Shown: positions 1 through 64,000 of the stretch, one piece after another | Numbering within the stretch: the first letter of the stretch is position 1 | Layout of the letters: each line of letters starts with the position of its first letter | NCBI GenBank assembly: GCA_024398055.1 | Contig: CP073749.1 | Location: forward strand, 3,844,594 to 3,908,593 | DNA length: 64,000 nucleotides | Source of the DNA: a bacterium SCSIO 12741 | GTDB lineage: Bacteria > Bacteroidota > Bacteroidia > Flavobacteriales_G > Salibacteraceae | Reading direction: 5' to 3' | Position numbers and translations under genes: made by a program | Notes under the pieces: generated by a model | What the model was told of the DNA's origin: nothing | Seen by the model: only the letters and a program-made list of their open reading frames with translations | The model's database searches: none

Positions 1-278
1 TGGTGATTGATGGACAGCTGCACCCCAAGTTTAACAAAGGCTCATCGAATGTACATATCCGAAATGGAGTAGGGGTATTACCAGACGGTCGATTGCTCTT
101 TGCCATGTCGAAGCGAAAAGTCAACTTTTACGACATGGCCACCTACTTCAAGCAAAAGGGGTGTAAAAACGCCCTGTATTTGGATGGTTTTGTTTCCCGA
201 ACCTACTTGCCTGCACAAAACTGGCTTCAAATGGATGGTCAGTTCGGTGTTATTATCGGAGTGGTCAAAGCGGAGTAG
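1..278 (+). CDS. Phosphodiester glycosidase family protein (YigE/NAGPA-like), C-terminal fragment
   Basis: The reading frame is open from the left edge, so the true start lies outside the window; the GTG at base 3 is only the first possible start inside it. The visible 91 residues show the C-terminal part of the DUF2233/NAGPA-type phosphodiester glycosidase fold: an NVHIRNGVGVLPDGRLLFA strand, a helix with YFKQKGCKNALYLDG, and the end VSRTYLP. Members are usually 220-270 residues and envelope-located; the human relative removes GlcNAc from a phosphodiester, while the bacterial substrates are mostly unknown. The family call is fairly safe, the substrate is not. Confidence 0.75.
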   Translation, partial: VIDGQLHPKFNKGSSNVHIRNGVGVLPDGRLLFAMSKRKVNFYDMATYFKQKGCKNALYLDGFVSRTYLPAQNWLQMDGQFGVIIGVVKAE

Positions 279-369
279 AAGCGACGCAAAGCGGACAATT
301 ACCCGTATTCCTTTAGAGATAACTTTTGCTTCAGAGTAGGGCTCTTTAGCTTTGAGAAAAAGCAAATTC

Positions 370-1167
370 ATGTCTACTCATTCCTATACCCAAGTTGATC
401 AGTATTTCCATTACCTGGCACAACTCTTAGCCCGGATAAATCGGACACTCATTCCTTCAAAGGCTGACGATAGCCACACCAATTTGGCCTTCGATTCCAT
501 AGGTGAGCGCCTCACTGGACGATGGGTGGAAAGTTCTGTTGCTGCCATTTTACCCACTCTGAAACTTCGATCCCTGGAGTTTCAATGGGTCAACGATCGA
601 AATCAAGTCGTGCAAAGTCTGGCTTTGGAAGGAGAAACCGATTCTTCGGCATTGGAGAAAATGGCCAAGGGATTGGCTCAATTGGGATTGTCTACCGAAG
701 GATTTATGGATCCAATGCACTATGAAATACCGGACTACTCTTTGAGCCATAAACCTTTTTCCCTACCTCAAGCATCGGAGCTTGATCTTTGGGTGGAATA
801 CCGACAGTTAGCCAACGAAGCCAGTACAAGCGTGTTGAATCATTGGCAAAAAAACGGTGAAGTCCGTATTTGGCCCCATCATTTTGATACCGGAATTTAC
901 TTAGAGCCAAATGGCACTTTGGGAATCGGTTTCGGCTGGGCGATGGAAGACGAGATGGTTGGTGAACCCTATTTTTATTTGGCTGGATATGGTTTAAAAG
1001 GGCCAATAGACTACGAAAACATCTCCAAACCGGGATTGGGAAGGTGGAATATTACCGAAAATTGGAAAGGGGCCGTTCTGCCGTTCTCCGAGCTAAGTGA
1101 CAATAGATCTGAAACTTTGCGCCAATTTATCGCAAACGCTTTGTCAGCCTTGGACGACCGGGTGTAA
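370..1167 (+). CDS. Conserved hypothetical protein, possibly DUF5996-like
   Basis: A 265-residue soluble protein without signal peptide or membrane segment. I start it at ATG 370; an in-frame TTG at 352 would add only six residues. The sequence is rich in aromatic residues and contains an IWPHHFDTGIYLE stretch (about residues 175-190) followed by a glycine-rich IGFGWAM turn and a PYFYLAGYG strand. The order of a helical segment, a trio of Trp/His/Asp and then beta strands recalls DUF5996 proteins, but I could not verify this. It lies 91 bases before the pyrophosphatase gene, with its own stop well clear. Function unknown. Confidence 0.7.
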   Translation: MSTHSYTQVDQYFHYLAQLLARINRTLIPSKADDSHTNLAFDSIGERLTGRWVESSVAAILPTLKLRSLEFQWVNDRNQVVQSLALEGETDSSALEKMAKGLAQLGLSTEGFMDPMHYEIPDYSLSHKPFSLPQASELDLWVEYRQLANEASTSVLNHWQKNGEVRIWPHHFDTGIYLEPNGTLGIGFGWAMEDEMVGEPYFYLAGYGLKGPIDYENISKPGLGRWNITENWKGAVLPFSELSDNRSETLRQFIANALSALDDRV

Positions 1168-1229
1168 AAAGTCGTTGAATGCACAAGGATTTAAAGCAAT
1201 ATTAACACCACTAAATGGCTTTTAATTCC

Positions 1230-1237
1230 CAACTTTG
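1230..1237 (+). promoter_or_regulatory. Possible -7 promoter element of ppa
   Basis: CAACTTTG matches seven of eight positions of the Bacteroidota -7 box TAnnTTTG and lies 21 bases before the ATG at 1259. No clear -33 TTG was identified, so this is a suggestion only. Confidence 0.35.
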
Positions 1238-1258
1238 CACCCCAAAATTTTTATAAGT

Positions 1259-1807
1259 ATGAACATCCACCCCTGGCACGATATAAGTGTAGGAGACAAG
1301 GCTCCAGATGTAATTAAAGGTATTATCGAAATTCCTAAAAACTACCGAGCCAAATACGAATTAGACAAGGACTCCGGAATGCTCATTCTGGATCGCGTTT
1401 TATACTCATCCATTAATTACCCGGCCAATTACGGTTTCATTCCTCAAACCTACTGTGATGATGGTGACCCACTTGATATCCTGGTAATCTCTCAAGTACA
1501 GATTGTACCTATGTGTATCGTTGAGGCCAAAGTTCTTGGCGTTATGCGCATGTTGGACAATGGAGAAATGGATGATAAAATTATCGCTGTGGCAAACAAT
1601 GACATTAGCGTAAACCACTACAACGACATTAGTGAATTGCCTCCACATCACGTGAGAGAACTTCGTAGCTTTTTTGAAGATTACAAAAAGCTCGAGCATA
1701 AAACGGTAAAAGTGGAAGAGTTTCAAAACCGCGAAATCGCCCTAAAAGTAATTGAGCAGAGTATGCAAGATTACCGGGAGAAGTTTGCCATAAAAGAAGA
1801 AGCTTAA
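1259..1807 (+). CDS. ppa: Inorganic pyrophosphatase, family I
   Basis: Hydrolyses pyrophosphate to two phosphates in the cytoplasm, pulling biosynthetic reactions forward. The 182-residue length fits the family I (Mg-dependent) enzyme. The signature DDGDPLD lies at residues 67-73, with metal-binding aspartates, and YGFIP at 58-62 is the usual active-site strand; the [14 protein letters not shown] segment is typical. The open frame runs back to 1235, but ATG 1259 (MNIHPWHD) gives the family-typical N-terminus. The AlkD-like gene follows 11 bases after the stop, so the two are probably co-transcribed. Confidence 0.95.
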
Positions 1808-1818
1808 TTCCTTTTCAA

Positions 1819-2520
1819 ATGAATTTGGATACCATACTCAATCGTTTACGTGATTTGTCTGACCCTGAAGCGGTTTTACGCAAGGAGAAGAAATTTGGTG
1901 TGGTAGCCAACAATGCATGGGGTGTTTATCAAAAGGATTTGAGAGAATTGGCTCGGCAGATTCCCAAGGATAATCAGTTGGCCATCGATCTTTTTGATAC
2001 CGATATTTATGAAGCACGAGTGCTGTGCAGCAAAGTGTTTCGCCCCAAAGATTTAACAGAAGAACTCATGGAAAAATGGGTCGTAACCTTCGAAAACTGG
2101 GAGATTTGCGATTCATTTTCTATGGCTCTTTTTGCACGAAGCCCACTGGCTATACCCAAGGCCTTGGAATGGGTAAATCGGGAACCAGAATTTGAAAAGC
2201 GTGCCGGTTTTGCCATCATGGCTGCCTACACCATGGCCGACAAAAAGGCGGACAACGAAATCTTCATCACCTTCCTCAACGAGATCGAAAAGGCGGTAGA
2301 GGATAACCGACCGTACGTCAAAAAAGCGGTAAACTGGGCTCTGAGAAACATCGGTAAGCGAAACCAGGATCTGAATGCGCTAGCTATACAACGAGCTCAT
2401 CGAATTCTGCTCGTGGACCATCCTGCCGCCAGATGGATTGCCAACGACGCCATCAAAGAATTGGAGAAGGAGGGAGTCCGGATGTCCGATTACCCACGAG
2501 CCATTTATCGTCCTGCTTAA
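1819..2520 (+). CDS. DNA alkylation repair protein, AlkD-like DNA glycosylase
   Basis: A 233-residue all-helical protein matching the HEAT-like AlkD family, which excises bulky or cationic alkylated bases such as N3- and N7-alkylpurines. The family's catalytic residues are present: W94 and D98 in ENWEICDSF, and W173 in KAVNWALRNIGKRN, with nearly the same spacing as in the Bacillus cereus enzyme (W109, D113, W187). The RPYVKKAVNWALRNIG motif is highly characteristic. It starts 11 bases after ppa and is probably in the same transcript, although the two functions are unrelated. Confidence 0.9.
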   Translation: MNLDTILNRLRDLSDPEAVLRKEKKFGVVANNAWGVYQKDLRELARQIPKDNQLAIDLFDTDIYEARVLCSKVFRPKDLTEELMEKWVVTFENWEICDSFSMALFARSPLAIPKALEWVNREPEFEKRAGFAIMAAYTMADKKADNEIFITFLNEIEKAVEDNRPYVKKAVNWALRNIGKRNQDLNALAIQRAHRILLVDHPAARWIANDAIKELEKEGVRMSDYPRAIYRPA

Positions 2521-2572
2521 TCAGAGCTGGCGACATTTCTGCTATTTTGGTCGCTCAAACGAAAATGTCCTG

Positions 2573-2992
2573 ATGAAGCAAATTCTTTCCTATTTATCGG
2601 TCTTCCTTTTGATGGCCAGCATCATTTCCTGCTCAGAAAGCGAAAAAGTAGAATACGAGGACAAAATTCTTACTCCCGAAAAGCACTTGGCGGGCACTTG
2701 GAATTTCGATACCCTTACGAGTGATTCAGCTTTTTGTCTTCAAGGGATCTCGATGGAATTTGACCAAATCCAACTCAGAACCGACAGTACCTTCCAAATA
2801 AAATCTGATACGCTAACCTTAGTAGGCAAATACGAATTGGGTGAAACAGAACTTCATTTCTACGACGTAACCGCCAACGGCCGTCCGGAAACCGATGAAT
2901 TCCTACCCATCCATGAAATCTCAAAAGACAAACTCATTTTCCAATTCGAATTAGAGGTCTGCAAGATTTACCTAAAGTTCAAAAGAAGCTGA
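2573..2992 (+). CDS. Small lipoprotein, lipocalin-like fold likely
   Basis: A 139-residue lipoprotein. The open frame begins at 2438 inside alkD, but ATG 2573 gives a clean lipoprotein signal peptide ending in SIISC, with the lipidated cysteine at residue 20. The mature part begins with HLAGTWNFDTL and consists of alternating short strands (IQLRTDSTFQIKSD, LVGKYELGETELHFYDV), the pattern of Bacteroidota lipocalin-like (DUF4488/lipocalin_4) lipoproteins. Two cysteines remain in the mature part and could form a disulfide. The ligand is unknown. It sits 52 bases after alkD. Confidence 0.7.
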   Translation: MKQILSYLSVFLLMASIISCSESEKVEYEDKILTPEKHLAGTWNFDTLTSDSAFCLQGISMEFDQIQLRTDSTFQIKSDTLTLVGKYELGETELHFYDVTANGRPETDEFLPIHEISKDKLIFQFELEVCKIYLKFKRS

Positions 2993-3029
2993 TAGAACCG
3001 TAAAGCCACCATCTACCAATACACCCACC

Positions 3030-3115
3030 CTAGAATCTTGACTCTCTCCCTCGCCGCTGAATTTCCCTCGCATCTCAACTCTCACCCTCGTCTCTTAAAC
3101 TCCCTCGCCCCTGAA
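3030..3115. repeat. CT-rich intergenic repeat words
   Basis: The spacer before the next gene contains several imperfect copies of a CCCTCG-type word (CCCTCGCCGCTGAA, CCCTCGCATC, CCCTCGTCTC, CCCTCGCCCCTGAA). The 10-mer CCTCGCCGCT at 3049-3058 recurs at 53200-53209, in another intergenic spacer. No coding potential is seen. Confidence 0.5.
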
Positions 3116-3121
3116 ATCCGC

Positions 3122-3129
3122 TATCTTTG
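3122..3129 (+). promoter_or_regulatory. -7 promoter box TATCTTTG
   Basis: A perfect TAnnTTTG match five bases before ATG 3135. If used, transcription would begin about two bases before the start codon. No good -33 TTG is visible at the usual distance. Confidence 0.5.
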
Positions 3130-3134
3130 ATTCC

Positions 3135-3467
3135 ATGAAAGGGCAGGTTCAGAATTCAACTTCTATTCCAGGTTGGAAAATAATTCTTCGTGGTTACCTG
3201 CAGGTGGTCGTCCCATCGGCCTTAGTATTCTTAGGAACCATGATTGCAATCTACTATTTTGAGGTTCCTTTGCACATCGTGGTTGTTGGTGGAGGATTGG
3301 TGGCCTGGAGATTTTGGCTCTGGTCCATTAAAGGTTGGAAAAAATGGGCCAGTCGCAAGGGCATTTCACAGGAACGATTGTTTAAATGGAGCCGAAAAGG
3401 GTTGATTTGTTTTTACCGCCATCAAATTGTTGATCTGTATTCCAAAGAGCATGAACAGAATAATTGA
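3135..3467 (+). CDS. Small inner-membrane protein, unknown function
   Basis: A 110-residue protein. Two adjacent hydrophobic segments (about residues 26-44 and 47-63, separated by an FEVP turn) are followed by a basic tail with several Trp-Lys motifs (WSIKGWKKWASRKG). I recognise no family. Its 3' end overlaps the start of the Kelch-protein gene by 17 bases, suggesting translational coupling. A perfect -7 box lies five bases before its ATG, so the start is well supported. Confidence 0.6.
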   Translation: MKGQVQNSTSIPGWKIILRGYLQVVVPSALVFLGTMIAIYYFEVPLHIVVVGGGLVAWRFWLWSIKGWKKWASRKGISQERLFKWSRKGLICFYRHQIVDLYSKEHEQNN

Positions 3468-4770
3468 AAGAGTAGGAGTAGGATTGCTTATTTGCCTGAT
3501 GTCGAATTCACTTTGGGCCCAGTTTCAGGTGGATCGGGTAGGGGACTTACCTGAAGCGGTGAGCAACAATGCCGTTTGTGAAGGTTTTATCAATGGGGAG
3601 GCCTACCTTTATTCCTTTGGTGGAATTGATACTAGCAAGAAATATTCAGGCATCCATTTACGATCCTTTCGTTTCAATACCCAGACCGGATTAGCTGAGC
3701 GCATCCCGGATTTACCCGATACTTTGGGTAAGGTGGCTGCTGCGGCTTCTCGAATAGGAGACGTTATATACATTGCTGGTGGCTATCATGTTTATGCCAA
3801 CGGCAATGAGCGTTCATCCAATAAAATGCATCGCTATCAGATTTCGACCAATTCTTTTTTACCGGATGGACAAAATATGCCCGTTGCAACGGATGATCAT
3901 GTACAAGCCGTTTGGAAAGACAGTCTGATTTATCTAATCACAGGCTGGAGCCACTCGGGAAATATTCCCTTGGTGCAGATTTACGACGCCAAAAACGATT
4001 CCTGGACTGCCGGTAGCAATGTGCCAAACAACCACGATTACAAGTCCTTTGGATCTTCTGGGATTATTATTGGTGACACCATTTATTACTACGGTGGAGC
4101 ATCTGGTAGTGCCGGATTTGCAGCTCAAAATCAATTGCGAATGGGAGTGATAAATCCGTCAGATCCAACTCAAATCACCTGGTCCATTTCCACACCCGAT
4201 TCCAACGAATATGGTTACCGTATGGCGTGTGCCCGGTTGGAAAATAAAGTACTTTGGATTGGTGGTAGCGAGGTAACCTACAACTACAATGGAATAGCCT
4301 ACAATGGCAGTGGCGGGGTTGCTCCGATAAACCGTTATATATATATCACTCACCCTGATCAAATCTGGATTAAGGATCAAATCTCCGTTCCGATGGATTT
4401 AAGGGGAGTGGCCGATGTGGGAATGGGTGTATTCTACCTCGCCGGTGGTATGGAAGAGGACCAGAAAGTGACCAGCGCTGTTCATCAATTGCGATGGAAC
4501 CATTTGAACCTCCCGGATTTGGAAACAGTCGCTCAGCAATTGACCCTATATCCTCAACCGGCGAGGAATCAAATTACACTGAACTGGAAACAGGAGATTA
4601 TCAAACCATGGAAGGTTAAGCTTTACCATTCCTCTGGCCGATTGCTGGAAGAACGAAACATGAACCAAGAAACCATGATATGGAAATTGAATTATTCTCC
4701 AGGCATTTATTACTTCCTGCTTAACGACGGAGAATCGACCATTTCGAAGCGCTTTGTGTTGAGCGAATGA
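3451..4770 (+). CDS. Secreted Kelch-type beta-propeller protein with T9SS sorting domain
   Basis: A 439-residue exported protein. ATG 3451 gives a Sec signal peptide (IIERVGVGLLICLMSNSLWAQ), so I prefer it to the upstream start at 3427. Residues about 25-345 carry Kelch-like repeats with YSFGGID, YIAGGYH, YLITGW, YYYGGASG, LWIGGSE and FYLAGGM at regular spacing, the double-glycine strands of a beta-propeller. Residues about 360-439 form a type A T9SS tail (LYPQPARNQITL, SSGRLLEERN, SPGIYYFLL), which directs export across the outer membrane and cell-surface attachment. The partner is unknown. Coupled to the small membrane protein upstream by a 17-base overlap. Confidence 0.85.
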   Translation: MNRIIERVGVGLLICLMSNSLWAQFQVDRVGDLPEAVSNNAVCEGFINGEAYLYSFGGIDTSKKYSGIHLRSFRFNTQTGLAERIPDLPDTLGKVAAAASRIGDVIYIAGGYHVYANGNERSSNKMHRYQISTNSFLPDGQNMPVATDDHVQAVWKDSLIYLITGWSHSGNIPLVQIYDAKNDSWTAGSNVPNNHDYKSFGSSGIIIGDTIYYYGGASGSAGFAAQNQLRMGVINPSDPTQITWSISTPDSNEYGYRMACARLENKVLWIGGSEVTYNYNGIAYNGSGGVAPINRYIYITHPDQIWIKDQISVPMDLRGVADVGMGVFYLAGGMEEDQKVTSAVHQLRWNHLNLPDLETVAQQLTLYPQPARNQITLNWKQEIIKPWKVKLYHSSGRLLEERNMNQETMIWKLNYSPGIYYFLLNDGESTISKRFVLSE

Positions 4771-4856
4771 TCCTTTTTGGATTTAATAACAGTCACTTAG
4801 CTCGAGGATAGTTTACTTTTAGCCCAAGAACAGGCCCGTATTAACCCTCAAAATCA

Positions 4857-5762
4857 ATGGTGATGAAACCTTCATTATTCTTGTTCGCCTGTTTATTTCT
4901 TTCTGGTTTTTCTTCTTTTTCCTGTATCAATGTCTATCGAACCACCCTGGATGGAAACGTACATTCGTCTGATGCTTACAGAGGGATCGTTTATCCCAAA
5001 AGTATAGATGCTGCAAAACTCCGCCTCGAAGCGCAACGTTTGGAAAAGAGATGGGGCACGGACAGTTCTTACCAGGATCTATCTGATTATGCAGCCGCGT
5101 TAATCTACTTGGGCGAATTGGAAAAATCCAAGTCAATCTACCATTTTTTGGAATCTCAGCGACCAGGATCATACGTAACGGCCTCCAACCTGGGAACGAT
5201 CTACGAGTTGTTAGGAAAACCTGATTCTGCCCATTATTGGATTGCCAGGTCCATGAAGATTAATCCGCAGTCTCATGGAGGGTCAGAATGGATTCACTTA
5301 AAAATTTTGGAATTTCAACTCAATCCAGATCGGGATTCCACCAGCTCTATCCTTGGACTCGATTTTGGAAAGGAAGGAATACCGGAGAATATCAAGGGTA
5401 TCCATCTTATAGAACTCAGGGACCATTTAACCATTCAACTAAAAGAACGAGGCTACTTTGTAAAACCACCAAACTGGATTGTGGGAAACATCTATTTTGA
5501 TTATGGCAATGTGATTGCTCAAACATTGAACGTGGAAGCGGCATTGGAGAGTTATGAAGAAGCGGCTAAATTCGGCTTTCACTCACCCTTAATGGAGAAA
5601 CGTGAAAACGCCTTACAATCTTTGGCCTGGAGAGCCAGTTTTAAGAATGGGTGGGATAGAGCGCTTAATGGTGCCCTCGATGAAATCCTGGTGGTTGCGG
5701 TTGGTGGTATACTATTTCTGCTCTTTCTTATTTGGGTCGTTAAGTGGAAATTAATGAGGTAA
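4857..5762 (+). CDS. TPR-repeat membrane protein
   Basis: A 301-residue protein with an N-terminal signal (FLFACLFLSGFSSFSC) that may end in a lipidated cysteine, helical TPR-like repeats at about residues 70-150 (YAAALIYLGELEKSKSIYHFLE, then SNLGTIYELLGKPDSAHYWIARSMKINPQ) and a C-terminal membrane segment (about 279-297). ATG 4857 and ATG 4863 are both possible starts. TPR regions bind other proteins; no partner can be named. A TACTTTTA box (7/8 of the -7 consensus) is at 4814-4821. The next gene starts three bases after the stop, indicating an operon. Confidence 0.75.
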   Translation: MVMKPSLFLFACLFLSGFSSFSCINVYRTTLDGNVHSSDAYRGIVYPKSIDAAKLRLEAQRLEKRWGTDSSYQDLSDYAAALIYLGELEKSKSIYHFLESQRPGSYVTASNLGTIYELLGKPDSAHYWIARSMKINPQSHGGSEWIHLKILEFQLNPDRDSTSSILGLDFGKEGIPENIKGIHLIELRDHLTIQLKERGYFVKPPNWIVGNIYFDYGNVIAQTLNVEAALESYEEAAKFGFHSPLMEKRENALQSLAWRASFKNGWDRALNGALDEILVVAVGGILFLLFLIWVVKWKLMR

Positions 5763-5765
5763 AAC

Positions 5766-6785
5766 ATGTTTGGTCTAAGATCTTATAAACCAACGAAAAA
5801 GTTAGGCTGGTTTTTTCGCATGTGCCTGTTTATCTGGGTGTTTGCGACTATCCTGGTTTTGGTGGGCAGAGATACCCTCATTCTCGGTACAGCCTTAATT
5901 CTGGGACGTCCGTTATGGATTATTGGCGGTGTTTTTTGGTCCTGGTTTATCGATCGCCGCCTAGTTTCTCGCCCTCTAAAGCGGGTGGTTTGGCTACTCC
6001 TGGCGCTACTATTGTTAGAATATAGCTGGGTAGGGATTAACCGGGAAAGCTTAGGAGAGCCCGCCACTCCAAAAACTGAAATATCCATAATCACTTACAA
6101 TCTGTTTTTTAAAAACAAAGCGCCCCAACAGTCTTTAAGCATATTGGAACAGGCCCAGGCAGATGTACTTTTTCTACAGGAGATCACTCCGCAGTGGTAT
6201 GCTATTTTGGAAAAGAAATTATCAAAATCTCATCCTTATAGAGTTGTATTGCCCTATCGTGGTACCCATGGATTGGCCGTGTATAGTCGATTTCCCTTGA
6301 AGCAAATCAAGGTGATGAACAACGATTCAAAGCTGCCATTTGCGCAATGGGTAAGTTTGGAAGTAGCCGGGAGGAAGCTGTTGGCGGTTCATGCTCACCT
6401 GGCTTCTCCGGCGGTGGCCGTAGAAAATCCAGATCGGTTTTTCCCATTGATTCATAAAAACCACCAATTGCGAATCGAACAATTGAATCAGATTCAAGAG
6501 CAGGCTATTCTATGGGAACCTGACTATTCATCCATCTTTTTAATTGGTGACCTCAATACTACACCTCATGAACCCATATACCGGCAATTAACCGATGATT
6601 GGGTAGATGGATTTGAGGAGGCAGGTTCAGGAAACCCTGACAATTTCCCCAATTCGTCACACCTACCGGCGATAACTCGGTTGGACTATGTGATGGCAAA
6701 AGGTGAGCTCCAATTCCAAAAAGTACAAGTCTTTAAAGGAGGTAGCTCAGACCACCTGGCTCTTAAAGCGAGGGTAGCTCTGTAA
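5766..6785 (+). CDS. Membrane-anchored endonuclease/exonuclease/phosphatase-family protein
   Basis: A 339-residue protein with about three N-terminal membrane segments (residues 15-100) and a C-terminal EEP-fold domain (about 105-339). The EEP motifs are visible in order: IITYNLFFKN, VLFLQEITPQW (metal-binding Glu), the FPLKQI strand, IGDLNTTPHEPIY (catalytic Asp and Asn), RLDYVMAKGE and the terminal SSDHLAL (catalytic Asp-His). The fold covers DNases, phosphoinositide phosphatases and sphingomyelinases; membrane anchoring with a probably external catalytic domain fits lipid or extracellular nucleic acid hydrolysis, but the substrate cannot be read from sequence. Operon with the TPR gene upstream. 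Confidence 0.85.
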   Translation: MFGLRSYKPTKKLGWFFRMCLFIWVFATILVLVGRDTLILGTALILGRPLWIIGGVFWSWFIDRRLVSRPLKRVVWLLLALLLLEYSWVGINRESLGEPATPKTEISIITYNLFFKNKAPQQSLSILEQAQADVLFLQEITPQWYAILEKKLSKSHPYRVVLPYRGTHGLAVYSRFPLKQIKVMNNDSKLPFAQWVSLEVAGRKLLAVHAHLASPAVAVENPDRFFPLIHKNHQLRIEQLNQIQEQAILWEPDYSSIFLIGDLNTTPHEPIYRQLTDDWVDGFEEAGSGNPDNFPNSSHLPAITRLDYVMAKGELQFQKVQVFKGGSSDHLALKARVAL

Positions 6786-6869
6786 TCCACAGTTACTTAC
6801 GGCCAGTCGGAATAGGGTGGAAAAACAGGAGTCAATTCGTTAATTTAGTTCGTTCTCAAACTTGCGTAC

Positions 6870-7385
6870 ATGAACGGATTAAAACGATCTTTCCTGCTTT
6901 CAGGAATCACTTTGATGGGCCTGGGCATTTTCTCTTGCCAATCTCCCCAACAGCCCACGGAAACAGTTGAACAAGAGGCAGAATTGCCCCAATCAGGTTA
7001 TGATTCCATCGCCGCGGCCAAATACGGAGCTGATGCTTATGGAATGAAAAAATACGTCATGGCCTTCTTAAAACGAGGTCCTAACCGGGATTTGGATTCG
7101 GCCGAAGCCATGAAACTACAAATGGCACACCTAAAAAACATTGGGCGCCTTGCCGATGAAGGAAAGCTTGCTGTGGCAGGGCCCTTTTTCGGAAATGACG
7201 ACTTGCGGGGAATCTACATATTCAATGTGGAAACACTCGAAGAGGCTAAAGCTTTAACCGAAACCGATCCGGCCATTCAAAAGGGGAGTCTGGTCATGGA
7301 GCTTAAAGAATGGTACGGTAGTGCCGGCTTAATGGCTGTAAACGACATTCATAAAACCCTTTCCAAAAAAGAGGTGACCGAATAA
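6870..7385 (+). CDS. YciI-domain lipoprotein
   Basis: A 171-residue lipoprotein: the signal peptide ends in LGIFSC, giving a lipidated cysteine at residue 23. The mature protein carries a YciI-like ferredoxin-fold domain (about residues 58-155: KKYVMAFLKRGPNR, HLKNIGRLADEGKLAVAGPF, GIYIFNVETLEEAKALTETDP). The conserved His (in MAHLKN) and Asp (in ETDPA) of the family are present. YciI proteins are usually cytoplasmic; an exported, lipidated form suggests a periplasmic role. The bestrophin gene follows after 15 bases, so the two are likely expressed together. Confidence 0.85.
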   Translation: MNGLKRSFLLSGITLMGLGIFSCQSPQQPTETVEQEAELPQSGYDSIAAAKYGADAYGMKKYVMAFLKRGPNRDLDSAEAMKLQMAHLKNIGRLADEGKLAVAGPFFGNDDLRGIYIFNVETLEEAKALTETDPAIQKGSLVMELKEWYGSAGLMAVNDIHKTLSKKEVTE

Positions 7386-7400
7386 ACGGAGGAATTTGAG

Positions 7401-8462
7401 ATGTATACAAAAACAAGATATTCGGTAAAAGACATGATCCGCTGGACCCGGTTAGATCTGTTTACCTTCTTCCTTATTGCCTTTATCCCCACGGTATTAT
7501 ACGATACCTGTGGGCTCACTTGGCTCTATTTGCCCTGGCTTCCCATTGCCATGATCGGTACGGCGGTGGCTTTTATCATCGGTTTTCAAAACAAAGTGAC
7601 CTATGACCGAATCTGGGAGGCCCGAAAAATTTGGGGCGGCATCGTAAATGTATCACGCACTTGGGGAGCCTTGGTAAAGGATACGGTAACTGGTGAACAC
7701 GCAAGCCAACCTGTGGATGACGTTCGTTTAAAACAGGAGGTTTCTACTTTAATTCACCGACACATTGCCTGGATGGCGGCCCTGAGGCATTCGATGAGAA
7801 GCCCCAAGTCCTGGGAGGTTTTTTTGAGCCATAAAACCAATCGCGAATGGGCCAAAATGATGCATATTCCAGAACGTGAACATACCCTGGAAGAGGACTT
7901 GAAACCTTTGCTTTCAGAAGAGGAGTTCACTTATGTTCTTTCCAAAACAAACAAGGCTACGGCGCTACTTGCTATGCAGTCCAAGCATTTGAGAAAGCTG
8001 AAAGAGGAAAAACTCATTTGGGAATTTGCCTTCTTAGATTTGGAGGGGCTAATCAAAGATTTGTATGATTTGCAGGGGAAATCTGAACGAATTAAGAACT
8101 TTCCCTACCCAAGGCAGTATGCTACATTGAATAGTTTTTTCGTTTGGATTTTGGTATTCTTCTTACCCTTTGGTGTTATTCCTGAGTTTGCCAAAGTCGG
8201 GGAGCAGATTGCGTTAAATTTTCCCCGAATTGGAGATTACTTTGTTTGGGCCGCAGTTCCTTTTTCCATGATTGTTTCCTGGGTATTTCATACGATGGAG
8301 CGTATTGGTAAAACCGGTGAAAATCCCTTTGAAGGATCGGCCAATGATGTTCCCATTTCGACTATCGCCCGAGGTATTGAAATTGACCTTCGTGAAATGA
8401 TTGATGAAGATCCTGAGCAAATTCCCAAACCTTATCCATTGGTTCACCATACCCAGATGTAA
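7401..8462 (+). CDS. Bestrophin-family anion channel (paralogue 1)
   Basis: A 353-residue bacterial bestrophin. The hallmark block FIIGFQNKVTYDRIWEARKIWG (residues about 58-80) follows two N-terminal membrane segments and carries the channel neck; the PFEGSANDVPIS motif near the end is the other family signature. Two further hydrophobic segments lie at about 245-263 and 280-300. Bestrophins are pentameric, mostly anion-conducting channels of the inner membrane. This copy resembles the one at 61585-62622 more than the one at 34490-35422. It follows the YciI lipoprotein by 15 bases and the GNAT gene follows by three bases. Confidence 0.9.
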   Translation: MYTKTRYSVKDMIRWTRLDLFTFFLIAFIPTVLYDTCGLTWLYLPWLPIAMIGTAVAFIIGFQNKVTYDRIWEARKIWGGIVNVSRTWGALVKDTVTGEHASQPVDDVRLKQEVSTLIHRHIAWMAALRHSMRSPKSWEVFLSHKTNREWAKMMHIPEREHTLEEDLKPLLSEEEFTYVLSKTNKATALLAMQSKHLRKLKEEKLIWEFAFLDLEGLIKDLYDLQGKSERIKNFPYPRQYATLNSFFVWILVFFLPFGVIPEFAKVGEQIALNFPRIGDYFVWAAVPFSMIVSWVFHTMERIGKTGENPFEGSANDVPISTIARGIEIDLREMIDEDPEQIPKPYPLVHHTQM

Positions 8463-8465
8463 ACC

Positions 8466-8957
8466 ATGGTGGATAATCAGGAAAACTTGCATTTTAGAAG
8501 AGCCCTTCGAAAGGATCTGGAATCACTGATAGAAATGCTGGCTGATGATGAACTGGGAAAACTGCGTGAGGATTACCAACTCCCGCTTCCTTCGGCCTAT
8601 GAAGAGGCATTTGCCAAAATTGATCAGGATAACAATCAACATTTAACCGTGGTGACCAACGACCGCGGAGAGCTTATCGGAATGTTGCAATTGACCTTTA
8701 TTCCTTACTTGACCTATCAAGGTGGGGTAAGGGCGCAGGTAGAAGGAGTTCGAATTAAGAAATCGCACCGTGGCCAAGGAACAGGTGAACAAATGATGGC
8801 TTGGGCAATCGAAAAGGCCAAGCAGGAAGGAGCTCACGTCTTACAGTTAACTACAGATAAATTAAGACCAGATGCCATCCGGTTTTACGAAAAGCTCGGA
8901 TTCACAGCCAGTCATGAGGGCATGAAATTACATTTACCTCAAAATCTCAAATCATGA
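8466..8957 (+). CDS. GNAT-family N-acetyltransferase
   Basis: A 163-residue GCN5-related acetyltransferase. The N-terminus RRALRKDLESLIEML is the usual first strand and helix, motif A is VEGVRIKKSHRGQGTGEQMM (acetyl-CoA pyrophosphate loop HRGQGTG, residues about 99-105), and AIRFYEKLGFTASHEGMKL is motif B. It transfers an acetyl group to an unidentified amine. The start lies three bases after the bestrophin stop, and its stop overlaps the ATG of the next gene by four bases (ATGA), so the genes form a tight operon. Confidence 0.9.
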   Translation: MVDNQENLHFRRALRKDLESLIEMLADDELGKLREDYQLPLPSAYEEAFAKIDQDNNQHLTVVTNDRGELIGMLQLTFIPYLTYQGGVRAQVEGVRIKKSHRGQGTGEQMMAWAIEKAKQEGAHVLQLTTDKLRPDAIRFYEKLGFTASHEGMKLHLPQNLKS

Positions 8958-9796
8958 AAATAGCAGTAACCGCGGCCAGTGGACAGCTCGGAGGAAGTAT
9001 CGTTCGTGAATTACTTCAGAACGGTAAGCACGAAGTTGTAGCGGTTGCCAGAACACCAGAAAAAGTGGATATGCCTGGGGTAGAGGTAAGAAAAGGAGAT
9101 TATGCTCAACCCACCGATTGGCCAGAGGCTCTGAAAGAGGTGGATGCAGTTCTCATTGTATCGGCTAATGGAGAACCTGGACAAAGGATAGGTTGGCACC
9201 GAAACATAATTGAAGGTGCCAAGCAAAGTGGTGTTCAAAAAGTGGTATATACCAGCATTATTGGGCCGAGTAGTGGTGGAGCTTTTAGTCCCATTGTTCA
9301 AAGCAACCGACAGACCGAAGAAGATATTCAAAACTCGGGCCTGGATTGGGCTATCGGTCGAAATGGGCTGTACATAGAACCTGATTTTGAATATGTAGAT
9401 AATTACGTGAAAGAGGGCGGTATTATCAATTGTGCAGGACAGGGCAAGTGTGGTTATACCAGTAGAAGTGAGTTAGCCATAGCTTACCGTCATTTGTTGG
9501 AAAATGATCAGCATAGCCAGGGGGTGTACAACCTCAATGGAGATCCTGTCTCCCAAAATCAATTAGCAGAGGCGATTAATTCGGTTTTTGGAACCCGACT
9601 AAGCTTCAAAGCCATTTCTGTGGATGAGTATGCGGCCGAGCGAAAAGCTGCTCTCGGAGAGTTTATGGGAACGGTAATAGCCGGAATCTATGCCGGAATA
9701 GGGGAAGGGGCATTTAATGTGAATTCGGACTTTCAAGAGGTGGTTGGCCGTGCTCATTTGAGCCTTCCAGATATGGCCAGACAATTTCATGGATAA
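8954..9796 (+). CDS. NmrA-like NAD(P)-binding oxidoreductase (QorB/YtfG type)
   Basis: A 280-residue atypical short-chain dehydrogenase. The N-terminal TAASGQLGGSIVRELL has the glycine pattern of the NAD(P)-binding Rossmann fold, followed by VVAVARTPEKV (cofactor-selecting loop) and VDAVLIVSANG. Overall layout and length fit NmrA/quinone oxidoreductase 2 proteins, which reduce quinones or act as redox sensors. The start overlaps the stop of the acetyltransferase gene, so it is translationally coupled. Substrate unknown. Confidence 0.85.
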   Translation: MKIAVTAASGQLGGSIVRELLQNGKHEVVAVARTPEKVDMPGVEVRKGDYAQPTDWPEALKEVDAVLIVSANGEPGQRIGWHRNIIEGAKQSGVQKVVYTSIIGPSSGGAFSPIVQSNRQTEEDIQNSGLDWAIGRNGLYIEPDFEYVDNYVKEGGIINCAGQGKCGYTSRSELAIAYRHLLENDQHSQGVYNLNGDPVSQNQLAEAINSVFGTRLSFKAISVDEYAAERKAALGEFMGTVIAGIYAGIGEGAFNVNSDFQEVVGRAHLSLPDMARQFHG

Positions 9797-9833
9797 TGTA
9801 AGTGCTTGAAAATAAGCTTTAAGTGTAGCGGGA

Positions 9834-9865
9834 TTTGGAAATATGAAAAAGTATTTAGATATTTG
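9834..9865 (+). promoter_or_regulatory. Promoter of the SdpR-like regulator
   Basis: TTTG (9834-9837), 20 bases, then GATATTTG (9858-9865; 7/8 of TAnnTTTG). This is close to the ideal Bacteroidota -33/-7 layout. The -7 box is inside the palindrome described separately, so a bound repressor would block it. Confidence 0.65.
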
Positions 9866-9872
9866 TCTAAAT
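9853..9872 (+). promoter_or_regulatory. Palindromic operator of the SdpR-like repressor
   Basis: A perfect inverted repeat: ATTTAGA, six-base spacer TATTTG, TCTAAAT. It covers the predicted -7 box and lies nine bases before the ATG of the ArsR/SdpR-like gene. ArsR-family repressors bind such 7-bp-arm dyads; autorepression is the simplest reading. Confidence 0.75.
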
Positions 9873-9881
9873 GTTTAACCG

Positions 9882-10136
9882 ATGAATAACCTCTTTAAAG
9901 CACTAAATGATCCCACGAGAAGGGAAATTTTGGAGTTGTTGAAAGACAAGGATTTATCCGCTGGAGAGATAGCCGACCATTTCAACATTTCCAAACCCAG
10001 CATTTCTCATCATCTCGATCTACTCAAACGGGCCGATTTAGTGAGTTCCGAAAAGAAAGGCCAGTTCGTTGTGTATTCCATTAATACCAGCATTCTGGAA
10101 GATTTATTAACCTGGATAGTTACCCTGAAAAAATAG
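9882..10136 (+). CDS. sdpR: ArsR-type repressor, SdpR family
   Basis: An 84-residue winged helix-turn-helix protein of the ArsR superfamily. The helices FKALNDPTRREILELLKDKD and SAGEIADHFNISKPSISHHL (recognition helix) and the wing LVSSEKKGQFVVYSI are complete; no metal-binding cysteines are present, as in the SdpR autorepressor group. In Bacillus SdpR represses its own operon with the immunity protein SdpI, which sequesters it at the membrane. Here an SdpI-like gene follows after five bases and a palindromic operator overlaps the promoter, the same architecture. Confidence 0.88.
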   Translation: MNNLFKALNDPTRREILELLKDKDLSAGEIADHFNISKPSISHHLDLLKRADLVSSEKKGQFVVYSINTSILEDLLTWIVTLKK

Positions 10137-10141
10137 AAACC

Positions 10142-10791
10142 ATGAAATTAAAAACTGATTTACCGGTATTGGCCTTAGTGGCTGCCCCTTTATTTATCTT
10201 GCTCTTATATGGTCTGGTCTTCCTGAAAGTGTACCCATTCATTGGGATGCGGAAGGCAACATCGATGACTGGGGCCCAAAAATCACCTTGCTTCTTATTC
10301 CCATATTGTTACCCTTGCTCACCTATGCTGTTTTCCTGATAGTTCCTACCATCGACCCAAAGAAGAAAATCAAGAACATGGGTGGCAAGTTTTATCAGCT
10401 TCGATTTTGGATGACTTTGTTTATGTCCGTATTGGCCCTTTACATTCTCTATTCCTCCAAAGAGCAAGCTGCCGCCCCGCCTGATATCCTTTTCATTCTA
10501 TTAGGTCTCCTGTTTGTGGTTATGGGTAATTACTTTAAAACCATTCGCCCCAATTACTTTCTTGGTATTCGTAGCCCATGGACATTGGAGAACGAACAAA
10601 TCTGGAGGAAAACCCACTCTTTTGCTGGAACACTCTGGTTAGTAGGAGGGATGGTGATTGTATTGACCGGATTACTGCTTAGCGGAAGTTTGATGATGGT
10701 CGTCTTTGTTACGGTTACCTTGATCATAGGCTTGGTTCCTTATGTATATTCGTACCTGCAATTCAAGCAAAAACAAATTACCGATTCATGA
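10142..10791 (+). pseudogene. sdpI: SdpI-family membrane protein, interrupted by a frameshift
   Basis: An SdpI-like protein with its reading frame broken near 10238-10240. The first frame (10142-10237) reads the N-terminal membrane segment up to VYP; the second frame, from CAT at 10240, continues HWDAEGNIDDWGPKITLLL, exactly the conserved P-x-HW-x-x-x-G-x-x-D-x-(W/Y)GPK segment of SdpI proteins, and runs on to the signature FKTIRPNYFLGIRSPWTLEN and the TGA at 10789. A single missing base after CCA (10235-10237) explains it. Joined length would be about 216 residues, normal for SdpI. It may be a real mutation, a sequencing error or programmed slippage. SdpI gives immunity to a toxin and senses it. 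Confidence 0.8.
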
Positions 10792-11600
10792 TTCATATTC
10801 AGAATACTATATCAAAAAGCCGGTCCTTCCGGCTTTTTCTTTTTGCATCAATCTCATTTTCTGTACTGGCCTGTTCAGATAACCCACCTCAAAAAACAGT
10901 AGAGCCCGTTCAGGAGAATGAAGCTGAAATAAGGGCACTTATTAAACAAGATCCCACCAACAGGTTTGAATCCACTCGGGGATTGATGTCCAATGGCGAT
11001 TCCATTTCCTTGAATCGCCTGGATACCAGTGCTGTTCAGTTTAGTCCTCTTTCCAAAAAAACGTTGGATTCTTTGATGGCGCCGCATGACAATTGGCACC
11101 AAAAGGCACTTTCTCTGGAAACTTACCTTCAAAACCGGTTTAAGGGACAAGTACAAAGAGACTCCAACAACTTGATTTTAAAAATGCTCGACGGTAGCGA
11201 CTTAACCGTTCGACCCATGGAGCAACACGATGAATTGGCTTTGGCTTTTGAATGGTACTATGAGCAGGGATATTACGTCATTAGGGTGCAAAGAAGCGAA
11301 GGCAATCATTATAGACTAATCAACGCCAATAATGGAGAGGACATAACCATGAATGGTCGCCCCATTCTTAATGACGAAGGCACCTATATGCTTCAGATTG
11401 GCTGCGATCTCGATGCTCGTTATAGTTTCAACGGGTTTGTGCTACAACCCATGGAGGCCAATAAAGGTGTGCTCATCGAGCGTGAACCCGCGAATTGGGG
11501 AGTGGAAGCGGCCAAATGGGTCGGCCCGCAAAAAGTGTTGATGAAATGCCGTTCAGCTATTCCTAATTCAGCCCCGTTTATCATCGAAGCTTCCTGGTAA
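10788..11600 (+). CDS. Lipoprotein of unknown function
   Basis: A 270-residue ORF starting with ATG 10788, which overlaps the SdpI stop by four bases. A lipoprotein signal (LFLFASISFSVLAC) places the lipidated cysteine at residue 29. The mature part contains QNRFKGQVQRDSNNLILKMLDGS and a C-terminal region with GTYMLQIGCDLDARYSFNGF; I recognise no family. An almost perfect terminator hairpin (10814-10844) lies inside the signal-peptide codons, so most transcripts arriving from sdpRI could end there and the lipoprotein may depend on read-through. Confidence 0.65.
   Translation: MIHIQNTISKSRSFRLFLFASISFSVLACSDNPPQKTVEPVQENEAEIRALIKQDPTNRFESTRGLMSNGDSISLNRLDTSAVQFSPLSKKTLDSLMAPHDNWHQKALSLETYLQNRFKGQVQRDSNNLILKMLDGSDLTVRPMEQHDELALAFEWYYEQGYYVIRVQRSEGNHYRLINANNGEDITMNGRPILNDEGTYMLQIGCDLDARYSFNGFVLQPMEANKGVLIEREPANWGVEAAKWVGPQKVLMKCRSAIPNSAPFIIEASW
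10814..10844 (+). terminator. Intrinsic terminator inside the start of the lipoprotein gene
   Basis: A 10-bp perfect stem (arms 10814-10823 and 10829-10838, GC core GCCGG/CCGGC), five-base loop TCCTT, followed by CTTTTT. The arms also have an A-tract upstream, so it may work in both directions. It falls 26 bases after the SdpI stop region and codes for residues 9-18 of the next ORF. Confidence 0.8.
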
Positions 11601-11662
11601 AACCGCATTGCAATTTTTTGTGGTCTTTCTTACCTTAGCTTATTGATTCTTAAACCAAAAGC

Positions 11663-11991
11663 ATGGCAGTAGATCAGCAGTACCTTGAATTCATTCACGA
11701 CCAATTGGAAGAATTTGGAGAGTATCAAGCCAAGAAAATGTTTGGCGGAATAGGCTTCTTTTGCGATGGACTCATGTTTGGAATGATTGGTGGGGGCGTA
11801 TTTCGACTGAAAGCCGATGAACAAAGCCAGGCCCAGTTTGAATCCAGGGCATGAAAAAATTTGATCCTCAAAACAACGGAAAAGGAATGCCGTATTGGGA
11901 AGTTCCCTTGGAGGTTGTTGAGAACAGGGAGGAATTGGCTCGCTGGAGTCAAGAAGCCGTTGCAGCGGCCAAAAGGGCTAAGGCGAAATAG
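11663..11991 (+). pseudogene. TfoX N-terminal-domain protein, split by a frameshift
   Basis: Two short frames together make one TfoX_N domain (about 110 residues). Frame one (11663-11854) gives QQYLEFIHDQLEEFG, YQAKKMFGGIGFFCDGLMFG and ends QFESRA at TGA 11852. Frame two begins with ATG 11851, overlapping that stop (ATGA), and reads MKKFDPQNNGKGMPYWEVP to TAG 11991. Intact relatives run straight through this point; one missing G in the AGGGCATG region restores the frame. The TfoX-like gene at 32334-32657 is intact. The ATGA overlap could also let the halves be made as two peptides. Possible sequencing error. Confidence 0.75.
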
Positions 11992-12003
11992 CCAAGTGTC
12001 TGT

Positions 12004-12087
12004 TATCCTTTGAATTATAAGTGTAATAAGGTGTGCATTGAGTATCCACTCATGTAATCATTTTGCTGTATCCTTCAAATAATAAGT
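12004..12087 (+). repeat. Imperfect 19-base direct repeat before the secreted cyclophilin gene
   Basis: Copies at 12004-12022 and 12069-12087 agree at 16 of 19 positions (TATCCTTTGAATTATAAGT versus TATCCTTCAAATAATAAGT), spaced 65 bases apart. The second copy ends in the -7 box. It could be a pair of regulatory sites or a chance AT-rich similarity. Confidence 0.4.
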
Positions 12088-12094
12088 ACCTTTT
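12061..12094 (+). promoter_or_regulatory. Promoter of the secreted cyclophilin gene
   Basis: TTTG (12061-12064), 22 bases, TACCTTTT (12087-12094; 7/8 of TAnnTTTG). The ATG is at 12099, only four bases after the -7 box, so the mRNA would start at or next to the ATG. Confidence 0.5.
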
Positions 12095-12098
12095 CCGC

Positions 12099-12977
12099 AT
12101 GAAAACAAGACTACTCATTGCCGCAATACTCTTGGGCTTAGGCTCTGCAAAGGCACAAACGCAAGTAACATTATATACCACCTTGGGAGATGTTGTGGTG
12201 GAAATGTACGATACACTCACTCCCATAACCTCAGGAAACTTTGTTCAACTGGCTGAAAGCAAGTACTACGATGGAGTCATTTTTCACCGGGTAATCAATA
12301 ATTTCATGATTCAAGGGGGGGATCCTACCGGTACTGGGTCAGGAGGACCTGGGTATACCATTCAGGATGAATTTGATAGTAGCTTGAGCAACATTCAAAA
12401 AACTATTTCCATGGCCAATCGAGGACCTAATACAGGTGGGAGTCAGTTTTTTATCAATTTAGTGAACAATACCTACCTCGATTTCAATAAGGCTCCTTTA
12501 ACCTCTAAACATGCTGTGTTTGGTATAGTAGTTAGTGGTTTCAATGTGGTACAGGACATTGGTAAAGTTCCTACCAATGCTCAAGATCGCCCTTTAAGTG
12601 CTGTGGCCATGGATAGTGTAAGAGTAACCTTTGATCCGGATACCGTTGGAAGCGGTGGTTCAGGCGGCGGCGGTGGCGGCGGTGGAGTCGGTGTTGGAAT
12701 AGAACAGCATTCAACCGCTCAACTTTTTGAAGTATTCCCCAATCCCATTTCCGGGCAGTCTTTCATCACGATTCACACCGACTTAAAAGCATCTGGGGAG
12801 TTGACTCTTATTAATCAGCAAGGTCAGATACTTTTTGGGCAAAAACTGAGTTTATCGCCAGGTTACCAGCAAGTAGAGATAGAAGGATTAAACCAGGTGT
12901 CTAATGGCATGTACTATTTGTATTGGAAAACAGGAGCTGAAGAGCGTCATTTTCCTTTGGTAGTAAATAATCATTAA
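12099..12977 (+). CDS. Secreted cyclophilin-type peptidyl-prolyl isomerase with T9SS tail
   Basis: A 292-residue protein starting at ATG 12099 (the upstream TTG 12063 would spoil the signal peptide). Sec signal (RLLIAAILLGLGSAKAQ), cyclophilin domain at about 22-178 with the family motifs YDGVIFHRVINNFMIQGGDP, GPGYTIQDEF and [10 protein letters not shown], a glycine-rich linker at about 183-201, and a type A T9SS sorting domain to the end (VFPNPISGQSFITI, NGMYYLYWKTG). It catalyses cis-trans isomerisation of prolyl bonds, here most likely outside the cell or on its surface. The Gly linker and the T9SS tail are unusual for a cyclophilin; a plain cytosolic cyclophilin is at 49474-49911. Confidence 0.9.
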   Translation: MKTRLLIAAILLGLGSAKAQTQVTLYTTLGDVVVEMYDTLTPITSGNFVQLAESKYYDGVIFHRVINNFMIQGGDPTGTGSGGPGYTIQDEFDSSLSNIQKTISMANRGPNTGGSQFFINLVNNTYLDFNKAPLTSKHAVFGIVVSGFNVVQDIGKVPTNAQDRPLSAVAMDSVRVTFDPDTVGSGGSGGGGGGGGVGVGIEQHSTAQLFEVFPNPISGQSFITIHTDLKASGELTLINQQGQILFGQKLSLSPGYQQVEIEGLNQVSNGMYYLYWKTGAEERHFPLVVNNH

Positions 12978-13003
12978 TTGTTTAATTGAGTTAATTTAAA
13001 ATA

Positions 13004-13528
13004 TTGAAAATAAGCTCTTTATTTGTTCTGCTGTTCCTTCTTTCCGGGAGTGCGATAAACGCTCAAACCTATAGGGAATATTACCCCAATGGAACGGTGA
13101 AATTGGAAGGTGATACGTTCAATGGAGCCTTCACTTATTTCTATGAATCAGGCGAAGTTTTTCTTACCGGTTTTACCCGCCGAGGAGTCAAAGACAGCAT
13201 CTGGAATTATTACAACGAACAGAAGTTGCTATCCATGCGAGAAGTATTTCGCGGTGGGCAAATGGCTGTTAAACGTACCTGGAAATATTACCCCGATGGG
13301 CAACTGGGAGAAGATTTAAAATTAACTTACTTACGAGCCTCTAATGGTGGTGACTCCACCAACATAACCCGGGAATGGAAATTCTGGTACGAAAACGGAG
13401 AGCCGGCAGCGGATCTTATCATTATCAATAACCAAGATATGGGCTCTTCCTACTGGAACCGGAAAGGGGAGGTGATACGAAGAGAAGATTGGTTGATTGA
13501 GATGCGGATGGAAGCGGAAAACAAGTAA
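13004..13528 (+). CDS. Exported YwqK/MORN-variant repeat protein
   Basis: A 174-residue exported protein with repeated YYPNGTVKLEGDTFNGAFTY-type units (YFYESGEVFLTG, YYPDGQLGED, FWYENGEPAAD), the MORN-variant repeat that databases label YwqK family antitoxin. That label is inherited and does not establish an antitoxin role; in Bacteroidota such proteins are mostly envelope-located. The start is a TTG at 13004 (no in-frame ATG gives the signal peptide LFVLLFLLSGSAINAQ). It follows the cyclophilin gene by 26 bases and may be co-transcribed. Confidence 0.75.
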   Translation: MKISSLFVLLFLLSGSAINAQTYREYYPNGTVKLEGDTFNGAFTYFYESGEVFLTGFTRRGVKDSIWNYYNEQKLLSMREVFRGGQMAVKRTWKYYPDGQLGEDLKLTYLRASNGGDSTNITREWKFWYENGEPAADLIIINNQDMGSSYWNRKGEVIRREDWLIEMRMEAENK

Positions 13529-13551
13529 TTTGGCCGATCAAACCAAAAATC

Positions 13552-14364
13552 ATGAAAGAATCAAAATCAATCCCAGACTTTGCCACCATTAACCGCAAAA
13601 GCTGGAACGACCGTGTTGAATCACACGTCGATTCTGACTTCTACGATATGCAATCCTTTCTTCAGGGAAAAACATCGCTCAATGAGGAAGAGATTAATCT
13701 ATTGGGTGATGTGAATGGACTTTCATTGCTCCATCTTCAATGTCATTTTGGTCAGGATACCTTGTCTCTGGCCCGAATGGGAGCAAAGGCTACCGGTGTG
13801 GACTTGTCTGACCAGGCCATTAATCAAGCCAAAAAACTCAATGAAGACTTAGGTTTAGATGCCGAATTCGTGTGCTGCAATTTGTATGATTTACCCGAGC
13901 ATTTAGACGCCCAATTTGATCGTGTGTTCACCTCTTATGGTACCATCGGTTGGTTGCCTGATTTAGAGCCTTGGGCCGCACTTGTGGCTCGATACCTGAA
14001 ACCAGGAGGGCAATTCGTAATGGTCGATTTTCATCCCACGCTGTGGATGTTTGACGATGATTTTTCGAAAATACAATACCGTTATTTCAATTCTGATCCC
14101 ATTATCGAAACCCAAACCGGTACCTATGCGGATAGAGAATCAGGAGTAGAAATAAAAGACGTTTCCTGGAATCATTCCATGAGTTCATTACTCACCTCGT
14201 TAATGAGACAAGGCTTAGAACTGAGCCATTTCGGAGAATACGACTACTCGAACTACAGCTGCTTCAATCACCTGGAGGAATTTGCACCAGGTAAATTTCG
14301 CGTTAAACATCTGGGGAATAAGATTCCGATGATGTACTCCATTGTGGCCACGAAGCCCTTGTAG
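13552..14364 (+). CDS. SAM-dependent class I methyltransferase
   Basis: A 270-residue methyltransferase. Motif I is SLLHLQCHFGQDTLSLARMG (the GxG is replaced by HFGQ, as in several bacterial branches), motif II ATGVDLSDQAINQAKKL with the SAM-ribose Asp, and a later FDRVFTSYGTIGWLPDL and LKPGGQFVMVDFHP. The acceptor substrate cannot be identified. It begins 23 bases after the YwqK-like gene on the same strand. Confidence 0.85.
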   Translation: MKESKSIPDFATINRKSWNDRVESHVDSDFYDMQSFLQGKTSLNEEEINLLGDVNGLSLLHLQCHFGQDTLSLARMGAKATGVDLSDQAINQAKKLNEDLGLDAEFVCCNLYDLPEHLDAQFDRVFTSYGTIGWLPDLEPWAALVARYLKPGGQFVMVDFHPTLWMFDDDFSKIQYRYFNSDPIIETQTGTYADRESGVEIKDVSWNHSMSSLLTSLMRQGLELSHFGEYDYSNYSCFNHLEEFAPGKFRVKHLGNKIPMMYSIVATKPL

Positions 14365-14390
14365 CTGTTCATAAGTCGATTTTTTGCCCG

Positions 14391-14421
14391 TTTGAATCCG
14401 TTTGTAGAGTGCCTATATTTG
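14391..14421 (+). promoter_or_regulatory. Near-ideal Bacteroidota promoter for a small ORF
   Basis: TTTG (14391-14394), exactly 19 bases, TATATTTG (14414-14421). This is a perfect -33/-7 match. The small ORF starts at 14429. Confidence 0.75.
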
Positions 14422-14428
14422 GGTAACC

Positions 14429-14512
14429 ATGAACAAACGTCTTCTAACCGTACTAATCTTGACTGCTGTGGTCGCACTTTTTGCCATTTGCTTGTATTGG
14501 TGTGGAAGCTGA
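14429..14512 (+). CDS. 27-residue single-pass membrane peptide
   Basis: ATG 14429 opens a short frame ending with TGA at 14510-14512. The product starts MNKRLLTV, has one hydrophobic segment (ILTAVVALFAICLYW) and ends CGS. A near-ideal promoter ends seven bases before the ATG, which is the main reason to believe it. It lies alone between a methyltransferase gene and a DinB-family gene, too short for ordinary gene finders. A basic N-terminus followed by one membrane helix is typical of small regulatory or toxin-like peptides, but nothing here identifies a function. Confidence 0.55.
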   Translation: MNKRLLTVLILTAVVALFAICLYWCGS

Positions 14513-14637
14513 TTTCATGACCCTTACACCCAGTTCCCGATTCACAAAAAGGTCGTTTTTTTAACAATGTCAAAATCAATCTTGGTTGCTAAAAAGATAT
14601 TGCCGACATTGCGCCCAATACAGAAAATCAAACAGAG

Positions 14638-15165
14638 ATGACATTCGAATTGCAATCTGGTATACCCATATTAGAACGCACACCGATTCTTCTAAACGAC
14701 TGGCTTAAAAACCTGGATGAAGCCTGGATATTTGAAAATGAGGGAGGGGAGAGTTGGAGCCCCTATTACGTTGTTGGCCATTTACTTCACGGAGAAATAA
14801 CCGATTGGCTGCCAAGAGCCAAGTTGATCTTGGATAGCCCTGATGAGGTACAAACTTTCATTCCCTTCGATCGTTTTGCCCAACTTGAGATGAGCCGGGG
14901 AAAAACCATGGACGAGTTATTGGAAGAATTTGCCGAGTGGCGTGCCCGAAATCTCGAAACCTTAAAATCCTGGCAATTGACGGATAGAGAGTTGGAACTT
15001 AAAGCGGTTCATCCTGAATTAGGTGAAGTTACCCTAAGGCAATTGCTGGCCAGTTGGGTAGTACATGACCTTTCTCACATCGCTCAAATTGGCCGGGTTA
15101 TGGCCAAGCAATACAAAGACGAAGTGGGGCCCTGGGCTATGTACATGCCTTTATTAACCCGATAG
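14638..15165 (+). CDS. DinB-family putative metal-dependent protein
   Basis: A 175-residue four-helix DinB-like protein. The metal-binding histidines are seen in YVVGHLLHGEITDW (helix 2) and VVHDLSHIAQIGRVMA (helix 4). Members include thiol-dependent S-transferases and proteins of unknown role; the E. coli DNA polymerase DinB is unrelated. The start ATG 14638 follows a 125-base spacer. No partner gene is adjacent. Confidence 0.85.
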   Translation: MTFELQSGIPILERTPILLNDWLKNLDEAWIFENEGGESWSPYYVVGHLLHGEITDWLPRAKLILDSPDEVQTFIPFDRFAQLEMSRGKTMDELLEEFAEWRARNLETLKSWQLTDRELELKAVHPELGEVTLRQLLASWVVHDLSHIAQIGRVMAKQYKDEVGPWAMYMPLLTR

Positions 15166-15205
15166 TTAGGTCGTTAGGGTTTAGTTTCCATTTGGGTGAA
15201 AGGTT

Positions 15206-15213
15206 TATATTCG
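15206..15213 (+). promoter_or_regulatory. Possible -7 box TATATTCG
   Basis: Seven of eight positions match TAnnTTTG, 16 bases before ATG 15230. A TTTC at 15185-15188 lies 17 bases upstream as a weak -33. Confidence 0.35.
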
Positions 15214-15229
15214 CTCAAAATCTAAACCA

Positions 15230-15838
15230 ATGATAATTTACGGATCACGATCAGCTGCCCTATCTTCGGATACCCCTGAAAAACTAATTTGCCCCAATTG
15301 TCAAACTGAAGGAAGCACTCGCATTCATGTATTTGGACGCTATGCACATATCTTCTGGATTCCCTTGTTTCCAGTTGGAAGGCCTGCTGTGGCAGAATGT
15401 AGCCATTGCCAAGCGGCCTATGACAAAAAAGAAATGACTGCCGAAATGAGGCAGGCGGCTGATGCCTTGAGCTCATCGACGAAAACACCTATTTGGTTTT
15501 TTTCCGGATTGGCCGTCATTGCTGTTTTAGCGGGAGTGATTTTCTACACCGGTCAAGTAAATAGTGAAAACAACAAGCGATACATCGAAGAACCCATGGC
15601 AGGGGACAAGTATGATTACAAGTCAGGTGATGGCATGTATTCCACCCTTCTTGTAGATCGGGTAGACTCAGATAGTGTTTATGTTTTTGAAAATACGATG
15701 CAGGTCGATAAACGCTCTCAATTGCGCAAAATCGACAAGCCCGAGTATTACCCGGAAACTACCTATGGCGTATCTCGTCAAGATGTAAAAGACCTCTTTC
15801 AAGACGGAACTATTTTCGACATAGATCGAGACGAATAG
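15230..15838 (+). CDS. Zinc-ribbon membrane protein
   Basis: A 202-residue protein with an N-terminal zinc ribbon: CPNC at residues 21-24 and CSHC at about 57-60, around the strand TRIHVFGRYAHIFWIPLFPVG. One membrane segment follows (about 86-106), then a hydrophilic 95-residue C-terminal region with KYDYKSGDGMYSTLLVDRVD. Zinc-ribbon proteins with this shape occur in Bacteroidota near transport or stress genes, without known function. Monocistronic, judging from neighbours. Confidence 0.75.
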   Translation: MIIYGSRSAALSSDTPEKLICPNCQTEGSTRIHVFGRYAHIFWIPLFPVGRPAVAECSHCQAAYDKKEMTAEMRQAADALSSSTKTPIWFFSGLAVIAVLAGVIFYTGQVNSENNKRYIEEPMAGDKYDYKSGDGMYSTLLVDRVDSDSVYVFENTMQVDKRSQLRKIDKPEYYPETTYGVSRQDVKDLFQDGTIFDIDRDE

Positions 15839-15934
15839 GGCTGTTTTTTTTGGGGTAACCTTAATTTAATCAGAGATTTAAAGAAAACAATCGTATCTTT
15901 ATCCCGCTTATTAAGCTTACAAAACACCTAAACC

Positions 15935-16363
15935 ATGAAATATCTACTGTTTGCCTTAACTGCTCTTTTGTTTACCAGCTGTATTCCAGAAGAAGCACAC
16001 TGTCCTGAAGATGAAGCTGTTGCGCAAGGTCATGCCTTGGAAGGTCAGCAATGGGAATGGGTCATGTCAACCAATTCGGATGGCACCCGCAACACTCCTG
16101 AAAATGGCCACACAACTCTTCTTGAATATTCCAATGGAACTTACACCCGCTACGTAGATGGAGTAGTAATGGAAGAAATGCCTTACACCACCCGTCCTAC
16201 TAACGGTGACCGTGTGGGCAATCTTATGGATATGGAACATCAAGCTTCCAACACCATTTACTACGAACAAGGAACAGTAAAGCAAACGTACTTTATAGAA
16301 GAAACGACTTTAACCCTGCGCGACGAGTGTGATTGCCGCGAACATACCTATCGGGTTTACTAA
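15935..16363 (+). CDS. Small lipoprotein, unknown function
   Basis: A 142-residue lipoprotein; the signal ends LLFTSC, so Cys16 is lipidated. Four further cysteines occur (two in CPEDEAVAQ and the terminal RDECDCREH). The mature protein has short strands including TTLLEYSNGTYTRYVDGVVM. No family recognised. A TATCTTTA box (7/8) is at 15894-15901 and an intrinsic terminator follows at 16386-16417, so it is probably its own transcription unit. Confidence 0.65.
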   Translation: MKYLLFALTALLFTSCIPEEAHCPEDEAVAQGHALEGQQWEWVMSTNSDGTRNTPENGHTTLLEYSNGTYTRYVDGVVMEEMPYTTRPTNGDRVGNLMDMEHQASNTIYYEQGTVKQTYFIEETTLTLRDECDCREHTYRVY

Positions 16364-16385
16364 GTCAGAGAGAATTTAGATTCCG

Positions 16386-16417
16386 AAGCCCCTTTCCACT
16401 GGATTGGGGCTTTTTTT
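16386..16417 (+). terminator. Intrinsic terminator after the small lipoprotein gene
   Basis: Arms AAGCCCC (16386-16392) and GGGGCTT (16406-16412), 13-base loop, then a T-tract to 16417. It lies 23 bases after the stop codon. Confidence 0.85.
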
Positions 16418-16505
16418 GTGCCTTTTGGATAAGGTTGTTAAGAGTTATCAACCGCATGGTGATCCAGTGAAAAGTCTTTATAATTTAGTTTCAAATTACC
16501 GAATC

Positions 16506-17126
16506 ATGCACAAGCAATTCCGTCAGACAGGATGGGCCTTAGTTGGACTCGTTCTCTTTTTTCTATCGGGATGCAACCAACCGCAGGATGTCCCTATTCC
16601 AGATCGATTTTACCTGGCTAAGTCCAATTGTTTTGGCGTTATGAAATCGCGAACCGATACTTCTTTTGAAGCCGAACTGATTTGTGACCAATTTCACTAC
16701 AAATCATTGCACCGGAGTCAAGACTGGATTTGGGAAAAAGAAGGAGATCAGATTCGAAAATTTAAAGTCAAGGAGTTGGCTGATAGCTTAGGAGTGATTT
16801 CCAAAGCCATTCCGCTGCGCAGAGATCGATTTAAGCAGCATATTGACACCCTGCATAGCCGAATGATGAGTTTTACTCCAGGAAACTGGAATAGCGCCAA
16901 AAGGATGTATACTCTGCGCTATTCCATGTGGGTGGATATTACCGATGTCTTCATCCTGGAAGACTCCATTGAAGTTAACCGTTTTTATCCCGACAACAGC
17001 CTAATTGTATACCAGCCTTCCACCGGTGAGGAGGTTTTTCTGGTTATGAGTGATGGGGGAGTGTACGGTATGAAAAGGAAGAGTTTAATGCCTTGGGTGA
17101 GAATATGGGGACCATTACCACATTAG
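16506..17126 (+). CDS. Lipoprotein, unknown function
   Basis: A 206-residue lipoprotein. The open frame begins at 16404 within the terminator region, but ATG 16506 gives a proper signal (GWALVGLVLFFLSGC). The mature part is mostly polar with many aromatic residues (YTLRYSMWVDITDVFILED). I recognise no family. A TAATTTAG box is at 16481-16488, 17 bases upstream. The SIMPL gene begins 60 bases downstream and may be in the same transcript. Confidence 0.6.
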   Translation: MHKQFRQTGWALVGLVLFFLSGCNQPQDVPIPDRFYLAKSNCFGVMKSRTDTSFEAELICDQFHYKSLHRSQDWIWEKEGDQIRKFKVKELADSLGVISKAIPLRRDRFKQHIDTLHSRMMSFTPGNWNSAKRMYTLRYSMWVDITDVFILEDSIEVNRFYPDNSLIVYQPSTGEEVFLVMSDGGVYGMKRKSLMPWVRIWGPLPH

Positions 17127-17186
17127 ATACCATCCATCAAATGAAAGATTTTAGAAAAAGTGCACCAGCACCAAACAATAGACCCG

Positions 17187-17909
17187 ATGAAAAAATTAGC
17201 CCTGATTCCACTGCTGTTTCTGATTCTCTTTAGTGCGACTTCATTCAGCCAGGAACAGAAAACAGAACCCTTTATTGAAGTACGTGGTAAGAGTGAGTTG
17301 GAAGTAACCCCAGATCGTATCTATCTGTACATCCATTTACGTGAAAAGCCTGAGTCCAAGGAAAAAGTGGATATAAATCAACTCGAAAAGGAATTGAGGA
17401 AAGCGCTTAGCGATGCGGGTATAGATTTGTCCAAATTGGTATTAGCGGATGCAAGCACAAGTTACCAGGCCATAAGACGTCGCAAAAAGGATGTGGTCGC
17501 CCAAAAGAACTACCGACTGCTGGTCACCACGGCCAATGAAGTAGGTTTGGTGTTTAAGGTTTGTGATGATCTGGATATCAATCAGGCTGGTATTGAACGA
17601 GTGGATCACAGCGAAATGGCCCAATACAGAAAGGATATTCGCATTATGGCCATGAAGGCGGCCAAGGAGAAAGCGGATTATATGCTGGAGGCCATTGGAG
17701 AAGAAACCGGTCAGGCTTTGGAAGTGCGTGAAGACCACAATTATTTCGGGCAACGCGGAGCTCGTTACAACACCTTGGCCAATGTTATGATGGAAACAAG
17801 CGACGGAGGTGGGGGAGACGATTACGGAAGTCTGCCAAATTTGGAGTTCAAATCCATCAAACTGACCAGTGAAGTTTATATCAAGTTTGCTATATCAGAG
17901 CGGAAATGA
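17187..17909 (+). CDS. Periplasmic SIMPL-domain (DUF541) protein
   Basis: A 240-residue exported protein with the SIMPL domain: after the signal peptide come IEVRGKSELEVTPDRIYLYI, then a helix (VDINQLEKELRKALSDAGID), ADASTSYQAI, and the C-terminal SSEV-type strand. DUF541 proteins (E. coli YggE) act in oxidative-stress tolerance or membrane integrity, without known reaction. ATG 17187 is preferred to the upstream GTG 17160 because it begins the signal peptide. Its last four bases overlap the truncated-globin start (ATGA), so the two are coupled. Confidence 0.85.
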   Translation: MKKLALIPLLFLILFSATSFSQEQKTEPFIEVRGKSELEVTPDRIYLYIHLREKPESKEKVDINQLEKELRKALSDAGIDLSKLVLADASTSYQAIRRRKKDVVAQKNYRLLVTTANEVGLVFKVCDDLDINQAGIERVDHSEMAQYRKDIRIMAMKAAKEKADYMLEAIGEETGQALEVREDHNYFGQRGARYNTLANVMMETSDGGGGDDYGSLPNLEFKSIKLTSEVYIKFAISERK

Positions 17910-18295
17910 AAGACATAGAGAAGAGAGAAGATATTGAGTTGTTGGTTGATACTTTCTATCAAAAAGTAATTAAAGACCCGGTTATCGGGTATTTGTTTAA
18001 CGAGGTGGTTCCTTTGAATTGGGAACTACACATCCCCAAAATGTACGATTTCTGGGAGTCGGTTTTACTCGATAGTCAGAATTACCGGGGAAATCCGATG
18101 AAGGCACACCTGGACTTGCACGTAAAAGAGGCCTTGAAAAAAGAGCATTTTGATCAATGGTTGGTTCTGTTTGATCAAACCCTTAAGGAGTTATTTTCAG
18201 GACCCAAAGCCGATTTAGCCTTAGTTAGAGCGCAGTCTATTGCCACGGTTATTCAGGCCAAGATCTATCAATTTGAAAAGGGCATGGTTGGCTAA
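17906..18295 (+). CDS. Group III truncated hemoglobin
   Basis: A 129-residue TrHb3 globin. The fold shows VDTFYQKVIKDPVIGYLFNE, the group III pattern HIPKMYDFWESVLL and HLDLHVKEALKKEHFDQW, with the proximal histidine in this last stretch. Group III globins bind oxygen and detoxify NO in some species. It overlaps the SIMPL gene by four bases at its start, and its stop overlaps the stop of the convergent membrane gene by four bases. Cytoplasmic. Confidence 0.9.
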   Translation: MKDIEKREDIELLVDTFYQKVIKDPVIGYLFNEVVPLNWELHIPKMYDFWESVLLDSQNYRGNPMKAHLDLHVKEALKKEHFDQWLVLFDQTLKELFSGPKADLALVRAQSIATVIQAKIYQFEKGMVG

Positions 18296-18723
18296 CGAGC
18301 CCACTCCCGACTTTTAGCCATTCTGGCTAAGGCTATTAGGCCTAATCCAATGGCCAGCACAACGATGGGCATGATGATCGTACCAGGACCACTGACGGTC
18401 ATTAAATCAATAATTAGAAAGTTGTAGGAAAATTGGGCTGCTGCTCCTGCCCAAGATAACCAGAACAAAGGTCCTGCCCATTTTCTTCTAAGCAAAAGGC
18501 CAACACAGGCCGCTGAACCACTGAATACGGCTGTCGCAAACGCAGCCGTTACCCAAGCCGGGGTATTGGCCATCAATTCACGTTCCACTTCAGTCATATC
18601 GGCCATCATCATTTCAGGATTGTAGGCCTGCATAATGTAAATAACAGCGCCACTCAAATTCCAAAGAAGGGCAAGGGTGGAAACAATCCAATACCAGAGC
18701 GGGATTTTTTGAGAAGTAGTCAT
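18292..18723 (-). CDS. Four-helix membrane protein, unknown function
   Basis: A 143-residue protein with four predicted membrane segments (about residues 9-30, 57-78, 83-103, 114-134). The loop VERELMANTPAWVTAAF joins segments one and two. Proteins of this layout are common in Bacteroidota without known role. The gene is convergent with the globin gene and their stops overlap by four bases. No terminator is visible. Confidence 0.65.
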   Translation of the reverse strand: MTTSQKIPLWYWIVSTLALLWNLSGAVIYIMQAYNPEMMMADMTEVERELMANTPAWVTAAFATAVFSGSAACVGLLLRRKWAGPLFWLSWAGAAAQFSYNFLIIDLMTVSGPGTIIMPIVVLAIGLGLIALARMAKSREWAR

Positions 18724-18887
18724 GTGATAAATGATTTAAGAACAGTAAGATACAATTATTTGAGATTTTGCCTTCCCTTCTCCCATAGTTTGAGTTTCCT
18801 CTTTTATCGACAAATTCAAAAAAAATTTTTTCAGCGGTTTACCTTTTTATAACGGCGGGTATAAAGGGGAAACAACATCATTGAACC

Positions 18888-20393
18888 ATGAAAAAGATAC
18901 TTTTTGGATTATTGTTTCTATCCATTTTTACCGCCTGCGAAACGCCTTCAACTAACCGATCCACCGCCGAAATGGTCCCAGCCATTAACCCGCCCTTGGG
19001 AGACGTTATCCCATTTACTCATTGGGAGGTTCCAGCTGACCGCGATACAACACTCGAATTGCCAACAGGAAGTTACGTCAAGGTTCCTGCCCACAGTTTC
19101 CAAGATTCCAATGGTCAATTAATTACCGAAGGAAGGGTTCAATTGTCCTTTCGGGAATTTAACCAGGCCTCCGATGTCTTTCTGTCTGGAATTCCTATGA
19201 TTTACAAAGGACAACCCTTTGAATCGGCAGGGATGTGTGAGTTCAAGGGAATGAATGGAATTCAATTTGCTCCCGGAAAGCAAGTGGAAATTGGACTTCA
19301 ATCCAGTAGGGCTGACCGAGATTACAACCTGTATTCCTTAAACGAATCCACGGGTGAATGGACCGATATTGGAAAGGACTCGGTGATGGAACCCGAGTCT
19401 ATCTTAGATTCCTTGCAGGAAACTACGTATGAGCCCAATTACGGATCCTACCAAACCCTGGTGGAAAAAGTGGATGAAGCGCCCATTGTAGAGCCCGCAA
19501 AACCATTGAGCAAAAAGGATGCGGCCGGATATTGGGTCATTCAATTGCAGATTGAAGACTTGACCATTTTCCCGGAATTAAGTGTCTACAACGGCGTGGA
19601 GTTTAAAGTGCTCGAAGGAAAACAAAACAACCAGGACACCAATGTGACCTGGTTCTCCGCCGATTTGGAAAATACCAATGTTGAGGGCCAATATCAGATC
19701 CATTTCATGGGCTACAACCGCATGGGAGAAGCCGAGGAAAGACGCTATCGAGTGGAGCCTGTTTATGAAGGGGAGGACTACGACCTGGCCATGAAAGAGT
19801 ACAAAAAGAAATTTGCCTCCTACAAAAGAGAAAAAGTCCGTCAAGAAAAATTGGCCGAAGAAAGACAGCGCCAATTCCGATTGGATTCCATCAAAGCAGC
19901 CAATAAGTGGCAAGCCGATTCAGCGCGATGGGCTCAGGAACGAATAAGAGATTCCTTAGCCAGAGCGGAAGAGCAAAGAAAGTGGCGAGAAGAAAATCCA
20001 GCAGAATATGGCATCACCAGAGCTTTTCAAGTAGGGAACTTTGGAGTTTTCAATTGCGATCGTTTTTACAGACCTGGTGCGCAAAAACGGGAGGTAATGG
20101 TTCGATTTGAAAGTGCTGAGGGCTTGGATATGAAGGGAATGAAGTATTACCTTTTGGATAAGGGGAGAAATGCTGTGCTAAGTAACCTGGCTCATAATTG
20201 GGTAAATACGATCACGCTCTATTCGGGTATGGATGCTCGAGTGGTGGTCATTACTGCTGACCAACAATTAGCCATCCCTCGCAATGGAGAGCGTTTAATG
20301 GATGCGGGGCCAAATGAAGAAGTAACCCTGGTCCTGGATTTTTACGATGTGAGAGGGAAAGAGGAAGAGGAGATTCAAAAATTGCTTCTGTAG
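18888..20393 (+). CDS. Large lipoprotein with central coiled coil, unknown function
   Basis: A 501-residue lipoprotein; signal ends SIFTAC, with lipidated Cys17. The N-terminal region (about residues 50-165) has a ZU5-like beta sandwich look (DTTLELPTGSYVKVPAHSF, VQLSFREFNQASDVFLSG). A charged, probably coiled-coil stretch spans about 290-365 (EEYKKKFASYKREK-like and ERQRQFRLDSIKAANKWQA). C-terminal beta segments follow (VMVRFESAEGLDMKGMKYY). I recognise no named family. It is likely an outer-membrane-associated structural protein. Isolated between divergent and same-strand neighbours. Confidence 0.6.
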   Translation: MKKILFGLLFLSIFTACETPSTNRSTAEMVPAINPPLGDVIPFTHWEVPADRDTTLELPTGSYVKVPAHSFQDSNGQLITEGRVQLSFREFNQASDVFLSGIPMIYKGQPFESAGMCEFKGMNGIQFAPGKQVEIGLQSSRADRDYNLYSLNESTGEWTDIGKDSVMEPESILDSLQETTYEPNYGSYQTLVEKVDEAPIVEPAKPLSKKDAAGYWVIQLQIEDLTIFPELSVYNGVEFKVLEGKQNNQDTNVTWFSADLENTNVEGQYQIHFMGYNRMGEAEERRYRVEPVYEGEDYDLAMKEYKKKFASYKREKVRQEKLAEERQRQFRLDSIKAANKWQADSARWAQERIRDSLARAEEQRKWREENPAEYGITRAFQVGNFGVFNCDRFYRPGAQKREVMVRFESAEGLDMKGMKYYLLDKGRNAVLSNLAHNWVNTITLYSGMDARVVVITADQQLAIPRNGERLMDAGPNEEVTLVLDFYDVRGKEEEEIQKLLL

Positions 20394-20415
20394 CCGGTCA
20401 AATGGCCTGAATAAC

Positions 20416-20423
20416 TACATTTG
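20416..20423 (+). promoter_or_regulatory. -7 promoter box TACATTTG upstream of the mod operon
   Basis: Perfect TAnnTTTG match, 15 bases before ATG 20439. It probably drives the monooxygenase-like gene and the modABC genes behind it. No -33 at the ideal distance. Confidence 0.5.
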
Positions 20424-20438
20424 GGCAAATCCCTGGAT

Positions 20439-20756
20439 ATGTTTGCTGTGATCTATTCCTTTGAAGTTAAACCTGGCAATGACCAGAAACTAATTGATGC
20501 CTGGTCAGGGCTAACGGACTTAATCTACCGGCATGAGGGAAGTTTAGGATCTCGTTTACACCACGAAACGGGTAATCGATACCTGGCTTATGCGCAATGG
20601 CCCAGTCGAGAGGGATGGAAGGAAGCTGGGGCCAATATGCCAGCAGAGGCAGAGAAGTACAGAAAGGCCATGAAGGAGTCCTGTCTGAAAATAGAAACCT
20701 TGCATGAATTAAATCCAGTGAGTGACCTTCTTCAAACAAAACCGTTCTCTAAATAA
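20439..20756 (+). CDS. Antibiotic biosynthesis monooxygenase-like (ABM) protein
   Basis: A 105-residue ferredoxin-like dimeric protein of the ABM family: FAVIYSFEVKPGNDQKLIDA, EGSLGSRLHHE and YLAYAQWPSREGW are the usual strands and helix. ABM proteins are small oxygenases or degrade quinol-like compounds. ATG 20439 is preferred to an in-frame TTG 20421, which lies within the -7 box. The stop is 31 bases before the GTG of modA, so it may be the first gene of the mod operon, although a molybdenum role is not obvious. Confidence 0.75.
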   Translation: MFAVIYSFEVKPGNDQKLIDAWSGLTDLIYRHEGSLGSRLHHETGNRYLAYAQWPSREGWKEAGANMPAEAEKYRKAMKESCLKIETLHELNPVSDLLQTKPFSK

Positions 20757-20787
20757 ACCGTTGAATCCGGATTTTAATAGCGATAAG

Positions 20788-21552
20788 GTGAAAACGATTT
20801 GGAAAGGGCTGTGTCGATGTTTTTTTCTTTTTTCATGGGTAGGTCTTGCCCTTTCCTGTCAGCCGTCAACGCCTAAAGGGGTAGTGGTAGCTGCCTCTTC
20901 CAATACCCGAATGGTTTTAGAAGAAGTAGAAGCCCGGTTTGAAAAGAAATACGGAATTCCATGTGAATTGATAACTGCCTCCTCTGGGAAATTGTTTGCC
21001 CAAATTCAAAATGGAGCCCCTTATGACCTATTCCTTTCGGCTGACAAACACTACCCATCTCAGTTGGAAAAGTCGGGGTATACAGCAGGAAATCCACAAA
21101 TTTATGCTCAAGGGAGATTGGCGCTTTGGTCTTTGCGCCAGGAGTGGAATTGGGAAAAACAGGGGTTAAATCATCCTCAAATAAAAAGGCTCGCCATCGC
21201 TAATCCGGAAACGGCTCCATACGGCCGTGCGGCCCGGGAAGTTCTCCTAAAACTTCGCCCGGATTTACTGGAAGGGAGTCACGTTGTGATGGGCGAAAAT
21301 GTGGCCCAGGCCGCACAATTTGTGACAAGTGGAAATGTAGAAGCGGGTTTGATCGCCTATTCTTTGATCCAAGGCCAGGAAGGATGGTATCAACTGATCG
21401 ATGATTCTCTCCATACTCCCATAAATCAATTCGTCGTGCGGTTGAAAAACCACCCGGGAGATAAGGAGGATGTGGACAAATTCTATAATTTCCTGTTTTC
21501 AGAAGAAGTTCAGCCTTTGCTGAAGAAATATGGATATACAATTCCCGATTAA
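20788..21552 (+). CDS. modA: Molybdate ABC transporter substrate-binding lipoprotein
   Basis: Binds molybdate or tungstate outside the inner membrane and delivers it to ModB. The GTG at 20788 gives a lipoprotein signal (WVGLALSC); an upstream GTG 20722 in the same frame is less likely. The mature protein is class D2: VVVAASSNTRMVLEEVEARF, SSGKLFAQIQNGAPYDLFLSA (anion-binding Ser and the ADxxYP-like part), LAIANPETAPYGRAAREVLL and a C-terminal FYNFLFSEEV. Length (254 residues) fits. The stop TAA overlaps the ATG of modB by one base. Confidence 0.93.
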   Translation: MKTIWKGLCRCFFLFSWVGLALSCQPSTPKGVVVAASSNTRMVLEEVEARFEKKYGIPCELITASSGKLFAQIQNGAPYDLFLSADKHYPSQLEKSGYTAGNPQIYAQGRLALWSLRQEWNWEKQGLNHPQIKRLAIANPETAPYGRAAREVLLKLRPDLLEGSHVVMGENVAQAAQFVTSGNVEAGLIAYSLIQGQEGWYQLIDDSLHTPINQFVVRLKNHPGDKEDVDKFYNFLFSEEVQPLLKKYGYTIPD

Positions 21553-22223
21553 TGGCAGAACCCCTTTGGTTGTCTTTTAAGCTTGCTGCTGTTACCTCTC
21601 TGCTGCTTTTAGTCATCGGCATACCCATTGCCTGGTGGTTATCTGAGAGTAAGTCGAGGTGGAAACCGGCTTTCGAGTCTTTGGTGAGCCTGCCTTTGGT
21701 TCTTCCTCCCACCGTTTTGGGTTTTTACCTGCTTCTGGTTTTTAGCCCTGCTCATGGTATAGGAGGTTGGCTGCAGGAATGGGTAGGTGTATCCTTTGTG
21801 TTTTCTTTTGAAGGATTGGTATTGGCCTCGATTATTTATAGCCTACCTTTTATGGTTCAGCCTGTGCAAGCCGGATTGGCAAACTTACCACGGGAACTTT
21901 CTGAGGCTTCCTATGTGTTAGGCAAATCCAAATGGCAAACCTTGATTCGAGTGCTCTTGCCCAATTGCAAACCCGCATTACTCACAGGGCTGGTGCTCTC
22001 CTTTGCGCATACCTTGGGGGAATTTGGTGTGGTACTTATGATTGGCGGAAACCTCCCGGGAGAAACCCGTGTTGCTTCCATTGCCATTTACGATCAGGTA
22101 GAAGCGCTCAATTACGAGGCGGCACATGGTTATTCACTGGCCCTACTGCTTATAACCTTTGTAATTCTTTTTATCACTTACGCCATAAATCACCGGTGGA
22201 GAAGGAGGGAACAGCATGATTAA
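21552..22223 (+). CDS. modB: Molybdate ABC transporter permease
   Basis: A 223-residue inner-membrane permease, with five or six membrane segments. The family signature EASYVLGKSKWQTLIRVLLPN (the EAA loop contacting ModC) is at about residues 117-137, and TLGEFGVVLMIGGNLPGETR follows. The start ATG overlaps the stop of modA. Its 3' end overlaps modC by eight bases. Imports molybdate with ModA and ModC. Confidence 0.95.
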   Translation: MAEPLWLSFKLAAVTSLLLLVIGIPIAWWLSESKSRWKPAFESLVSLPLVLPPTVLGFYLLLVFSPAHGIGGWLQEWVGVSFVFSFEGLVLASIIYSLPFMVQPVQAGLANLPRELSEASYVLGKSKWQTLIRVLLPNCKPALLTGLVLSFAHTLGEFGVVLMIGGNLPGETRVASIAIYDQVEALNYEAAHGYSLALLLITFVILFITYAINHRWRRREQHD

Positions 22224-23055
22224 GCTAAACCTCCATAAAAAGCTGCACCCCTGGCCAGTTGATCTGCAAGCAGAGGTAGAAACCGGAAAGTTTATTGTCA
22301 TTTATGGGGCATCTGGTGTGGGTAAAACCTCACTGCTTAGAATGCTGGCTGGATTGATGAAACCAGATCAGGGAAGTCTCACGGTTAATGGTCAATCCTG
22401 GTACAGCGGCGATCAGGGAGTGTTCTTACCGCCGCAAAAAAGATCGGTAGGACTCTTGTTTCAGGACTATGCTCTCTTTCCGCATTTAACGGTGGAGCAA
22501 AACATTCGATTTGCCCTGGACAAAGGCATGGACTCAGATTCGGTGGATGAATGGATGAATGCCCTTGAAATTCAACGTCATGCGCAACGAAAGCCAGGTC
22601 AGCTTTCAGGAGGTCAAAAACAACGCGTAGCCCTGGCTCGAGCCTTGATTCGACAGCCACAATTGCTGCTGCTTGATGAGCCTTTGTCTGCCCTAAATCC
22701 TGAAATGCGCGGCAAGTTGATGGATTTAATTCTTCGCTTTCACCAGGAAAAAGGATTGACCACATTTTGGGTTACTCACCATTGGGAAGAGGCTTTGAAG
22801 ATGGCGGATGAAGTATGGTTGATGGAGGAAGGTAAAATATCGCGTTCGGCCAGTCCTTTGCATTTAGAAAGGGAGAATGGTCAGGCTCACCTCTGGGCTG
22901 TAGTGAAGGGCGTTCACGATCGAAAAGAGGGCCTGGAGTATGAAATCGAAATTGGAGAAAATCGCCTTCGCATTCCGGTAAATCGGCAGTTGGGTTATCA
23001 GCCAGGAGATCGGGTTCAGTTTGGAAAAAATGCATCGGGATGGTACATCGTTTAG
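22216..23055 (+). CDS. modC: Molybdate ABC transporter ATP-binding protein
   Basis: A 279-residue ATPase. Walker A is GASGVGKTS (about residues 31-39), the signature LSGGQKQRVALARAL, Walker B LLLLDEPLSALN, and H-loop WVTHHWEEA. Following the nucleotide-binding domain there is one short TOBE/Mop-like C-terminal region (about residues 218-279). Full-length ModC of E. coli is about 350 residues, so this one is shortened at the C terminus. It overlaps modB by eight and the next gene by 16 bases. Confidence 0.93.
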   Translation: MIKLNLHKKLHPWPVDLQAEVETGKFIVIYGASGVGKTSLLRMLAGLMKPDQGSLTVNGQSWYSGDQGVFLPPQKRSVGLLFQDYALFPHLTVEQNIRFALDKGMDSDSVDEWMNALEIQRHAQRKPGQLSGGQKQRVALARALIRQPQLLLLDEPLSALNPEMRGKLMDLILRFHQEKGLTTFWVTHHWEEALKMADEVWLMEEGKISRSASPLHLERENGQAHLWAVVKGVHDRKEGLEYEIEIGENRLRIPVNRQLGYQPGDRVQFGKNASGWYIV

Positions 23056-24005
23056 GCCTTTGGATGGCGTGTGGTTTGATTTTTTTGGCCATGGCTTGTC
23101 AGGAGGCTGAACAGGCACCGATTCAGCCAAAGAGAGTGGACGTAGGGCCCTCTATTCTGGTTTTAGGAACTGCTCAGGATGCCGGATCACCTCAAGCGGG
23201 TTGTTATAAAGAATGTTGCCGTGAGCTCTGGGTTGGTGGTCATCCGCCTCGCCGCGTTACTTCCTTGGGATTACGCGATGGCAAAGGCAAATACTGGATG
23301 TTTGAAGCTTCGCCCGATTTTCCCGCTCAAATGAGTCAGATGAGCCCATGGCTTGGTCAGCCCAAGATTCAGCTTCCAGCAGGCATCTTTCTTACCCATG
23401 CCCATATTGGCCACTATACCGGACTTATGCATTTGGGCAGAGAGGTTTATGGTGCTCAAGAAATTCCGGTTTACACCATGCCCCGTATGGCTGAATTCAT
23501 CAGAACCAATGGTCCCTGGAGTCAATTGGTGGACTTGAATAATATTGAATTGAGACTCATGAAAGCTGATTCCCTGCTTCAGTTGTCTGCCGAGATTTCA
23601 GTACAACCTGTTTTAGTTCCTCACCGCGACGAGTTTTCAGAAACCGTTGGATTCAAAATTCAAGGACCTCATAAATCCCTGCTTTTTATTCCAGACATCG
23701 ATAAGTGGAGTAAATGGGGGCGGGACTTAAAGGAGGAGGTTAAAAAGCATGATTGGGTGCTCATCGATGGAACTTTTTTCTCCGGTAAAGAATTGCCCGG
23801 AAGGGATATGGCCGAAATACCCCATCCATCCGTAGAAGAGAGTATGGCCTACCTCAAAGGATTGGATAGCCTGCAGAAAAGCAAGGTGGTATTCATTCAT
23901 TTAAATCACACCAATCCGCTGTGGAACAAGAGCAGTCAGGAGTTCGATCAAGTGCAGAAAGCGGGCTATAGCGTGGCTTATTTGGGCCAGGAAATTACAC
24001 TTTAA
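23040..24005 (+). CDS. PqqB-like metallo-beta-lactamase-fold lipoprotein
   Basis: A 321-residue lipoprotein (signal ends LAMAC) with a PqqB-type metallo-hydrolase domain: GTAQDAGSPQAGC with a following ECC (metal- or zinc-binding), LTHAHIGHYTGL (the usual HxHxDH here HAHIGH, with Gly for Asp), VPHRDEFSETVGFKI and PDIDKW. PqqB acts in PQQ synthesis, but no other pqq gene is near. Starting 16 bases inside modC, it belongs to the mod operon; why a lipidated MBL enzyme is there is unclear. Stop is 52 bases before the modE-like gene. Confidence 0.8.
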   Translation: MVHRLGLWMACGLIFLAMACQEAEQAPIQPKRVDVGPSILVLGTAQDAGSPQAGCYKECCRELWVGGHPPRRVTSLGLRDGKGKYWMFEASPDFPAQMSQMSPWLGQPKIQLPAGIFLTHAHIGHYTGLMHLGREVYGAQEIPVYTMPRMAEFIRTNGPWSQLVDLNNIELRLMKADSLLQLSAEISVQPVLVPHRDEFSETVGFKIQGPHKSLLFIPDIDKWSKWGRDLKEEVKKHDWVLIDGTFFSGKELPGRDMAEIPHPSVEESMAYLKGLDSLQKSKVVFIHLNHTNPLWNKSSQEFDQVQKAGYSVAYLGQEITL

Positions 24006-24020
24006 ATCTTTCCTCAAAAG

Positions 24021-24044
24021 CGTTATGTTGTATTGGATATAACG
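24021..24044 (+). promoter_or_regulatory. ModE-box operator
   Basis: An inverted repeat with CGTTAT (24021-24026) and ATAACG (24039-24044) separated by 12 bases. This matches the E. coli modA ModE site (CGTTAT-N12-ATAACG) in sequence and spacing. It ends two bases before the -7 box of the ModE-like gene, so molybdate-loaded ModE would repress its own operon. Confidence 0.75.
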
Positions 24045-24045
24045 C

Positions 24046-24053
24046 TAAATTTG
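24046..24053 (+). promoter_or_regulatory. -7 box TAAATTTG for the modE-moa operon
   Basis: A perfect TAnnTTTG match, four bases before the GTG start at 24058, directly after the ModE box. A TTG at 24028-24030 is 15 bases upstream, a shortish -33 spacing. Confidence 0.6.
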
Positions 24054-24057
24054 TTAG

Positions 24058-24399
24058 GTGCAATACCCCATACATTACCGTTTTTGGATTTCTGGTGAAG
24101 AAGGAACTTTTTTGGGTCAAGGACGAATTACCTTGCTCGAAGCCATTGCCGAAACAGGCTCCATCAACAAAGCCGCGCAATCCATGAAAATGTCTTACCG
24201 CAAAGCCTGGAAGCTGATTGACAGCATGAATGCTCAGGCTCCCAATCCACTTGTGGTAAGGGTAAGTGGTGGTGCTGGCGGAGGCGGGACTCAATTGACC
24301 GATGACGGTAGAAGAGTATTGGACGAGTATAAAAAACTACAGGAAAAAATTAGAACCTATTTCGAAGAGGAATTATCCAGCTTCGATTGGAAAACATAA
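24058..24399 (+). CDS. ModE-type molybdate-dependent repressor, DNA-binding domain only
   Basis: A 113-residue winged helix-turn-helix protein: GRITLLEAIAETGSINKAAQSM and MSYRKAWKLIDSMN are the ModE helices, and VVRVSGGAGGGGTQLTDDGRR is the wing. The C-terminal Mop molybdate-binding domains of E. coli ModE are missing; such short forms respond to molybdate in some bacteria through an unknown route. GTG 24058 is the start (no earlier in-frame ATG in the domain). A ModE box lies directly upstream. moaD begins four bases after its stop. Confidence 0.88.
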   Translation: MQYPIHYRFWISGEEGTFLGQGRITLLEAIAETGSINKAAQSMKMSYRKAWKLIDSMNAQAPNPLVVRVSGGAGGGGTQLTDDGRRVLDEYKKLQEKIRTYFEEELSSFDWKT

Positions 24400-24402
24400 G
24401 CC

Positions 24403-24639
24403 ATGGTTAGAATTCGTTTTTTTGGCCAAACCGCAGAAGCTTGCGGAACTCAGGAACAGGAATGGAACCTGGAAAACGGGCAAACTGTAAAGGTGCTCGT
24501 AGAAGAGTTGGAAAGAACCTATCCAGATTTGCAACAATTGACGTATCGGGTAGCTCGTAACGCTGGAATGGTAGATGAGCAGGCCCTATTGAAAGTAGGT
24601 GATGAAATTGCCTTGTTACCACCATTTGCCGGTGGATAG
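24403..24639 (+). CDS. moaD: Molybdopterin synthase sulfur-carrier subunit MoaD
   Basis: A 78-residue ubiquitin-like protein: VRIRFFGQTAEACGTQEQEW, then LLPPFAGG at the C-terminus with the GG that is adenylated by MoeB and turned into a thiocarboxylate. It delivers sulfur to precursor Z through MoaE. Starts four bases after modE and is followed after two bases by moeB. Confidence 0.95.
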   Translation: MVRIRFFGQTAEACGTQEQEWNLENGQTVKVLVEELERTYPDLQQLTYRVARNAGMVDEQALLKVGDEIALLPPFAGG

Positions 24640-24641
24640 GG

Positions 24642-25712
24642 ATGGAAAAAAAATCTGCATATCGATATAGCCGGCAAATAGCTCTGCCTGAAATAGGGGA
24701 TGCCGGACAGAAGAAGCTTAGTGAGGCTTCGGTGCTCATTATTGGTGTTGGTGGCTTAGGATGTCCAGCCGCCCAGTACCTGGCTGGAGCAGGAATTGGT
24801 CGAATCGGATTAGCCGATTTTGATCAAGTGGAAGAGCATAACCTTCATCGCCAGGTATTATTCGGACATTCAGACTTAGGAAGAAACAAAGCCTCTGCGG
24901 CAGCAAATCGATTGCGGGAATTAAATCCAACCTTGATTTACGAGGTTTATGAGCAAGGAGTCACCGCTCAGAGTGCAGAAGACATCATTCAATCCTATGA
25001 TGTAGTTATTGATGGAACTGATAACTATGCTTCCCGTTATTTGATCAACGATTGGTGTGGATATTATCAGAAACCCCTGGTTTACGGTGGAGTATCTGGT
25101 TTTGAAGGGCAGGTATCTGTATTCCACCAAGAGCCTGGTTTTGACTACCGGTCTTTGTTTCCTGAACCTCCAAGTGGGAGAGAAGCCAACTGCGCTGTAA
25201 CCGGTGTGTTGGGTTTGGTGCCCGGGATGGTTGGTATGCAACAAGCTCATGAAGTAATTAAGCTGATTTTGGGTTATGCGTCAACGCTTTCAGGAAAACT
25301 ATGGGTATGGGATAGCCGGACTGGTCAGACCCAAACCTGGGATTTAACCCGGCAAATTCAGGACTACAGCCAAAAGCCATCCGAACATGCAGAGATTGTT
25401 GAATGCGATGCCCAAGGGGCTATAGAAAAGCACCAGCAAGGTTGGCTTCTTTGCGATGTAAGAGAAGAGGAGGAGAGGATTGCTTTTCCATTTCCATCCG
25501 ACTTACAGGTTTCCTGGTCTCAATGGGATTCCGAAAAGACTATTCTAAATACCAAAAATCATATTGTATTTGTCTGCCAAAGTGGAGTAAGAAGTCGTTT
25601 AGCCTTGCAGGCCTGGACTTCAGATCACCCTCTTAAAACAGGCAGCTCATTGAAAGGAGGAGTTCAAGGACTTTCTCCAGAATCCAATTTATTGAAAGAA
25701 ATCACCGTATAA
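24642..25712 (+). CDS. moeB: MoeB-type adenylyltransferase with C-terminal rhodanese domain
   Basis: A 356-residue E1-like enzyme that adenylates MoaD's C-terminus. ATP-binding GVGGLGCPAAQYLAGAGIGR, LADFDQVEEHNLHRQVLF and the Asp in VVIDGTDNYASRYLIND are present. The canonical zinc site is lost: the usual CYRCLFPEPP reads DYRSLFPEPP, and the second CxxC is absent. A single-domain rhodanese region follows; FVCQSGVRSR has its active cysteine at about residue 312, suggesting sulfur is supplied here. Overlaps moaE by one base. Similar fused forms are known in eukaryotic MOCS3. Confidence 0.9.
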   Translation: MEKKSAYRYSRQIALPEIGDAGQKKLSEASVLIIGVGGLGCPAAQYLAGAGIGRIGLADFDQVEEHNLHRQVLFGHSDLGRNKASAAANRLRELNPTLIYEVYEQGVTAQSAEDIIQSYDVVIDGTDNYASRYLINDWCGYYQKPLVYGGVSGFEGQVSVFHQEPGFDYRSLFPEPPSGREANCAVTGVLGLVPGMVGMQQAHEVIKLILGYASTLSGKLWVWDSRTGQTQTWDLTRQIQDYSQKPSEHAEIVECDAQGAIEKHQQGWLLCDVREEEERIAFPFPSDLQVSWSQWDSEKTILNTKNHIVFVCQSGVRSRLALQAWTSDHPLKTGSSLKGGVQGLSPESNLLKEITV

Positions 25713-26164
25713 TGGAAGTGAAACCGAAGAAAATCAAGAAAATATTCAAAGAAGGAGCAATCCCCGCTTCTTTTATTGCCGATTCCATTGCCAAGCATCA
25801 GAGCAAAACAGGAATTGGTGCACATAGCATCTTCTTAGGTCAGGTAAGAGCTGATGAAATAGATGGAAAAACCGTGCAGTCTATTGAGTATACCGCTTAC
25901 GAGGAAATGGCTGAAAAAGAAGTACACGATATTCGGGAAAGTGCTTTCGAAAAATTCGACCTCAGTTGTATGCATATCTACCATAGTTTAGGTCAGGTGC
26001 CTGTGGGTGAAATTTGTCTCTTCGTTTTTACCTCTTCAGCTCACCGTGGCGATTGTACAGAAGCCTGCCAGTATCTGGTAGAAGAAATCAAGGCCAAGGC
26101 ACCCATTTTCGGAAAGGAAATATTCGAAGATGAGAGTCACCAATGGAAGGTTAACCGCCCCTAA
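25712..26164 (+). CDS. moaE: Molybdopterin synthase large subunit MoaE
   Basis: A 150-residue MoaE: GAHSIFLGQVRADEIDGKTV, IEYTAYEEMAEKEV, and the C-terminal SAHRGDCTEACQYLVEEI with catalytic lysines in KAKAPIFGKE. With MoaD it converts precursor Z into molybdopterin. The start overlaps the moeB stop by one base; moaCB follows ten bases later. Confidence 0.95.
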   Translation: MEVKPKKIKKIFKEGAIPASFIADSIAKHQSKTGIGAHSIFLGQVRADEIDGKTVQSIEYTAYEEMAEKEVHDIRESAFEKFDLSCMHIYHSLGQVPVGEICLFVFTSSAHRGDCTEACQYLVEEIKAKAPIFGKEIFEDESHQWKVNRP

Positions 26165-26173
26165 TCGATTTAC

Positions 26174-27082
26174 ATGGTTGATATTACACATAAGAACAAT
26201 ACACTGAGGCAGGCCGTGGCTGAGGCTACGGTAAAAGTGAGTGATCCTGCAACCATTGCAGCCATTGAGAATAGACAAGTGCCTAAAGGAGATGTTTTTG
26301 AAATGGCCAAGGCCGCTGGGCTTTTGGCTGTGAAACGTACCTGGGAAATGTTGCCCGATTGCCATCCCTTACCCGTTGAGTATACGGGAATTCGATATGA
26401 GATTCAGGATCTTTCCATTCGGATTGAAATGGAGGTAAAAACCATTTACAAAACGGGTGTGGAAGTAGAAGCCATGCACGGAGCGTCTGTAGTAGCCTTA
26501 ACCATGTATGATATGCTCAAGCCTTTGGATAAAGGAGTAGAGATTCAGAACATTCGTTTGCTTCGGAAAAAAGGAGGAAAAACGGATTACAAAAACCGAT
26601 TCCAGGAAGGTGAGCTTAAGGCTGCCGTAATTGTCTGCTCGGATAGCATTTCTGCAGGGCAGAAGGAAGACAAAGCGGGGAAGGTGATTTGCCAAAAATT
26701 GGAAGCTGCGAATGTCCAGGTAGACCACTACGAGGTAATTCCTGATGAATTCGATCAAATTCAAAGCCAGGTAAATCACTGGTATGAAAAGGCAGATTTA
26801 CTGATTTTTACGGGAGGCACCGGTTTGTCTCCAAGAGATAATACACCTGAAGCCGTAAAGCCTTTGTTGGATCAGGAGATTCCGGGAATTATGGAGACCG
26901 CTCGAAATTACGGGCAAAATCGAATGCCTTATTCCATGTTGTCCCGAGGAATCGCTGGTTTAAAAGGAAACTGTATGGTGCTCACTTTACCGGGTTCTAC
27001 CAATGGAGCGAAGGAGTCTATGGATGCTCTTTTCCCTGCCTTGTTGCACAGTTTTCACATCATGGGAGGAGGGAAACACTAA
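26174..27082 (+). CDS. moaCB: Bifunctional MoaC-MoaB fusion protein
   Basis: A 302-residue fusion. MoaC domain (about 1-145): DVFEMAKAAGLLAVKRTWEM, CHPLP with a catalytic His, and MEVKTIYKTGVEVEAMHGAS, for cyclic pyranopterin formation together with MoaA. MoaB/MogA domain (about 155-302): AAVIVCSDSISAGQ, LLIFTGGTGLSPRDNTPEA and LTLPGSTNGAKES, which adenylate molybdopterin. Such moaCB fusions are known in Bacteroidota. No moaA or moeA is in the window, so the pathway is completed elsewhere. It is the last gene of the operon. Confidence 0.93.
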   Translation: MVDITHKNNTLRQAVAEATVKVSDPATIAAIENRQVPKGDVFEMAKAAGLLAVKRTWEMLPDCHPLPVEYTGIRYEIQDLSIRIEMEVKTIYKTGVEVEAMHGASVVALTMYDMLKPLDKGVEIQNIRLLRKKGGKTDYKNRFQEGELKAAVIVCSDSISAGQKEDKAGKVICQKLEAANVQVDHYEVIPDEFDQIQSQVNHWYEKADLLIFTGGTGLSPRDNTPEAVKPLLDQEIPGIMETARNYGQNRMPYSMLSRGIAGLKGNCMVLTLPGSTNGAKESMDALFPALLHSFHIMGGGKH

Positions 27083-27172
27083 GTTTAGGTTATAAACAAT
27101 TGTTGATAACTGATGTTGATGCTTGGTTAATAAGTACTTAGCTTGTTTTTTAATCTCGGATACAAGTTTTCC

Positions 27173-27180
27173 TATATTTG
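27173..27180 (+). promoter_or_regulatory. -7 box TATATTTG for the candidate RNA
   Basis: A perfect TAnnTTTG match about 90 bases after the moaCB stop. The only TTG in reach (27143-27145) is 27 bases upstream, longer than ideal, so the promoter is likely but not certain. Confidence 0.5.
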
Positions 27181-27617
27181 AGTAAGCAATTCAATCAAAC
27201 ATCGTTCTTTGAACTACCTTCCGGCAAAAATCAGCAACCATTAAGCGCTGAAAGACAGAGAGTTTCTTCGGATACTCAACGTTGAAAAAACTTCGGTTTC
27301 AAAAAGCATTGATGGGATAGTTAGGAGCTGAAAAAATTCTAATGATGATGATGCCTGTGGTTATCCAAGAAATGAAGGTTGCAAAACCCTCATAACGAAG
27401 GTAACTAACAGAAGGACAACCGTTCCTTACGGGGATAGCAGTTTGAAGCGAACTTTTTCCGGAGTTCAAATCAATTTGCGGCCTACGGGCAGGAAGTCTG
27501 AAAGTGGAGGGGACAATCTGAAACGGTTCGCCGATTCGATTGGATCAAGGTTGAAATGTGCGTCATTTAGTCAAATAAATGTCGAAAAAAAGAGTCCGCT
27601 TCGGCGGACTTTTTTTT
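27181..27617 (+). ncRNA. Candidate structured non-coding RNA, about 435 nt
   Basis: No ORF over 70 codons that ends before the terminator. Several hairpins with stable tetraloops: 27260-27277 (stem GAGTTTC/GATACTC, one mismatch, UUCG loop closed by C-G), 27282-27302 (UUCG loop closed by C-G, with a bulge), 27377-27388 (GGTT/AACC, GCAA loop), 27412-27428 (AAGGA/TCCTT), 27450-27467 (GAACT/AGTTC) and 27481-27490 (GCC/GGC, UACG loop). A promoter-like box precedes it and a strong terminator ends it at 27617. I see none of the signature segments of RNase P RNA, tmRNA or SRP RNA. A peptide of 17 codons from 27342 begins with four ATG codons; whether it is translated is unknown. The class is not recognised. 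Confidence 0.55.
27593..27617 (+). terminator. Strong intrinsic terminator, probably bidirectional
   Basis: Perfect 7-bp stem AGTCCGC (27593-27599)/GCGGACT (27604-27610), loop TTCG, T-tract to 27617. A run of A precedes it (27585-27591), so the leftward PorP-like gene ending at 27621 may also use it. Confidence 0.9.
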
Positions 27618-27620
27618 GTC

Positions 27621-28616
27621 TTAATTCTTGGCTAAGGTCACCGCTTTTTTAGAAACTGTTTTTAGAAAACGATAGGATAGTTGAAGGCTGGTAAGTAGGT
27701 AAAACTCGTCATGGTAGTATGGCTTGTTGGGTTCATAATCACCGTTGAGCAACACCTGAATGCGATCGCCCTCATAGCCCAGATAACCTGTCAACCACAG
27801 GTCTCTTGATATAGGATCGTAGAAATAATCATCCAAGCTCGCACCTCCACCAATTCCGATAAGAAAATGATCAAAAAGTCGGTTATTAAAATGCAGGGTA
27901 TAATTAGAACTTCCACCTCGACTGCTGAACATTAAACTGGCTCCAGGTTTCCATTTTCCATTGAAGGTGGACGCAAAGAATCCGGTAGTAATGTACAGGT
28001 TTCGTTGTTCCAGGTAAGCTCTATGTCCTGCTGCCTGCAACTCCTTGCTTCTTTCATTGTCAAAAATCCTGGAGAGGGATGCACCAACAAAGGCGTTTTC
28101 CGTTTTCCAGTAAATTCCCAAATCCATATTGATTTCCTCCTCAATATAGTCCTGAGGATAGAAGATGTCTGAATGAGGAGAAATGAGGTGAGGTTCGTAC
28201 AAGTTGAAGCCCTCTTCGTAGTAGGCATAAAACGGCCGGGCCCCAATACTAAGAATCCCATCCTTTATTTTAATCGGGAGGGTAAAGTTTAGGTAGCCCT
28301 GTTCTTTTCTGAGGTAGCTGCCATATCCTGATTTTGAGTCGTGAAGTGTTCCCGAATAGCCCATTCCTAAGGCCAACCTGGATTTGTAACTCGGAAGTTC
28401 GATAGCAAGCTGTCCCTGATTGTAATGGGAAAAATCGCTAACCGCCGTAGCGCTGATCTTAAGATCGGAGGCATTCATGGCCGCAGGATTGAAGAATTGG
28501 GGAAAGAATAAATAGCTACCCTGAGATTCTTGAACGAAGAAAGAGCCCACCCGGTTTTGTCCAATAGCGAGGAGGGAGAATAGTAGACTGATTAACAGAA
28601 GAGGAAGGTGCTTCAT
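27621..28616 (-). CDS. PorP/SprF-family type IX secretion-associated outer-membrane protein
   Basis: A 331-residue exported protein with a signal peptide and the PorP/SprF pattern: FFPQFFNPAAMNASDL near the start, beta-barrel strands, NEEIN-like DLGIYWKT and the C-terminal GYEGDRIQVLLNGDY. PorP/SprF proteins anchor in the outer membrane and connect the T9SS to gliding adhesins. No other T9SS core gene is adjacent; a second copy is at 31279-32253. It converges with the RNA candidate. Confidence 0.8.
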   Translation of the reverse strand: MKHLPLLLISLLFSLLAIGQNRVGSFFVQESQGSYLFFPQFFNPAAMNASDLKISATAVSDFSHYNQGQLAIELPSYKSRLALGMGYSGTLHDSKSGYGSYLRKEQGYLNFTLPIKIKDGILSIGARPFYAYYEEGFNLYEPHLISPHSDIFYPQDYIEEEINMDLGIYWKTENAFVGASLSRIFDNERSKELQAAGHRAYLEQRNLYITTGFFASTFNGKWKPGASLMFSSRGGSSNYTLHFNNRLFDHFLIGIGGGASLDDYFYDPISRDLWLTGYLGYEGDRIQVLLNGDYEPNKPYYHDEFYLLTSLQLSYRFLKTVSKKAVTLAKN

Positions 28617-28701
28617 GGTTTGTTTTTGACATTAACTCCGTAATCTCTGTTATCGCATGTAGTTCCCGTAAAAGGTGTTTTTAACGGGTAAGCGGTACAA
28701 C

Positions 28702-29655
28702 TTATTCATCCCACAGTTCCGCCATAGAATAGGTGTTGCCCGGTCTTTCCCAAAAACTACCATCAATAATACGGTGGTGAGCATCTAACGAATCAATCAA
28801 AACCATTTCGGCATCAGACAATTGTAAACTGGCCGCAGCGATATTCTCTCTGATTCTTACGGGATTAACCGATTTTGGTATCACAGCAGTACCTCTTTGT
28901 ATGGCCCAGGCGATAAGGACTTGGGCGGGAGAACAGTCGTTTTCTGAGGCAATTTCTAATACCAGTTCGTGCTGTAGGGGCCTGGGCTCATCTGGCTTTT
29001 TCATATTTTGAGAGCGATCTCCTGAGCCAAGTGGTGAATATCCCGTGACTAAAATTTGATGTTCCCGGCAAAAGCGGAGTAGGGCGTTTTGTTGCAAGAA
29101 AGGGTGCAGCTCTACCTGGTTCATTTCTGGTACAAAATCGGAATGATCGATTAGGTGCTGCAATTTCTTTTGACTGAAATTAGAGACTCCAATGTGCTTC
29201 GCCAGTCCCTTTTCTCGAACTGCCTGCATAGCTTCCCAGGTTTCGGTAAGCGGTACTTCCTCCAGGGAATAAAAATCGGAGGCGGTTTGAGGGAAGGATA
29301 CATTTTCTCGAAGGGCAACGGGCCAATGCACCAGGTATAGATCCAGGTAATCGAGTTGTAGGTCGTTTAGTGTTTTATGAAGGGCTGGTTCTACCTGATT
29401 TTGTCGGTGGGAATCATTCCAGAGTTTGGAGGTGATCCAAAGGTCCTTGCGATTAACCCATCCCGCTCGGAACAGGTAGCGTAGGGCTTCACCAATTTCT
29501 TTTTCATTTCCATAAATCGCGGCGCAATCGATATGTCGATAGCCAGCTTTAATGGCTTCAACTACCGCCGCATAAACGTCCCCAGGGTCCGATTTCCACG
29601 TACCCAGTCCTAGGGCTGGAAGGGCATTTCCGTCGCGGAAGATCATTTTTTTCAT
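28702..29655 (-). CDS. Aldo/keto reductase
   Basis: A 317-residue NADPH-dependent reductase of the AKR superfamily. The signature block is RHIDCAAIYGNEKEIGEAL, with the catalytic Tyr in AAIYGN and Asp in HIDCA, then LDYLDLYLVHWP with catalytic His, and IPKSVNPVRIRENIAA for cofactor binding. Reduces aldehydes or ketones; the substrate is unknown. A TAACTTTA-type box is upstream. It lies 85 bases beyond the PorP-like gene and may share an operon. Confidence 0.9.
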   Translation of the reverse strand: MKKMIFRDGNALPALGLGTWKSDPGDVYAAVVEAIKAGYRHIDCAAIYGNEKEIGEALRYLFRAGWVNRKDLWITSKLWNDSHRQNQVEPALHKTLNDLQLDYLDLYLVHWPVALRENVSFPQTASDFYSLEEVPLTETWEAMQAVREKGLAKHIGVSNFSQKKLQHLIDHSDFVPEMNQVELHPFLQQNALLRFCREHQILVTGYSPLGSGDRSQNMKKPDEPRPLQHELVLEIASENDCSPAQVLIAWAIQRGTAVIPKSVNPVRIRENIAAASLQLSDAEMVLIDSLDAHHRIIDGSFWERPGNTYSMAELWDE

Positions 29656-29838
29656 AAAAAGTTTGTGTGTTTTTGGGTTCTACTCTCGTAAAGTTAGCGG
29701 TATTCGTGGAGAAATGCAATACGGCTAATCGAAGCTTTTTTCCTCTTAAAGGAACACTTGGAGGCCATTCTACTTAGAAAGGAGAAGGGAGATTTGCCAT
29801 TTACGACTTTATTGGACACACTTTGGATGGCCCTGAGA

Positions 29839-30489
29839 TCAACCAATTTTGATTGGCTTTCCGTAGAATTTGGGTTCGGTTTGAAGGATAAATAAGTCCA
29901 ACAGCGTTTTTACCCGAGCCAGCTTTTCCCGCAACATGGTTTTGGTACTTTGAGAACGGCTAACCCGACGTGCATTGTAGGCCACAGCATTCATTCCCTT
30001 GTGATGGGCAATGAAGAGGGCTCGCTCATTGTGAAAGGGCTGCGATATGATAATTATATCAGATTCACCGAACACTTTCTCACATCGTTCTACAGAATCC
30101 AAAGTTCTGAATCCGGCATAATCCAATACTATTCTGCTTTCGGGAATCCCTCTGGTCTTCAGATCATTTAAAAACGTGGAGGGCTCGTCATACGACTTCG
30201 ATGAATTGTCTCCACTTACCAAAAGGTATTTGATTTTTCCGCTTCGATAGAGTTTTACAGCAGCTTCCACGCGATTTTTATAGTAGGGATTGATGTTCCC
30301 TTTGCGGGTGTATTTACCGGCACCCAGCAGCAGTCCAACCTTTTTCTTAGGAAGGTCATCGGTGGAGGAGTAGCAGTGTTTCGCTTTGCTCGAAACCCAT
30401 TGATCGGCAAAATATATCGTGCTTCCTGTCCCGATGAGCAAAAGAAGGAGGGTAAGGAGGATTCTTCTAAGGCGAAATCGCTTTTTCAT
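29839..30489 (-). CDS. SanA/YdcF-family DUF218 membrane protein
   Basis: A 216-residue protein with an N-terminal membrane segment (about 8-28) and a DUF218 domain: VGLLLGAGKYTRKG, KYLLVSGDNSSKSYDEPS, GIPESRIVLDYAGFRTLDSVERC and IIISQPFHNERALFIA. SanA and ElyC relatives are linked to envelope polysaccharide or vancomycin tolerance; no reaction is established. Starts about 58 bases from the next gene on the same strand. Confidence 0.85.
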   Translation of the reverse strand: MKKRFRLRRILLTLLLLLIGTGSTIYFADQWVSSKAKHCYSSTDDLPKKKVGLLLGAGKYTRKGNINPYYKNRVEAAVKLYRSGKIKYLLVSGDNSSKSYDEPSTFLNDLKTRGIPESRIVLDYAGFRTLDSVERCEKVFGESDIIIISQPFHNERALFIAHHKGMNAVAYNARRVSRSQSTKTMLREKLARVKTLLDLFILQTEPKFYGKPIKIG

Positions 30490-30547
30490 GGTGGTTTATA
30501 AGGCTAACGTGGATGGCTGGTTTTTCTTATAGGCCTCGTTATATCAG

Positions 30548-31183
30548 CTACTTAACGGGTAGCCAGAGATCCTCTTTTTTCGAAGCGGATTTGTCAATCA
30601 TGCCAAGGAGGTAGATGGCAAACCCCGATTTACTCATTCCTTGTTGCATTCTTAGTTGTTCCAGTGACTTGGTCGTAGCAGGAATAATGGAGGTAAGATC
30701 CACTTTCCATCTTGATTTTTCCTGAGAAAATCGAAAATTTAACCCCGTACTTGAGCCATCCTTAAGAACCTGACCTGTGGCCTGATCGTTTTCAATATTG
30801 ACCTTGCCGATGGATAGGGGAGTGACACCGCTTTCCTCGATCATGCCTTTGTTGACGGCCTCTACAAAAAAGTCATCACCTTTCATACTCAGGATTTCCT
30901 CACGATCAAAGCGCTGTCTTACGGTAAGCACGGTGATCAAGTCCATTAGGGGAAGGGTAACCAAGGAACTGCTATCCATGTTTTTAGCATGGTCCAGCAT
31001 TTGAGCATAATATTCCCGGGTGTTTTTGTCTACCCATTTAATGGCCTTTTTACCATCTTTTTCCATGATGGAAGTTTTGTATCCTTCAAAAGCTTGGCGA
31101 ATCTCTTCCTGCTGCTGTTCCTGAGCTTGAATGGGACCAACAATCATCCATCCGATTAGGGCAATACAAAGTGTTTTAATCAT
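30548..31183 (-). CDS. Exported protein of unknown function
   Basis: A 211-residue exported protein. The long open frame begins at 31276, but ATG 31183 gives a signal peptide (IKTLCIALIGWMIVGPIQAQ). The mature part contains RQAFEGYKTSIMEKDGKKAI, an NTF2-like first helix, DREEILSMKGDDFFVEAVNKGMIEE and FRFSQEKSRWKVDL, which together fit a DUF4440/NTF2-like domain, though I cannot confirm it. A CATATTTG box lies about 25 bases before the start. Confidence 0.6.
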   Translation of the reverse strand: MIKTLCIALIGWMIVGPIQAQEQQQEEIRQAFEGYKTSIMEKDGKKAIKWVDKNTREYYAQMLDHAKNMDSSSLVTLPLMDLITVLTVRQRFDREEILSMKGDDFFVEAVNKGMIEESGVTPLSIGKVNIENDQATGQVLKDGSSTGLNFRFSQEKSRWKVDLTSIIPATTKSLEQLRMQQGMSKSGFAIYLLGMIDKSASKKEDLWLPVK

Positions 31184-31278
31184 GGCAATTTGAATTCGAT
31201 AGACGCAAATATGACTCAAAATCTTGAAGCAGGTTGCCTGCTTAAGAAGGATTAACTGACTTGATTTGTTAATCAAAC

Positions 31279-32253
31279 TTAATACCAGAAGGCCTCACAG
31301 GGTGTACGTCGAAACCTGGCTCGAAAATGACGACGGCGAAAAATCGCCATCTGAACGGCCAACTGATGATTCCAGCTTGGGGATTCAAAAGCAGGTCTGC
31401 CTAAATCGTTTTGAATACTCAGTGAATAGAGTATCCGGAAGGGATGAAATCGATAACCGAGGTGGTAAAGTAGGCGGTAGTATCGTTTGTGAGAATAGGT
31501 ATAGCCTAAACCCAAAGAAATTTCTTTGTCTATATAGGCCAGATTTATACTTGCCTCGTTAATGTCTTCTGGGGTATCAATTGAAGAATCGGTTGGCATT
31601 TGCTGCCATTGATAGAGTACCACGGCATTCAAATGTTTGTGGAGGCGTCCAGTTAAAATGCTTCTCCCTGCAAAGGCGGTAAGACCAAGCGGAACGTCGA
31701 ATGTGCCTTTTGACGAGAAATACCAGGAAATGGGATTGTTTACTTGTAAGCCCAGTGCCCAACCACCTCCATAGGCAGCCACGGCAAAATGGTTGTCCAG
31801 ATAGGAATAATCTCCAGGCGAATTCGAGGGCAATTCTGCATAACCTGGATCAAATGTTGCTTTCCTCCGCGATTGGTAATTGTATCCCAATACCATTCCG
31901 TATCCCAAGGATAGTCGACGATTGACATTATGACGAATGCTGTAGTTTCCGGAAAAGGAGAATTGCTGAGTGGAACCTGGGGTTTGCTCATAATACCCCA
32001 ATAGACCTATACCTCCTCGAACGAATCGGCTTCTTAATCTGGATTGAAAAGCCAAAGTATTACTGTTTCCAACACTATTCGCTTGATTCAGATAGGTTAA
32101 GGCAGTGGAACCGTAGGATTGGCAACTTGATAAGGCAGCATTGAAGAAGAGGTGGTTGTTGCTTTCGGCATAGGGAAATAGGAGAGACTGTGCATGAAGA
32201 TAGGGCCCGGTAAAGGCCATAAATGAAAGTATGGCAAGTCTCAAAAAGCGCAT
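31279..32253 (-). CDS. PorP/SprF-like outer-membrane protein
   Basis: A 324-residue exported protein with signal peptide (LAILSFMAFTGPYLHAQ) and the PorP/SprF-type pattern NHLFFNAALSSCQSYG then alternating strands (GYGMVLGYNYQ, GWALGLQVNNPISWYFS, LTAFAGRSI). More divergent than the copy at 27621-28616; the NPAA motif is NAAL here. A role in the T9SS or gliding is inferred from family only. It starts 80 bases beyond the TfoX-like gene and probably shares its transcript. Confidence 0.65.
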   Translation of the reverse strand: MRFLRLAILSFMAFTGPYLHAQSLLFPYAESNNHLFFNAALSSCQSYGSTALTYLNQANSVGNSNTLAFQSRLRSRFVRGGIGLLGYYEQTPGSTQQFSFSGNYSIRHNVNRRLSLGYGMVLGYNYQSRRKATFDPGYAELPSNSPGDYSYLDNHFAVAAYGGGWALGLQVNNPISWYFSSKGTFDVPLGLTAFAGRSILTGRLHKHLNAVVLYQWQQMPTDSSIDTPEDINEASINLAYIDKEISLGLGYTYSHKRYYRLLYHLGYRFHPFRILYSLSIQNDLGRPAFESPSWNHQLAVQMAIFRRRHFRARFRRTPCEAFWY

Positions 32254-32333
32254 TGGTCTGTTCTGTGTAAGAATGGACTGCTGAAGGCACTTGAGGGTTG
32301 GTTTGATGGTGTAAACTTACAGGAAGCGGGTAG

Positions 32334-32657
32334 TTATAATTCTTGGTTAAAATCCAGACAGTCCTGCACCCATAGGTCCAAATCGTCTTCCATGTCAATC
32401 CCTTCTGGCGCTACAAATACGTAACCCTTCATTGGTCTTCCGGTAAAATCCATTTCCCGGGCACCCTCGCGGGTAAGAGCTTGCTCATATCGGTCCTTGC
32501 CAACCCGAGCCATAAAATCGTTTTTTACGATTCCTACGCACATTTTGTCCCGAACCATAAAGGTGAGCCCACCCATCATTTTCTTCTCTTCAAAGACCAC
32601 TTTCTTTTCCTCCAATACAGATCGGATGCGTTCGGCAAGGTGCTCGTCAAATGCCAT
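32334..32657 (-). CDS. TfoX/Sxy N-terminal-domain protein
   Basis: A 107-residue single-domain TfoX_N protein: VFEEKKMMGGLTFMVRDKMC, MARVGKDRYEQALTREGAREM and GYVFVAPEGIDMEDDL. In gammaproteobacteria TfoX activates competence genes with a longer protein; the lone N-terminal domain has no known job. Its ATG immediately abuts the stop of the SRPBCC gene, so the two are an operon. Confidence 0.85.
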   Translation of the reverse strand: MAFDEHLAERIRSVLEEKKVVFEEKKMMGGLTFMVRDKMCVGIVKNDFMARVGKDRYEQALTREGAREMDFTGRPMKGYVFVAPEGIDMEDDLDLWVQDCLDFNQEL

Positions 32658-33188
32658 TTATTGTCTCTTTTTGCGGCGTGATTCTTTTTTGATTCCGTTC
32701 AGTCCTTTTTGGAACATAGATCCCAGGTTCATTCGCATAAAGGGGCCAAAGAGTTTGGAAAAAGCGTTCATTTTGCTGTCCATACTCCAAATTACTTCAT
32801 AGCCTTCTTTCTTCTTATCGTTGAAGCGCATTACAGCGTGGCTCGTTCCCCATTTCTCAAATTCGAGGCGAATTTTGATCAGGTGATTTTCCTGAACCTC
32901 TTCCAGGGTCAATTTTCCTTTATCCACATTCTTGTTGGTGCTTTCCCAAGTGTACCAGGCTCCTTGTCCGGAATCAGGATCGCTGTAAGTGATTTTCTGG
33001 TTGGGATCAATGCTGTGCCAGGGGGACCACTTTTCCCAGTTTCTCAAATCATTGACTTGTCGGAAAATTCGATCTGCCGGAGCTTTAATCACAATTCTTC
33101 GTCTAATCGTAAAGGTAAAGGGTAGGGTGATCCAGTAAAATAATAGGCCCGTAACGACCATCACAGCAACGTAAATAATCTGATCCAT
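32658..33188 (-). CDS. SRPBCC-family (polyketide cyclase/START-like) protein
   Basis: A 176-residue protein starting at ATG 33188 (an in-frame start at 33236 adds 16 residues without domain). An N-terminal membrane anchor (about residues 4-24) is followed by a START-like domain: IVIKAPADRIFRQVNDLRNW, KWSPWHSIDPNQKITY and AVMRFNDKKKEGYEVIWSMD. Such proteins bind hydrophobic ligands. It directly precedes the TfoX-like gene. Confidence 0.85.
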   Translation of the reverse strand: MDQIIYVAVMVVTGLLFYWITLPFTFTIRRRIVIKAPADRIFRQVNDLRNWEKWSPWHSIDPNQKITYSDPDSGQGAWYTWESTNKNVDKGKLTLEEVQENHLIKIRLEFEKWGTSHAVMRFNDKKKEGYEVIWSMDSKMNAFSKLFGPFMRMNLGSMFQKGLNGIKKESRRKKRQ

Positions 33189-33396
33189 AGAAATCAATTG
33201 GGTGAATAAGATTTTGTTATTTGTTCCACTGTGCACGTTCGATAATCCGATTCAGCACCTGAACAATTTACGAAAAGTTGATGAAAAAGCAAGAAGTGTC
33301 GAGCTATGCTATGGGCCGGAATAAGGGCCTTGTGTCAGGAATAACGGGATGTTTTAAATTCGTCGCCAGGGTGAAAAAAAATAGAGAATCAAGCAA

Positions 33397-34431
33397 ATGA
33401 CCTACAAAAAGAAGTCAAGAGTTATTGAATATGTGCGGAATGAATCCTTGAAAAACCTGGATCCTGATTGGAAAGGAAATCCATACTGTAAAGGAGTTTA
33501 TTACAACGAAAACGAACGATTTCAACCTGGTTTTAAAGACATTGTAAAGTGGCAACGGAACCGTCGCCAGGCCAAGCGACTCAAGAAGCAGAACCCTTTT
33601 TCGCTCACCGTACATTCTGACACATCATTTTTGAAGAGCGATCGTGATGTACTGGTTTGGATGGGACATGCTTCCTTCTATTTGCGATTAGGTGGAGTTA
33701 GCTTTCTGATTGACCCTTGCTATTCTAAACTTCCTATGGTCAAATCATATACCCGCCCGGCCATAGGTGGAAAGTCCATCACGGATCTGGATTACATTTT
33801 GTATTCCCATGCCCATCGCGATCATTTTGATGTGCCCACCTTGCGTGATTTATTATCGGTAAATCCAGAGGTGAAATTTTTGCTTCCCATGGATATGGGA
33901 AAACTCCTGAAGCGGTACACAAGTCAGCCTTATCAAGAAGCAGGTTGGTTTCAGCAATTCGACCTCTCTGAGCTTAAGATAGCCTTTCTGCCAGCCCGCC
34001 ATTGGAACAGAAGGGGATTACTGGATTTTAACGATATGCTTTGGGGTGGATATTGGCTGGAATGGAAAGCGTCCAATGGAAAAACTAAATCCATCTACTT
34101 TACGGGAGACACTGCTTATGATTCGCACTTCAAGCACATTGGACGAATTATGGGATCACCCGATATAGCACTTATGCCAGTTGGAGCTTATAATCCAGAT
34201 TTTATCATGAAATCGTCACATACCAGTCCTTGGGAAGCGCTTCAGGCTTATCAAGATGTAGGCGGAAAAAGGTTTATCCCAATGCATTATGGGACTTACG
34301 ACCTTAGCGATGAGCCACCCAACGAACCCATTGAAGTGGTAACCAAAGCCTTTGCGGATTCGCCCGATCAGCTCATGGTTCCAGAAATCGGTGCGCCACT
34401 ATGGTTAGACGACTTATGGGCACAAGAGTAG
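33397..34431 (+). CDS. NAPE-PLD-like metallo-beta-lactamase-fold hydrolase (copy 1)
   Basis: A 344-residue MBL-fold protein. Metal-binding motifs: SHAHRDHFD (HxHxDH), ARHW, GDTAYDSHF (bridging Asp) and PMHYGTYDL (final His). VGAYNPDFIMKSSHTSPWEAL is the bacterial counterpart of the NAPE-PLD family's G-A-Y segment. NAPE-PLD cleaves N-acyl-phosphatidylethanolamine to phosphatidic acid and N-acylethanolamine; bacterial relatives act on phosphodiesters or lactones, so the substrate is open. No membrane segment or signal is seen. Followed by bestrophin after 58 bases; a second such pair is at 60375-62622. Confidence 0.85.
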   Translation: MTYKKKSRVIEYVRNESLKNLDPDWKGNPYCKGVYYNENERFQPGFKDIVKWQRNRRQAKRLKKQNPFSLTVHSDTSFLKSDRDVLVWMGHASFYLRLGGVSFLIDPCYSKLPMVKSYTRPAIGGKSITDLDYILYSHAHRDHFDVPTLRDLLSVNPEVKFLLPMDMGKLLKRYTSQPYQEAGWFQQFDLSELKIAFLPARHWNRRGLLDFNDMLWGGYWLEWKASNGKTKSIYFTGDTAYDSHFKHIGRIMGSPDIALMPVGAYNPDFIMKSSHTSPWEALQAYQDVGGKRFIPMHYGTYDLSDEPPNEPIEVVTKAFADSPDQLMVPEIGAPLWLDDLWAQE

Positions 34432-34489
34432 GAGGACAACCAAAAATCACCTAAAATTGTTCTCGATTAGTTAATCACATCTCGTTTCT

Positions 34490-35422
34490 ATGCTTGTCAA
34501 GTTTTCACACAGACCCTTGTTTCAAATGGCCGGTATTGTCCGGTTCAACTACAAGGCCATTCTCTTTTTTGTGGTTTGGTCCACGCTGTTGTACTTCATT
34601 CATACCTTAACTCATTGGAGCCCAATAATGTCGGTGGTTCCTGTGACCATCTTGGGTGGTGCCCTGGCTATTTTTCTTGGTTTTCGCAACAATTCAGCTT
34701 ACGACAGATGGTGGGAAGCCCGCAAAATATGGGGTGGGGTAGTCAACATCAGCCGATCATTTGGCATGGAAGTCAACTCCTTGATTCAGTCGGAGGATAA
34801 CCCGGAAGGAGTGGAAAAAATTCGAAGACGCCTGATCTACCGTCACCTGGCTTGGATTAATGCTCTGAGAATTCAATTGAGAAAACAAGATTCCTGGGAT
34901 GAGTTGAAGGATCTGTTACCGGCAGAAGAGTTTGAACGACTTTCGGCCCATCGAAACAAAGCGACGCAATTGTTACATCGCCAGGGAACTGAAATAGCCG
35001 TAGCCCATCAAAAAGGATGGATCAACGATTACCAACAAATTGAGCTCAACCGGTGCCTGACCGAAATGTATGATTTACAGGGTAAGGCAGAACGAATTAA
35101 AGGAACCGTGTTCCCGTATTACTACCAGTACTTTACTCGGTTTTTTATGCGGCTATTCATCGTTCTCTTACCCATGTCGTTGATGGAGGAGATGGATTGG
35201 CAGGTTATTCCCATGAGCACCTTGATTTCCTTTGTATTCTACATCTTGGAAAAATCAGGACATGTTACTGAAGATCCCTTTGAAAACAGGGCATCGGATA
35301 CACCTATGTCAGCCATTTGCACCACCATTGAAATTGATTTGAGGCAGCAGCTCGGAGAATCAGAAATTCCAGATACTATGGTTCCCGAGAAAACTCGTTT
35401 CGGTGTTCAGTTCCTTCCTTAA
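34490..35422 (+). CDS. Bestrophin-family anion channel (paralogue 2)
   Basis: A 310-residue bestrophin with FLGFRNNSAYDRWWEARKIWG (about residues 61-81) and the end EDPFENRASDTPMSA. It is the shortest and most divergent of the three copies, with a reduced insert after helix two (SWDELKDLLPAEEFERL). Four membrane segments are likely. Placed 58 bases after the NAPE-PLD-like gene. Its stop overlaps the stop of the convergent histidine kinase by four bases. Confidence 0.9.
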   Translation: MLVKFSHRPLFQMAGIVRFNYKAILFFVVWSTLLYFIHTLTHWSPIMSVVPVTILGGALAIFLGFRNNSAYDRWWEARKIWGGVVNISRSFGMEVNSLIQSEDNPEGVEKIRRRLIYRHLAWINALRIQLRKQDSWDELKDLLPAEEFERLSAHRNKATQLLHRQGTEIAVAHQKGWINDYQQIELNRCLTEMYDLQGKAERIKGTVFPYYYQYFTRFFMRLFIVLLPMSLMEEMDWQVIPMSTLISFVFYILEKSGHVTEDPFENRASDTPMSAICTTIEIDLRQQLGESEIPDTMVPEKTRFGVQFLP

Positions 35423-38001
35423 TTGTTGCCCTGAATGAGCAATTCGTACACCTTGTTGACGAATCGTTCAAACTCCACTGGCTTTGTGAGGTAATCATTG
35501 ATGCCTACTTTCCTGGCTCGTTCGATATTAAAGGGGTTGACGTTGGCCGATAGGGCCAGAATAGGAATGAATTGATCTTTTTTACGAATCGTTTCAGTGG
35601 CTTCAATTCCATCCAACATCGGCATTTGAATATCCATTAGGATGAGGTCATAGTTTTTCTCCTTGGCATATTGAATGGCCTCTTGGCCATTGGTGGCGAA
35701 TTCCACATGGATCGCCAGTTTCTCGCAGAAATGCTCCAGTACGGTTCGATTCAGCTGATTGTCTTCTGCGATTAGGATTCGTTTACCGTGAATGGCATCA
35801 AACTTCACTTGCAAGTTGGTGCCGCTGACATATTCCGTTTTCAAAGAAGTTTGTCGAAAAGGAATGTCAAGGGTAAAAGTACTGCCTTGTCCTTCAATAC
35901 TCTGTACTTGAATAGATCCGCCCATCAATTCAACCAATTTACGGGTAATAGTGAGTCCTAAACCCGAGCCTTGAAACTGGCGACTGGTTTGGCTCTCTAC
36001 CTGGGTAAATTTGTCAAAGATGTGGGCAACCTGATCAGCTGGAATTCCGATTCCCGAGTCCTCGATACGAAACTGGAGCCAAATGGTATGAAAATCCTCC
36101 TTGATTGTGGTAACCGTCAGGCTTACTGAGCCTTTGTGGGTGAATTTCAGGGCATTGCTCAATAGATTATTCAGGCATTGACTCAGTTTGTTGGAGTCTG
36201 CCAGGATAAGATCGGGAATTTTAGCCTTGTGAAAGTTTAAATCGATTTTTTGTTGATTCGCTTTTACCCGATGCATGTGGTATAAGTCGTCCAACAGATG
36301 CTTGAGGTGGGTTAATTCCAATTGAAGGTCCACTTTGCCTGCTTCGATTCGGTTAAATTCCAGGATGTCATCAATAACCCCTAATAAGTTTTTAGAGGAA
36401 AATTTTAAGCTATCCAAGAGCTGAATATTGTGTCCCATTTGGCTTTCCATGGACAGCAAATCCGAAATTCCAACAATGGCATTGAGCGGAGTTCTTATTT
36501 CATGGCTCATTACCGAGAGAAAGTCCGATTTGGCTTCCGAGGCTTTTTCAGCCAAATCCAAGGCTTGCTTGAGCTCGAGGTTGCGGTTTTCGTTTTCAGT
36601 TATGTCAATGCAAGATCCAATGAGTTTATAGGGCAATCTATTTTTCCGCAGCAGGTGAAAATTAGTTTGGATAATACGTCGGCTTCCTTGTGGACCCGCC
36701 ACCTTTAACTTGAGCTGAGTGGCAATGGATTCTCCATTGAGTAATTTTCGAATAGAACCTACCAGTTTTTCACGATCCTCTTTGGCTACCAATCGATACC
36801 ACTGCCGGGTTATTTCACTGCGTTTATGCGATCGTATGTCGAACATATCGTGCATGATGCGGGAGAAATAAAACTGCTTGATCTGGTAGTCGTATTCCCA
36901 AATGCCAATTCCTCCAATGTCTACCGACAGTTTGAGTCGTTCGCTGATTGACTTGAGCATATCTCTGGATTCGACCAAATCGGTTACATCGTGTCCTCGA
37001 ATAACGGCTCCAATAGCTTCTTGTCCATCGGTTGAGGGAATGGGGTGAATGGAGTATTCGGAATAGGTGTTCCGTTCTTGTTTTACAAAGGCTTGGGAGA
37101 GGTTTAGGTTTTGTCCGGTCAGGCTTTCTTCAATAACAGTAGGCCAATGAAACGGTGGATTTATCCATTGAATTTTGGAAGTAGGCGGAGAGAAATAGAG
37201 GAGTTCCTTTCGTTTTTCAGGGCGTTGCCCATAGAGCAGGAGGGTCATTTTCTCATGGATATGATTCCAGATGATATAGCGTCCTTCTTTGTCTATGGCA
37301 AAGACTTCATCTTCCGTATTATCTACAAGTGCATGGAGCTCCCGATTCGTAAAGTCTATATCCTGAATGAGTTTTTCCTTGCTCTCCACCGATCGAATCA
37401 ATTCATTTTGCTGATCCTGCAAGCGATCGACCATTCGAAGGTTGGACAATGAAATTTGATAAGACGTATAAAACGCCAGGAGAAAGGAGGAAGGTACATA
37501 GCTTAGAAACAATATCTGACGGGTTTCTAAATCCACGAGGTAGCGGCCAAATAGTTGAAAATCAAAATAGAAATCAACAATGCAGTAAAAGAAGGTGAGG
37601 CTGTAGCCCAACAAAAGCGTGCCCTTGTCTTTGTGAATGTCAAAGATGAATAGGGGGAGGAATACCGCAATTAAGTAGAAAAGAAGTAACCCTGCTTCAT
37701 GACCCAAACTGGTTGAGTAAAGAAAGATGTACGTGATATTGAGGAAATAGCAATAGACCTTGGCCGGCTTGTGCTTCCGCAAATAATTGAGGTAGAAAAT
37801 GGGAAAAAGTGAAGTTGCTGTCACGATTTCCATGATGACCAATTCCTGTACGCCCAACCAACCATAAAGAAAAAGGTAGGGAATGGGGATTATCGCCAGA
37901 ATAAAGGTGATAAAATTGAGGGATCGAATTCTACGTATATCCGTATCGGAATCCCGTTTAGGATCAACCCCAAGGTTGAGTAACCACTGATAACTATTCA
38001 T
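35419..38001 (-). CDS. Hybrid histidine kinase with PAS domains and receiver
   Basis: An 860-residue sensor. Six or so membrane helices (about 28-185), two PAS-like domains (about 220-340 and 355-470), HisKA with the phospho-accepting His500 in SVMSHEIRTPLNA, a HATPase domain (NLLSNALKFTHKG, DSGIGIPADQ, GSGLGLTITRKLVELMGG) and a C-terminal receiver (RILIAEDNQLNRTVLE, LILMDIQMPMLDG). No response regulator follows. The signal is unknown. It converges with the bestrophin gene. Leader region 38002-38406 holds several inverted repeats. Confidence 0.9.
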   Translation of the reverse strand: MNSYQWLLNLGVDPKRDSDTDIRRIRSLNFITFILAIIPIPYLFLYGWLGVQELVIMEIVTATSLFPIFYLNYLRKHKPAKVYCYFLNITYIFLYSTSLGHEAGLLLFYLIAVFLPLFIFDIHKDKGTLLLGYSLTFFYCIVDFYFDFQLFGRYLVDLETRQILFLSYVPSSFLLAFYTSYQISLSNLRMVDRLQDQQNELIRSVESKEKLIQDIDFTNRELHALVDNTEDEVFAIDKEGRYIIWNHIHEKMTLLLYGQRPEKRKELLYFSPPTSKIQWINPPFHWPTVIEESLTGQNLNLSQAFVKQERNTYSEYSIHPIPSTDGQEAIGAVIRGHDVTDLVESRDMLKSISERLKLSVDIGGIGIWEYDYQIKQFYFSRIMHDMFDIRSHKRSEITRQWYRLVAKEDREKLVGSIRKLLNGESIATQLKLKVAGPQGSRRIIQTNFHLLRKNRLPYKLIGSCIDITENENRNLELKQALDLAEKASEAKSDFLSVMSHEIRTPLNAIVGISDLLSMESQMGHNIQLLDSLKFSSKNLLGVIDDILEFNRIEAGKVDLQLELTHLKHLLDDLYHMHRVKANQQKIDLNFHKAKIPDLILADSNKLSQCLNNLLSNALKFTHKGSVSLTVTTIKEDFHTIWLQFRIEDSGIGIPADQVAHIFDKFTQVESQTSRQFQGSGLGLTITRKLVELMGGSIQVQSIEGQGSTFTLDIPFRQTSLKTEYVSGTNLQVKFDAIHGKRILIAEDNQLNRTVLEHFCEKLAIHVEFATNGQEAIQYAKEKNYDLILMDIQMPMLDGIEATETIRKKDQFIPILALSANVNPFNIERARKVGINDYLTKPVEFERFVNKVYELLIQGNN

Positions 38002-38406
38002 TGCCCTTCTTTGCGATTATGGATCAGGATTTTTTGAAATCAGTAGACCTACATATAATGATTCTCGAACAGGTGGTTTGTATAAAATTTGGGACAACCT
38101 GAAAATCATGTACATGTATACGCATCGGGTATAGAGTTTTATAGTTAGAGTTAAGAAATTGGGAAAAGGCGCTCCGCAACAGCCTCCCAAAAGGGTATTG
38201 TCGAAAATAAGTTTTTTCCCAATCTGGGAAAGACTAAAACAGCCTCTGGTCGATGAGCTGCTTGGTTTCATCGACGAACGGTTCGTTTTGTTCGATGAAT
38301 GACACATTGTCTTCGGAAGCCCGCTGCTGACGGGGGTTAGCAATTGGATGATAAACCCAGAAATATTTTATTTCTTTGCGACCCCATTTTTAATATTTGA
38401 TCGGAT
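38002..38406. other. 405-base intergenic spacer with inverted repeats
   Basis: No convincing gene. Inverted repeats: TTTCCCA/TGGGAAA (38215-38231); TCGATGA (38250-38256), TCATCGA (38268-38274) and TCGATGA (38292-38298), so the middle copy can pair with either neighbour; CGAAC/GTTCG (38275-38285). Short frames on both strands look protein-like around 38150-38385 (plus: WERLKQPLVDELLGFIDERF; minus: SFIEQNEPFVDETKQLIDQR) but neither has a good start. A -7-like AATATTTG lies at 38392-38399 before the next gene. Confidence 0.45.
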
Positions 38407-38871
38407 ATGAAGAAAGTTTGGATTGGTTTAGTGGTAGTTTTAATAGGAATTCAATTTATCCGTATTGATACTTCTAATCCGGAGTCGGTTTTGGAGCAGG
38501 ATTTTTTGTACTCCACAAACCCTCCCAGTGAAATCGGTAATTTGATCAAAACTGCTTGTTACGACTGCCATTCTAATAATACGGTCTATCCCTGGTACGC
38601 CCAAATAGCTCCAGTGTCTTGGCTGGTTGGTCATGATATTGACGAAGGTCGTGAACACCTGAACTTTTCAGAGTATGGATCTTGGGACCCTGAAAAGAAG
38701 GAACACAAACTGGAGGAGTGTGCCGAAGAGTTGGAAGAAGGTGAAATGCCGATGGAAATCTATGTAGTGATGCATGGAGAGGCAGATTTGACTTCGGAGC
38801 AGCGTGAATCACTCATCGGATGGTTTGAGCAAGAACGTGCCAAATGGGGCAGTGGTCATTCCCACGAATAG
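38407..38871 (+). CDS. Heme-binding-domain protein (Haem_bd)
   Basis: A 154-residue protein with an N-terminal membrane anchor or signal (VWIGLVVVLIGIQFI) and a CxxCH heme motif, CYDCH (about residue 51), followed by NNTVYPWYAQIAPVSWLVGH, the Haem_bd pattern. Probably a periplasmic single-heme c-type cytochrome. The acidic C-terminal half (DPEKKEHKLEECAEELEEGE) carries an extra pair of features seen in the family. Function unassigned. Confidence 0.88.
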   Translation: MKKVWIGLVVVLIGIQFIRIDTSNPESVLEQDFLYSTNPPSEIGNLIKTACYDCHSNNTVYPWYAQIAPVSWLVGHDIDEGREHLNFSEYGSWDPEKKEHKLEECAEELEEGEMPMEIYVVMHGEADLTSEQRESLIGWFEQERAKWGSGHSHE

Positions 38872-38977
38872 ATTAAGTCCCTATCATCAGGAAAAGAGCC
38901 CGGATTTTGAGGGCTACCCCAAATCTTAAAGAGTTGTTAAAGCCGGATTTTCATGCTGCTTTAATCCAAAATGCAGG

Positions 38978-38985
38978 TACTTTTG
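38978..38985 (+). promoter_or_regulatory. -7 box TACTTTTG for the TonB-dependent receptor
   Basis: Perfect TAnnTTTG match, seven bases before ATG 38993. No clear -33 at the usual distance. Confidence 0.55.
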
Positions 38986-38992
38986 CCGCACC

Positions 38993-41413
38993 ATGAAAGG
39001 GAAACTGATCGCTCTGTGGCTTATTACGCTTGGATTTACTTTACCTGGACTTGCTCAAAACAAGGAGCAAACACCTAAGGTTGGAGTTTCTGGAATTGTT
39101 GTCGATCCAGGAGATGTTCCTATCCCTTATGCTTCTGTAGCTCTCTTTTCAGCCGTTGATTCCACCTTAGTTACTGGAGCGGCAACCGATGTTAATGGAA
39201 AATTCATTTTGGGTTCTAAGCCCGGGAAATACTACCTAAAGGTTTCTTTTCTTTCCTACCAAAGTCGGATCATTTCTAATGTTACTGTGGGCTCTGAGCT
39301 ACTTTCGATGGGCCGCCTTTCATTGACCGAAGACAGTAAGAATTTGTCAGAGGTTGTGATTACTGCGGAAAAAGCAGCCATGGAAATCAAACTGGACAAG
39401 CGGGTATTTAATGTCAACAAAGACATGGCCAATGCTGGAAGAAACGTAGCCGAAATTTTGGATAACCTTCCCTCAGTGCAAGTAGATGTTGAAGGAAACG
39501 TAAGCCTTCGCGGAAGTGGAAATGTCCGTATTTTGATTGATGGCAAGCCTTCCTCTTTAACGGGAATGGGAAATGCCGAAGCTCTTCGTTTGCTGCAAGG
39601 TGATATGGTAGAGTCCGTGGAGGTGATCACCAATCCATCGTCTCGATATGATGCGGAAGGAGAAGTAGGAATCATCAATATTGTTCTGAAGAAAGAGAAG
39701 AAGTCCGGAATCAACGGAAACTTTGAAGCTCGGGTAGGAATACCAGAAACCGTAGGAGGTTCCTTCCTGATCAACTACCGCAAGAAAAAGGTCAATCTAT
39801 TTGCTGGTTATGGACTCAATTATCGAATCACACCTGGAATTGGGAATACCGAGCAGACTAACTTTTTGACCGATACCACCTATTACTACGAAACAGAAAG
39901 CGAACGTAAACGGGGAGGGCTATCTCACAATTTTCGTTTGGGAACCGATATACAGCTCAACGATTACAACAGTTTGAGTTTAGCTGGAATGACCAGTTTT
40001 GGCACAGGTGATAACCCCACCGATTTGATCTACCGGGATTACGATGAAAATCGCGTATTAACCCGAACGACCAACCGGAATGAAATGGAGCGGCAGGAAA
40101 GGGAAAACCTGGAATTGTCCATGGGGTACCGCAAAACCTTTAAGAAGAAAGGTCGGGAGTGGACGGTTGATGCCCAATATTCTCAAGCCGAAGATTTTGA
40201 GGATGCCACCATTATTCAAACCGATGATGACTCTGAAACGGAAGACATTCGTCAGCAGGTTCCGACTTTAGAAAAAAGACAGAATATTTTAATGCAAACC
40301 GACTACATTCATCCTTTTGGAAAAGAGGGCAAGGCAGAAACGGGTTTGCGAGCCAATTTGAGAACCGTAGACAATGATTTTAAGGTTCAGGAAGAAGCTG
40401 AAACGGGAGAATGGGTGACTTTGCCCAATTTCGAGAATCATGTGGTGTACAGTGAAAACATCTATGCTGCTTATTTGATGGCCGGAAACAAAACGAAAAA
40501 GTTTTCCTACCAGGCAGGCGTAAGGGGAGAGCTCTCTGATGTGTTAACCGAATCCAAACTTACCGGCGAAAAGAATCACCGAACCTATTTCAACCTTTTT
40601 CCAAGTGTGCAGCTTTCCTACGAGTTTCGCAAAGAAGAATTTATTCAATTGAGCTATAGCAAGCGGATCAATCGGCCCCGCTTTTGGTGGGTGTTGCCCT
40701 TCTATAACTACAGCGACTCACGGAATATTAATCGAGGTAACCCCAATATCAATCCGGAGTTTACCCATTCGTCGGAAGTGGGTTACATGAAGAAAAAGAA
40801 GAAGGTTACGTTTTTGACCAGCCTTTATTACCGGTATACCGAAGACGCTGTGGAGCGAATTGAAGTGAGCGATACCAATGGAGTTGTTTACAGGTTTCCC
40901 ATCAACTTAGGCCAGCGCCATGCTGTGGGGTTGGAAGTTTCGACCAATTATGATCCCTATAAATGGTGGAGTTTAAACCTGAACCTCAATGGCTTCCGTC
41001 GATCTACCCTGGGCGAATATGAAGGTACCAGTTACAACGCAGATACCTGGGGATGGACAGGTCGATTGATGTCTCGCTGGAAAGTAAAACGCAAGTTCTC
41101 CTTACAGACCACCTTCAATTATCGCTCGCCAGTAAAAACGACTCAGGGAAGAAACCGCTACATGTTTAGTTGGGATTTAGGAGCGGCTTGGGAAATTCTC
41201 AAAGGAAATGGAACCTTGAGCTTGAGCGGTCGTGACCTACTGAATTCACGAATCAGAAGAAGCGAAACTACAGGGCCGAATTTTGAAAACTACACCGAAT
41301 TTCAGTGGAGATCTCGGAGCGTTATTCTTTCCTTTAATTACCGCTTAAATCAGAAAGCAAGAAGAGGCCGGGGAGGAGGTAATTTTCCTTCAGGCGACGT
41401 TATGGGACGATAA
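38993..41413 (+). CDS. TonB-dependent receptor-type outer-membrane beta-barrel protein
   Basis: An 806-residue protein: signal peptide, CarboxypepD_reg-like domain (VSGIVVDPGDVPIPYASVAL, GKFILGSKPGKYYLKVSF), plug (NVAEILDNLPSVQVDVEGNV, RGSGNVRILIDGKPSSL) and a beta-barrel (e.g. FIQLSYSKRINRPRFW, NRYMFSWDLGAAWEI). Takes up an unknown compound with TonB energy. No SusD partner is adjacent. The C-terminus carries a basic extension (KARRGRGGGNFPSGDVMGR) after the last barrel strand. A perfect -7 box precedes the start. Confidence 0.9.
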   Translation: MKGKLIALWLITLGFTLPGLAQNKEQTPKVGVSGIVVDPGDVPIPYASVALFSAVDSTLVTGAATDVNGKFILGSKPGKYYLKVSFLSYQSRIISNVTVGSELLSMGRLSLTEDSKNLSEVVITAEKAAMEIKLDKRVFNVNKDMANAGRNVAEILDNLPSVQVDVEGNVSLRGSGNVRILIDGKPSSLTGMGNAEALRLLQGDMVESVEVITNPSSRYDAEGEVGIINIVLKKEKKSGINGNFEARVGIPETVGGSFLINYRKKKVNLFAGYGLNYRITPGIGNTEQTNFLTDTTYYYETESERKRGGLSHNFRLGTDIQLNDYNSLSLAGMTSFGTGDNPTDLIYRDYDENRVLTRTTNRNEMERQERENLELSMGYRKTFKKKGREWTVDAQYSQAEDFEDATIIQTDDDSETEDIRQQVPTLEKRQNILMQTDYIHPFGKEGKAETGLRANLRTVDNDFKVQEEAETGEWVTLPNFENHVVYSENIYAAYLMAGNKTKKFSYQAGVRGELSDVLTESKLTGEKNHRTYFNLFPSVQLSYEFRKEEFIQLSYSKRINRPRFWWVLPFYNYSDSRNINRGNPNINPEFTHSSEVGYMKKKKKVTFLTSLYYRYTEDAVERIEVSDTNGVVYRFPINLGQRHAVGLEVSTNYDPYKWWSLNLNLNGFRRSTLGEYEGTSYNADTWGWTGRLMSRWKVKRKFSLQTTFNYRSPVKTTQGRNRYMFSWDLGAAWEILKGNGTLSLSGRDLLNSRIRRSETTGPNFENYTEFQWRSRSVILSFNYRLNQKARRGRGGGNFPSGDVMGR

Positions 41414-41474
41414 TCAGTAGAAAAACAGTCCCCCTCATTTATTTGGCGTATTTTCGCAGCCTTTTATTAAACCC

Positions 41475-43115
41475 TTGATTTTGAATAAATTCATTGAGCT
41501 CGGACTTCCGAAAGATATCACTGATGCCTTAACGGAAATGGGGATCGAAACCCCAACGCCCATCCAGGAACAGACCCTTCCTATATTGATTGATTCTGAG
41601 GTAGATCTGATCGGACTGGCGCAAACCGGAACAGGAAAGACCGCGGCCTTTGGATTGCCTCTGTTGACCAAGATCGACACGGACTTACCTTATACCCAAG
41701 CTGTGGTGATTGCACCTACTCGAGAATTGTGTCAGCAGATTACGGATCAAATTACCCTATTTTCTCAGTATGTAGCCAATTTGGGAATTTTGGCTGTTTA
41801 CGGTGGAACCGATATGAGGGGGCAACTTCGCGACTTGAAGAAAACGCGTCACATCATCGTGGCTACTCCCGGTCGATTGAAGGATTTGATCAACCGCAAA
41901 GCAGTCAAGCTTGACAAAACTGAGTATGTAGTACTGGATGAGGCCGATGAAATGCTTCGCTCCGGATTTAAGGAAGAGATTGACGAAATCCTGACCTATC
42001 TACCCGAGAGTAAGACTACTTGGTTGTTTTCCGCTACAATGCCGGACGAAATCAAAAACTTGGTGAAGAAATTCATGCCAGATGCAGTTAAAGTATCGGT
42101 GAATACCAAGAAAGAGGTAAACGAAAATATTGAGCATCAGTTCATTTCTGTAAAAGGTTCGGACAAATTTCCTACGTTGAAGAAAATCCTCGATGGAAAC
42201 CAGGACCTAAGAGGGATTGTATTTTGCCGAACCCGAATAAATGTTCAGAAATTGGCCGAGCAACTACAGGCCGCCCATTACCCTGTAGAAGCCCTACACG
42301 GCGAAATGACTCAGAACCAAAGGGATAAGGTGATGCGTCAGTTCAAAGAGCACCGCCTACGAGTTTTGGTGGCTACCGACGTGGCTGCCCGGGGTATTGA
42401 TGTTCAAGATTTGACCCATGTAATCCATTATTCCCTACCCGACGATTTGGCCTACTATACCCACCGAAGTGGGCGTACAGCTCGTGCCGGAAAGCAAGGT
42501 ATTTCTTTGGCCTTGGTAGATAATCGGGATAAGCGCAGAATGAGTAGCGTTCAGAAAAATCTGAAGGTAAAGCTCAAGCAAGTGGACCCACCATCAGAAC
42601 AGGAAATTGTAGCTGGTGCTGTGAGACGTTGGGCTAGAGGAGTGGTGGAAACTCCCGTAGGCAACGAATGGAAAGAATTGATTCAACCCATACTGGAAGA
42701 AGAGTTTGCAGGTTTGAGCCCTGATGACATTGTAGAACGTTTGATTTCCAGTGAATTGAATAAGCTGCCTTATCGTTTGCGCAATTCTTCCAAAGATTCA
42801 TCCAGACGTGATCGTGATCGCGACCGTGATTCTGATTCTCCAAGAAGAGAATTCGGTAGCAACAAGCACTGGGATCGTTTCTTTATCAATGTAGGAACCA
42901 TCGATAAAATCCGCAAACGCGATTTGTTGGATTTTGTATGTGACGTAACTGGATTGGAGAAAAAGGCAATTGGTGATATCACCTTAAAGAAGAAAATTTC
43001 CTTCTTTGATGTAAGCCGCGATCAATCCAAAATTGTAGCCCGTCGATTCAAAGGTGTGGTTGCTAATGGACGCAGCATTCGGGTGAACCGGGAAGATTCC
43101 GGCGGTCGCGGGTAA
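41475..43115 (+). CDS. DEAD-box RNA helicase with C-terminal DbpA-type RNA-binding domain
   Basis: A 546-residue ATP-dependent RNA helicase: Q motif TPTPIQEQTL, Walker A AQTGTGKTAAF, PTRELCQQ, DEAD (VLDEADEML), SAT, VFCRTRINV, ATDVAARGID and HRSGRTARAGKQG. A charged RD-rich linker (about 445-455) precedes a DbpA-like RNA-binding domain (about 465-546, KHWDRFFINVGTIDKIRKRD). Unwinds RNA, probably in ribosome assembly or cold adaptation. The start is TTG 41475 or TTG 41481; the first ATG is inside the Q-motif region and too late. Confidence 0.93.
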   Translation: MILNKFIELGLPKDITDALTEMGIETPTPIQEQTLPILIDSEVDLIGLAQTGTGKTAAFGLPLLTKIDTDLPYTQAVVIAPTRELCQQITDQITLFSQYVANLGILAVYGGTDMRGQLRDLKKTRHIIVATPGRLKDLINRKAVKLDKTEYVVLDEADEMLRSGFKEEIDEILTYLPESKTTWLFSATMPDEIKNLVKKFMPDAVKVSVNTKKEVNENIEHQFISVKGSDKFPTLKKILDGNQDLRGIVFCRTRINVQKLAEQLQAAHYPVEALHGEMTQNQRDKVMRQFKEHRLRVLVATDVAARGIDVQDLTHVIHYSLPDDLAYYTHRSGRTARAGKQGISLALVDNRDKRRMSSVQKNLKVKLKQVDPPSEQEIVAGAVRRWARGVVETPVGNEWKELIQPILEEEFAGLSPDDIVERLISSELNKLPYRLRNSSKDSSRRDRDRDRDSDSPRREFGSNKHWDRFFINVGTIDKIRKRDLLDFVCDVTGLEKKAIGDITLKKKISFFDVSRDQSKIVARRFKGVVANGRSIRVNREDSGGRG

Positions 43116-43171
43116 AAAAATACCACGGCACATTTCGTTTTCCGCTTGGAACAACTACTTTAGAGCTGTTC

Positions 43172-44203
43172 ATGGTGAGAAAAACTATACTGCTATTCAG
43201 CTTTTTGATATTTGGGTTTGCTGCTCAGGCTCAATTGGTTGAATACGATAGCTTGTTTGCTCAAACCGAGCAATTTGCCCGTAACTTTTTGACCCGGGAA
43301 CAAGACACCAATTACATCCGTAACTATTCCGATCGTTTGGCCCTGAAACTGGTGGGAGTGAATAAGTTTAACTTCTTTCAGCTCTATGACCGACGAGCGG
43401 AATCCATGGTTATCTACCGCCCAGACTTAGGTGTCAATATGGGGGTAGGGCTGTCTTATAGGTGGTTTTCCATCGATCTGGCATTTAGTCTTTCCTTTTT
43501 GCAGGAAAAAGCCATTGATGAAGCCCGTTTTTTCGATTTTCAAGGTGCCTTTTATTCCAGTGAACAATACATGGAAGGCGTGTACCAGTACTACTACGGT
43601 TATCGCCTGGCAGATCATCGGGGAAGTGATACCATCATAAGCGATGAATCTAAAATTCGCTCAGATGTAAGGACCATCAACATTAGTTTGCAATACCTCT
43701 ATGCTTTTAACTACGATAAGTTTAGTTTGAAGGCTCCCTTTGTGTTGAACGAAATCCAGCGCAAAAGTGCGGGTAGTGTAATTGGAGGAGTATCGTTTTC
43801 ACAGTTTAGTGTGGATGGCGATTCTGCCTTAGTGCCACGTGAAATGCGCAGCGATTTTGACCCACAGCTCGAAATGAAGGATATGTTGGTTGTCAATTTT
43901 GGTGTGAATTTAGGGTACATGTACACCGCTGTGCTCAAAGAGAAGTTCTTTCTAACCCTTGGACTGATACCGGGAATGGGGCTCAACTTTGGAGACTACG
44001 AGCAGGACCGGAGAAGAAGAATGGATCCTAATCTGGGCTTTCGTCTGAAAACCATGAATGCCATTGGTTACAATGCTGATCGTTTCTTTACAGGATTACA
44101 GTTCACCGGCTCCTTATTTTCTGTGGGTTTAGGAGAAAGGCGAGGGGCCCAAATCTCTCATGGGAAATTCAAGCTTTTCGTAGGATATCGGTTTAAGCCT
44201 TAG
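43172..44203 (+). CDS. DUF4421-family exported outer-membrane-like protein
   Basis: A 343-residue exported protein (signal KTILLFSFLIFGFAAQAQ) with beta-strand-rich outer-membrane pattern: LGVNMGVGLSYRWFSIDLAF, YLYAFNYDKFSLKAPFVLNEIQ, FFLTLGLIPGMGLNFGDYE, ending FVGYRFKP. It matches the Bacteroidota DUF4421 family, whose function is unknown; terminal aromatic residues are typical of beta-barrels. Convergent with the metallophosphoesterase; stops overlap by 11 bases. Confidence 0.8.
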   Translation: MVRKTILLFSFLIFGFAAQAQLVEYDSLFAQTEQFARNFLTREQDTNYIRNYSDRLALKLVGVNKFNFFQLYDRRAESMVIYRPDLGVNMGVGLSYRWFSIDLAFSLSFLQEKAIDEARFFDFQGAFYSSEQYMEGVYQYYYGYRLADHRGSDTIISDESKIRSDVRTINISLQYLYAFNYDKFSLKAPFVLNEIQRKSAGSVIGGVSFSQFSVDGDSALVPREMRSDFDPQLEMKDMLVVNFGVNLGYMYTAVLKEKFFLTLGLIPGMGLNFGDYEQDRRRRMDPNLGFRLKTMNAIGYNADRFFTGLQFTGSLFSVGLGERRGAQISHGKFKLFVGYRFKP

Positions 44204-45419
44204 CTTCCTTTTTTAGGGTAATTAGAGTGATTTCTGGCCAAATGCCTGAACGTCCGGGAAATCCTAAAAATCCAAATCCGCGGTTGACATATAAGTAACG
44301 GTCCTTTTCTTCATAGAGGCCCGCCCAGCGTGGGTACTTGTACTTTACAGGGCTCCATTTAAAACCCGGAATTTCAATGCCAAACTGCATGCCGTGGGTA
44401 TGTCCACTCAAAGTGAGGTCTACTTTTTTGGGGAAGTCGAGCACTTGTAAGTCCCAGTGCGAGGGATCATGAGAGAGTAGAATCGAAAAATCATCCGATT
44501 TGCTTCCTCGTAGAGCTTCTTGTAAATCACCGCGTTGTGGAAATGGAGGTTTGCCCCAATTCTCCACACCTGCCAAAACAATGCTTTCGCCGTCCTTTTC
44601 TAAACGAACATGGCGGTTGTTGAGCAAGTCAAAACCCATTTCCTTCTCATAACGGGCTAAGCGATCCATATTATTGAGCCAATCCTCTTTGGATGGCCAG
44701 GAAACGTATTCCCCATAATCGTGATTTCCGAGTACCGAGAATTTTCCAAAAGGAGCTTTCAGTTTTGCAAACAGGTCAATGTAAGGTTTTACCTCGTCCG
44801 CCAGATTGTTAACCAGGTCACCCGTAAACAGAATTAAGTCAGGGTTTTGCTCTTGTAGCAAATCCAGCCCCTTTTGAACTCCTTTTCGGCTGTCGAAAGA
44901 TCCGGAATGAACATCTGAGATTTGAGCTAGTGTAAAACCGTCGAAGGCATCTGGCAAGTGATCAAAGGTTAAAGTCACTCGGTGAACCCGGTAGCGGTAC
45001 TTTCCTTTAAAGATTCCAAATCCCAGGTAGAGAAGAGGAAGTGAAGTTAACAGCAGGCCTGCTTCATTGTACATTAGGTTTCTATCCTTCCAGGAAGCCA
45101 TTTCGCCATCGTAAATCGATTCGCCGGCAAACATGGCCATCCGAAAGAGGTCTTCTCCCAACATAAGGAAAGAAAATAGCACCTTGGTGAAAATCAAGCT
45201 CATGGCCAGACCGAAAAAGATGCTCATTCCCTGAGACTTTTCCACCGAGCTAAGCCGATAGATTCTGTTGTAGCTAATAACCGCGATGGCAGTAAATAAG
45301 CTGGTTGCCCAATAGGCCATTTCCCAAGCCAGCGAAAAATCAGAACTCCAGGCCGATTGAATGGCTTGAAACACGTAGAATTCCAAAAGCAGTAGGAAAA
45401 GTAGAATGAGAATAAGCAT
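44193..45419 (-). CDS. Membrane-bound metallophosphoesterase (YkuE-like)
   Basis: A 408-residue protein with four or five membrane segments (residues 1-135) and a calcineurin-like domain (about 155-405). Metal ligands: ISDVHSGSFD, LFTGDLVNN, LGNHDYGEY, LLSHDPSHWD and SGHTHGMQF, all present. The neighbouring substrate is unknown; relatives cleave UDP-sugars, phospholipids or cyclic nucleotides. A TAACTTCG box (7/8 of -7, minus strand) is four bases before the ATG. Confidence 0.9.
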   Translation of the reverse strand: MLILILLFLLLLEFYVFQAIQSAWSSDFSLAWEMAYWATSLFTAIAVISYNRIYRLSSVEKSQGMSIFFGLAMSLIFTKVLFSFLMLGEDLFRMAMFAGESIYDGEMASWKDRNLMYNEAGLLLTSLPLLYLGFGIFKGKYRYRVHRVTLTFDHLPDAFDGFTLAQISDVHSGSFDSRKGVQKGLDLLQEQNPDLILFTGDLVNNLADEVKPYIDLFAKLKAPFGKFSVLGNHDYGEYVSWPSKEDWLNNMDRLARYEKEMGFDLLNNRHVRLEKDGESIVLAGVENWGKPPFPQRGDLQEALRGSKSDDFSILLSHDPSHWDLQVLDFPKKVDLTLSGHTHGMQFGIEIPGFKWSPVKYKYPRWAGLYEEKDRYLYVNRGFGFLGFPGRSGIWPEITLITLKKEAKA

Positions 45420-45500
45420 ACAGCGAAGTTAGAACATCTGGAAAGGAGGGAGCGGAAGCGATCCCCTAAAAGATGTGAAACTACCTGTAGTTCGGCGGAC

Positions 45501-45529
45501 TTGGGATTAAAAAGATTAGCTAACTTTTG
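45501..45529 (+). promoter_or_regulatory. Promoter of the Reg_prop histidine kinase
   Basis: TTG (45501-45503), 17 bases, TAACTTTTG (45521-45529, one extra base against TAnnTTTG). ATG 45533 is three bases downstream, ATG 45542 twelve. Confidence 0.45.
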
Positions 45530-45532
45530 CCC

Positions 45533-48500
45533 ATGATTGCGATGAGGTGGGGGCTTGTAGGCTTGGTTTGGTTGACTGTTTTTTCAGTACAGGCGCAAAC
45601 CTATCGGTTTAGCGAATTGACGCTAAACGACGGGCTGCCTCAGAACTCTGTAAACCATGTATTTCAAGACCGGGACGGTTTCATTTGGCTGGGAACCCAA
45701 GATGGGATGTGTCGCTACGATTCCTACGATTTTCGGTATTACCGCACTGGTAAAGGAGCCGACGCTGCGCTAACCGACGGTTTTGTGGTTCGAATCACCC
45801 AGGATACCTCGGGACGTATCTGGGCCAGTACAAGAGATGGAATCAATGTAGTGGATCCGGCTGGTGGTAAAACATTTACCATCAAATACCTGGATCAGGG
45901 ACGGGAAGAAGTAGGACGAGCCATGACCCGGATCGGAGGCTACATTTATACCCGATTTGGAGGGCAGTTTTTTCGAATTCCAGAAGATTTAAAATCCGAT
46001 TCTACGGTACTCCTTTCCAGGCATGCTGAGTGGTTGGTTTCGAGCAATACCAAGAGTTTGTTCGATGTTTCTTATTCCAAGTATTGGGGCAAATTGCACA
46101 TGACCGCCTTTGGCTTGGTCATGGTCGATAAAGCTCCGGACGACACAATTAGAACTCCGGATTATACCTTTTTTCAACTGCCTTCAGAAAAGTCCATTTA
46201 CCTTTCTCCCAATCATCAAATTTGGGTTATATCCGGTTTGAGAGTGTTTAGGTATGTGCCTGAAAAAAAGATTCTTGAGCCAGTAATTCTACCAGATAGT
46301 GCGACGATTCCCTTGTGTATTGAATTTGACGATCGTGGGCAGGTTTGGATCGGAACCACCGATGGAATTTTTATCTGTGACGAAGCTGGAAAACTAACCC
46401 ATCTTACAGCAGATCAGCCCGGTGGGATATCCAATAACGTGGTTCACCACATCTATAGGGATGCACAAAACAACCTATGGATAGGTCTGGCTAACAAAGG
46501 CATCAATTTATATAAACCCCATTTGGATCGATTTAAATACCTCGATGGATTTGGGACCCGAGGCGATATGGTATGGGCCATTTACCAAGAGGATAGTACG
46601 CTTTGGGTGGGAGCTGAAGATGGACTTTATGAGTTGAGATTAACGACCGATCGGTTGACCGAAAATCGATTCTTATCCCAGGCCATTCGATCCAGAAAAA
46701 AGGTAGGTGTTATTCCGGAGCGTATTATGACCCTCGAAAAAGTCGGGAATGAATTGTGGTGCGGCGCTCGAGACCGATTTTATCGCATTGATTTGAACAA
46801 ACGCGACCGAGTAATCGAAACTCCTTTGCCCGAAACACCACAGTATTCAAGAACCAGACCGGTTACCAGTATTCAAGAAATTCAGGATGAAGTATGGATC
46901 ACCACATTCTTTGGAACTTATATCTATAATGCTGATGGAGAATGGCTTCGCAGTCGAATCGGAATAGAGGATAGCCTGCATGATCTTTCCACTTATTATA
47001 TTCTTTCTTCCTTAGCCCATAACCAGAAAATGTGGGTAGGTACGAACGATGGTATTTTCCGTATAGATCTCCCTGAAGAAAGAGTGACCAACTACCACTA
47101 CAAGTTTAGCCAGGAGAATAAAAGGCCTGCCTTTCGCTTTATCAGCGAGTTTGACCTCCAGGCAGATTCCGTTTTATGGATTGCCACTTTTGGCGGTGGG
47201 GTAGATCGGTTGGCCTTTGAAGCCGATACCATACAGAATTTCGGAAGTTCAGCTGGATTGGCCAATTCTGTTGTCTCTGCCGTGAATTACGATGCCCAAA
47301 CAGGTCTGTGGGCCACACACAATCAGGGTGTTTCGCTGCTTCCCAATGGAGAGGATCGATTTGTCAATTTTGATGCAGAGGATGGTCTCCTTTTTCAGGA
47401 AGCTGCTATCAGTTGCATCTTTAGTAACTCGCATCGGGAGATTGCTTATGGCACACCTGAGGGGTTAATTGCCTTTCATCCAGATACCGTGCTACAACCG
47501 GTAGATTTGGATATTCCGGTATACCTCACGGGTTTGAGTTTAAATTATCACGCTCAGGATTCGCTTTTGCAGGCATTGCAGCACTCTGAATCGGTTTTGG
47601 ACTTGTTTCCGGGTAATAAGGTAGTTACCTTAGAGTTTGCTGCATTGGATTACGCTAATCCTGAAGAGGTCTTGTATTTCTTTCAACTCGAAGGATTTGA
47701 TGAGGAATGGGTAACCACCACCTCGCACAACCGACGTGTGACCTATTCGAATTTGCCTGCGGGAAACTATAATTTTCGGGTTCGGGCGGTTAATCCAAGA
47801 GGACAACAAAGCGAGGTTCTGCTTCAGGTGCCTTTGGTGGTTCATCCGCCTTTTTGGCAAAAGCCTTGGTTCGTTGTGCTTGTTGTTCTACTGATAGTCG
47901 CCATTGGAGTTCAAACCACCGTTTTCTTTTCTCAGCGCAAATTAAAACAGCGTTTGAGGGAGTTGGAAATGGAGCAAAAAGTGCGCTCAGAGCGGGAGCG
48001 GATTTCAAAAGATTTACACGACAATGTAGGCAGTAATTTGACCTATTTGGTGCACTCCTTGGATAACCTTTCCTACCGAATAGAAACCAAGAATGAAGCA
48101 CTTCCCGGAGAACGAATTGATGAATTGAGCAATAGTGTGAGGTATACCATGGAACAGCTCCGGGAGAGCATTTGGGTACTCAATAAAAACCAGATTTCGC
48201 TCCGCGATATTGAAGGGAAGCTGATGGATTTCTCCAGTAGAATGTTTTCCTTGCAAAATATAGAATATCAGGTAGAATTAATCGGTAACTTAAATAAAGA
48301 GTTTAAAACATCGGAGGCCATTCAACTCTTTCGTATTGCCCAGGAATGCATTCAAAATATTGTCAAACACGCACAAGCCAAAAACGTACTCATCGAATTG
48401 ACTTTTGCTGATGGCAAACTTCGATTGGATGTGAAGGATGACGGTATCGGTTTTGAGCGAAATGGAGATTTGGAGGGGCATTATGGTTTGCAAAACATGC

Positions 48501-48598
48501 AGATTAGAGCGGAGGAAACAGGAGGCACATTTACCCTGAAAACCGAACCCCGAAAAGGAACCCACATACAAGTTGAGATTCCCATTCCTGACAATTAA
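45533..48598 (+). CDS. Two-component sensor histidine kinase with Reg_prop propellers
   Basis: A 1021-residue membrane sensor (ATG 45533; ATG 45542 is also possible). Signal peptide, then many Reg_prop beta-propeller repeats (about 25-680; e.g. DGFIWLGTQDGMCRY, GRIWASTRDGINVVD, LWIGLANKGINLY), a Y_Y_Y domain (about 690-760), a membrane segment, HisKA_3 with His829 in ERISKDLHDNVGSNL, and a HATPase (AQAKNVLIELTFADG, DDGIGF). Hybrid-like periplasmic sensors of this shape respond to ligands such as glycans. The LuxR-type response regulator follows 61 bases downstream. Confidence 0.93.
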   Translation: MIAMRWGLVGLVWLTVFSVQAQTYRFSELTLNDGLPQNSVNHVFQDRDGFIWLGTQDGMCRYDSYDFRYYRTGKGADAALTDGFVVRITQDTSGRIWASTRDGINVVDPAGGKTFTIKYLDQGREEVGRAMTRIGGYIYTRFGGQFFRIPEDLKSDSTVLLSRHAEWLVSSNTKSLFDVSYSKYWGKLHMTAFGLVMVDKAPDDTIRTPDYTFFQLPSEKSIYLSPNHQIWVISGLRVFRYVPEKKILEPVILPDSATIPLCIEFDDRGQVWIGTTDGIFICDEAGKLTHLTADQPGGISNNVVHHIYRDAQNNLWIGLANKGINLYKPHLDRFKYLDGFGTRGDMVWAIYQEDSTLWVGAEDGLYELRLTTDRLTENRFLSQAIRSRKKVGVIPERIMTLEKVGNELWCGARDRFYRIDLNKRDRVIETPLPETPQYSRTRPVTSIQEIQDEVWITTFFGTYIYNADGEWLRSRIGIEDSLHDLSTYYILSSLAHNQKMWVGTNDGIFRIDLPEERVTNYHYKFSQENKRPAFRFISEFDLQADSVLWIATFGGGVDRLAFEADTIQNFGSSAGLANSVVSAVNYDAQTGLWATHNQGVSLLPNGEDRFVNFDAEDGLLFQEAAISCIFSNSHREIAYGTPEGLIAFHPDTVLQPVDLDIPVYLTGLSLNYHAQDSLLQALQHSESVLDLFPGNKVVTLEFAALDYANPEEVLYFFQLEGFDEEWVTTTSHNRRVTYSNLPAGNYNFRVRAVNPRGQQSEVLLQVPLVVHPPFWQKPWFVVLVVLLIVAIGVQTTVFFSQRKLKQRLRELEMEQKVRSERERISKDLHDNVGSNLTYLVHSLDNLSYRIETKNEALPGERIDELSNSVRYTMEQLRESIWVLNKNQISLRDIEGKLMDFSSRMFSLQNIEYQVELIGNLNKEFKTSEAIQLFRIAQECIQNIVKHAQAKNVLIELTFADGKLRLDVKDDGIGFERNGDLEGHYGLQNMQIRAEETGGTFTLKTEPRKGTHIQVEIPIPDN

Positions 48599-48659
48599 GG
48601 CAAATGCCTTATTTCCGATTTCCCCGAGAGATGCTTATTTTGTGAAACAGCACTAAGCT

Positions 48660-49310
48660 ATGATCGAAAAAATTAAAGTTGGAGTAGTAGAGGATAACCC
48701 GGATTTGACCCGGGCTATTCGCGAAAAACTGGAGCTCTTTGATGAAGTAGAGTTTTTGTTTTCGGCCATGAATGGAAAGGAAGCTCTGCTTAAGCTTCAG
48801 CTCTACGAACCCGATTTGTTGCTGATGGACATCAATATGCCTGTCATGAATGGGGTGGAAGCAACTCGGCTCATCCGGGAACAATACCCCAAGATTCGCA
48901 TTCTGATTCTTACCGTTTTTGATGATGATGAAAACATCTTTGAATCCATTGTGGCTGGGGCTTCCGGATACTTGCTTAAAGACGAGAAACCGGCCAAGTT
49001 GCACCAAGCCATTCGGGAAATAGCCGAAGGAGGCGCTCCCATGTCACCGGGAATTGCACTAAAGGTTTTGCGACTCATCCGATTCAACGACGAAAAGGGA
49101 AAATCCGACATTCCTGATTTTCAATTGACCAAAAGAGAACAGGAGATTTTGGAGCACATCAGCAAAGGAAAGAACCATTCCATCATCGCTGAGGATTTGT
49201 TTATAAGCCCCAAAACAGTGCGAAAGCACATCGAAAACATATATTCCAAGCTCCAGGTCCACAACCGGGTAGAAGCGGTGCAAAAGGCCATTAAATATGG
49301 ATTGGTATAA
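48660..49310 (+). CDS. NarL/LuxR-family response regulator
   Basis: A 216-residue response regulator. Receiver with VVEDNPDLTRAIREKLE and the phospho-acceptor Asp57 in LLLMDINMPVMNG, K in YLLKDE; C-terminal LuxR HTH (about 148-210) with LTKREQEILEHISKGKNHSI and SPKTVRKHIENIYSKL. Partner of the upstream histidine kinase, from gene order. A TTATTTTG box lies 18 bases before ATG 48660. Confidence 0.93.
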   Translation: MIEKIKVGVVEDNPDLTRAIREKLELFDEVEFLFSAMNGKEALLKLQLYEPDLLLMDINMPVMNGVEATRLIREQYPKIRILILTVFDDDENIFESIVAGASGYLLKDEKPAKLHQAIREIAEGGAPMSPGIALKVLRLIRFNDEKGKSDIPDFQLTKREQEILEHISKGKNHSIIAEDLFISPKTVRKHIENIYSKLQVHNRVEAVQKAIKYGLV

Positions 49311-49473
49311 AATCTACACCTTGAACCAACCTTTCTCATGATTCTTTTGTTTTCTACAACATGAATCGTTCAACGGTTGAAAGAATCGATGGGAACCCTT
49401 GCTATCCTTGTGATTTCGTTAATTTTGGCGATCAACTTGAACAGAACATTTTCTAATTCAAAAAACATACGTA

Positions 49474-49911
49474 TTGAAAAGGGCAGAAATTCAAACCGAT
49501 AAGGGGGTCATGACCGTAGAGTTTTACGAAAAAGACGCACCTAACACAGTGGCAAACTTTGTCAAATTGAGCCAGGATGGCTATTATGATGGATTAAACT
49601 TCCATCGGGTAATTCCCAACTTCGTTATTCAAGGCGGTTGTCCAGATGGAACAGGTGCTGGCGGACCTGGTTACAAAATCGACTGCGAGTTAGACGGTGA
49701 TAATCAGTTTCACGATCGCGGAGTGCTAAGTATGGCTCATGCCGGTAGAAACACCGGGGGATCTCAATTCTTTATTTGTCACAATCGCTCGAATACGCAG
49801 CACTTAGACCGCAATCATACTTGTTTTGGTAAAGTGGTAGAAGGCGTTGACGTGATCGATCAGATTCGTGCCGGAGACAAGATTGAAAAAATCACCATTA
49901 CCGAAGAGTAG
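49474..49911 (+). CDS. Cytosolic cyclophilin-type peptidyl-prolyl isomerase
   Basis: A 145-residue cyclophilin starting with TTG 49474 (no suitable ATG; the region before it has a stop). Motifs: [47 protein letters not shown]. No signal peptide, so it is the cytosolic counterpart of the secreted copy at 12099-12977. A TAAG-loop hairpin follows its stop. Confidence 0.93.
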
Positions 49912-49914
49912 TGC

Positions 49915-49932
49915 ATAGGGCTAAGGCCCTAT
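49915..49932. terminator. Hairpin between convergent cyclophilin and HAD genes
   Basis: ATAGGGC (49915-49921), loop TAAG, GCCCTAT (49926-49932), overlapping the last bases of the HAD gene. The T-run is weak, so it is only a possible bidirectional terminator. Confidence 0.45.
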
Positions 49933-50771
49933 TTCTTCCATATTTCTTGCAGGTAGCGAACGACGCTGTTGTCGTCATTGCTTCCTATGACTCGGTGTGC
50001 TTTCTTGATGAGCGCTGGATTGGCATTGCTCACAGCAATAGCCTGATTGGACAGGGCAAACATTTTTAGGTCGTTGAGTTCATCTCCAAAAACGGTAAGG
50101 TTCTTTTGATTTCCAAAACCTTGTTCCAAAAGGTAGTTGATTCCCTCGGCCTTATTGGCTCGGTGAAAATGAATCGTGAGCCACCAGGATTTGGGTTCGT
50201 AGAGGTTTTCCGTTAAGTTGAGATTTAGCAAATCGCCAAATTGCTGGCGTAAATCTGATTGAACTTGTTCAAGAGGAGCGCGATCATCCATTAGGGTCAT
50301 CGAAACCACCTGCTCTTCATAAAAGGGGCTGAGATCCTGGGTTTCCCTGAGTCGGTGATCCTTAGCCTTGATGCGATCATTCAGGTACCAGAGTTGGCCC
50401 TGATTGGTCAATTTGTGGTAATAAAGCAGCTCTTGTTCATCGATAAAGGCCGAAACAAACAACCCTAAACTCCTTTCCTGCATATAGTTTAGCAATCCGG
50501 CTTTAATCGCGCTTGGAAATCCCTGTATGGCCAGGTACCGATGCTGAGCAAAGTCGCAGATGTAGGCTCCATTGATACAAACAACCGGAATTTGAATCGG
50601 TAAATCTCCAAGAATTTGTTTCATGGTGTGTAAGCTACGAGCACTGGCTACCGAAATGGGCATGCCGTCATCCAACAAATCTTTTAAGGCAGAGTAGGAG
50701 TAATCCGATAGTTTCCCTTCAGGATTTAGAAGAGTTCCATCGAGATCCGTAATGAATAATTGTCCGTTCAA
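49929..50771 (-). CDS. HAD-superfamily hydrolase, Cof type
   Basis: A 280-residue HAD phosphatase of the Cof/YidA group: DLDGTLLNPEGKLS (catalytic Asp9 and Asp11), ISVASARSLHTM (Ser motif II), a C2B cap domain in the middle (about 85-190), NKAEGINYLLEQGFG (motif III lysine nearby) and FGDELNDLKMF (motif IV). Hydrolyses sugar phosphates or related small molecules. Divergent from the GbsR-like gene with 152 bases between; the operator 50875-50898 is in that spacer. Confidence 0.9.
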   Translation of the reverse strand: MNGQLFITDLDGTLLNPEGKLSDYSYSALKDLLDDGMPISVASARSLHTMKQILGDLPIQIPVVCINGAYICDFAQHRYLAIQGFPSAIKAGLLNYMQERSLGLFVSAFIDEQELLYYHKLTNQGQLWYLNDRIKAKDHRLRETQDLSPFYEEQVVSMTLMDDRAPLEQVQSDLRQQFGDLLNLNLTENLYEPKSWWLTIHFHRANKAEGINYLLEQGFGNQKNLTVFGDELNDLKMFALSNQAIAVSNANPALIKKAHRVIGSNDDNSVVRYLQEIWKK

Positions 50772-50874
50772 TCCAATGTATTTAGGCTTGCAATAATATT
50801 CAATTCGATGGCTGAGAAAGGGCTTTGGGGCGTAATTGTATAACTGTGATCATGAGATTAAAAAATTATTACTG

Positions 50875-50898
50875 TACTTTCAGAAATAATTGAAAGTA
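50875..50898 (+). promoter_or_regulatory. Operator site 1 (TTTCA-N8-TGAAA type dyad)
   Basis: Inverted repeat with arms TACTTTC (50875-50881) and GAAAGTA (50892-50898). Its reverse complement agrees with site 2 (51469-51492) at 20 of 24 positions and at 17 of the central 18. It covers the -33 box of the regulator gene. Confidence 0.75.
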
Positions 50899-50919
50899 TA
50901 GAAAATAATTCTATATTTG
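50890..50919 (+). promoter_or_regulatory. Promoter of the GbsR/MarR-like regulator
   Basis: TTG (50890-50892), 19 bases, TATATTTG (50912-50919): a perfect Bacteroidota promoter. ATG 50924 is four bases beyond the box. Confidence 0.75.
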
Positions 50920-50923
50920 AACC

Positions 50924-51430
50924 ATGGAATTTAACGAAGCCAAACAAAAATTTATTCAAACCTGGGGCACCTTTGGCTCTGGATGGGGGATTAACCGCAC
51001 CATGGCGCAAATTCATGCCTTGTTGTTGGTTAGTCATGAAGCCTTGAGTACCGAGGAAATCATGGAAGAACTCAACATCAGTCGGGGAAATGCAAACATG
51101 AATATCCGCGCACTCATCGAATGGGGAATCGTGTTTAAAGAACTGAAAGCAGGGGAGAGAAAGGAATACTTCTATACAGGAAAAGACATTTGGGCCCTGG
51201 CTCGGCAAATTGCCTCTGAGCGGAAACGTCGCGAAATTGAACCTGTAGTTTCTATGATCGAGCAATTGGAACAGTTTGATCAGGAGCCTGAAGCAGAGGA
51301 GCAGGCAGAGTTTATCGAAATGCTTGGCAACATCAAATCATTCACGATTCAGGCCAATGGATTGGTGGATAAGTTCACCCGATCGGACCAACACTGGTTC
51401 TACAAAAACCTACTCAAGTTAGTTAAGTAA
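50924..51430 (+). CDS. GbsR/MarR-like winged-helix transcriptional regulator
   Basis: A 168-residue GbsR-type regulator: TWGTFGSGWGINRTMAQIHALLLV, LSTEEIMEELNISRGNANMNIRAL (recognition helix) and KAGERKEYFYTG (wing), followed by a dimerising helix. Such proteins repress transport or redox genes. A dyad lies over its own promoter and a near-identical dyad before the next gene, so it likely represses itself and the DUF2071-TIGR01777 operon. No effector can be read from sequence. Confidence 0.88.
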   Translation: MEFNEAKQKFIQTWGTFGSGWGINRTMAQIHALLLVSHEALSTEEIMEELNISRGNANMNIRALIEWGIVFKELKAGERKEYFYTGKDIWALARQIASERKRREIEPVVSMIEQLEQFDQEPEAEEQAEFIEMLGNIKSFTIQANGLVDKFTRSDQHWFYKNLLKLVK

Positions 51431-51468
51431 TAAGAGGATTGAACAAACACCCCTTTATTTTACCCATA

Positions 51469-51492
51469 AAGTTTCAATAATTTCTGAAAATA
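51469..51492 (+). promoter_or_regulatory. Operator site 2 upstream of the DUF2071 gene
   Basis: TTTCA at 51472-51476 and TGAAA at 51485-51489, the same TTTCA-N8-TGAAA dyad as site 1, on the opposite strand orientation. It lies nine bases before ATG 51502, near or over the likely promoter. Confidence 0.75.
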
Positions 51493-51501
51493 CTAAAAGT
51501 A

Positions 51502-52224
51502 ATGAAAAACAATCAGCTGTTCATGCGATGTCGTTGGGAAAACCTGATTCTACTGAACTATCCCTGCGACCCAAATCTTTTAAAACCCTATATCCCTGGA
51601 GGAATTGAACTCGATTACTTTCAAGGGAAGACCTATTTGAGCCTGGTAGCCTTTACTTTTCGGGACCTTCGTGTATTGGGATTTAAGGTTCCATTTCACC
51701 AATATTTTCCTGAATTAAATCTACGCTGCTACGTGAAGCGCTATGAAAATGGAGAATGGAGGCGAGGAGTGGTTTTTATCAAAGAATTGGTGCCCAAGGT
51801 TATGATCGAATGGGCTGCGCGCAACTTGTTTAAAGAACGATTTGGTCATGTTCAGATTCGGGAACGAGCCAAACGAGGCGAAAAAGAAGCAAGCGTTTAT
51901 TACAGCATTAGAGAAGGGAATTTCAAGCACGGCATTAGTGCACTTACCCAAGCCAAAGCGGAGGACACAGCTCCTCATACGCTGGAAGAATTTATTAGTC
52001 AGCGTTATTACGCGTACAACGGGAATCAGCGCGTAACTCATGAATACCGGGTGGAACATGTGCCCTGGAAAATCTATCCGGATAAACAAATTGCTGCAGA
52101 TATACATCCCATTCGGTTATTCCCGAAGGCCTTTGACACCATATGGGATAAACGACCCGAGAATGCCTTTATGCTGGATGGAAGTCCGGTAGATGTCCGT
52201 TACATACAAGCCCTGAAAAATTAG
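51502..52224 (+). CDS. DUF2071 (YqjF-like) protein
   Basis: A 240-residue protein of the YqjF/DUF2071 family: MRCRWENLILLNYPCDPNLLKPYIP, TYLSLVAFTFRDLRVLGFKVP, FPELNLRCYVK and ASVYYSIREG. It resembles acetoacetate-decarboxylase-fold proteins; no reaction is established. In other bacteria it occurs with photolyase and TIGR01777 genes. Its stop is three bases before the next ATG, so the two form an operon, governed by the dyad upstream. Confidence 0.9.
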   Translation: MKNNQLFMRCRWENLILLNYPCDPNLLKPYIPGGIELDYFQGKTYLSLVAFTFRDLRVLGFKVPFHQYFPELNLRCYVKRYENGEWRRGVVFIKELVPKVMIEWAARNLFKERFGHVQIRERAKRGEKEASVYYSIREGNFKHGISALTQAKAEDTAPHTLEEFISQRYYAYNGNQRVTHEYRVEHVPWKIYPDKQIAADIHPIRLFPKAFDTIWDKRPENAFMLDGSPVDVRYIQALKN

Positions 52225-52227
52225 ATC

Positions 52228-53136
52228 ATGAAAAAGATAGTAATAGCCGGTGGAGCTGGATTCGTTGGAAAAAATCTGGCCCATCATTTGGTTCGACAAG
52301 GACGACAAGTGGTTATCCTTAGTCGGCAAAATCACCTGGATGAACCCGGAATTCGATACGTGAAATGGGATGCCAAAGAACTGGGATCTTGGATGACGGA
52401 ATTGGAGAATGCTGAGGCACTAATCAACCTTTGTGGTAAATCCGTTAATTGTCGCTATACACCTGAAAACAAAGAGCTTATTTATGATTCCAGGTTGCAC
52501 CCGACCTACCTGCTGGGAGAGGCCATTGGATGTTGCCAGCATCCACCGGGAGTATGGATCAATGGAACCTCTGCCACCATATACCGTCACGCCGAAGATC
52601 GACCGATGACCGAAAACGATGGAGTACCAGGTACTGGATTTTCTGTTGATGTCTGTCAAAAATGGGAAAGCCGGTTGTGGGAGGCGGATACACCCGGAAC
52701 CCGCAAGGTTTCTTTGCGAATGGCCTTGGTTATGGGGAAGAAGGGAGGTGTACTTCCAGTTTATGAGCGCTTGGTTCGATTTGGATTAGGAGGCAGGCAA
52801 GGCCTTGGGTGGCAACGCCTAAGCTGGATTCATGAAGAGGACTTGGCTCGGGCAGTTGAATGGATCATCGAACACCGCGATCTGGAAGGTGTTTTTAATG
52901 CCGCCGCCCCAGAAGTACCCTACAACCATCAATTTATGAAACAATTAAGGCATCAATTGAAGATACCTATCGGACTACCAGCTAACCGATTGATGCTCAA
53001 ATTAGGCAGTATTCTAATCGGTTCGGAAGCCGAGTTGGTGCTCAAGAGCCGATGGATAAGTCCTGAACGGCTCAAGAAAGCTGGCTTTCAATTTCAGTTC
53101 CCAACCCTCCAAGAGGCCCTAACTAACCTGGTTTAA
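52228..53136 (+). CDS. TIGR01777-family NAD-dependent epimerase-like protein
   Basis: A 302-residue SDR-type protein with KIVIAGGAGFVGKNLAHHL at the start, LINLCGKSVNCRYTPENK, SWIHEEDLARAVEWI and the C-terminal DUF1731 part (LPANRLMLKLGSI, LLKSRWISPERLKKAGFQF-like). E. coli YfcH is a relative. Acts on an unknown sugar nucleotide or small molecule. Operon with the DUF2071 gene. Confidence 0.92.
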   Translation: MKKIVIAGGAGFVGKNLAHHLVRQGRQVVILSRQNHLDEPGIRYVKWDAKELGSWMTELENAEALINLCGKSVNCRYTPENKELIYDSRLHPTYLLGEAIGCCQHPPGVWINGTSATIYRHAEDRPMTENDGVPGTGFSVDVCQKWESRLWEADTPGTRKVSLRMALVMGKKGGVLPVYERLVRFGLGGRQGLGWQRLSWIHEEDLARAVEWIIEHRDLEGVFNAAAPEVPYNHQFMKQLRHQLKIPIGLPANRLMLKLGSILIGSEAELVLKSRWISPERLKKAGFQFQFPTLQEALTNLV

Positions 53137-53146
53137 AGAGCGGGTG

Positions 53147-53212
53147 TGAGAGTGTGAGCGAGGACGAGGTGGAGGGTGCTTTTTGCCCTCTTATCTTGTC
53201 CTCGCCGCTCTC
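53147..53212. terminator. Long intergenic hairpin, CT/GA-rich
   Basis: Outer arms GAGAG and CTCTC with GCGAGGAC (53158-53165) pairing GTCCTCGC (53198-53205), inner GAGGG (53172-53176) with CCCTC (53186-53190). It lies between convergent genes and may stop both. It shares the word CCTCGCCGCT with the repeat at 3030-3115. Confidence 0.55.
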
Positions 53213-53230
53213 AACCGGGATTCAGTCGCC

Positions 53231-54193
53231 CTACTTTTTGGCTTTGGTTTTTCTAATCACTATACCAGCCACAATACTGAGTACAAGTAGAAATGGCCAC
53301 ACATTCATAAGGGCAAGTACGATTTCTTGAATAAGTTCGAATCCAAAGGCGAGGTTTTTTCCCAAGCGTTGTCCAAACCCAGGAGCGTTGTTTTCGCGAA
53401 TGGCGTTTAGGTTAGGCACTACCTTCTGCGTGATTTGATGGTCTTGAACCATGGCAATGGTAATCGTACTGTAAGCCACTTCATCTTCCAGTGAGAAATG
53501 ACGCAAAATGGCCAAGTCACGATCTGTTTCTCTATGATAGGCCAGGTTTTCCAACTCCGCGAGGTTCTTGGACTTTATTCGTTTTCTGTCTCCGGTTAGG
53601 CGCTTTTGGCCGTTTTGAGCCCTTTTCTGAGCCATTTCCTGTTCCACCAACTTGAGGGTTACGTCATCGGCTTCCAAGGTTCGTTTGTGAAGAAATTTGA
53701 CCTCGCCAGCCACTTGAGTAAGGGTCTGATGAAGATTTTCGGCAGGAACTCTAAGGGTTACATAGCAGTTGGTTTCATACTCGGTTACTTCAATAGCGGA
53801 TTCCTGATCGGTGGGGTAGGTTTCGGTGCGAATAACCTGGGATTGCAAATCTCCGCTGGTCACAAAGCCACCTTGTCGAATGGCGATTTGTTCAATTTGC
53901 GCTGTGGAACGATACACGTCATCTACTTCGAACCGTAAATCAGCTTTGCGGATGAATTTTTTATCAGCACCTACAAAAGGCTGAGTAGAGGAAGAAACTA
54001 CGTCGCTGATAGAAACTTCTTGTGTTTGGGAGGCCTCTTCGCTTTCCATGGCTTCAGAAGCGGCATAAACGCCTGGTGTGTTTTGTTCCTCTGTATTTTC
54101 GGCTCGCATGGCGTGTTCGGGATTTTCTGCACAGGCCACAAAAAGGATAAAGGAGAGGATGAAGACGGTTAGATAGGATTTGGATCTGTTCAT
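53231..54193 (-). CDS. DUF4349 lipoprotein
   Basis: A 320-residue lipoprotein (signal FILSFILFVAC, Cys21) of the DUF4349 family: KFIRKADLRFEVDDVYRSTA, VRTE-type strands with YVTLRVPAENLHQTLTQVAG, GEVKFLHKRTLEADDVTLK, a long coiled coil (about 185-225) and a C-terminal membrane segment (about 293-312). A lipid anchor plus a C-terminal membrane helix fits a span between the membranes. Function unknown. Confidence 0.85.
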   Translation of the reverse strand: MNRSKSYLTVFILSFILFVACAENPEHAMRAENTEEQNTPGVYAASEAMESEEASQTQEVSISDVVSSSTQPFVGADKKFIRKADLRFEVDDVYRSTAQIEQIAIRQGGFVTSGDLQSQVIRTETYPTDQESAIEVTEYETNCYVTLRVPAENLHQTLTQVAGEVKFLHKRTLEADDVTLKLVEQEMAQKRAQNGQKRLTGDRKRIKSKNLAELENLAYHRETDRDLAILRHFSLEDEVAYSTITIAMVQDHQITQKVVPNLNAIRENNAPGFGQRLGKNLAFGFELIQEIVLALMNVWPFLLVLSIVAGIVIRKTKAKK

Positions 54194-54337
54194 GATATTG
54201 AGCTTTTAGTTCTACTGATTTTTTAACTTTCGAGACCAAAGCTATTGGGGGCATGTGGGGCATTTAGGTAAAAGCCTTGTAAACCAGTTGTAAATCAATT
54301 TTCAAAATACAAGATTCTTAAAACCAGTAATTTATAC

Positions 54338-55273
54338 TTGAGTCGGTCGGAGGATATAAAGGCATTTGTTCGGTTGAAAAAGGCGGTGGCTGAAGAGTTT
54401 TTAAGGCATCATCCATCGGCGTCGCCCAACCTGGAAGAATGGAAAGGGCAAGAAATCACCGATTTTCAGGATCACCTAATACAAAAGGTCAATGGCCAGG
54501 TGAGTGAAAAATGGTTTTATACCTATTTCAAGTCGGGAGTACCGGATAAATTGCCCCGAATTGACATGCTGAACCTCCTCAGTCGATATGCCGGATGGGA
54601 CAATTGGAATGATTTCAAATTTCAACGTCAAGCTCCTTCCGAAAGCACATCTGTTCCGGTGGTAAGTAAGAAATGGTACGTATTGGGCTACTTGATTCTA
54701 ACCGCGGTTGGGCTGTTTGCCTGGAATCAATTTATGACTCAAGGTGGAGATGGAGTTCAGTTTTGTTTTTACGATCAGGATCGAAATGAACCGATTACCA
54801 ATCCAGTTAGGGTGGAAATTATCAATTTTAAAGAGTCACCCCGAACCTTGGTAACTTCCGGAAATAGTTGTGTCGCCTGGGATAGTGATGAAAATGTAGT
54901 TCAGTTTGCCGTCCATTCACCTTATTACAAGTCAGATACTATTGTAAGGGCTTTAACAGGTGGAGAGGATCCGGAAATCATTTACCTAAAAACAGATGAT
55001 TATGCCCTCATGCTTCATTATTTCTCCAAGAGCAAGGTGGAGGATTGGAAACAGCGGCGGAGGGAACTGAACCAGATCATTCACGACGATGCTATCATTT
55101 ATCAAGTATTTGGGCAGAATGATTATGGTGTGGACCTGTATTCCAAGGAGGAATTGATCAACAAAATGACCTTGCCCACCTCATCTTTAAGGCAAATGGA
55201 TATTTTGGAAACCCGCCGCAAGGATGGAAAAATTGTTCAACTCAAATTCAAAATTCGGGATGATGAAGAATAA
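54338..55273 (+). CDS. Single-pass membrane protein, unknown function
   Basis: A 311-residue protein; the only available starts are TTG 54338 or, less likely, TTG 54374. An N-terminal cytoplasmic part (about 1-110) has helices and YFKSGVPDKLPRIDMLNLLS; one membrane helix (about 113-130); then a periplasmic part (VQFCFYDQDRNEPITNPVRV, YYKSDTIVRAL). The layout resembles Bacteroidota proteins tied to T9SS/GSCFA or anti-sigma-like signalling, but I cannot name a family. A TATACTTG box sits over the TTG. Its last 14 bases overlap the next gene. Confidence 0.6.
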   Translation: MSRSEDIKAFVRLKKAVAEEFLRHHPSASPNLEEWKGQEITDFQDHLIQKVNGQVSEKWFYTYFKSGVPDKLPRIDMLNLLSRYAGWDNWNDFKFQRQAPSESTSVPVVSKKWYVLGYLILTAVGLFAWNQFMTQGGDGVQFCFYDQDRNEPITNPVRVEIINFKESPRTLVTSGNSCVAWDSDENVVQFAVHSPYYKSDTIVRALTGGEDPEIIYLKTDDYALMLHYFSKSKVEDWKQRRRELNQIIHDDAIIYQVFGQNDYGVDLYSKEELINKMTLPTSSLRQMDILETRRKDGKIVQLKFKIRDDEE

Positions 55274-55811
55274 GTTATTTCTATTCACTCTGGCAGCTTT
55301 GTTTTTCTCTTGCTCCCAAAGTCCTGAAACCATGCAGGCACCGGTGGCAGAAGCTAGCGAAGAGGAGTATGCGGCATCGGAGGCTAATGAGCAACTAAGT
55401 TCTGAAAATGCCAACCTGAACCCGGATTGGTTTAAACCATTGGGCAAGCAGAAGCTCCAGGAGTTTTTCGAATTGGCCCTTATTGCCAGCGATTCAGCTG
55501 CAGATCCCGAGATGATTGAAGCCTCCAAAGAGGCCATGAAATCGCTTATCAATTTGGAGGATAAAACTTGGATCGACGCTTTTCTTTATGCACCCATGTT
55601 CTATTCCCGTGAATCTGGACAAATCGAAGAGTTAACCTGGACCGACCTATCTGATGATTCGGCTCAAATGGGCATGGGGTCGGCGGTTTGGGTTACTGAA
55701 TCCGCTGAAATTCCATTTACATTCTTCTATTCAGCCGAAGTCAACAAGAAGGGTGATCAAACCGAGTACCTGTTCTATTTGGGAAAAGTGGAGTGGAAGA
55801 GAAGTGTGTAG
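55260..55811 (+). CDS. Small lipoprotein, unknown function
   Basis: A 183-residue lipoprotein starting at ATG 55260 (or 55263); the signal ends ALFFSC. The mature part has many acidic residues (EASEEEYAASEANEQLSSEN) before a helix-rich segment (KQKLQEFFELALIASDSAAD). No family recognised. It overlaps the previous gene by 14 bases, so the two are coupled; the upstream membrane protein and this lipoprotein may work together. Confidence 0.65.
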   Translation: MMKNKLFLFTLAALFFSCSQSPETMQAPVAEASEEEYAASEANEQLSSENANLNPDWFKPLGKQKLQEFFELALIASDSAADPEMIEASKEAMKSLINLEDKTWIDAFLYAPMFYSRESGQIEELTWTDLSDDSAQMGMGSAVWVTESAEIPFTFFYSAEVNKKGDQTEYLFYLGKVEWKRSV

Positions 55812-55913
55812 GTTTGGCGCTTTGTATCCATGGATTAGTTTCTTAAATCTCCTCGACTTTTTCGGATATGCAACTGCCTCAGAACCGTAGGGAATAATCC
55901 GAAAGTGGTAGCT

Positions 55914-56007
55914 GCGGATTACTCACTTCGTTCATGAGGTCGCAAGCTCAGTTTTAAATCCGCGACTCTTCCATTCGGATTCCGACGGCAATCGGGAATA
56001 CCGAATG
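55914..56007. repeat. Two adjacent imperfect palindromes (REP-like)
   Basis: First: GCGGATT (55914-55920) pairs AATCCGC (55957-55963). Second: a 12-bp stem with one bulged A (CATTCGG plus ATTCC, 55972-55983, pairing GGAAT and CCGAATG, 55995-56007). They lie between a lipoprotein gene and DUF2461 gene and contain no ORF. The second could end the leftward transcript, but lacks a T-tract. Confidence 0.55.
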
Positions 56008-56009
56008 AG

Positions 56010-56702
56010 TTAAATCAATGATTCTCCATTCGCATCAGTAGTGAGCACGGAACTCATAAAATCGAAGAAAGGACGTAAATCCTTAAAACTTTGATTGGCC
56101 AGCGCCACGTAGTCCTTTCCAAGCACTTCCTTATCTGTGAATCGTTTGGTGAACACAAACTGCTTATACCGCAGTAAATCGATGGCTGGGTGATCTTTCG
56201 AAAATCCTTTAGGTGCAGTTTTTACCTGGTTACCTTCCATATTTCCAAACGTAGATTGCAGTGCTGAATCATTGAGAACCTCGCGAAACTCTTCCGCATT
56301 CAAGTCGATTTCCTGTCGAATGCGTTGTAAATCTTGTGGGTTAGGTCCCCAAAAACCACCGGCTACAAATGAATTTCCAGGTTCCAGGTGAAAATAGTAT
56401 CCACCCCTCAATTCGGCAGTAGCCCGCTTAAAATGCCCTGACCAGTGGGTTTTGTAAGGGGCTTTATTCTTGCTAAAACGCACATCACGATAAATGCGAA
56501 ACAGACTTTTTCTTCCGGAGGGAGTTTCGATGTTGTCGTGTTTCCCCATTTCCTGAAGCAAATCTTCCGCCACGTCGCGGATATTTTCCAAGGCCTTTTC
56601 GTAAGTGGGTTTGTTTTTTTGAAACCAATCCCGGTTGTTGTTCTTGGCAAGAATCTTCAGGTAATCAAAGGATTCTGGAGCAATTGTGTGTGATGTAGCC
56701 AT
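56010..56702 (-). CDS. DUF2461 (TIGR02453) family protein
   Basis: A 230-residue protein, starting at ATG 56702 (the open frame reaches 56915, but the extra residues are not family-like). Motifs FDYLKILAKNNNRDWFQKNK, SLFRIYRDVRFSKNKAPYKTH, GGYYFHLEPGNSFVAGGFWGP and SFKDLRPFFDFM match the TIGR02453 family, of unknown function. A TATATTTT box is at 56726-56733 (minus). Confidence 0.9.
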   Translation of the reverse strand: MATSHTIAPESFDYLKILAKNNNRDWFQKNKPTYEKALENIRDVAEDLLQEMGKHDNIETPSGRKSLFRIYRDVRFSKNKAPYKTHWSGHFKRATAELRGGYYFHLEPGNSFVAGGFWGPNPQDLQRIRQEIDLNAEEFREVLNDSALQSTFGNMEGNQVKTAPKGFSKDHPAIDLLRYKQFVFTKRFTDKEVLGKDYVALANQSFKDLRPFFDFMSSVLTTDANGESLI

Positions 56703-57107
56703 AGCGAATTTTTCTGGTGGATACGAAAATATAAACTGGCTCTGAATACCCCGGAATTCGGATCTGGCTTTATTTCCATTTTGACAATAGTTTACAATTC
56801 GCCCACCTTTTTTGGGGAGCACGCCCAAATGGGTTGGTATCTCAGTTCCATGTTTCAAGAGCAAATACAAAACAAAATCAAGGTTGACCGCTGGAACGTA
56901 AAAAGCGAGGTGCACCTGTAGCTTGTTACGATGTCGTGCATTCTTTATAACGGCTTGTTCAATCTGAACGAGTCACCTTGAATCGTGTCTGCTGTCATCA
57001 TTTCTCCGTATTCCGAATGACTTCAATCTAATTTTTGGGTCAATCACGTTCAATGAACCTTCCTGGGACTTACATTTGAACTGCTTTTCAATTGGAAATC
57101 AAATACT
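56703..57107. other. 405-base divergent spacer
   Basis: No gene seen. The leftward promoter box TATATTTT is at 56726-56733 (minus); the rightward -7 box TACATTTG at 57071-57078. The middle part, 56740-57060, holds no ORF with family features and no strong hairpin. Confidence 0.5.
57071..57078 (+). promoter_or_regulatory. -7 box TACATTTG for the large beta-propeller protein
   Basis: Perfect TAnnTTTG match, 29 bases before ATG 57108, giving a short untranslated leader. No -33 TTG at the normal distance. Confidence 0.5.
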
Positions 57108-60100
57108 ATGCACAGAGTAAGTCTTTTGGTACTGGCCTTGATATGGATCAGTCAATCAGCCTATAGCCAACGTTACAAAGAAATGATGAACGACCCTCAG
57201 GTCAATTTCTACGATGTGGTCAAGGAGGCGGATGCCTGGTTTGCCACCCACGATAAGGGTAAGGGTTCAGGTTGGAAGGGCTACCAGCGATGGAAAAATT
57301 CAGAAGAAGGGCACTATTACCCTTCAGGGGACAGGTCTACGGTATCGCCCTATTTTGTGGAGAATGCCTACCGCTCATTTCTCAACAAATATGAGAACAC
57401 GGCATCCAGAAATGCCTACGATTACCTCTGGGATGACCTCGGTCCTTACAACGCAAACACGGTTACCTCACACTATTCTCAAGGAATCGGTCGGGTAGAA
57501 AGCTTTTATGTGGACCCAGCCAATTCCCAGAAACTCTTTTTGGGTTCCCGAAGCGGTGGATTTTGGCGATCGACCGATGGGGGACAAAACTGGGAAGTGA
57601 CTACCGACACCTTGGTAGCTTCTGGAGTAAACTCTATTTGTGTTTCTCCCACCCACAAGGATTCGGTTTGGATCAATGTGCGTAATGCGAAAAACAACAC
57701 AACTCATGGAATCTACCTATCTACTGATGGTGGAATGTCCTGGAAGCAAACTCCGTTCAATCCCCAAAACCTGGGCTTTGGCGGAATGGGTTCCAGTGTT
57801 CAGGTCTACTTTGTGGCCTTGAGTCCTCATGATCCACAGCTGATGTTGGTTGGAGCATCCAATGGTCTCTATCGGTCTACCAATAGATTGAATACCTGGA
57901 CCCGAATTCACAGTTCAAGTACCCGCCAAATTGCATTTCACCCTACAGATCCACAGGTGATCTATGTTTACAGCAACACGAGTAGCAACCGGAACTTTGT
58001 GCTTCGTTCTTCGAATGCCGGGGCAAGCTTTACGAAATCCGCTACCATTCCTGGCAACAACAACAATTCCAATGGTAGGCTTTCCACCAGCCCAGTTTGT
58101 GCGGACTGTGTTTGGTATTCCTCCAACAATGGCGTTTGGCGCTCCAAGAACGAGGGAGCCGATTTCACCTTTCTTTCCAATCCAGGGCAGAGTAGCGGTG
58201 GATTTGCTGTTTCTGATTTAGATACCAATCGTATGATCTATGGTTACGTGGATGTAACAGCCACTTCTAATGGTGGACAAAACTTTAATCAGGTTACTTG
58301 GTGGTCTACAGGAAATCCGAATCATAACATCAATACCAATTATGTTCATGCCGATTTAAGGATTGCTCAATGCATCAACGGGGTATTCTACATTGGAACC
58401 GACGGTTATTTAGCCAAAAGCACCGATGGAGGAACTTCCTGGACACGCTTAAATGATGGAACCGGTATTCGTGAAAACTATCGGGTAGGAGTGAGCCAAT
58501 CCGTTGCTGGTCAACAAATTTGTGGATCGCAAGACAATGGAACAAGCATCTTAAAGCCCGGAGGATGGATCGAATGGAATGGGGGAGATGGAATGGAAGG
58601 AATCATTCATCCCCTCAACGACAACTGGATGGTGGGAAGTTGGCAATATGGCAACCGTCAGCGAACCAAAGATGGCGGACAATCCCGTCATTCCGCAGCT
58701 CACGGTGGAGACAATGACTGGATTGCTCCAATGTTTTTTGATCCGAAAGAGCACATGACTCTGTATGGTTTTGGAGAGTTCGTTTACAAAAGCACCAATT
58801 TTGGAAGTTCCTGGAGTAATTTGGGAACTACCCAGATCGGAAAAATTAAGCATGCGGCCATAGCTGAAAACAATCCCAACATCTGGGTAATGGCGCGCTA
58901 CGATGAAATGATATTGACCACGGATGGTGGACAAACCCTTCAAGATATTTCTCACCTTCTACCCACCAATCGATCCATCTCTGATATCGCCTTCGATCCT
59001 TTAGACGACAACACCTTGGTGCTGGTTTATGACAACTACCGCGATGAAAATCAACGGGTTTACATTTCCCACAACCTGGGACAAACCTGGACCAATATCA
59101 GTTACAACCTTTCTGCTATTCCGGCAACTACAGTGGTAATCGATCATACTAACGATCATTACATCTATGTAGGTGGTGAAATTGGTGTTTATTACATGGG
59201 TATGCAAGACACCGTTTGGCAATTGTTTCACGACGGGTTACCAAATACCTCCGTTCGCGATCTGGAGATTCAATATGGTTCCAATTCCTTGTTAGCCGCA
59301 ACCTGGGGACGTGGCCTATGGAGAAACACATTGATGGGAAGGGTCAATTACCCAAAAATTCAACAGGTAACTCCCACAGAAAAGCCCACCGAGACTCAAC
59401 CAGTGGAGGATCTTCCTATGGAGGTAGAAGCCATTGTTGCTTATGCGGGAAATCTTTCGTCCGTTTATTTACTATGGTCCTCGGATACCACACGATTTAA
59501 TCAGCGTATTGAGCTTAATCACGTTCAAGACAGTACCTGGAAAACCGTTTCTCCCATTCCAACACACGTTGCCGGAACCAAGGTTTACTTTAAGCTGTAT
59601 GCGGTGGGAGATGCACAGGATACCACTGAGACCTACCACTACATGTATCGATACAAAACCTGTTCAAGTCGTCCTCAGGTAACGGGTAGTGTAGATAAAA
59701 CTTCGATCTGCCCAGGCGACTCTGTGACCTTTACAGCTTCAGGAGCCCTTAATTATTCCTGGGACCACGGGGTGACTAATGGACAACCCTTTACTCCGAA
59801 TCAAACACAGACCTACACGGTTACCGGTCGAAATGCCGATCACTGTGCCGGTACCGATCAGGTAACTGTTACACTTGTTCAGCCCGATATGGATGTTCAG
59901 TCCGGATTTGATCAAGGGAAACTAAAGCTGACGGTAGATGAATCGGCGGCTGATTCGTACCAATGGCTGAGTTGTGATCATCAAATGGGACCCATTGGTG
60001 GGGCCAATAGTCAGTCTTATGTTGTCAGTCAATCAGGGAGTTATGCCGTTGAAGTGACCAAGGCCGGTTGCGTAGATACCAGTTTATGTAAAAATGTTGT

Positions 60101-60365
60101 GCTCGGTTTAGACGAAAGCACCTTAGTTAATCGTCTCAAGGTATATCCTAATCCAGGATCAGGTAAATATACCTTTGAATTTGGCCAGCAAGTGGGTCAA
60201 TTGGAGTTGATATTGTTTGATCTGTCGGGTAAGGAAGTGGCTCGACATTCAGCACAGGGAACGCAGCATCTGGAGTGGAATGTGGAGCATTTAGCTAACG
60301 GGGTTTATACCCTGAAAATCGAAGCTGACGGCGAATTGGGTCAGTTACGATTGATAAAAGAATAG
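57108..60365 (+). CDS. Large secreted BNR/sortilin-type beta-propeller protein with T9SS sorting domain
   Basis: A 1085-residue exported protein. Signal peptide (LLVLALIWISQSAYSQ), many BNR/VPS10-like repeats (about 135-745: GGFWRSTDGGQNWEV, GIYLSTDGGMSWKQT, GLYRSTNRLNTWTRI, GYLAKSTDGGTSWTRL, FVYKSTNFGSSWSNL), a PKD/Ig-like region with cysteines (about 860-1000) and a type A T9SS tail (about 1010-1085: KVYPNPGSGKYTFEFGQQ, LANGVYTLKIE). Exported to the cell surface or medium; binding or hydrolysis of a polysaccharide is possible but not shown. The NAPE-PLD-like gene starts nine bases after its stop. Confidence 0.9.
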   Translation: MHRVSLLVLALIWISQSAYSQRYKEMMNDPQVNFYDVVKEADAWFATHDKGKGSGWKGYQRWKNSEEGHYYPSGDRSTVSPYFVENAYRSFLNKYENTASRNAYDYLWDDLGPYNANTVTSHYSQGIGRVESFYVDPANSQKLFLGSRSGGFWRSTDGGQNWEVTTDTLVASGVNSICVSPTHKDSVWINVRNAKNNTTHGIYLSTDGGMSWKQTPFNPQNLGFGGMGSSVQVYFVALSPHDPQLMLVGASNGLYRSTNRLNTWTRIHSSSTRQIAFHPTDPQVIYVYSNTSSNRNFVLRSSNAGASFTKSATIPGNNNNSNGRLSTSPVCADCVWYSSNNGVWRSKNEGADFTFLSNPGQSSGGFAVSDLDTNRMIYGYVDVTATSNGGQNFNQVTWWSTGNPNHNINTNYVHADLRIAQCINGVFYIGTDGYLAKSTDGGTSWTRLNDGTGIRENYRVGVSQSVAGQQICGSQDNGTSILKPGGWIEWNGGDGMEGIIHPLNDNWMVGSWQYGNRQRTKDGGQSRHSAAHGGDNDWIAPMFFDPKEHMTLYGFGEFVYKSTNFGSSWSNLGTTQIGKIKHAAIAENNPNIWVMARYDEMILTTDGGQTLQDISHLLPTNRSISDIAFDPLDDNTLVLVYDNYRDENQRVYISHNLGQTWTNISYNLSAIPATTVVIDHTNDHYIYVGGEIGVYYMGMQDTVWQLFHDGLPNTSVRDLEIQYGSNSLLAATWGRGLWRNTLMGRVNYPKIQQVTPTEKPTETQPVEDLPMEVEAIVAYAGNLSSVYLLWSSDTTRFNQRIELNHVQDSTWKTVSPIPTHVAGTKVYFKLYAVGDAQDTTETYHYMYRYKTCSSRPQVTGSVDKTSICPGDSVTFTASGALNYSWDHGVTNGQPFTPNQTQTYTVTGRNADHCAGTDQVTVTLVQPDMDVQSGFDQGKLKLTVDESAADSYQWLSCDHQMGPIGGANSQSYVVSQSGSYAVEVTKAGCVDTSLCKNVVLGLDESTLVNRLKVYPNPGSGKYTFEFGQQVGQLELILFDLSGKEVARHSAQGTQHLEWNVEHLANGVYTLKIEADGELGQLRLIKE

Positions 60366-60374
60366 TTGCTTGAC

Positions 60375-61511
60375 ATGAAAAAGCTTAGAAGAATGGTGCT
60401 TTGGACAATATTGGCCGTGTTGGTCATAATTGGGGTTGGCTTGGCCTTGTTTTTAAATCTGGCCCCTCAAATTGGTGGAACGGCGAGTGGAGATCGATTG
60501 GCTCGCATGGAAAATTCGCCCCAATTTGATGGAGGTATTTTCGTCAATCCGGTAGAAACCAATATGGACATGAGTGCCGGAAATGTGGCAAAAATGACCT
60601 GGGAGTTCATTCGCGGTGTGGATCATGCCGAGCCAGAAGATACCATTCGGGTGCAACCTTTCCAAGCCGATGATTTTGCCAATACCCCGGAAGAAGAGGT
60701 GGCGATTACCTGGTTTGGCCATTCTTCAGCCATCGTAAGAATAGAGGGTAAAACACTTTTGATTGATCCGGTGTTTAGCGAACGAGCCTCTCTTTTTTCA
60801 TTTATGGGGCCCAAGCGTTTTATTTACTCCAAGCACATGTCAGTAGATCAACTTCCAGATGTGGATGCTGTGCTCATTTCACACGATCACTACGATCACT
60901 TGGATTACGAAACCATGCTTAAACTCAAGGAAAAGGTCAATCAATTCTACGTTCCTTTAGGGGTAGGAGCCCATTTGGAATCCTGGGGAATTCCAAGCAA
61001 TCAGATCCAGGAATTGGATTGGTGGCAGGAATCTGAGTGGAGCGATTCGCTAAAACTGGTTTGTACTCCGGCCCGTCATTTCTCGGGTAGAGCGCTTACC
61101 GATCGGTTCAAAACTCTTTGGTGTTCTTGGGTAATTCAAGGAAAAAACAAGCGGGTCTATTTCAGTGGAGATTCAGGCTACACACCGCAATTCAAGGAGA
61201 TTGGAGACAAATATGGCCCATTCGATCTCTGCATGATGGAATGTGGTCAGTACGATGAAAAGTGGTCAAACATTCACATGATGCCAGAAGAAACCGTGCA
61301 GGCTCATCTCGATCTGCAAGGCAAGTATTTGGTACCCATCCATTGGGGGAAATTCAACCTGGCTCTGCATAGTTGGAAAGATCCAGTACAACGGATGACG
61401 GCCAAGGCCAAGGAAAAGGGCGTTTATTACCTGATTCCTGAAGTAGGCCATACATTCACTTTGAATACCGCTGAAGGGGCGGGTAGCAATTGGTGGCAAG
61501 AAGTAGAGTAG
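60375..61511 (+). CDS. Membrane-anchored NAPE-PLD-like MBL-fold hydrolase (copy 2)
   Basis: A 378-residue protein from ATG 60375 (the in-frame TTG 60366 directly follows the previous stop). One N-terminal membrane anchor (about 7-28) and an MBL domain: VLISHDHYDHLDYETM, VPLGVGAHLESWG, ELDWWQESEW, TPARHFSGR, YFSGDSGY, MECGQYDEKW and PIHWGKFNL. The ELDWW segment and the final IHWG agree closely with human NAPE-PLD. Expected activity is phosphodiester or phospholipid cleavage on the membrane surface; the substrate is not known. Bestrophin follows after 73 bases, as in the pair at 33397-35422. Confidence 0.85.
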   Translation: MKKLRRMVLWTILAVLVIIGVGLALFLNLAPQIGGTASGDRLARMENSPQFDGGIFVNPVETNMDMSAGNVAKMTWEFIRGVDHAEPEDTIRVQPFQADDFANTPEEEVAITWFGHSSAIVRIEGKTLLIDPVFSERASLFSFMGPKRFIYSKHMSVDQLPDVDAVLISHDHYDHLDYETMLKLKEKVNQFYVPLGVGAHLESWGIPSNQIQELDWWQESEWSDSLKLVCTPARHFSGRALTDRFKTLWCSWVIQGKNKRVYFSGDSGYTPQFKEIGDKYGPFDLCMMECGQYDEKWSNIHMMPEETVQAHLDLQGKYLVPIHWGKFNLALHSWKDPVQRMTAKAKEKGVYYLIPEVGHTFTLNTAEGAGSNWWQEVE

Positions 61512-61584
61512 GCTAAAAATATTAGCGTTTACAGGCTTTCTCTGATCGAATTACTTTTTATTTTGGTGTGCTAATTCGGGAATT

Positions 61585-62622
61585 ATGTACGTACAAAGAA
61601 CCTTTTCCTTATTAAATATTCTTCTCTGGTCAGGCATGCATGTTGTCTGGTTAGCACTTTGGGGATATTTGTCCTACCTGGCTTATACAAAATTTCATTT
61701 CGAATGGATGGAACTGCCCTGGTTACCTATATCGCTGGTCGGTATCGCGGTTTCCTTTTATGTGGGATTTAAAAACAACTCCTCCTACGATCGCTTGTGG
61801 GAAGCTCGGAAAATTTGGGGAGCCATTGTCAATGGAAGTCGTTCCTGGGGGAGTATGACTCGACACTTTGTTACTAATGAGTTTGCTCAAAACAAGGCCA
61901 CTTCAGAGGAATTGAAAGCCTGGCATAAAAAGTTGATTTATCAGCACCTGGCTTGGTTGATGGTACTTCGTAACCAATTGCTTAGACCTACCAGTTGGGA
62001 GCATATTTCAGGTAATAGTGGCTTGAGAAGGTTGACCACAAGACGAATGAATAACCAAGGAAAGGGCCTGTTTGATAAAGTGGAGTTTGAACAGGAATTG
62101 AAGGGCTACCTGAGCGAAGATGAAATTCAGGATATGAAATCCTTTAAAAATGGAGCTACTCGCTTAATTGACCGTCAATCAGAAGATTTGATGAAGCTGC
62201 GCGAAAAAGGTTTGATCGACGATTTCCGTCACATGGAGCTTCAAAAAATGCTTACCGATTTCTACACCCAACAAGGTAAATGTGAGCGGATTAAGAACTA
62301 TCCTTTGCCACGTCAGTATGCCTCTATGAGCGTTTATTTGATTGGCATCTTCATCATCATGCTTCCCTTTGGTATCATGACTCAAATGCAGGATATGAAC
62401 CCAGGACTACTTTGGCTTACTATTCCCATGACCACCGTGATTGGCTGGGTGTTTGTCATTATGGAAGTCGTAGGAGATTGGAGTGAGAATCCATTCGAAG
62501 GTTTGGGCAATGATGTTCCGATGAAGTCTCTGGTTCGAACCATTGAGATCGATCTACGAGAGATGATTGAGGATGATGACATTCCAGAAAAACTGCAGCC
62601 TATTCGCAATGTACTGATGTAG
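61585..62622 (+). CDS. Bestrophin-family anion channel (paralogue 3)
   Basis: A 345-residue bestrophin: LVGIAVSFYVGFKNNSSYDR, then LWEARKIWGAIVNGSRSWG, and the C-terminal NPFEGLGNDVPMKSLVRTIE. An insert with RRLTTRRMNNQGKGLFDK (about 150-175) matches the extended helical region of paralogue 1 more than paralogue 2. Four membrane segments are visible. Located 73 bases after the NAPE-PLD-like gene; a TTATTTTG box lies in that gap at 61558-61565. Probably pentameric, anion-conducting. Confidence 0.9.
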   Translation: MYVQRTFSLLNILLWSGMHVVWLALWGYLSYLAYTKFHFEWMELPWLPISLVGIAVSFYVGFKNNSSYDRLWEARKIWGAIVNGSRSWGSMTRHFVTNEFAQNKATSEELKAWHKKLIYQHLAWLMVLRNQLLRPTSWEHISGNSGLRRLTTRRMNNQGKGLFDKVEFEQELKGYLSEDEIQDMKSFKNGATRLIDRQSEDLMKLREKGLIDDFRHMELQKMLTDFYTQQGKCERIKNYPLPRQYASMSVYLIGIFIIMLPFGIMTQMQDMNPGLLWLTIPMTTVIGWVFVIMEVVGDWSENPFEGLGNDVPMKSLVRTIEIDLREMIEDDDIPEKLQPIRNVLM

Positions 62623-62624
62623 GG

Positions 62625-63452
62625 CTAACAGTTCTTCTTCACCACGCGAAATCCGTGATTGGAAAAAGACGCTTCTTTCCTTACCCGGCCAATGTCTATG
62701 GAATTGAAGTAGTTGCAGGAGTTCATGGAGCACCACCAAGATCCACCTCTGGCACTTACTATCCCGGGAATGGAGTCTAAAGCCGGAGGGAGGCCATCGC
62801 AAAACTCAAAGACATTTCCGTACATATCGTATAGCCCCCAAGGATTAGGTAAATAGTTGCCAACTGGTGCCGTATGAGCAAATTGTTCGGCTGTGGATGG
62901 CTTTAAATGGTCTTTCCCTTTCCAAATGTTTCCATTCATGTGAATCAACGAATCAGCCATGCCCCAGTAATAGGTTTTATTCTGTCCGCATCGGCTTGCG
63001 GCCTCCCATTCATTCAGTGTAGGTAGACGCACACCGGCCCATTCGCAGTAGGCTAAGGCATCCAGGTAACTTATGGTGGTTACCGGATGGTTCATTTTGT
63101 TTTCAATTCCTCCCTTTTCCTTGCCTTGAGGATATCTCCAGTAGGCTGTAGTTTCCCGAATCCATTCATATTCTCCCATACCGATTCTAAACACCATCGC
63201 ATCAAAGTGCATTTCAGCCTTGGTCCGGTAACCGGTGGCCTCTACAAATTCAGCAAATTCGGCATTGGTCACTTCATGAATACTTAAGCAAAAGGGTTCC
63301 AGAATTACTTCCTTTGCCGGATTGACCAAATGTCCTGAGGTACCGAGATAATACTTGCCTCCAGGAATTTGAACAAACTTTTCTGGCTCCGAGCAGGAAA
63401 TTAGACTCAAGGCCATTAGGAAACCAAGAATTACTTGTTTCGTTCTTGCCAT
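62625..63452 (-). CDS. Lipoprotein with formylglycine-generating-enzyme-like (SUMF1/FGE) domain
   Basis: A 275-residue lipoprotein (signal GFLMALSLISC, Cys20). The FGE-sulfatase domain is complete: IPGGKYYLGTSG, CLSIHEVTNAEFAEFVEATGY, HPVTTISYLDALAYCEWAG, RLPTLNEWEAASRCG, PNPWGLYDMYGNVFEFCDG and ARGGSWWCSMNSC near the end. The last motif retains the two cysteines with the spacing of human FGE (C336, C341), unlike most structural SUMF1-type proteins (e.g. GldJ/GldK), so activity is possible. Overlaps the next gene by 22 bases. Confidence 0.85.
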   Translation of the reverse strand: MARTKQVILGFLMALSLISCSEPEKFVQIPGGKYYLGTSGHLVNPAKEVILEPFCLSIHEVTNAEFAEFVEATGYRTKAEMHFDAMVFRIGMGEYEWIRETTAYWRYPQGKEKGGIENKMNHPVTTISYLDALAYCEWAGVRLPTLNEWEAASRCGQNKTYYWGMADSLIHMNGNIWKGKDHLKPSTAEQFAHTAPVGNYLPNPWGLYDMYGNVFEFCDGLPPALDSIPGIVSARGGSWWCSMNSCNYFNSIDIGRVRKEASFSNHGFRVVKKNC

Positions 63453-64000
63453 TTTTTTTGGTAAAAATTCATTGCCAAGCTTTCTATTTCGGCTCTGGTT
63501 TTTTCGGAATACGGAATTGGGGGAGCTCTAAATTCACCGGATCCATACAGTTCCTGATAAATGGTGGATTTCAAAAAAGCTTCGTCTTCACAACTCCAAA
63601 GAATCAATAGTATAGCCGTAAGGTATTCCGTGTTGCGAATGGATCCTTGATCGAAGTTTTCGAGCAGGTAAGGGATGCACAACCAGGCTTTTGACCAAAC
63701 CATGGCTTGGAGCATCAATCGGTCGGGGATAGCTCCAATTTCAACACATTCGGCCAGGTATATTCCAATGGAATCGTGTTGGCTCAGTAGCAGTTTTCGT
63801 TGCCTTTCACTGAATCGAAGGCCACTCATGGTGCCGGAAATATGCCCGCGGATTTCATTTGGATCTTGACGTTGAAAATAACAGATCTGGGAGTAACTTT
63901 CTGGGTAGTTTAAAGCATAGTGCAATTTATCCTTAATCGAAAGATTCTCGTAATCCTCTTCGGTAATCCAGATACGATTGCTGGTCGCATTTTCATGGTA
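63431..64000 (-). CDS. Partial protein of unknown function, running off the right edge
   Basis: The frame is open to the end of the window, so the start lies beyond base 64000; the TTG at 63925 is not a convincing start. About 190 residues are visible, with helix-rich segments (SERQRKLLLSQHDSIGIYL, LQAMVWSKAWLCIPYLLENF, YLTAILLILWSCEDEAFL). I do not recognise the family. It precedes and overlaps the FGE-like lipoprotein gene by 22 bases, so the two are translationally coupled. Confidence 0.6.
   Translation of the reverse strand, partial: YHENATSNRIWITEEDYENLSIKDKLHYALNYPESYSQICYFQRQDPNEIRGHISGTMSGLRFSERQRKLLLSQHDSIGIYLAECVEIGAIPDRLMLQAMVWSKAWLCIPYLLENFDQGSIRNTEYLTAILLILWSCEDEAFLKSTIYQELYGSGEFRAPPIPYSEKTRAEIESLAMNFYQKKWQERNK

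What the first reader, a model, noticed from the sequence alone, without database searches (positions are those of the whole stretch)
27173..27618. Unassigned, probably structured RNA behind the molybdenum operon
Seen: a 538-base gap with no credible gene, a perfect -7 box (27173), at least six short hairpins, two with UUCG loops closed by C-G, one GCAA and one UACG loop, then a perfect 7-bp UUCG terminator with an eight-base T-run (27593-27617). Known: UUCG, GNRA and UNCG loops are typical of folded RNAs, and the layout promoter-structure-terminator marks an independent RNA. I find no hallmark segment of RNase P RNA, tmRNA, SRP or 6S RNA. Inference: an undescribed Bacteroidota RNA, or a 3' element of the moa transcript.
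Basis: partly seen in the sequence, partly recalled or inferred. Interest (0 to 1): 0.75.

Follow-up and report, generated by a model that had tools for sequence, protein, structure and literature searches.

The report
Orphan tetraloop-rich structured RNA candidate
Behind a set of molybdenum-cofactor genes lies a roughly 400-base stretch that looks like the gene of a folded, non-coding RNA with an unusual number of very stable hairpins, but no relative was found in any other genome searched, so its structure and function remain unproven.

Summary
The observation largely holds. The 538-base gap (27083-27620) between the moaC/moaB fusion gene and a convergent PorP/SprF gene holds no recognisable protein, a perfect TAnnTTTG box (27173-27180), several good hairpins and a perfect terminator. 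Two points weaken it: no -33 element at the usual spacing, and the terminator also scores on the minus strand, beside the PorP stop codon, so it may simply serve two convergent genes.

The tetraloop richness is not chance: five UNCG hairpins in 404 bases (0 of 20,000 shuffles), the densest spot in 464 kb of this genome, plus strand only. A 5'-3' closing helix begins one base after the predicted start site. Folding energy without the terminator is unremarkable (z about -1).

No Rfam family matches; RNase P RNA and tmRNA lie elsewhere. It is single-copy, with no homologue in the 41 other genomes of its order, 394 of its class, plasmids or phages, whereas the genome's RNase P RNA is found in 36 of 41 relatives by the same search. 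Covariation is therefore untestable.

Best reading: an orphan, lineage-specific structured RNA (about 50%); rivals are a 3' UTR of the moa transcript or non-functional spacer.

The parts
27173..27180 (+). TATATTTG, match to the Bacteroidota -7 box TAnnTTTG; by the -12 to -5 placement known from F. psychrophilum it predicts a start at 27185
   Evidence: Sequence; placement from PMC9723704. No -33 TTG at 17-23 bases
27185..27617 (+). Proposed transcript (about 433 nt to the end of the T-run; folded body 27186-27561)
   Evidence: Inference from promoter box, closing helix and terminator
27186..27561 (+). Closing helix P1: 27186-27196 with 27549-27561 (10 bp)
   Evidence: Mean pair probability 0.95; end closure reached by 3 of 200 shuffles; core stays above 0.8 for assumed 5' ends 27123-27187; lost when sequence from 27083 or moaCB is included
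27217..27511 (+). Helix P2: CCUUCC 27217-27222 with GGAGGG 27506-27511
   Evidence: Mean pair probability 0.96
27260..27277 (+). Hairpin with C(UUCG)G loop, GAGUUUC-UUCG-GAUACUC, one U-U mismatch; competes with other pairings in the fold
   Evidence: Sequence
27282..27302 (+). Hairpin with C(UUCG)G loop and an A bulge; competes with other pairings in the fold
   Evidence: Sequence
27320..27343 (+). Hairpin Ha, 7 bp
   Evidence: Mean pair probability 0.86
27355..27411 (+). Hairpin Hb, 11 + 8 bp with internal loop, capped by a GCAA (GNRA) tetraloop
   Evidence: Mean pair probability 0.86-0.98
27424..27435 (+). Short hairpin UCCU-UACG-GGGA
   Evidence: Sequence; weakly supported in the ensemble
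27438..27479 (+). Hairpin Hc, 8 + 7 bp
   Evidence: Mean pair probability 0.92-0.95
27481..27490 (+). Short hairpin GCC-UACG-GGC
   Evidence: Sequence; weakly supported in the ensemble
27514..27542 (+). Hairpin Hd, 11 bp, UUCG loop closed by G-C
   Evidence: Mean pair probability 0.98
27586..27617 (.). Bidirectional intrinsic terminator: 7-bp GC-rich core with UUCG loop, extended to 14 pairs by flanking A and T runs
   Evidence: Scan on both strands
26174..27082 (+). Context: bifunctional moaC/moaB gene upstream
   Evidence: NCBIfam PRK03604.1 equivalog over cut-off, Pfam
27621..28616 (-). Context: convergent PorP/SprF-family gene downstream
   Evidence: Pfam PF11751

Best explanation
The stretch from 27185 to about 27617 (+) is the gene of an orphan, lineage-specific structured non-coding RNA of about 375-430 nt. 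It is read from the -7 box at 27173, folds into a multibranched molecule closed by helix P1 with arms capped by UNCG and GNRA loops, and ends at a terminator shared with the convergent PorP/SprF gene. Its most likely mode of action is as a stable regulatory RNA in trans, pairing or binding protein through the A-rich joints between the stable arms. Shown: the sequence elements, the tetraloop excess, single copy, lack of detectable homologues. Inferred: transcription, the fold, and any function.
For: Five UNCG hairpins in 404 bases, 0 of 20,000 shuffles, the densest place in 464 kb of this genome and strand-specific. 5'-3' closure reached by 3 of 200 shuffles and ensemble entropy by 7 of 200 on the + strand only. 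Predicted start 27185 from the -7 box one base before P1. G+C 43% in the body against 30% in the preceding spacer 27083-27172. No protein. Perfect terminator.
Against: No homologue in the order or the class sample although the same search finds RNase P RNA in 36 of 41 relatives; folding energy ordinary without the terminator; no -33 box; the terminator is explained by the convergent gene too; under a stricter tetraloop rule another place in the genome equals it. The tetraloop test was prompted by the finding itself, hence post hoc.
Confidence: 0.5

Rival explanations
1. It is the long 3' untranslated region of the moa transcript: transcription runs on from moaC/moaB to the shared terminator, and the hairpins protect the mRNA end or release a 3'-derived small RNA after processing.
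For: Same strand as moaC/moaB; the scan finds no terminator between its stop codon and 27586; no -33 element for an own promoter.
Against: A perfect -7 box sits 91 bases behind the stop codon; helix P1 is lost in folds that include moaC/moaB or all of the spacer; relatives have no such stretch behind moaC/moaB.
Confidence: 0.22
2. It is non-functional spacer between convergent genes, such as decayed sequence, and the hairpins are chance apart from the shared terminator.
For: No homologue at all, ordinary folding energy without the terminator, incomplete promoter, post hoc choice of the stretch.
Against: Strand-specific tetraloop excess that shuffles do not reproduce, end closure and low entropy on one strand, no trace of a decayed protein.
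Confidence: 0.24
3. It is a diverged member of a known RNA class or part of a mobile element.
For: Size and 5'-3' closed shape resemble RNase P RNA or tmRNA; 6S RNA was not found in the genome with RF00013.
Against: Full RNase P RNA and tmRNA genes lie elsewhere; no Rfam family aligns beyond weak, mostly terminator-based matches; single copy without repeats; no plasmid or phage match.
Confidence: 0.04

Closest known systems
Independent intergenic sRNAs of flavobacteria, for example Rfp18 of Flavobacterium psychrophilum (PMC9723704)
   Same: Intergenic, predicted strong hairpins, sigma-A type TAnnTTTG -7 box, intrinsic terminator
   Different: Rfp18 is expressed, conserved in other species and has tested targets; none of this is known here. 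No sequence comparison with Rfp18 was made
Bacterial RNase P RNA (RF00010)
   Same: Similar length and a closing 5'-3' helix with several arms
   Different: No RF00010 match here; the true gene is at G000:C1:837364-837707
tmRNA (RF00023)
   Same: Similar length (about 390 nt); a short AUG frame lies inside (27342-27395)
   Different: No tRNA-like domain found by ARAGORN or Rfam here; the true gene is at G000:C1:367747-368139

Membership tests
Any described Rfam family | Score at or above the family's gathering threshold | tested here: not met
   0 matches in the whole window; relaxed search gives only sub-threshold matches, the best ones ending on the terminator
RNase P RNA class A | Match to RF00010 | tested here: not met
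   Only match in the genome is at 837364-837707
tmRNA | tRNA-like domain and match to RF00023 | tested here: not met
   ARAGORN finds nothing in the window; the gene is at 367747-368139
6S RNA | Match to RF00013 | tested here: not met
   No match in the genome; weak test, since the model rings in only 5 of 14 control genomes
Independent bacterial sRNA gene | Own promoter | tested here: inconclusive
   Perfect -7 box but no -33 element at 17-23 bases
Independent bacterial sRNA gene | Intrinsic terminator | tested here: met
   Perfect stem and T-run, but bidirectional
Independent bacterial sRNA gene | Discrete transcript | not testable with these tools
   No expression data available
Conserved structured RNA class | Homologues with covarying helices | tested here: not met
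   No homologue found by blastn or covariance model, with RNase P RNA as positive control; no same-genus genome is held

The most novel reading that the evidence does not exclude
A large (about 375 nt), intricately folded RNA of a new class, confined to one poorly sampled Bacteroidia genus, acting as a scaffold or ribozyme rather than as a simple antisense regulator.
Probability: 0.1. Interest if true: 0.7.

Novelty: new member of a known kind. Interest (0 to 1): 0.33.

Why it matters
If transcribed, it would be an orphan structured RNA of a sort that comparative methods cannot see, because they need homologues, and a test case for whether tetraloop density can flag real RNAs in a single genome. 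If not transcribed, it is a caution against reading RNA genes from hairpins alone.

Tried and rejected
Known RNA classes: Rfam at gathering and relaxed thresholds, ARAGORN, and RNase P, tmRNA and 6S models on the genome.

Hidden or decayed protein: eight of the nine six-frame segments of 25 aa or more (all but 27486-27566, minus) against Pfam and PHROGs, and three of them against NCBIfam, gave nothing significant.

Repeat or mobile element: single copy, no array, no plasmid or phage hit.

Homologues: blastn, local nhmmer and blastn on about 1.1 Mb of fetched loci, a 194-position covariance model made from this one sequence (run with Infernal's stricter filters), and synteny behind moaC/moaB in relatives. 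Matches of 20-40 bases were taken as chance. Two exact scans of viral contigs: none for a 23-mer; eight for a 17-mer that extend at most to 22 bases, taken as chance.

Folding energy as evidence was rejected, since the terminator drives it. The 17-aa frame 27342-27395 was considered and judged chance.

Full report
What is there. The gap 27083-27620 lies between a bifunctional moaC/moaB gene (26174-27082 +), the last of a molybdenum cluster of transporter, regulator-like and cofactor genes, and a convergent PorP/SprF-family gene (27621-28616 -). No reading frame in it resembles a protein family.

Promoter and terminator. TATATTTG at 27173-27180 fits the sigma-A -7 consensus TAnnTTTG, which in F. 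psychrophilum occupies -12 to -5 (PMC9723704); that predicts a start at 27185. No TTG lies 17-23 bases upstream, so the promoter is plausible, not established. The terminator is perfect, but the scan reports it on both strands and it abuts the stop codon of the convergent gene. It therefore does not by itself mark an independent RNA.

Structure. The fold of 27182-27620 scores z = -3.37, but without the terminator only -1.2 (27182-27585) or -1.0 (27186-27563), and 200-base windows are ordinary. As controls, RNase P RNA of the same genome scores -2.9 and tmRNA -1.8. Other measures do single out the + strand: few shuffles reach its ensemble entropy (7 of 200) or its end closure (3 of 200), while the minus strand is ordinary. 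The closing helix P1 begins at 27186, one base after the predicted start. Its core keeps a probability above 0.8 for every 5' end sampled from 27123 to 27187, but is lost if the sequence starts at 27083 or includes moaC/moaB. Helices P2, Ha, Hb, Hc and Hd have mean pair probabilities of 0.86-0.98; the short UNCG hairpins at 27260-27302, 27424-27435 and 27481-27490 compete with other pairings.

Tetraloops. With a stem of at least 3 bp, 27182-27585 holds five UNCG hairpins (27292, 27428, 27458, 27484, 27527). The one at 27458 is doubtful, because the same stem, Hc, can be read with a UUCC loop. Dinucleotide shuffles give 0.31 on average; none of 20,000 reaches five and 0.02% reach four. In 464 kb of this genome on both strands no other 404-base window exceeds four, while this one reaches seven if the terminator is counted (two of the seven, at 27595 and 27600, lie in the terminator). 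With a stricter rule (C-UNCG-G and at least 4 of 6 outer pairs) the stretch has three including the terminator, and one other place in the sample equals it. So the excess is clear under the first rule and less unique under the second. RNase P RNA and tmRNA, whose loci were in the sample, do not stand out by this measure, so it is a peculiarity of this stretch and not a general mark of RNA genes.

Known classes. Nothing in Rfam reaches threshold in the window; relaxed matches are mainly to terminator-bearing families. RNase P RNA and tmRNA are elsewhere; 6S RNA was not detected by RF00013, a model that also misses most of the control genomes.

Conservation. The stretch is single copy. The held genomes include no other species of its genus. 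blastn finds no homologue in the 41 other genomes of the order, 59 relatives (only 23-40-base matches), 394 other genomes of the class, plasmids or phages. The same method with RNase P RNA of this genome succeeds in 36 of 41 relatives, so sensitivity is adequate for a housekeeping RNA, though not for a fast-evolving one. A covariance model of 27352-27545 built from this single sequence found only itself. In relatives moaC/moaB is followed by other genes, and 80 named loci around moaC/moaB homologues, whose closest members are uncultured Flavobacteriales MAGs, show nothing similar.

Judgement. The sequence looks like an RNA gene by anatomy, strand-specific tetraloop excess and 5'-3' closure, but the one test that settles such claims, covariation, cannot be run. 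A structure predicted from one sequence is not evidence of function (PMC8250186). I put 50% on an orphan structured RNA, 22% on a moa 3' UTR, 24% on non-functional spacer and 4% on a diverged known class or mobile element. Mechanism is inference only: stable capped arms with A-rich joints (33% A in the body) suit a long-lived trans-acting or protein-binding RNA.

Noticed in passing
27586-27617: The terminator credited to the RNA is bidirectional and lies three bases from the stop codon of the convergent PorP/SprF gene.
   Followed up: yes
27342-27395: A 17-aa frame MMMMPVVIQEMKVAKPS with four successive ATG lies partly in hairpin Hb; probably chance.
   Followed up: partly
31201-31400 (minus strand): The strongest local fold of the 200-base windows sampled in the window (z = -4.0 with 25 shuffles), at the junction of two minus-strand genes.
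   Followed up: no
27621-28616 and 31279-32253: Two PorP/SprF-family genes lie close together on the minus strand.
   Followed up: no
L129:15242-15281 (G000:C1:265242-265281): A DUF805b RNA motif elsewhere in the same genome reaches Rfam's gathering score.
   Followed up: no
G000, whole genome: No 6S RNA found with RF00013; the model misses most control genomes too, so this may only reflect the model.
   Followed up: no
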